DNA of 17,456 nt, from contig JALQVQ010000163.1 in the NCBI GenBank assembly GCA_023260315.1, positions 1-17,456 of the forward strand, read 5' to 3'. Below are positions 1 through 17,456 of the stretch, in pieces. This DNA is from Burkholderiaceae bacterium (lineage in GTDB: Bacteria > Pseudomonadota > Gammaproteobacteria > Burkholderiales > Burkholderiaceae_C). Under the pieces are notes generated by a model that had not been told where the DNA came from, ran no database searches, and saw only the letters and a program-made list of their open reading frames with translations. The stretch's first letter is position 1. Every line of letters starts with the position of its first letter. Made by a program: the position numbers and the translations under genes.

Positions 1-1
1 T

Positions 2-412
2 GCTGTGGGTGGTGGTGCGAACCACAGGCTGGGCCTGTTTGATGCTATTTTGATCAATGAGAACCACATTGCTGCCGCTGGTGGCGTGACGGCGGCCCTG
101 CGTGCGGCCTACGAATTGACGCTTAAAAAACCGAACGTGAAGTTTGTTCAAATTGAGGTTGAGACCCTCGACCAGCTGCGCGAAGCACTGGCTTGCGGCG
201 CCAACATGATCTTGTTGGACAACATGGCCCTACCCCAACTGCGCGAGGCGGTGGCTATCGCTGACGGCCGAGCGGTGTTGGAGATTTCAGGTGGCGTCAC
301 GTTGGCGGGCTTGACTGCATTGGCCCAGACGGGGGTTGACCGGATTTCAATCGGGGCGTTGACGAAAGACGTCAAAGCCACCGACTTTTCGATGCGTTTC
401 GCGGGTGTGTGA
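2..412 (+). CDS. nadC: Quinolinate phosphoribosyltransferase (nicotinate-nucleotide pyrophosphorylase, carboxylating), 3' part
   Basis: This enzyme converts quinolinate and PRPP to nicotinate mononucleotide, CO2 and pyrophosphate, the last dedicated step of de novo NAD synthesis in the cytoplasm. Only the C-terminal 136 residues or so are present, because the gene enters from the left edge already in frame. The visible part starts at the family signature GGGANHRLGL, which holds the His-Arg pair of the active site. It continues with the beta/alpha-barrel strands (IEVETLDQLREAL, MILLDNM, LEISGGV) and ends with the phosphate-binding DRISIGALTKDV. One residue is odd: the segment normally reading LIKENHI or LIKDNHI reads LINENHI, so the usual substrate-site Lys is Asn. 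nadA follows 41 bases later on the same strand, consistent with co-transcription. The family call is secure; whether the enzyme is fully active is not. Confidence 0.96.
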   Translation, partial: AVGGGANHRLGLFDAILINENHIAAAGGVTAALRAAYELTLKKPNVKFVQIEVETLDQLREALACGANMILLDNMALPQLREAVAIADGRAVLEISGGVTLAGLTALAQTGVDRISIGALTKDVKATDFSMRFAGV

Positions 413-452
413 AAATAACGGTCCGTCCAATTTCGCCCCCTGAGCCGAAACC

Positions 453-1535
453 ATGAGCACCATCGACGTCGCTTACGAACAACCCGCGTGCCCAACGCAG
501 CATGCGTGGGCGCGTGTGCCCACTGAGCCATCGCAAGCCGAGCGACAGGCCCTGAAGCAAGAAATCAAGGCACTATTGGAAGCGCGCAATGCCGTCATGG
601 TGTCGCACTACTACGTCCACCCTGATTTACAGGACCTCGCAGAGGCGACGGGGGGTATTGTCAGTGACTCCCTTGAGATGGCGCGCTTCGGGCGTGACCA
701 TGCTGCCCAGACGCTCGTGGTGTCGGGTGTTCGGTTTATGGGCGAGACCGCCAAGATCCTGAGCCCTGAAAAGACGATCCTGATGCCCGATTTGGATGCC
801 ACATGCTCGCTCGATTTGGGCTGTCCGATTGACGCTTTCGGCGCCTTTTGTGATGAACACCCTGAACGGACGGTGGTGGTATACGCCAACACCAGCGCAG
901 CCGTCAAGGCGCGTGCGGATTGGGTTGTGACCAGCAGTTGTGCGCTCGAGATCGTGGGCGCGCTGCACGCCCAAGGTCAAAAAATTCTCTGGGGCCCTGA
1001 CAAGCACTTGGGCGCCTACATCGCTAAGCAGACGGGTGCTGATGTGCTGCTGTGGGAGGGCTCTTGCATTGTTCATGATGAGTTCAAGAGCGCTGAGCTG
1101 CGTGATTTGGTGGCGAAAAATCCGGGCGCTGAGGTTTTGGTTCACCCCGAATCACCAGCAGATGTGGTCGCCCTTGCGGATGCCGTTGGCTCGACCTCGG
1201 CCATCTTGCGCGCTGCAAAGAATTCAACTGCCTCGACCTTTATCGTCGCCACAGATAACGGGATGTTGCACAAGTTGCGCAGCGAAAATCCAGATAAATT
1301 GTTTCTCGAGGCACCGACGGCGGGTCACAGTGCCACATGCAAAAGCTGTGCGCACTGCCCGTGGATGGCGATGAACGGGCTTGCTGGTGTGGCGCATGTT
1401 TTGCGCACCGGTGGAAACGCGGTGCATGTTGATCCTGCGCTGATTCCCCGCGCTCGCGCGCCCATTGATCGCATGCTGGCTTTTACCGCAGCCCTTAAAA
1501 CGGGTACCTTGGTTGAGGGTATCGGCGCCGCCTAA
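453..1535 (+). CDS. nadA: Quinolinate synthase A
   Basis: This [4Fe-4S] enzyme condenses iminoaspartate with dihydroxyacetone phosphate to give quinolinate. It has 360 residues, close to the roughly 347 of the E. coli protein. The three cluster cysteines are visible at C118 (in TCSLDLGCP), C205 (in [10 protein letters not shown]) and C302 (in [10 protein letters not shown]). Each is shifted by exactly five residues from the E. coli ligands as I recall them (113, 200, 297). Other family blocks present are [14 protein letters not shown] near the N-terminus and [13 protein letters not shown] around residues 91-103. The ATG at 453 is the first reasonable start after nadC, although its Shine-Dalgarno match is weak. 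The gene sits just behind nadC and its stop codon interlocks with the stop of nadB on the other strand. Confidence 0.98.
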
Positions 1536-3121
1536 TTCGGACTCAGGATTGTGGGTGTTGCGGTTGCCAATGCTTCCGGGTAGTCGCGACTGAAATGCAA
1601 ACCACGGCTCTCTCGCCGTTGTTGGGCGCATTTCACAATCAGACTCGCGGTTTGAACCAAATTGCGAAGCTCCAACAGGTCTTGAGTGACATGGAAGTTG
1701 GCATAGAACTCATTGATTTCTGCTTCTAACAGCGCAATCCGGTGCGCTGCGCGTTCAAGTCGCTTGTTGGTTCGAACAATGCCAACGTAGTCCCACATAA
1801 ACTGACGTAGCTCATGCCAGTTGTGTGAGATCACCACAGCCTCATCGGCATCGACGACCCGACTGTCATCCCACTCCGGTAGCGCGTCAACAGTGGGGTG
1901 GTTGGCTTGGCAGATGTCCATTGCTGCCGCGGTTGCGTAGACCATGCATTCAAGCAGGCTGTTACTGGCCAAACGGTTTGCGCCGTGTAAGCCGCTGTAG
2001 CTGGTTTCCCCGATCGCGTACAGCCCGGCAATATCGGTGCGGCCGTGCAGGTCCGCGACCACGCCGCCGCAGGTGTAGTGCGCAGCGGGGACAACAGGAA
2101 TGGGCTCTTTGCTGATGTCGATACCAAATGCCAAGCAGCGCGCTTTGATGGTCGGGAAGTGTTCCTCCAGGAATGCCTCGGGTTGGTGTGAAATATCGAG
2201 GTAGACGCAGTCGACACCGTGGCGTTTCATCTCGAAGTCGATGGCACGCGCGACTATGTCACGCGGTGCCAATTCGGCGCGTTCGTCATGATCTGGCATG
2301 AAGCGGTGGCCACCGACGCGGTCGGGCAGACGCAATTGCCCACCCTCACCCCGTACCGCTTCAGAAATTAAAAAAGATTTTGCGTGGGGGTGATAAAGGC
2401 ATGTGGGGTGAAACTGAATGAACTCCATGTTCGCCACACGCGCGCCCGCGCGCCATGCGGCAGCGATACCATCTCCTGTCGCGGTGTCGGGGTTGGTGGT
2501 GTAGAGATAAACCTTACCGGCGCCACCTGTTGCCAAAATCACCGCATTGGCCGAGAAAACACAGACCTGATCGGCGACCGTGTCCAACGCGTATGCGCCC
2601 ACGCAACGACTGGGTTGATCCAGTTCAATATGGATTTTGTGATTCGTGATGAGGTCCACGAGCATGTGGTTCTCGAACAGCGTGACGTTGGGTGTCTGGC
2701 GCACCTGCTCGACCAAAACCTTTTGAACGGCGGCGCCTGTAGCGTCAGCCGCGTGCACGATTCTTCGGTGGCTGTGTCCGCCTTCGCGTGTGAGGTGCAA
2801 GGCGCCATCATGGTTCGAGAAATTAACGCCTAAATCTTGTAGCCACTGGATCGCCTCGGGCGCGCGCTCGACAACGAACTGCGTCGCCGCCGCATCGCAA
2901 AGCCCAGCCCCTGCGGTCAACGTGTCGTTGACGTGGTTGGTAAAGCTGTCATCTTCTGCGAGCACGGCAGCAATGCCGCCCTGGGCCCATCCGCTGGCAC
3001 CGTCACTCAGCGCCCGCTTGGTGATCACCGCTACCCGATGTGTTGGGGCGAGGCGAAGGGCCGCACTGAGGCCAGCGAGTCCGCTGCCGATAATCAAAAC
3101 ATCAAACGCGTGTTTATCCAC
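1532..3121 (-). CDS. nadB: L-aspartate oxidase
   Basis: This FAD flavoprotein oxidises L-aspartate to iminoaspartate, the substrate passed to NadA. It has 529 residues, close to the usual 530-540. An N-terminal dinucleotide-binding motif GSGLAG is at residues 12-17, followed by [11 protein letters not shown]. The active-site region around residues 355-390 contains [16 protein letters not shown] and [15 protein letters not shown] (G377 onward), diagnostic of the succinate dehydrogenase/aspartate oxidase flavoprotein family. The C-terminal helical domain is complete. The start is a GTG preceded by AAAGG at a good spacing; no closer ATG fits the N-terminal flavin motif. nadB is the last gene of the - strand run that begins at metG, 33 bases after scpA. 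It converges on nadA, and the two stop codons (TAA at 1533-1535 on +, TAG at 1532-1534 on -) overlap. Confidence 0.98.
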
Positions 3122-3154
3122 AAGGTAACCTTTGTGTCTGGCAGTAGAGGGGCT

Positions 3155-4024
3155 TTAATGCGTTGGCAGCATGTCGGCTTGGGTGTAGGCCAAGCGAACG
3201 TAGATCGGCGCGAATGCGGTGGCTTGCGTGAGTTCGATCAGGCACTCTTTCGCCAGCTCAAGCATCGCGATGAAGGTCACGACGAGCACCGGCACGCCCT
3301 TATCGATGGGAAATAGGTCTGCAAATTCAACAAAGCGCTTGCCTTGTAGATGGCGCAGGACAATGCTCATGTGCTCTCGAACCGACAGCTCTTCCCGTGA
3401 GATTTTGTGATGTTGAACCAGGGTCGCACGTTTCAAAATGTCCTGCCAGGCATCGCGAAGATCGTCTGCACGGACATCGGGGAAGCGGGGCTGGAGCGCT
3501 TGCTCAACATAAACCTGCGCTCGGATGAAGTCGCGTCCCATGACCGGTACGCTGTTTAAGCTTTGCGCGGCGAGTTTCATTTGCTCGTATTCCAGCAAAC
3601 GCCGCACCAGTTCGGCACGGGGGTCCTCGACCTCCTCACCATCTGCGGATTTTTTACTTGGCAAGAGCATTCGAGATTTGATCTCGATGAGCATCGCGGC
3701 CATCAACAGGTATTCGGCTGCGAGCTCAAGGTTATTCGCTCGGATTTCTTCGATGTACGACAGGTACTGGCGGGTGAGACCCGCCATAGGGATATCGAGA
3801 ATGTTGAAGTTTTGCTTACGGATGAGGTAGAGCAAAAGATCCAAGGGACCTTCAAAGGCTTCCAGGAAAACCTGGAGCGCATCGGGCGGGATGTATAGGT
3901 CCTGCGGGAGCGCGAACAGCGGCTCGCCGTAGAGCCTGGCAACCGCCACATGGTCAACGACCTCTGGCATCGCTAACAGCCCATCGGTGGGGCCGGGCGG
4001 CAGGGTGTTGGCTGCGCTCGACAT
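3155..4024 (-). CDS. scpA: Segregation and condensation protein A
   Basis: ScpA is the kleisin subunit of the bacterial SMC-ScpAB condensin, bridging SMC heads during chromosome segregation. The 289-residue product carries the kleisin N-terminal signature FEGPLDLLLYLIRKQNFNI, then LTRQYLSYIEEI and the helix LELAAEYLLMAAMLIEIKSR. The C-terminal winged-helix segment includes VVTFIAMLELAKECLIELTQ. I chose the ATG at 4024. An in-frame TTG at 4117 would add 31 residues but would lie inside the upstream DUF3460 gene. The chosen ATG also has GAAGG just ahead of it, and that site overlaps the stop codon of the upstream gene, which suggests translational coupling. The usual partner scpB is not next to it; nadB follows after 33 bases. 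Confidence 0.95.
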   Translation of the reverse strand: MSSAANTLPPGPTDGLLAMPEVVDHVAVARLYGEPLFALPQDLYIPPDALQVFLEAFEGPLDLLLYLIRKQNFNILDIPMAGLTRQYLSYIEEIRANNLELAAEYLLMAAMLIEIKSRMLLPSKKSADGEEVEDPRAELVRRLLEYEQMKLAAQSLNSVPVMGRDFIRAQVYVEQALQPRFPDVRADDLRDAWQDILKRATLVQHHKISREELSVREHMSIVLRHLQGKRFVEFADLFPIDKGVPVLVVTFIAMLELAKECLIELTQATAFAPIYVRLAYTQADMLPTH

Positions 4025-4031
4025 GAAACCT

Positions 4032-4244
4032 TCAGGCCAGGCTTGGCTTGGTTTGGTAAACGTAGGGCTGCTGTTCAACGCGGGCAGCCGCTGCGTTTGT
4101 TGCCACTTCGGCGTCAATCTGCTTATCCCAGAGCAACGCGCGGCCGTCGCGTTGTGCGGCCTCTAATTCGGGGCGCTTTGACTTGAGCGCATCGATAAAG
4201 GCGGTCGTTTCAGACACGTAATGGGGGCGAGAGAAAAAATTCAT
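4032..4244 (-). CDS. DUF3460 family small protein
   Basis: This is a 70-residue protein of unknown function. It resembles the DUF3460 family, short proteins found in betaproteobacteria, typically 60-70 residues long. Recognisable blocks are the N-terminal HYVSETTAFIDALK, the central ELEAAQRDGRALLWDK and the C-terminal QQPYVYQTKP. No signal peptide or membrane segment is visible; the protein is charged and probably cytoplasmic. The ATG at 4244 lacks a strong Shine-Dalgarno sequence. The gene lies 7 bases ahead of scpA, and its stop codon forms part of the scpA ribosome-binding site. From memory, DUF3460 genes often sit beside scpA in Burkholderiales. That suggests a co-expressed role but does not reveal what it is. 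Confidence 0.88.
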   Translation of the reverse strand: MNFFSRPHYVSETTAFIDALKSKRPELEAAQRDGRALLWDKQIDAEVATNAAAARVEQQPYVYQTKPSLA

Positions 4245-4286
4245 AGCGATCGGGAGCGAGCAGGTTCGTCAGCGTAAAGGCGTATT

Positions 4287-5969
4287 TTAGTCCTTTGCAG
4301 CGACCTCTGAGCCCACTTGGCTCGACTCAATGGCCTCAAGAGTGTGGCTGGCGAGGAGCAATAAAAAACCGGTTCTCGTCATCAGAGAGGCAGGCTGGGG
4401 TTGGAGATCCCTTACATGGACCTCGATGTTTGAGCGCTTCAACTCGGCGAGCCATGTTTTCAGAGCGTCCAGCCCCGTGGTGTCCAGTGATATCAGGCGC
4501 CGCGCGTCTAAATAAATGGCACACCCGTGCGGCAAAGATTGCGGCAGACGCGTCAGGGCATCCAGTTTGCCAATCACGCCGAAGAACAGACTGCCGTACA
4601 GAACAACATCGACTCGCGCGTCGCTGGTGCGCTTGATCTGGACATTGAAGATGCCGCTTTGACGTTTGATAAACAGCACAAATGCGAGGACCAAGCCGAA
4701 CTCAATGGCGAGCGTGAGGTCGAACACCACGGTGATTAAGAACGTTGAAAGCAGCATGGCGCGGTAGTGTCCCGAGTACTGCTTCAACGCACCGAAAGCA
4801 TGCCACTCGCCCATATTCCAGGCGACAAAGATCAAAATGCCCGCCAGGACCGACAGCGGGATATAACTCGCCAATGGCGCCGCCACCAGCACGATGGCGG
4901 CCAATGTGATGGCGTGCACGATGCCAGCGATGGGTGAGCGGGCACCCGCGCGTATGTTGGTCACCGTGCGCGCGATGGTCCCTGTTGCGGGCATTCCGCC
5001 AATCATTGGCAATGCCGCGTTGGCAATGCCTTGAGCCATCAACTCTTGGTTGGGATCATGCTTGGGGCAGTCGCTGAGCTGATCGGCCACGCGCGCGCAG
5101 AGCAATGATTCGATGGCCCCAAGCATCGTCAGCGTGATGATGGGTAGCACGAGCTGTTTGGCCTCAACCCAAGAGAAATGTGGCCAGGCCAGTGTGGGGA
5201 GATCACGGGGAATAGCCCCAAACCGCTGACCAATGGTCTCGACGGGCAACCCAAACAGCCAAGCCAATGCAGTCAGTGTCACCAAGGCCACGATCGGCCC
5301 CGGTACACGCCCTGTTATTTTGAGGCGGCCGCCCGTGCGCGGCAGCTGTGACAGTTTTGGCCATAGCCACAGACACATGAAACAACACACCGTTAGCGCG
5401 AAAGCATACGGGTTGAAGGTGTTGATATGGGTCCAAATGGTCGACATTTGTGCGAAGAAATCGCCTGGCATTTTCTCGATTTCAAGTCCCAAAAAGTCAC
5501 GCAATTGGGAGACGAAAATGAGAACAGCGATCCCATTGGTGAACCCGATGACGATGCTGACAGGCACATAGCGCACCAAGCTTCCGAGGCGCAGCCAGCC
5601 CATGACAAACAGCAGGCACCCCGAAGCGCTGGTTGCGATCAGCAGGCCGTTAACACCGAAGCGCTCAACGATGCCGTAAACCACGACGATGAAGGCACCC
5701 GCAGGACCGCCGATTTGCACCGATGAGCCGCCAAAAAAAGCGATCAGGAAGCCACCGAGGATGGCCGTCCACAAACCGGCTTGGGGTGTCAAGCCACTGG
5801 CAATCGCAAAGGCCATCGCCAGTGGGAGGGCGACGATGCCCACAGTGATGCCGGCACCGACGTCGCTCTGCAAGTCGCTGCGGCTGTATGCACTGACATG
5901 CGCCCAAAGGCGTGGGCGGAAGCGCCAGCGAGGTGGCGATGCCGTGATGACAGGCGAATCGAGTGACAT
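4287..5969 (-). CDS. SulP family inorganic anion transporter with C-terminal STAS domain
   Basis: This is a 560-residue inner-membrane transporter of the SLC26/SulP family, whose bacterial members move sulfate, bicarbonate or C4-dicarboxylates. The transmembrane core covers roughly residues 35-425. It contains the early-helix block GITVGIVALPLAMAFAIASG and the anion-site region FFGGSSVQIGGPAGAFIVVV. A cytoplasmic STAS domain fills about residues 440-550, with the nucleotide-loop motif DTTG at 496-499. Length and domain order match E. coli DauA (about 559 residues). The substrate cannot be read from sequence: no carbonic anhydrase or sulfate-assimilation gene lies beside it to hint at bicarbonate or sulfate. 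It follows metG by 39 bases and precedes the DUF3460 gene by 42, so read-through from metG is plausible. Confidence 0.95.
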   Translation of the reverse strand: MSLDSPVITASPPRWRFRPRLWAHVSAYSRSDLQSDVGAGITVGIVALPLAMAFAIASGLTPQAGLWTAILGGFLIAFFGGSSVQIGGPAGAFIVVVYGIVERFGVNGLLIATSASGCLLFVMGWLRLGSLVRYVPVSIVIGFTNGIAVLIFVSQLRDFLGLEIEKMPGDFFAQMSTIWTHINTFNPYAFALTVCCFMCLWLWPKLSQLPRTGGRLKITGRVPGPIVALVTLTALAWLFGLPVETIGQRFGAIPRDLPTLAWPHFSWVEAKQLVLPIITLTMLGAIESLLCARVADQLSDCPKHDPNQELMAQGIANAALPMIGGMPATGTIARTVTNIRAGARSPIAGIVHAITLAAIVLVAAPLASYIPLSVLAGILIFVAWNMGEWHAFGALKQYSGHYRAMLLSTFLITVVFDLTLAIEFGLVLAFVLFIKRQSGIFNVQIKRTSDARVDVVLYGSLFFGVIGKLDALTRLPQSLPHGCAIYLDARRLISLDTTGLDALKTWLAELKRSNIEVHVRDLQPQPASLMTRTGFLLLLASHTLEAIESSQVGSEVAAKD

Positions 5970-6008
5970 GCCCGACAGTTTACGACTGTTCGCCGCTTTT
6001 AGCGGCTG

Positions 6009-8069
6009 TTATCGAACACGCATCCCCGGTTGGGCACCGGGCCACGCCTGCAAGATGTAAATCCCAGGGGTCGCCTTCTCATCCGCGTGACTGGCCGCCA
6101 ACACCATGCCCTCGCTGACACCAAATTTCATTTTTCTTGGCGCCAGGTTGGCCACCATCAGCGTGTACTTGCCAACCAGATCGGCGGGCTGGTAGGCACT
6201 GGCGATGCCCGAAAACACGTTGCGGGTTGTTGCTTCGCCCACGTCGAGGGTGAGGCGCAACAGTTTGCTGGAACCCTCAACGGGCTCGCAGTTCACGATG
6301 TGGGCGATTCGCAGGTCCACTTTTGCGAAGTCATCAATGGTGATCGGGGCTGCCAAAGCCTCACCGCCCGGAAGTGCGGCTGGCACAGCGTCGACTGCGG
6401 GCGCAGCGGCCTCAAACAAGGCATCGAGCTGTGTGGCCTCGACGCGCTGCATCAGGTGTTGATAGGCGCCGATGGTGTGCCCTGCGCCCAGTGTTGTGGC
6501 GAGATCGGAAAACTTGAAAGGGGTGACTTGCAGGAACGATTCAACCCCGATGGTCAATGCCGGCATGACGGGCTTTAAGGCAATGCTCAGCAGGCGGAAC
6601 GCTTCGATGCTGGTGGTACAAACGGCTTGCAGGCGCGCCTCGGCATCGGGCTGCTTGGCCAGCTCCCACGGCTTGTGGTGTGCGACGTATTCGTTAACGC
6701 GGTCTGTCTGGGCCATGATTTCGCGCAAGGCTCGGGCGTAGTCAAGTGACTCATACATTGCCGAAATGGGTAAAAGCGCCGCTTGTAACCCGTCCAGAAG
6801 CGCTTTGTCATCCGCGCCGATCGCACCCAGCTGGCCGGCGAAGCGTTTATTGAGGAAGCCGGCGGTGCGGCTGGCAATGTTGACGAATTTACCCACCAAA
6901 TCACTGTTGACGCGCGCCATGAAGTCTTCCGCGTTGAAGTCAACATCCTCATTGCGCCCGTTCAGTTTCGCGGCGATGTAGTAGCGCAACCAATCGGGGT
7001 TCATGCCTAGGTTGAGGTACTTCAGCGGATCGAGGCCGGTGCCTCGGCTCTTACTCATCTTTTCACCGCTCACCGTTAAGAAGCCATGGACGTGCACGGC
7101 GTTTGGCGTCTTGCGCCCGCTGAAATGCAACATGGCTGGCCAAAAGAGGGTGTGGAAGTAAGTGATGTCCTTACCGATGAAGTGGTGCTGCTCCGTGGCG
7201 GGATCGGCCATGAAGGCGTCGAAGTCACCGCCGATTTTGCTGAAGTGATTTTTAAGCGATGCGAGGTAACCGATCGGTGCATCGAGCCACACGTAGAAAT
7301 ACTTGCCAGGGGCATCGGGGATTTCGATACCGAAGTAGGGCGCGTCACGGCTGATATCCCAATCGCTGAGGCCGCCTGAGCCGTCCGCCGATGTGCTGAA
7401 CCATTCTTTGATTTTGTTCAGAACTTCAGGCTGGAGATGTCCTTCGGTGTGTGTCCAAGCTTCGAGGAATGCGACGCATCGCGGGTCGGAAAGTTTAAAG
7501 AAGTAGTGTTCTGACGTCTTCATGACCGGCGTCGCACCGGACAGCGCTGAGTAGGGATTTTTGAGTTCTGTGGGCGCGTAGACCGCGCCACATGACTCAC
7601 AGCTATCGCCGTATTGGTCTTTGGCACCGCATTTTGGGCATTCGCCCTTGATGAAGCGATCTGGCAGGAACATGTTCTTTTCGGGGTCAAAGAACTGCTC
7701 GATGGTTTTTGTTGCAATCAGCCCCGCATCGCGCAGGCTCCGGTAAATGTCTTGCGCGAGCGCATGGTTTTCTGGGACATCCGTGCTGTGCCAATTGTCA
7801 AAAGCAATGTTGAAGCCATCAAGATACGGCTTGCGGCCCGCCGCGATGTTTGCGACAAAGGCCTGCGGCGTGATACCAGCCTTTTCAGCCGCGATCATGA
7901 TCGGCGCGCCGTGCGCGTCATCGGCGCAAACAAAATGCACCTCTTCGCCTTTCATGCGCTGGTACCGGACCCAGATATCAGCCTGGATGTACTCCATGAT
8001 GTGACCAATGTGGAAGTTCCCATTGGCATAGGGCAGGGCGGTGGTGACGAATAAGCGGCGCTGTGTCAT
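6009..8069 (-). CDS. metG: Methionyl-tRNA synthetase
   Basis: This class I synthetase charges tRNA-Met and initiator tRNA with methionine. It has 686 residues, near the 677 of E. coli, and is complete. The HIGH motif is HIGH at residues 20-23. A zinc-knuckle insertion with CPKC and CESC pairs lies around residues 143-162, and the KMSKS loop is at 337-341. After an Ala-rich linker (about 545-575), the C-terminal tRNA-binding (Arc1p/Trbp111-like) domain begins near [27 protein letters not shown] and supports dimerisation in related enzymes. The ATG at 8069 is the only start that keeps the N-terminal Rossmann strand intact. It is the first gene of the leftward run ending in nadB. The mrp/apbC gene that often neighbours metG in proteobacteria is not present in this window. 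Confidence 0.98.
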
Positions 8070-8234
8070 GAATAAATTACTGCAGGCTGGGGGCGATAAA
8101 ACCGGGCGCAGGCGGTGTTGCCGCCATGTCGATAACCCACTATTTTAGGGGTTTGAACGGCGTACAGTGGTTTCAAAAGTGAGGCGCACCATAATTGCGT
8201 GGAACTGTACGAATTTAGGTGCCCCAAATACCCC
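8070..8234. promoter_or_regulatory. Divergent intergenic region between metG and the ABC permease gene
   Basis: The 165 bases carry no gene. On the - strand a TAAAAT hexamer (complement at 8142-8147) is a candidate -10 box for metG, without a convincing -35 at normal spacing. On the + strand CATAAT at 8190-8195 is a candidate -10 box for the permease gene, again with a weak -35. If that box is used, transcription would start after the in-frame GTG at 8199, which supports the ATG at 8235 as the permease start. A short perfect hairpin (GGCGG, 5-base loop, CCGCC) lies at 8111-8125, inside the probable metG leader. The promoter boxes are pattern matches only. Confidence 0.35.
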
Positions 8235-10853
8235 ATGAATGTTTCGCCGACCCCAGCCAGCGCCTCGCCCCCATCAAGCCCACGCCGCCGTATTGAGCCG
8301 CCGATCTGGCAGCTGGCCTGGCGCAATGGCGTGCGTGACTGGCGTGCGGGTCGGTGGCGCCTCATGGTGGTGGCCGTCGCGTTGGCTGTATCGGCGTTAA
8401 CGGCTGTTGGGTTTTTTGCGGATCGGTTGCAAGCGGGGTTGTCTCGGGATGCGCTGGCGCTGTTGGGTGGCGACGCCGTTCTCCGCAGTGATGAGGCCCC
8501 CGCAGACCAGTGGCGTGATGCCGCTCGTGAATGGGGCCTTCAGCAAAGCGTATCGCTCACATTTCCCACAATGGCCCGCGCGCCCGACGAGCGGGGCGGC
8601 GATGCGCGGTTGGTTGCTTTCAAAGCGGTCGATGATGCGTACCCCTTGCGCGGCCAGTTGCGCGTGAGCGATGGGGCAGTGTCTGAGGCTTTGACGCAGG
8701 ACAAAGTGGTGAGGCGCGGACCTGCCGTTGGCGAAGCGTGGGCTGAGCCCAGCTTGGCGGATGCGTTGGGGCTGCGGGTTGGGGACACGCTGCTACTGGG
8801 AAGCAAGGCCTTCACCCTGACCCAGCTGCTGACCCAGGAATCAGACCGTGGCGGTGGTTTTTCGAGCTTTTCGCCTCGCGTGATGATCAATTTGGCTGAC
8901 GTCGCAGCGACGCAACTGGTCCAGCCGGCCAGCCGCGTGTCTTGGCGCTTGGCGGTCGCCGGCGACGCGGTAGCGGTCAAACGCTTCGAAGATGCGGTGA
9001 CGCAGGCCATCGAAAAGCAACCGGTGAACGATGGCATGCGACTGGAGACGCTTGAGTCGGGTCGGCCAGGGACCCTCGAAACCCTGAACCGAGCCGAGAA
9101 ATTTTTGAACCTTGTCGCCATGCTCACGGCACTCTTGTGCGCGGTTGCCGTGGCAATTGGTGCGCGAGGCTTTGCCGCGACGCAGCTGGATGCCTGCGCC
9201 ATGTTGCGCGTTTTCGGCGTGTCGCAGGCCACCATCGCGCGGGCCTTCATGCTTGAATTTTTTGCGGTTGGCGTCCTCGCCACTTTGCTCGGCGTCGCCG
9301 TTGGCTGGTCGGTGCACTGGGTCTTCGTCGCACTTTTGTCGGGTTTGGTGAATGCCAGCTTGCCCGCAGCGTCGATGTGGCCGGCGCTCACGGGCATGGG
9401 CGTCGGGCTCAGCCTCATGGCCGCCTTCGGGGTATCGCCCATTCTGCAGTTGGCGAAGGTCCCCCCTTTGCGTGTGATACGCCGTGATGTGGGGCAAATG
9501 CAGCCCGCTTCAACGGCTTTGCTCGTTGTCAGCGTGTTGGTGTTTGCCGCATTGCTGATGGTCGTCAGTCGTGACGCGTTGATGGGAGGCTTGGCGGTGG
9601 TTGGCTTTGCAGCGGCCTTGGGCTTCTTCGCCGGCTTGGCGTGGTTGGCCGTGTGGTTGCTTCGCCGCTCTGTGAATGAACAAACAGCACCCCGCTGGCT
9701 CATCTTGGCCACCCGTCAGGTCGCCGCTCGCCCCGGTTTAGCCGTGTTGCAAGTGAGTGCCTTGTCGGTCGGTATCCTCGCGTTGTCGATTTTGGTACTC
9801 CTGCGTACCGATTTGATTGCCAGTTGGCGACAGGCAACGCCAGCCGATGCGCCGACTCGTTTTGTGATCAATATTCAGCCCGATCAGGCGGAAGCTTTTA
9901 AGGCGCAGCTCGTTGCCGCGGGCGTTCGGGATTTTGATTGGTATCCAATGTTTCGGGGGCGCCTGGTCGGGATCAATGGTGTAACGGTTCGATCTGAAAA
10001 TTTCGATGGTGAACGCGCGCAGCGGTTGGTGAGGCGGGAGTTCAACCTGTCCCACAGCGGAACGATTCCCCAACACAATGAAATCGTCAAAGGGGCATGG
10101 ACCGCGGGCGAAAAAGGTCAAATCAGCATCGAAGAAGGTCTGGCCGAGACCCTGGGCCTCAAGCTGGGTGATGCGCTCACCTTTGATGTTGCGGGAGAGG
10201 CCATCGAGGCGCGGATATCTGACTTCCGCAAGGTGAACTGGGCAAGCATGCGGGTGAACTTTTTCGCCATGTTCCCAGTCAGCGATATGCCTGACTTGCC
10301 CATCACCTACATCGCGGCGTTCAAAGCGCCAGAGGGCTTGGTTCGTGATGAGGCCGGCATTCAACGGTCATTTGATAACCAGTTGCTCCGCCTGTTCCCC
10401 AACATCACCAACATCGATACCTCAGCAACATTGCGACAGGTACAGCGCATTTTGGATCAGGTGATCGGTGCCATCGAGTTTTTGTTTGCGTTCAGCGTGA
10501 TAGCGGGGCTGGTCGTCTTGTTTGCCGCTATCTCCCATACGCGGGCAGAAAGAACGCGTGAATACGCGATTCTTCGAGCGATGGGCGCATCCAGTGGGTT
10601 GCTGCGCCAGGTGCAGCGCGCAGAGCTCATCGGCGTCGGTGCGTTGGCAGGGGGGATGGCCAGTACGGCTGCCATGCTCATTGGCTGGGCATTGGCCAAG
10701 TTGGTGTTCGAATTTCCGTGGATTCCACCGTGGTGGGTTCCATTTGCAGGCGCCTTTGCCGGTGCGTTGTTGGCCATGCTGGCAGGTTGGTGGCGGCTGC
10801 GCGATTTGCTGAACACGCCTGCCTGGCAAACGTTACGGCTGCGTGCCGATTAA
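8235..10853 (+). CDS. FtsX/YbbP-type ABC transporter permease (two FtsX domains)
   Basis: This large inner-membrane permease has 872 residues from the ATG at 8235 and resembles E. coli YbbP (about 804). It belongs to the MacB/LolCE/FtsX type VII group, whose members transmit force to the periplasm, often for lipoprotein or lipid handling. About ten membrane segments are visible: one at 43-61, three near 291-404, two near 428-476, one near 502-523 and three near 746-853. Two large periplasmic domains lie between them (about 62-290 and 524-745). Both FtsX domains carry the LRVFG or LRAMGAS element that follows the first helix. The N-terminus before the first helix is Pro/Ser-rich and then basic. 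An in-frame GTG at 8199 would add 12 residues; neither start has a strong Shine-Dalgarno site. No ATPase gene accompanies it here, so its partner must be encoded elsewhere. The substrate is unknown. Confidence 0.9.
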   Translation: MNVSPTPASASPPSSPRRRIEPPIWQLAWRNGVRDWRAGRWRLMVVAVALAVSALTAVGFFADRLQAGLSRDALALLGGDAVLRSDEAPADQWRDAAREWGLQQSVSLTFPTMARAPDERGGDARLVAFKAVDDAYPLRGQLRVSDGAVSEALTQDKVVRRGPAVGEAWAEPSLADALGLRVGDTLLLGSKAFTLTQLLTQESDRGGGFSSFSPRVMINLADVAATQLVQPASRVSWRLAVAGDAVAVKRFEDAVTQAIEKQPVNDGMRLETLESGRPGTLETLNRAEKFLNLVAMLTALLCAVAVAIGARGFAATQLDACAMLRVFGVSQATIARAFMLEFFAVGVLATLLGVAVGWSVHWVFVALLSGLVNASLPAASMWPALTGMGVGLSLMAAFGVSPILQLAKVPPLRVIRRDVGQMQPASTALLVVSVLVFAALLMVVSRDALMGGLAVVGFAAALGFFAGLAWLAVWLLRRSVNEQTAPRWLILATRQVAARPGLAVLQVSALSVGILALSILVLLRTDLIASWRQATPADAPTRFVINIQPDQAEAFKAQLVAAGVRDFDWYPMFRGRLVGINGVTVRSENFDGERAQRLVRREFNLSHSGTIPQHNEIVKGAWTAGEKGQISIEEGLAETLGLKLGDALTFDVAGEAIEARISDFRKVNWASMRVNFFAMFPVSDMPDLPITYIAAFKAPEGLVRDEAGIQRSFDNQLLRLFPNITNIDTSATLRQVQRILDQVIGAIEFLFAFSVIAGLVVLFAAISHTRAERTREYAILRAMGASSGLLRQVQRAELIGVGALAGGMASTAAMLIGWALAKLVFEFPWIPPWWVPFAGAFAGALLAMLAGWWRLRDLLNTPAWQTLRLRAD

Positions 10854-10865
10854 GCTTTTTTCGCG

Positions 10866-11288
10866 ATGAACATTCATGACCCTGCCCCCCGTGGCGCCAA
10901 TAACGAGCCCCTCACACCTTTCGAGTGGATCGGTGGCGAAACGGCCGTTAAGCGAATGGTCGAACGGTTCTATGACCTGATGGACCTCGAACCTCAATTT
11001 GCCGCGTTGCGTGCCGCGCATGGTGCGGACCTTGAAAACGCGCGAGAGCGGTTGTTTATGTTTTTGTGTGGCTGGTTGGGTGGCCCCAACCTGTACATCG
11101 AGCGTTTCGGACACCCCCGTTTGCGCATGCGGCACATGCCGTTTCCGATCGGCATCAAAGAGCGTGATGAGTGGGTGGCGTGTATGACGCAAGCGATGCA
11201 AGAAACCGGTGTGCCTGCACCGCTCATGGCGCGACTGGCTGAGTCGTTCATGCAGACCGCTGATCACATGCGTAATCGCGGGCAGTGA
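10866..11288 (+). CDS. Group II truncated hemoglobin
   Basis: This 140-residue heme protein belongs to the 2-on-2 globins of group II (TrHbO/GlbO type), which bind O2 or NO and are linked to oxygen, NO or peroxide chemistry. Visible family positions are Tyr B10 (Y36 in RFYDLMD), the E-helix block LFMFLCGWLGGPNLY, the proximal heme-ligand His F8 (H90 in RLRMRHMPF) and Trp G8 (W103 in RDEWVACM). The H-helix end (MARLAESFMQTADHMRN) is intact. The residues before the start of the B helix form a short extension of about 18 residues. It begins 12 bases after the permease stop with no clear promoter, so the two are probably co-transcribed. A hairpin covers its stop codon. The ligand chemistry in the cell is not readable from sequence. 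Confidence 0.95.
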   Translation: MNIHDPAPRGANNEPLTPFEWIGGETAVKRMVERFYDLMDLEPQFAALRAAHGADLENARERLFMFLCGWLGGPNLYIERFGHPRLRMRHMPFPIGIKERDEWVACMTQAMQETGVPAPLMARLAESFMQTADHMRNRGQ

Positions 11289-11306
11289 TGCGCCACTGCG
11301 TCACTG
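11283..11306. terminator. Inverted repeat across the convergent stops of the globin and smr genes
   Basis: CAGTGA at 11283-11288 and TCACTG at 11301-11306 are exact inverted repeats. The bases between extend the stem: read as + strand RNA the hairpin has ten pairs, two of them G-U, closing on a four-base CCAC loop. It contains the stop codons of both genes (11286-11288 on + and 11301-11303 on -). Neither strand has a U-run after the stem, so it is not a classical intrinsic terminator. A role in ending or stabilising the two converging transcripts is an inference. Confidence 0.5.
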
Positions 11307-11960
11307 TTGGTCGCTTTGCGCGCCCTGTCCGCCTTTCAGAAGCACCATGAGGGCACCCGCGCCGCCGTCGCTGCCCTTTGCCTGCACGAAGGCGAGCACC
11401 TCTTTTTTCTGGACCAGCCATCGTTGGGTTTTGGCCTTCAACACAGGTGTTTTGCCCGGCGAACCAAGCCCCTTGCCGTGAATCACCCGCACGCAACGCC
11501 ACCCCCGTCGCACCGCCAATCTGAGGAAGTCTGCTAACTGCGTGCGCGCCTCGTCTGTTCGCATGCCGTGCAGGTCAATTTGTCCTTGAAGTGCCCAGTC
11601 ACCCGCCCTGAGTTTTCGCAAGATGTCGGCGCCGATACCCGACCTGCGGTAGCTCAAGGTGTCATCGGTTTCCAGGAGGCTTGTGACATCAAAGTCGTCT
11701 GAGAGCGCGGCGTGCATGACAACCGCATCGTCATATTCGCGCTGAAGCGCCAGCGGGGGCGGCGCGGGATTTTGGATGCTTGCGCGACCGCCATCCTTAA
11801 TTGGCTTTACCGCACCGACCGTGAGGGTGAACAGCGCCTGCTCACGCCGGCGGTGCTCTGCCGCGAGCGCTTCCGCCTCTGCGGCCTCTTTGGCCGCCCG
11901 CGCTTGCGCGGCCAGCAGCTTTTGCATGGCAGCCAAGTCTGAGAAGTGTTTTGCGCGCAT
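11301..11960 (-). CDS. Smr domain protein (MutS2 C-terminal-type nuclease domain)
   Basis: This is a 219-residue protein with a stand-alone Smr domain, a fold with nicking endonuclease activity in some MutS2 and YdaL/SmrA-type proteins. Family signatures are DLHGMR at about 129-134 and the HGKG motif at 161-164, the conserved pair of this domain. They are followed by a C-terminal strand around GGAGALMVLLKG. Residues 3-45 are Ala-, Glu- and Arg-rich and likely form a helix or coiled coil. The middle (50-125) is low in recognisable motifs but includes LSYRRSGIGADILRKLRAGDW, a block that precedes the Smr domain in proteobacterial homologues. No MutS2 body is present. It lies 39 bases after radC on the same strand, and both products have nucleic-acid links. 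Cellular substrate unknown. Confidence 0.93.
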   Translation of the reverse strand: MRAKHFSDLAAMQKLLAAQARAAKEAAEAEALAAEHRRREQALFTLTVGAVKPIKDGGRASIQNPAPPPLALQREYDDAVVMHAALSDDFDVTSLLETDDTLSYRRSGIGADILRKLRAGDWALQGQIDLHGMRTDEARTQLADFLRLAVRRGWRCVRVIHGKGLGSPGKTPVLKAKTQRWLVQKKEVLAFVQAKGSDGGAGALMVLLKGGQGAQSDQQ

Positions 11961-11999
11961 GCGCTATTTTGGCAAATTTATAGCGGTCCTCGACCTGCC

Positions 12000-12701
12000 T
12001 CATATAAGACCGTGCGCAGCCATGGAGTACACATCGTTTTGCGTCACGATCAGGTGGTCAAGCACCCGGACGTCGACCAAGAGAAGGGCCTGTGTCAGCG
12101 TCTCGGTGAGCCGAATATCCGCGGCGGATGGTTCGAGGTGCCCGCTGGGGTGGTTATGGGCCAGGATCACCGCCGCCGCATGATGGCGAAGCGCCGCAAC
12201 CGCGACCTCACGGGGGTAAACCGTGGCCTGCGTCAGCGTGCCTTGAAACAGTTCATCCATGGCCAGCAGATGATGTTGGCTATTTAGAAATAAAACAGCG
12301 AAGACTTCAGCTGTCTTGTGCCCCAGTTTTAAGGTCAGGTACTGACGAACATCAGAAAGGTCTTGAAGAACAGGCTTGGCTCGCAGGCGCTCCGCCAAGG
12401 CTCGCTTTGCGATTTCAGAGACAGCGGCGATCTCGGATTGTTTCGCAGGGCCCAGACCTTTAATGGCTCTGAGCATTTCTGGCGTTGCCGTTAAGAGCCC
12501 ATGCAACCCGCCCACCGCAGACAGGATGTCGGCTGCAAAGGCCACCACGGGGCGACCCGGCGTGCCGGTTCGTAGCAGCAGCGCCAAAACCTCCGCGTCG
12601 GAAAGTGCCGCAGCGCCCATGGCTTCCAGTTTTTCTCGGGGCAAAGGGTTGAAACGTGGGCAGTGGGTGTCGCTTATCTGTGCTTTTGCCCGATGGGCCA
12701 T
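12000..12701 (-). CDS. radC: RadC family protein (JAB/MPN metalloprotease fold, UPF0758)
   Basis: This 233-residue protein has the RadC family architecture. An N-terminal UPF0758 region with a helix-hairpin-helix element (LRAIKGLGPAKQSEIAAVSEIAKR) comes first, then a C-terminal JAB1/MPN+ domain. The metal site is complete: AHNHPSGHLEPSAAD contains His182, His184 and Asp195. The family was named after an E. coli radiation phenotype later traced to another gene, so a repair role should not be assumed; deubiquitinase-like hydrolase chemistry is suggested only by the fold. It is encoded divergently from fkpB and upstream of smr. The ATG at 12701 is kept because the N-terminal PREKLEAMGAAALSDAEVLALLLRTG block follows it directly. 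Confidence 0.95.
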   Translation of the reverse strand: MAHRAKAQISDTHCPRFNPLPREKLEAMGAAALSDAEVLALLLRTGTPGRPVVAFAADILSAVGGLHGLLTATPEMLRAIKGLGPAKQSEIAAVSEIAKRALAERLRAKPVLQDLSDVRQYLTLKLGHKTAEVFAVLFLNSQHHLLAMDELFQGTLTQATVYPREVAVAALRHHAAAVILAHNHPSGHLEPSAADIRLTETLTQALLLVDVRVLDHLIVTQNDVYSMAAHGLI

Positions 12702-12721
12702 GGCGGGCTCGCTAGGTTTCT

Positions 12722-12750
12722 ACAATATAGTGTTTGGCAACGCTGGGCAA
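12722..12750 (-). promoter_or_regulatory. Candidate sigma-70 promoter for radC
   Basis: Read on the - strand, TTGCCC (complement at 12745-12750) and TATTGT (complement at 12722-12727) are separated by 17 bases, the ideal spacing. The -10 box lies about 20 bases ahead of the radC ATG, implying a very short leader. The overlapping + strand word TACAAT at 12721-12726 could also act as a -10 box toward fkpB but has no matching -35. These are pattern matches only. The rest of the intergenic stretch to the fkpB start (12751-12858) shows no other clear element. Confidence 0.4.
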
Positions 12751-12858
12751 TGCCTTGTTTATATCGATTCAATCGGTGTCAATACAGAGCCTTTACCCGT
12801 GGATGTTGCCACCTATACCAGCGCCACAAGGCGTCACAGACGTCACCTCGAGACCCTT

Positions 12859-13308
12859 ATGACCATCATTGACAGCTGTTCGTTTTTAACGCTCCATTAC
12901 CGAATGTGTGGGCCAGATGGCCAAGAGGTGATCAGTACCTTTGGCGGGATGCCTGCGACCTTGAGCATGGGGGGTGGCCAGCTTTCCCCCGCGATTGAGC
13001 AACACTTGATTGGGCTCGACGAGGGCACAAAGGCCACTTTTGAGCTGGCACCCGGCGATGCCTTTGGACCCCACAATCCAGAGGCTGTTCAGTGGGTGGC
13101 ACGCAGCATGTTGAATCAGCTGGGTGACCCTGATGAGCGTTACAACCCTGGCGACGTGGTGCAGTTTCCAACGCCGGATGGCCTTGGACAATATGCGGGC
13201 GCCGTTGTGGCTTGCAAAGATGACGGTTCAGCGGTACTTTTTGATTTCAACCACCCGTTAGCCGGTCAGGCGGTGACGTTTGAGGTCCATGTGATTGGGG
13301 TTCTGTGA
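12859..13308 (+). CDS. fkpB: FKBP-type peptidyl-prolyl cis-trans isomerase, SlpA/FkpB type
   Basis: This 149-residue protein catalyses cis-trans isomerisation of X-Pro bonds and acts as a chaperone in the cytoplasm. Its length is the same as I recall for E. coli FkpB (SlpA). Features are the FKBP half LTLHYRMCGPDGQEV, the EQHLIGLDEGTKATFELAPGDAFG block that begins the inserted flap (IF) domain, and the strongly conserved LFDFNHPLAGQAVTFEV near the C-terminus. The frame is open far upstream through the antisense of radC; I chose the ATG at 12859 because homology begins there. The upstream part of that open frame is a shadow. The stop overlaps the start of ispH by one base (TGATG), the same fkpB-ispH pairing as in E. 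coli, suggesting translational coupling. Confidence 0.94.
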   Translation: MTIIDSCSFLTLHYRMCGPDGQEVISTFGGMPATLSMGGGQLSPAIEQHLIGLDEGTKATFELAPGDAFGPHNPEAVQWVARSMLNQLGDPDERYNPGDVVQFPTPDGLGQYAGAVVACKDDGSAVLFDFNHPLAGQAVTFEVHVIGVL

Positions 13309-14255
13309 TGAGTAATCAAATCAACAAACGTGATGTTTTATTGGCGACGCCGCGCGGGTTTTGCGCGGGAGTGGATCGGGCGATTGACATCGTCTCGCAC
13401 GCGCTAGAGAAGTTTGGCGCGCCCATCTACGTTCGCCATGAAATTGTTCACAACACATACGTGGTCAACGATCTCAAGCAAAAGGGCGCCATCTTCATTG
13501 AAGATCTTGACGAGGTGCCCGCTGGTGCGACCCTTGTTTTTTCTGCGCACGGTGTGAGTCGTGCCATTCAGGATGAAGCCAAGGCAAGGGGTTTTTCGAT
13601 TTTTGATGCGACATGCCCATTGGTTGCAAAGGTGCATGTTGAGGTGGCAAAGCTCTCGAAAGAGGGCTACGAATTCTTGATGATTGGCCACAAGGGGCAC
13701 CCCGAGGTGGAGGGCACCATGGGGCAGTTGACCGCTGGCATTCACTTGGTTGAGGACGAGGCCGATGTTGACCGTGTGCAACCCTTACAAACCGAGCGTT
13801 TGGCCGTTGTGACCCAAACAACCCTCAGTGTCGATGACGCGGCGGCCATCATGGCGGCTATCAAAAAGCGCTTCCCAACGGTGCGCGAGCCGAAGCAGCA
13901 GGACATTTGCTACGCCACCCAAAACCGCCAAGATGCGGTGAAGGTCATGTCCCGCCAAGTGGATGTCGTGATTGTGGTTGGCAGCCCAACAAGTTCAAAC
14001 AGCAACCGACTGGCTGAGTTGGCAGAGCGCTTGGGTACCCCTGCCTTCATGGTCGATGACCCCGCAGAATTGAACCCGGAGTGGTTCGTGGGTCGCGCAC
14101 GCGTTGGACTCACGGCAGGTGCGTCTGCGCCTGAGATTTTGGTGCAGGGCGTCCTCGATCGATTGCGTGCGCTTGGCGCGATATCCGTTCAAACCATGTC
14201 GGGTGTTGAGGAATCGGTCCAATTCCCCCTCCCTAAAGGCCTGCGCCTGAACTGA
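13308..14255 (+). CDS. ispH: 4-hydroxy-3-methylbut-2-enyl diphosphate reductase
   Basis: IspH (LytB) is an iron-sulfur enzyme that performs the last step of the non-mevalonate (MEP) pathway, reducing HMBPP to IPP and DMAPP. The 315-residue product has the three cluster cysteines at C19 (PRGFCAGV), C103 (DATCPLV) and C201 (DICYATQNR). Substrate-binding blocks include RHEIVHN, SAHGVS, the HPEVEGTMGQ segment and the TSSNSNRL motif that contacts the diphosphate. The ATG at 13308 was preferred over the GTG one codon earlier because it overlaps the fkpB stop as TGATG, a typical coupled junction. serS follows 48 bases later, possibly in the same transcript. Length fits the family (about 310-320). 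Confidence 0.98.
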   Translation: MSNQINKRDVLLATPRGFCAGVDRAIDIVSHALEKFGAPIYVRHEIVHNTYVVNDLKQKGAIFIEDLDEVPAGATLVFSAHGVSRAIQDEAKARGFSIFDATCPLVAKVHVEVAKLSKEGYEFLMIGHKGHPEVEGTMGQLTAGIHLVEDEADVDRVQPLQTERLAVVTQTTLSVDDAAAIMAAIKKRFPTVREPKQQDICYATQNRQDAVKVMSRQVDVVIVVGSPTSSNSNRLAELAERLGTPAFMVDDPAELNPEWFVGRARVGLTAGASAPEILVQGVLDRLRALGAISVQTMSGVEESVQFPLPKGLRLN

Positions 14256-15641
<1,386 letters not shown>

Positions 15642-15657
<16 letters not shown>

Positions 15658-16238
15658 CCAGCCGTGCGCGCCAGGTGACTGGCTTGTGAGCGGCTCTTGA
15701 CGTTCAGGCGGCGGAACAAGCGCCACAGGTGAACTTTCACGGTGTGTTCGCTGATGCTCAGGGCATCGGCGATATCGCGGTTGCTGAGACCTTTGTCCAG
15801 CATCACCAGCAGTTGTTTTTGGCGCTTAGACAGCTTTTCGGGGACCGTTGGGCCTTCTTCGCCTTCTTCCGCACCGGACTCCATGAACTCCTTGAGTACC
15901 CGCCCGATGTGCGATGCGCCAAGCGATTTCTCAATGTAGGCGTCAGCGCCGGCTTCGAGTGAGAGGTCGGCGTAGTCGGTTGCAGGTGACGCGGACAGCA
16001 CGACCAACGAGGTGTCTGGCAGCAGGCGGCGCAATTCGCGCACACCGGAGACACCGTTGGTATCTGGTAATTTGAGGTCTAAGCAGACGAGCTCGGGTGT
16101 TCCGTTGTCTGTGATAGCCTGGTTCACGACGGCCAGACGATCCAGCTCGACGATGGTGGCCTTGGCACGCAGGCGGCGAAGCAGCATGACCACCGCGTCA
16201 CGCATGAGAGGGTGATCGTCAATTACAAAGATACTCAT
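15642..16238 (-). CDS. Two-component response regulator, NarL/LuxR family
   Basis: This is a 198-residue DNA-binding response regulator. The receiver domain (about 1-120) has the acidic pair D7-D8 (VIDDHP), the phosphoacceptor Asp at 54 (VCLDLKLPD), a conserved Ser at 82 and the switch Lys at 104 (AYIEK). An acidic linker (ESGAEEGEEG) leads to a LuxR-type helix-turn-helix near residues 133-190, with LSKRQKQLLVMLDKGLSNRDIA and SISEHTVKVHLWRLFRRL. The ATG at 16238 is preferred over an upstream TTG that would add ten residues, because the receiver starts directly after it. No histidine kinase gene is in the window, so it is an orphan here and its signal and targets are unknown. It converges on serS with the stop codons touching. 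Confidence 0.93.
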
Positions 16239-16338
16239 TTTTCTAATCCAGCGTTTAAAACCAAGCAACTATCCTAACGCTAAATGATGAAAAAACGAGT
16301 CATTCTTGTGATTTTGTAACTATTTTCATACGTTCCAA
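16239..16338. promoter_or_regulatory. AT-rich intergenic region upstream of the response regulator gene
   Basis: These 100 bases between the trpS stop and the response regulator start are clearly more AT-rich than the surrounding genes. They should hold the end of the trpS transcript and the promoter for the regulator. I could not assign a convincing -35/-10 pair: a TTGCTT and several T/A-rich words occur, but not at good spacing and distance from the ATG. A weak AATGA/TCATT repeat flanks a T-run near 16280-16301 but is not a clean terminator. Confidence 0.3.
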
Positions 16339-17376
16339 TCAGTACGCCAAACCGATGGCCGCACGGACGTCTCGCATGGTCTCTTGGGCGACGGCACGGG
16401 CCTGATCGGTACCGGCGTCGATGATGTCTCGGACGATGCTGGGGTTGGTCACGTAGGGCTCCGCACGGGCCAGCATGGGCTGCTGTTCACGCAGGACCGC
16501 ATCGATGACCGGCTGTTTGCATTCGAGGCAACCAATCCCTGCGCTGCGACAACCCTTATCCACCCAAACCTGTGTCTCGGCGGGGCTGTAAACCTTGTGG
16601 AACTGCCAGACAGGGCATCGGCTCGGGTCACCCACATCGGTTCTTTTCACACGCGCCGGGTCGGTGGGCATGCGTTTGATTTTTTGTTCGATGCTGGCTT
16701 TGTCTTCGCGAATGGCGATGGCGTTGTTGTAGCTCTTGCTCATTTTCGCGCCATCCAAGCCGGGCAGACGGCTGGCTTCGGTCAGCAGGGCTTGCGGCTC
16801 CACCAAGACCGCTTTGCCGGTCCCCTTGAAATACCCCTGCAAACGTTCTTTTTCGGAAGCGTCGAGCGCTGGGTGTTGGTTGATGAAGCCCATCGCGCCC
16901 TCAAGTGACGGTTGGTCGCCGGTTTCTTGAAACTTCTTGCGTGATTTTTCAAATCGCTTTGCGGCATCTTTACCCAGTTTCTCCAGACTGGCCTCGACCC
17001 GCTGGGCAAAGTCCGCTTCGCGCCCGTAGAGGTGGTTGAAGCGTCGTGCAGCCTCTCGTGTCAGTTCGACATGGCTGGCCTGATCTTCGCCAACGGGGAC
17101 GTGCTTGGCCCGGTATATCAGGATATCCGCGGCTTGTAGCAGGGGATAGCCGAGGAAACCGTAGGTGGTGAGGTCCTTGTCCTTCAACTTCTCTTGTTGA
17201 TCTTTGTAGGTGGGGACACGCTCCAACCACCCGATGGGTGTGCCCATGGCCAACAAGGTGAAAAGTTCGGCGTGCTCGGGAATCCGGCTCTGCAAGAACA
17301 TGGTGCATTGCGAGGGATCAAGACCCGTGGCAAGCCAGTCAATCACCATCTCATAGACGTTTTTTTCGATGACCTC
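16339..17376 (-). CDS. trpS: Tryptophanyl-tRNA synthetase, N-terminal part missing
   Basis: This class I synthetase charges tRNA-Trp with tryptophan. About 345 residues of the C-terminal part are visible. The recognisable stretch begins at VIEKNVYEMVIDWLATGLDP, which in complete enzymes comes after the N-terminal Rossmann strand and HIGH-like motif, so those are absent here. Present are IPEHAELFTLLAMGTPIGWLE, GFLGYPLLQAADILIYRA, the tRNA/ATP region VPVGEDQASHVELTREAARRFN and the KMSKS loop (16732-16746). A long insertion lies before the KMSKS loop, and a CRSAGIGCLECK block with three Cys lies near the C-terminus; both are typical of the long Burkholderiales form as I remember it. An in-frame ATG exists at 17349, but it is an internal Met of the family and not the true start. 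Upstream, the frame runs into sequence that is not TrpRS. Confidence 0.93.
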   Translation of the reverse strand, partial: EVIEKNVYEMVIDWLATGLDPSQCTMFLQSRIPEHAELFTLLAMGTPIGWLERVPTYKDQQEKLKDKDLTTYGFLGYPLLQAADILIYRAKHVPVGEDQASHVELTREAARRFNHLYGREADFAQRVEASLEKLGKDAAKRFEKSRKKFQETGDQPSLEGAMGFINQHPALDASEKERLQGYFKGTGKAVLVEPQALLTEASRLPGLDGAKMSKSYNNAIAIREDKASIEQKIKRMPTDPARVKRTDVGDPSRCPVWQFHKVYSPAETQVWVDKGCRSAGIGCLECKQPVIDAVLREQQPMLARAEPYVTNPSIVRDIIDAGTDQARAVAQETMRDVRAAIGLAY

Positions 17377-17455
17377 GCGATTGATGTTCAGGCCGTCCGG
17401 CGCACACCCAATGGAGATGACTTCAGCCCCAAGCTCATGAAAAACACGCGGTGCG
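17371..17455 (-). pseudogene. Fragment of phosphoglucosamine mutase (GlmM) fused in frame to trpS
   Basis: Reading leftward from the window edge, the frame that becomes trpS encodes APRVFHELGAEVISIGC followed by APDGLNINREV. This aligns block by block with the internal GlmM stretch that in E. coli reads APNVLRELGANVIAIGC and then EPNGVNINAEV. In GlmM the next residues should be GAT; here the frame instead continues as the IEKNVYEM of TrpRS. GlmM converts glucosamine-6-phosphate to glucosamine-1-phosphate for peptidoglycan precursors, but only about 27 internal residues are visible, with no active-site Ser. The switch falls at about 17368-17376, within or next to the shared Glu-Val codons. It may be a chimeric read or misassembly at a contig end, or a real rearrangement. 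The GlmM assignment rests on my memory of the family. Confidence 0.8.
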
Positions 17456-17456
17456 A

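Follow-up and report, generated by a model that had tools for sequence, protein, structure and literature searches.

Does the right edge of this contig carry a genuine joint between glmM and trpS, or were the two genes brought together only on the way to the finished assembly? The window, that is, the whole stretch of DNA analysed here (17,456 b), is an entire contig (C19), and so the joint sits at a true contig end rather than at an arbitrary window edge. The contig belongs to a draft genome of 317 contigs that total 1,594,888 b (listed completeness 66.94%, contamination 3.03%), and its left edge (positions 2-412) holds the ordinary C-terminus of NadC (TIGR00078). Our answer is that the right contig end is almost certainly an artefact and not biology, trpS having been wrongly extended into glmM.

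Positions 16339-17454 on the minus strand form a single open frame of 371 residues, whose translation begins APRVFHELGAEVISIGCAPDGLNINREVIEKNVYEM. Along this strand, 24 GlmM codons are followed by Asn-Arg-Glu-Val (NREV) and then by tryptophanyl-tRNA synthetase (TrpRS) sequence up to the stop. The parts are the following, where P0002 and P0123 are the intact TrpRS and GlmM described below.

16339 to 17370, minus strand: 3' part of trpS, encoding TrpRS residues 70-412 and the stop (above the NF008922 cut-off; identity to P0002).
17371 to 17382, minus strand: junction zone Asn-Arg-Glu-Val, in the same codon phase in both intact proteins (P0002 residues 66-69; P0123 residues 214-217).
17383 to 17454, minus strand: glmM fragment of 24 codons, GlmM residues 190-213 (TIGR01455 match; identity to P0123).
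17455 to 17456, minus strand: two leftover bases, with which the contig ends at 17,456.
17347 to 17349, minus strand: in-frame ATG, a possible false trpS start, which is internal Met 77 in the numbering of the intact TrpRS.

In the family searches, each half of the frame went to its own family. In NCBIfam, frame residues 1-28 match positions 187-214 of the glmM model TIGR01455 (E 6.2e-6), at a score of 25.2 bits that is far under the cut-off of 447.55, as the piece has no more than 28 residues, against the 442 positions of an intact GlmM. Residues 26-371 match positions 54-399 of the tryptophan--tRNA ligase PRK12283 model, NF008922 (E 5e-173), with 575.6 bits against a cut-off of 572, and include the KMSKS motif at frame residue 237. 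Pfam matches the TrpRS part of the frame; the 37-residue edge piece, searched by itself, gave no match.

Intact proteins corresponding to both halves are on record. First, the TrpRS that is closest in the protein collection, among the matches listed, is P0002 (412 aa; eight member sequences on 12 contigs, the longest of 130,572 b), whose residues 66-412 equal frame residues 25-371 without a single difference over 347 residues, starting at Asn 66. TrpRS P0003-P0008 differ from the frame at one to three of those residues, and all seven proteins, P0002-P0008, read HYANREVIEKNVYEM. The contig lacks residues 1-65 of P0002, and with them the HLGH stretch at residue 30, which we take to be the class I signature in TrpRS. 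Second, residues 190-217 of the GlmM P0123 (442 aa, on a 72,117-b contig), which reads DGLNINREVGAT, are identical to frame residues 1-28 (28/28); among the 119 motif-bearing GlmM, 25/25 is seen in P0123 only. Judged by these identities, a 28-residue match to a real GlmM is not a matter of chance, and we infer that the window's own species is the source of both intact proteins. The central claim of the sequence-only reading, an in-frame glmM-trpS chimera at the right edge, is thus upheld by near-exact identities on both sides (28/28 to P0123; 347/347 to P0002).

The position of the joint needs some refinement. It had been placed at about 17368-17376, which lies at the TrpRS side of the zone that both genes share, now set at 17371-17382. 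A shared stretch at the joint is indeed present, although the Glu-Val and about six bases first proposed for it understate its extent, since the whole of NREV, four residues, is common to both intact proteins. It may span up to 12 nt, a figure that is an upper bound, the exact number of identical bases depending on the codons of both intact genes. The Arg of NREV is found in 118/118 motif-matching TrpRS, the window's own included (121 sequences taken), and in 11/119 motif-matching GlmM (120 sequences taken), P0123 among them. A crossover just before the Arg codon was first suggested by the glmM loci of compared relatives, 0/15 of which have Arg at this place, but the 11/119 nearer GlmM overturned it. 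From the joint to the contig end there are 74 b.

We then asked whether the joint is found elsewhere. In 39 related genomes no fusion was detected, and the two parts of the query match separate places: TrpRS matches start at query residue 25 or later, and tail matches end by residue 46. The degenerate pattern N-I-N-x-(E/D)-(V/I/M)-I-E-(K/Q)-(N/S)-V gave no match in a collection of species genomes, and in a protein scan of the same collection the best 80 of 590 loci all match only from query residue 25 onward; both scans may pass over records of the window's own genome or of very near ones. Among the matches listed, the named loci place the neighbourhood within Burkholderiales, closest to Limnohabitans and other Comamonadaceae. 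Of 8,000 candidates scored in the protein collection, 7,975 passed; none of the 120 of these that were listed covers the GlmM part, with coverage of at most 94%. GlmM itself scores above the family cut-off in 37 of the 40 genomes searched, the window's genome included.

The searches also gave some side observations. A metagenome bin titled Bordetella parapertussis (L095), which is listed amid Burkholderiales water bins, has a TrpRS 79% identical to the window's, and its title looks doubtful. The glmM matches of two same-genus drafts, L053 (G005:C104) and L051 (G009:C421), have one internal stop each (TAA and TGA). G009 has a second glmM above the cut-off on a different contig.

Within the window's own genome, a bin that is 67% complete and in which contigs under 3 kb were masked, neither the protein searches nor those with the trpS/tyrS and glmM families turned up an intact copy of trpS or glmM in the readable part. 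They returned the window's own pieces, a weak glmM-model match in C228 (18.9 bits, below the cut-off), and a match in C60 to a W/Y-family synthetase, presumably TyrRS. At the DNA level, with the same masking, neither the region upstream of and into trpS of the relative G008 (best E 0.025) nor its glmM with neighbouring genes (best E 0.175) gave a convincing match. The lack of intact copies among the readable contigs counts against an artefact, although, with this masking and this completeness, it is no proof that the genome is without them.

Other ends of the same assembly provide a context for this joint. Our survey covered the first 120 of the 317 contigs, of which 38 were masked (none longer than 2,934 b) and 82 were readable, giving 164 ends with the window's two included. 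Besides the window's, five of the 164 ends depart from sequence that is common to another contig or to the contig's own other end and continue into a different tail, the overlap method detecting those ends whose partner is among the 82 readable contigs. Judged from open frames and composition, the partner that appears to be wrong is in each case the one given here.

C32 right end (L196, G000:C32), 13180-13246: tail of 67 b at a cation-efflux protein, whose continuation is in C60.
C111 right end (L275), 4265-4333: 69 AT-rich b, where C84 has, by eye, an apparent HisB N-terminus.
C65 right end (L229), 12855-12923: 69 AT-rich b.
C70 right end (L234), 10582-10850: 269 AT-rich b, versus C74.
C80 left end (L244), 1-124: 124 b, versus C5, which is HscB-like by eye.

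A search within the genome for the source of the C32 tail did not find it. A tail size fixed by the assembler, with 67, 69, 69 and 74 b as one class, was considered and dropped, since the other broken ends measure 124 and 269 b; we thus claim no fixed size. Left out of the count were pairs at 72-87% identity that are likely paralogues or divergent strains (C8/C24, C53/C69, C68/C95, C90/C3, C101/C33 and C108/C119), short self-matches (C60 right, C116 left), exact overlaps (C23/C42, C73/C84), and strain overlaps that reach the ends (C1/C77, C37/C105, C54/C119 and C13/C110).

Composition broadens the picture. The GC content of the last 65 b falls below the 1st percentile of 7,033 interior windows at 11 of the 164 ends, versus 1.6 expected, and further inward the number of low-GC ends is six at 65-130 b, three at 130-195 b, two at 195-260 b and one at 260-325 b. 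For a third-order Markov score below the 1st percentile, the same five steps give 16, 8, 4, 7 and 2 ends, and so by this measure the excess reaches about 260 b. Part of this excess could stem from genuine AT-rich sequence where the contigs break, or from real islands close to their ends. The window's own tail, with a GC of 0.58 and a Markov score at the 54th percentile, is not flagged by the survey, which is what would be expected if the tail came from the same or a near species. Its host-like composition, unlike the AT-rich tails elsewhere in the assembly, also counts against an artefact.

The odd ends lean to the right. At the 0.5% Markov level there are 13 of them, namely, 11 right ends (C16, C32, C34, C65, C70, C79, C91, C98, C101, C111 and C116) and two left ends (C24 and C50; p 0.022). 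The ratio is 12 to 4 at the 1% level (p 0.077) and 15 to 4 at the 2% level (p 0.019). This lean, in which orientation is that of the contigs as numbered, was found post hoc and is weak at the 1% level. As contig orientation is arbitrary, it is unexpected unless there is a software cause.

Taken as an artefact, the joint would have arisen as follows. During library making or assembly, the trpS sequence would have been extended at its end into glmM, probably that of the same or a very near strain. The switch would fall within the NREV-coding stretch of up to 12 nt, which stands in the same codon phase in both genes, so that the joint stays in frame, and the contig would stop 74 b beyond it; the cell itself would most likely have both genes, separate and intact. 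A chimera of assembly or library origin, close to the end of a contig, had been put forward from the sequence, and the evidence sustains it: 74 b separate the joint from the contig end, intact and near-identical proteins are recorded elsewhere, the joint did not recur in the searches made, and the assembly has other odd tails. Furthermore, glmM and the close TrpRS gene are at least 118 kb apart in the six relatives that have both on one contig, namely, with contigs as numbered, about 297 kb in G001, 118 kb in G007, 722 kb in G016, 1,000 kb in G030, 165 kb in G036 and 1,387 kb in G038. We infer that the joint goes back to a chimeric read or to a local mis-extension, guided by the shared stretch. 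If most of the 12 nt are identical, a simple blunt ligation would be unlikely, which is a point against the artefact.

One way to such an artefact, to which we give just short of an even chance, is a library chimera, where annealing at the shared stretch brought a trpS strand onto glmM, extension followed, and the assembler used the resulting read at a poorly covered contig end. The in-phase NREV stretch at the joint agrees with this, and so does the tail of 74 b, which is shorter than a common short read. Microhomology-induced chimeric reads, formed in library preparation from mis-annealed single strands, are described for formalin-fixed human samples in PMC8674242. The likeness lies in single strands from distant places of the genome that mis-anneal at a short shared sequence; those samples are not metagenomes, and the shared stretch of our joint is only bounded, at 12 nt or less. 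The lean of odd tails to right ends (11 to 2 at the 0.5% level, p 0.022) would not be expected from library chimeras.

The other way, whose probability we put a shade under one half, is a mis-extension by the assembler, in which no molecule with the joint existed and two reads were connected through a short word in common, in a graph step or a local extension. A word-graph assembler is suggested by exact overlaps between contigs (141 and 135 b), and a mixture of strains by overlaps at 95-98% identity (C1/C77, C37/C105, C54/C119 and C13/C110); both would favour this course of events, as would the right-end lean, with the reservation that the latter is post hoc and, at the 1% level, weak (12 to 4, p 0.077). 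However, a shared stretch of 12 nt or less is far below a word of about 141, so that one has to assume an early or local step that works with short words. For metagenome-assembled genomes, PMC7111523 reports local assembly errors and chimeric scaffolds, including rare chimeras of two organisms. Unrelated sequences are joined in an assembled contig there as they are here, but those chimeras are between two organisms, whereas the present tail, known from the contig alone, fits the same or a very near species. A library chimera and an assembler mis-extension both fit the place at a contig end, the in-frame joint at a shared stretch and the lack of recurrence, and we cannot choose between them.

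A real rearrangement in some cells, with glmM and trpS joined by an inversion or another event and the joint caught where the assembly stopped, is in our view very improbable, although some observations speak for it. There is the shared stretch at the joint, and glmM and the TrpRS gene are on opposite strands in both same-genus genomes that have them on one contig, G001 and G007, where one inversion could create such a joint (among the other four relatives, the strands are opposite in G030 and G036, and the same in G016 and G038). In PMC3411829, on spontaneous inversions in Salmonella cultures, five of the seven putative inversions tested were verified by PCR or padlock probes, and longer stretches in common were read as pointing to a true rearrangement; the threshold deduced was at least 12 bp. 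As in those joints, distant loci are brought together here, and the stretch they have in common may be of about 12 nt; the Salmonella joints were verified experimentally, whereas ours lies at a contig end and is known from the assembly alone. Against a rearrangement are the intact, near-identical copies recorded elsewhere, the failure to see the joint again in the searches made, and the distances of about 297 kb and 118 kb between the genes in G001 and G007. Moreover, trpS and glmM are believed to be essential, and a rearrangement would break both. There is thus only a slight chance that a minority of the sampled population carries a real, recent inversion-type joint guided by the NREV-coding stretch, and nothing in the evidence seems to ask for one. 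As for a working GlmM-TrpRS fusion protein, its sole point in favour is a frame that is open through the joint, and with a mid-GlmM piece in place of the first 65 TrpRS residues, HLGH included, and no such fusion in any relative searched, its likelihood, as judged from sequence, would be negligible.

Under the preferred reading, an artefact of library making or assembly, the trpS of this contig should be annotated as a 5'-truncated fragment, and neither as a protein starting at 17349 nor as a fusion; the last 74 bases are not trpS. The warning that to call the ATG at 17349 the trpS start would record a wrong, N-truncated protein is borne out, as this codon equals Met 77 of the intact protein. 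Separately, a TrpRS record of 336 aa on a 1,285-b contig (P0016) starts at the Met equivalent to this ATG, and may be a shortened start that entered the database.

If a fresh test confirmed the right-end lean of odd tails, this would speak for a cause in the software. The main value of the glmM-trpS joint is one of caution: in this draft genome, unusual composition clusters in the final 65 b of contigs, and therefore the end-cut genes of this bin should be checked against reads.
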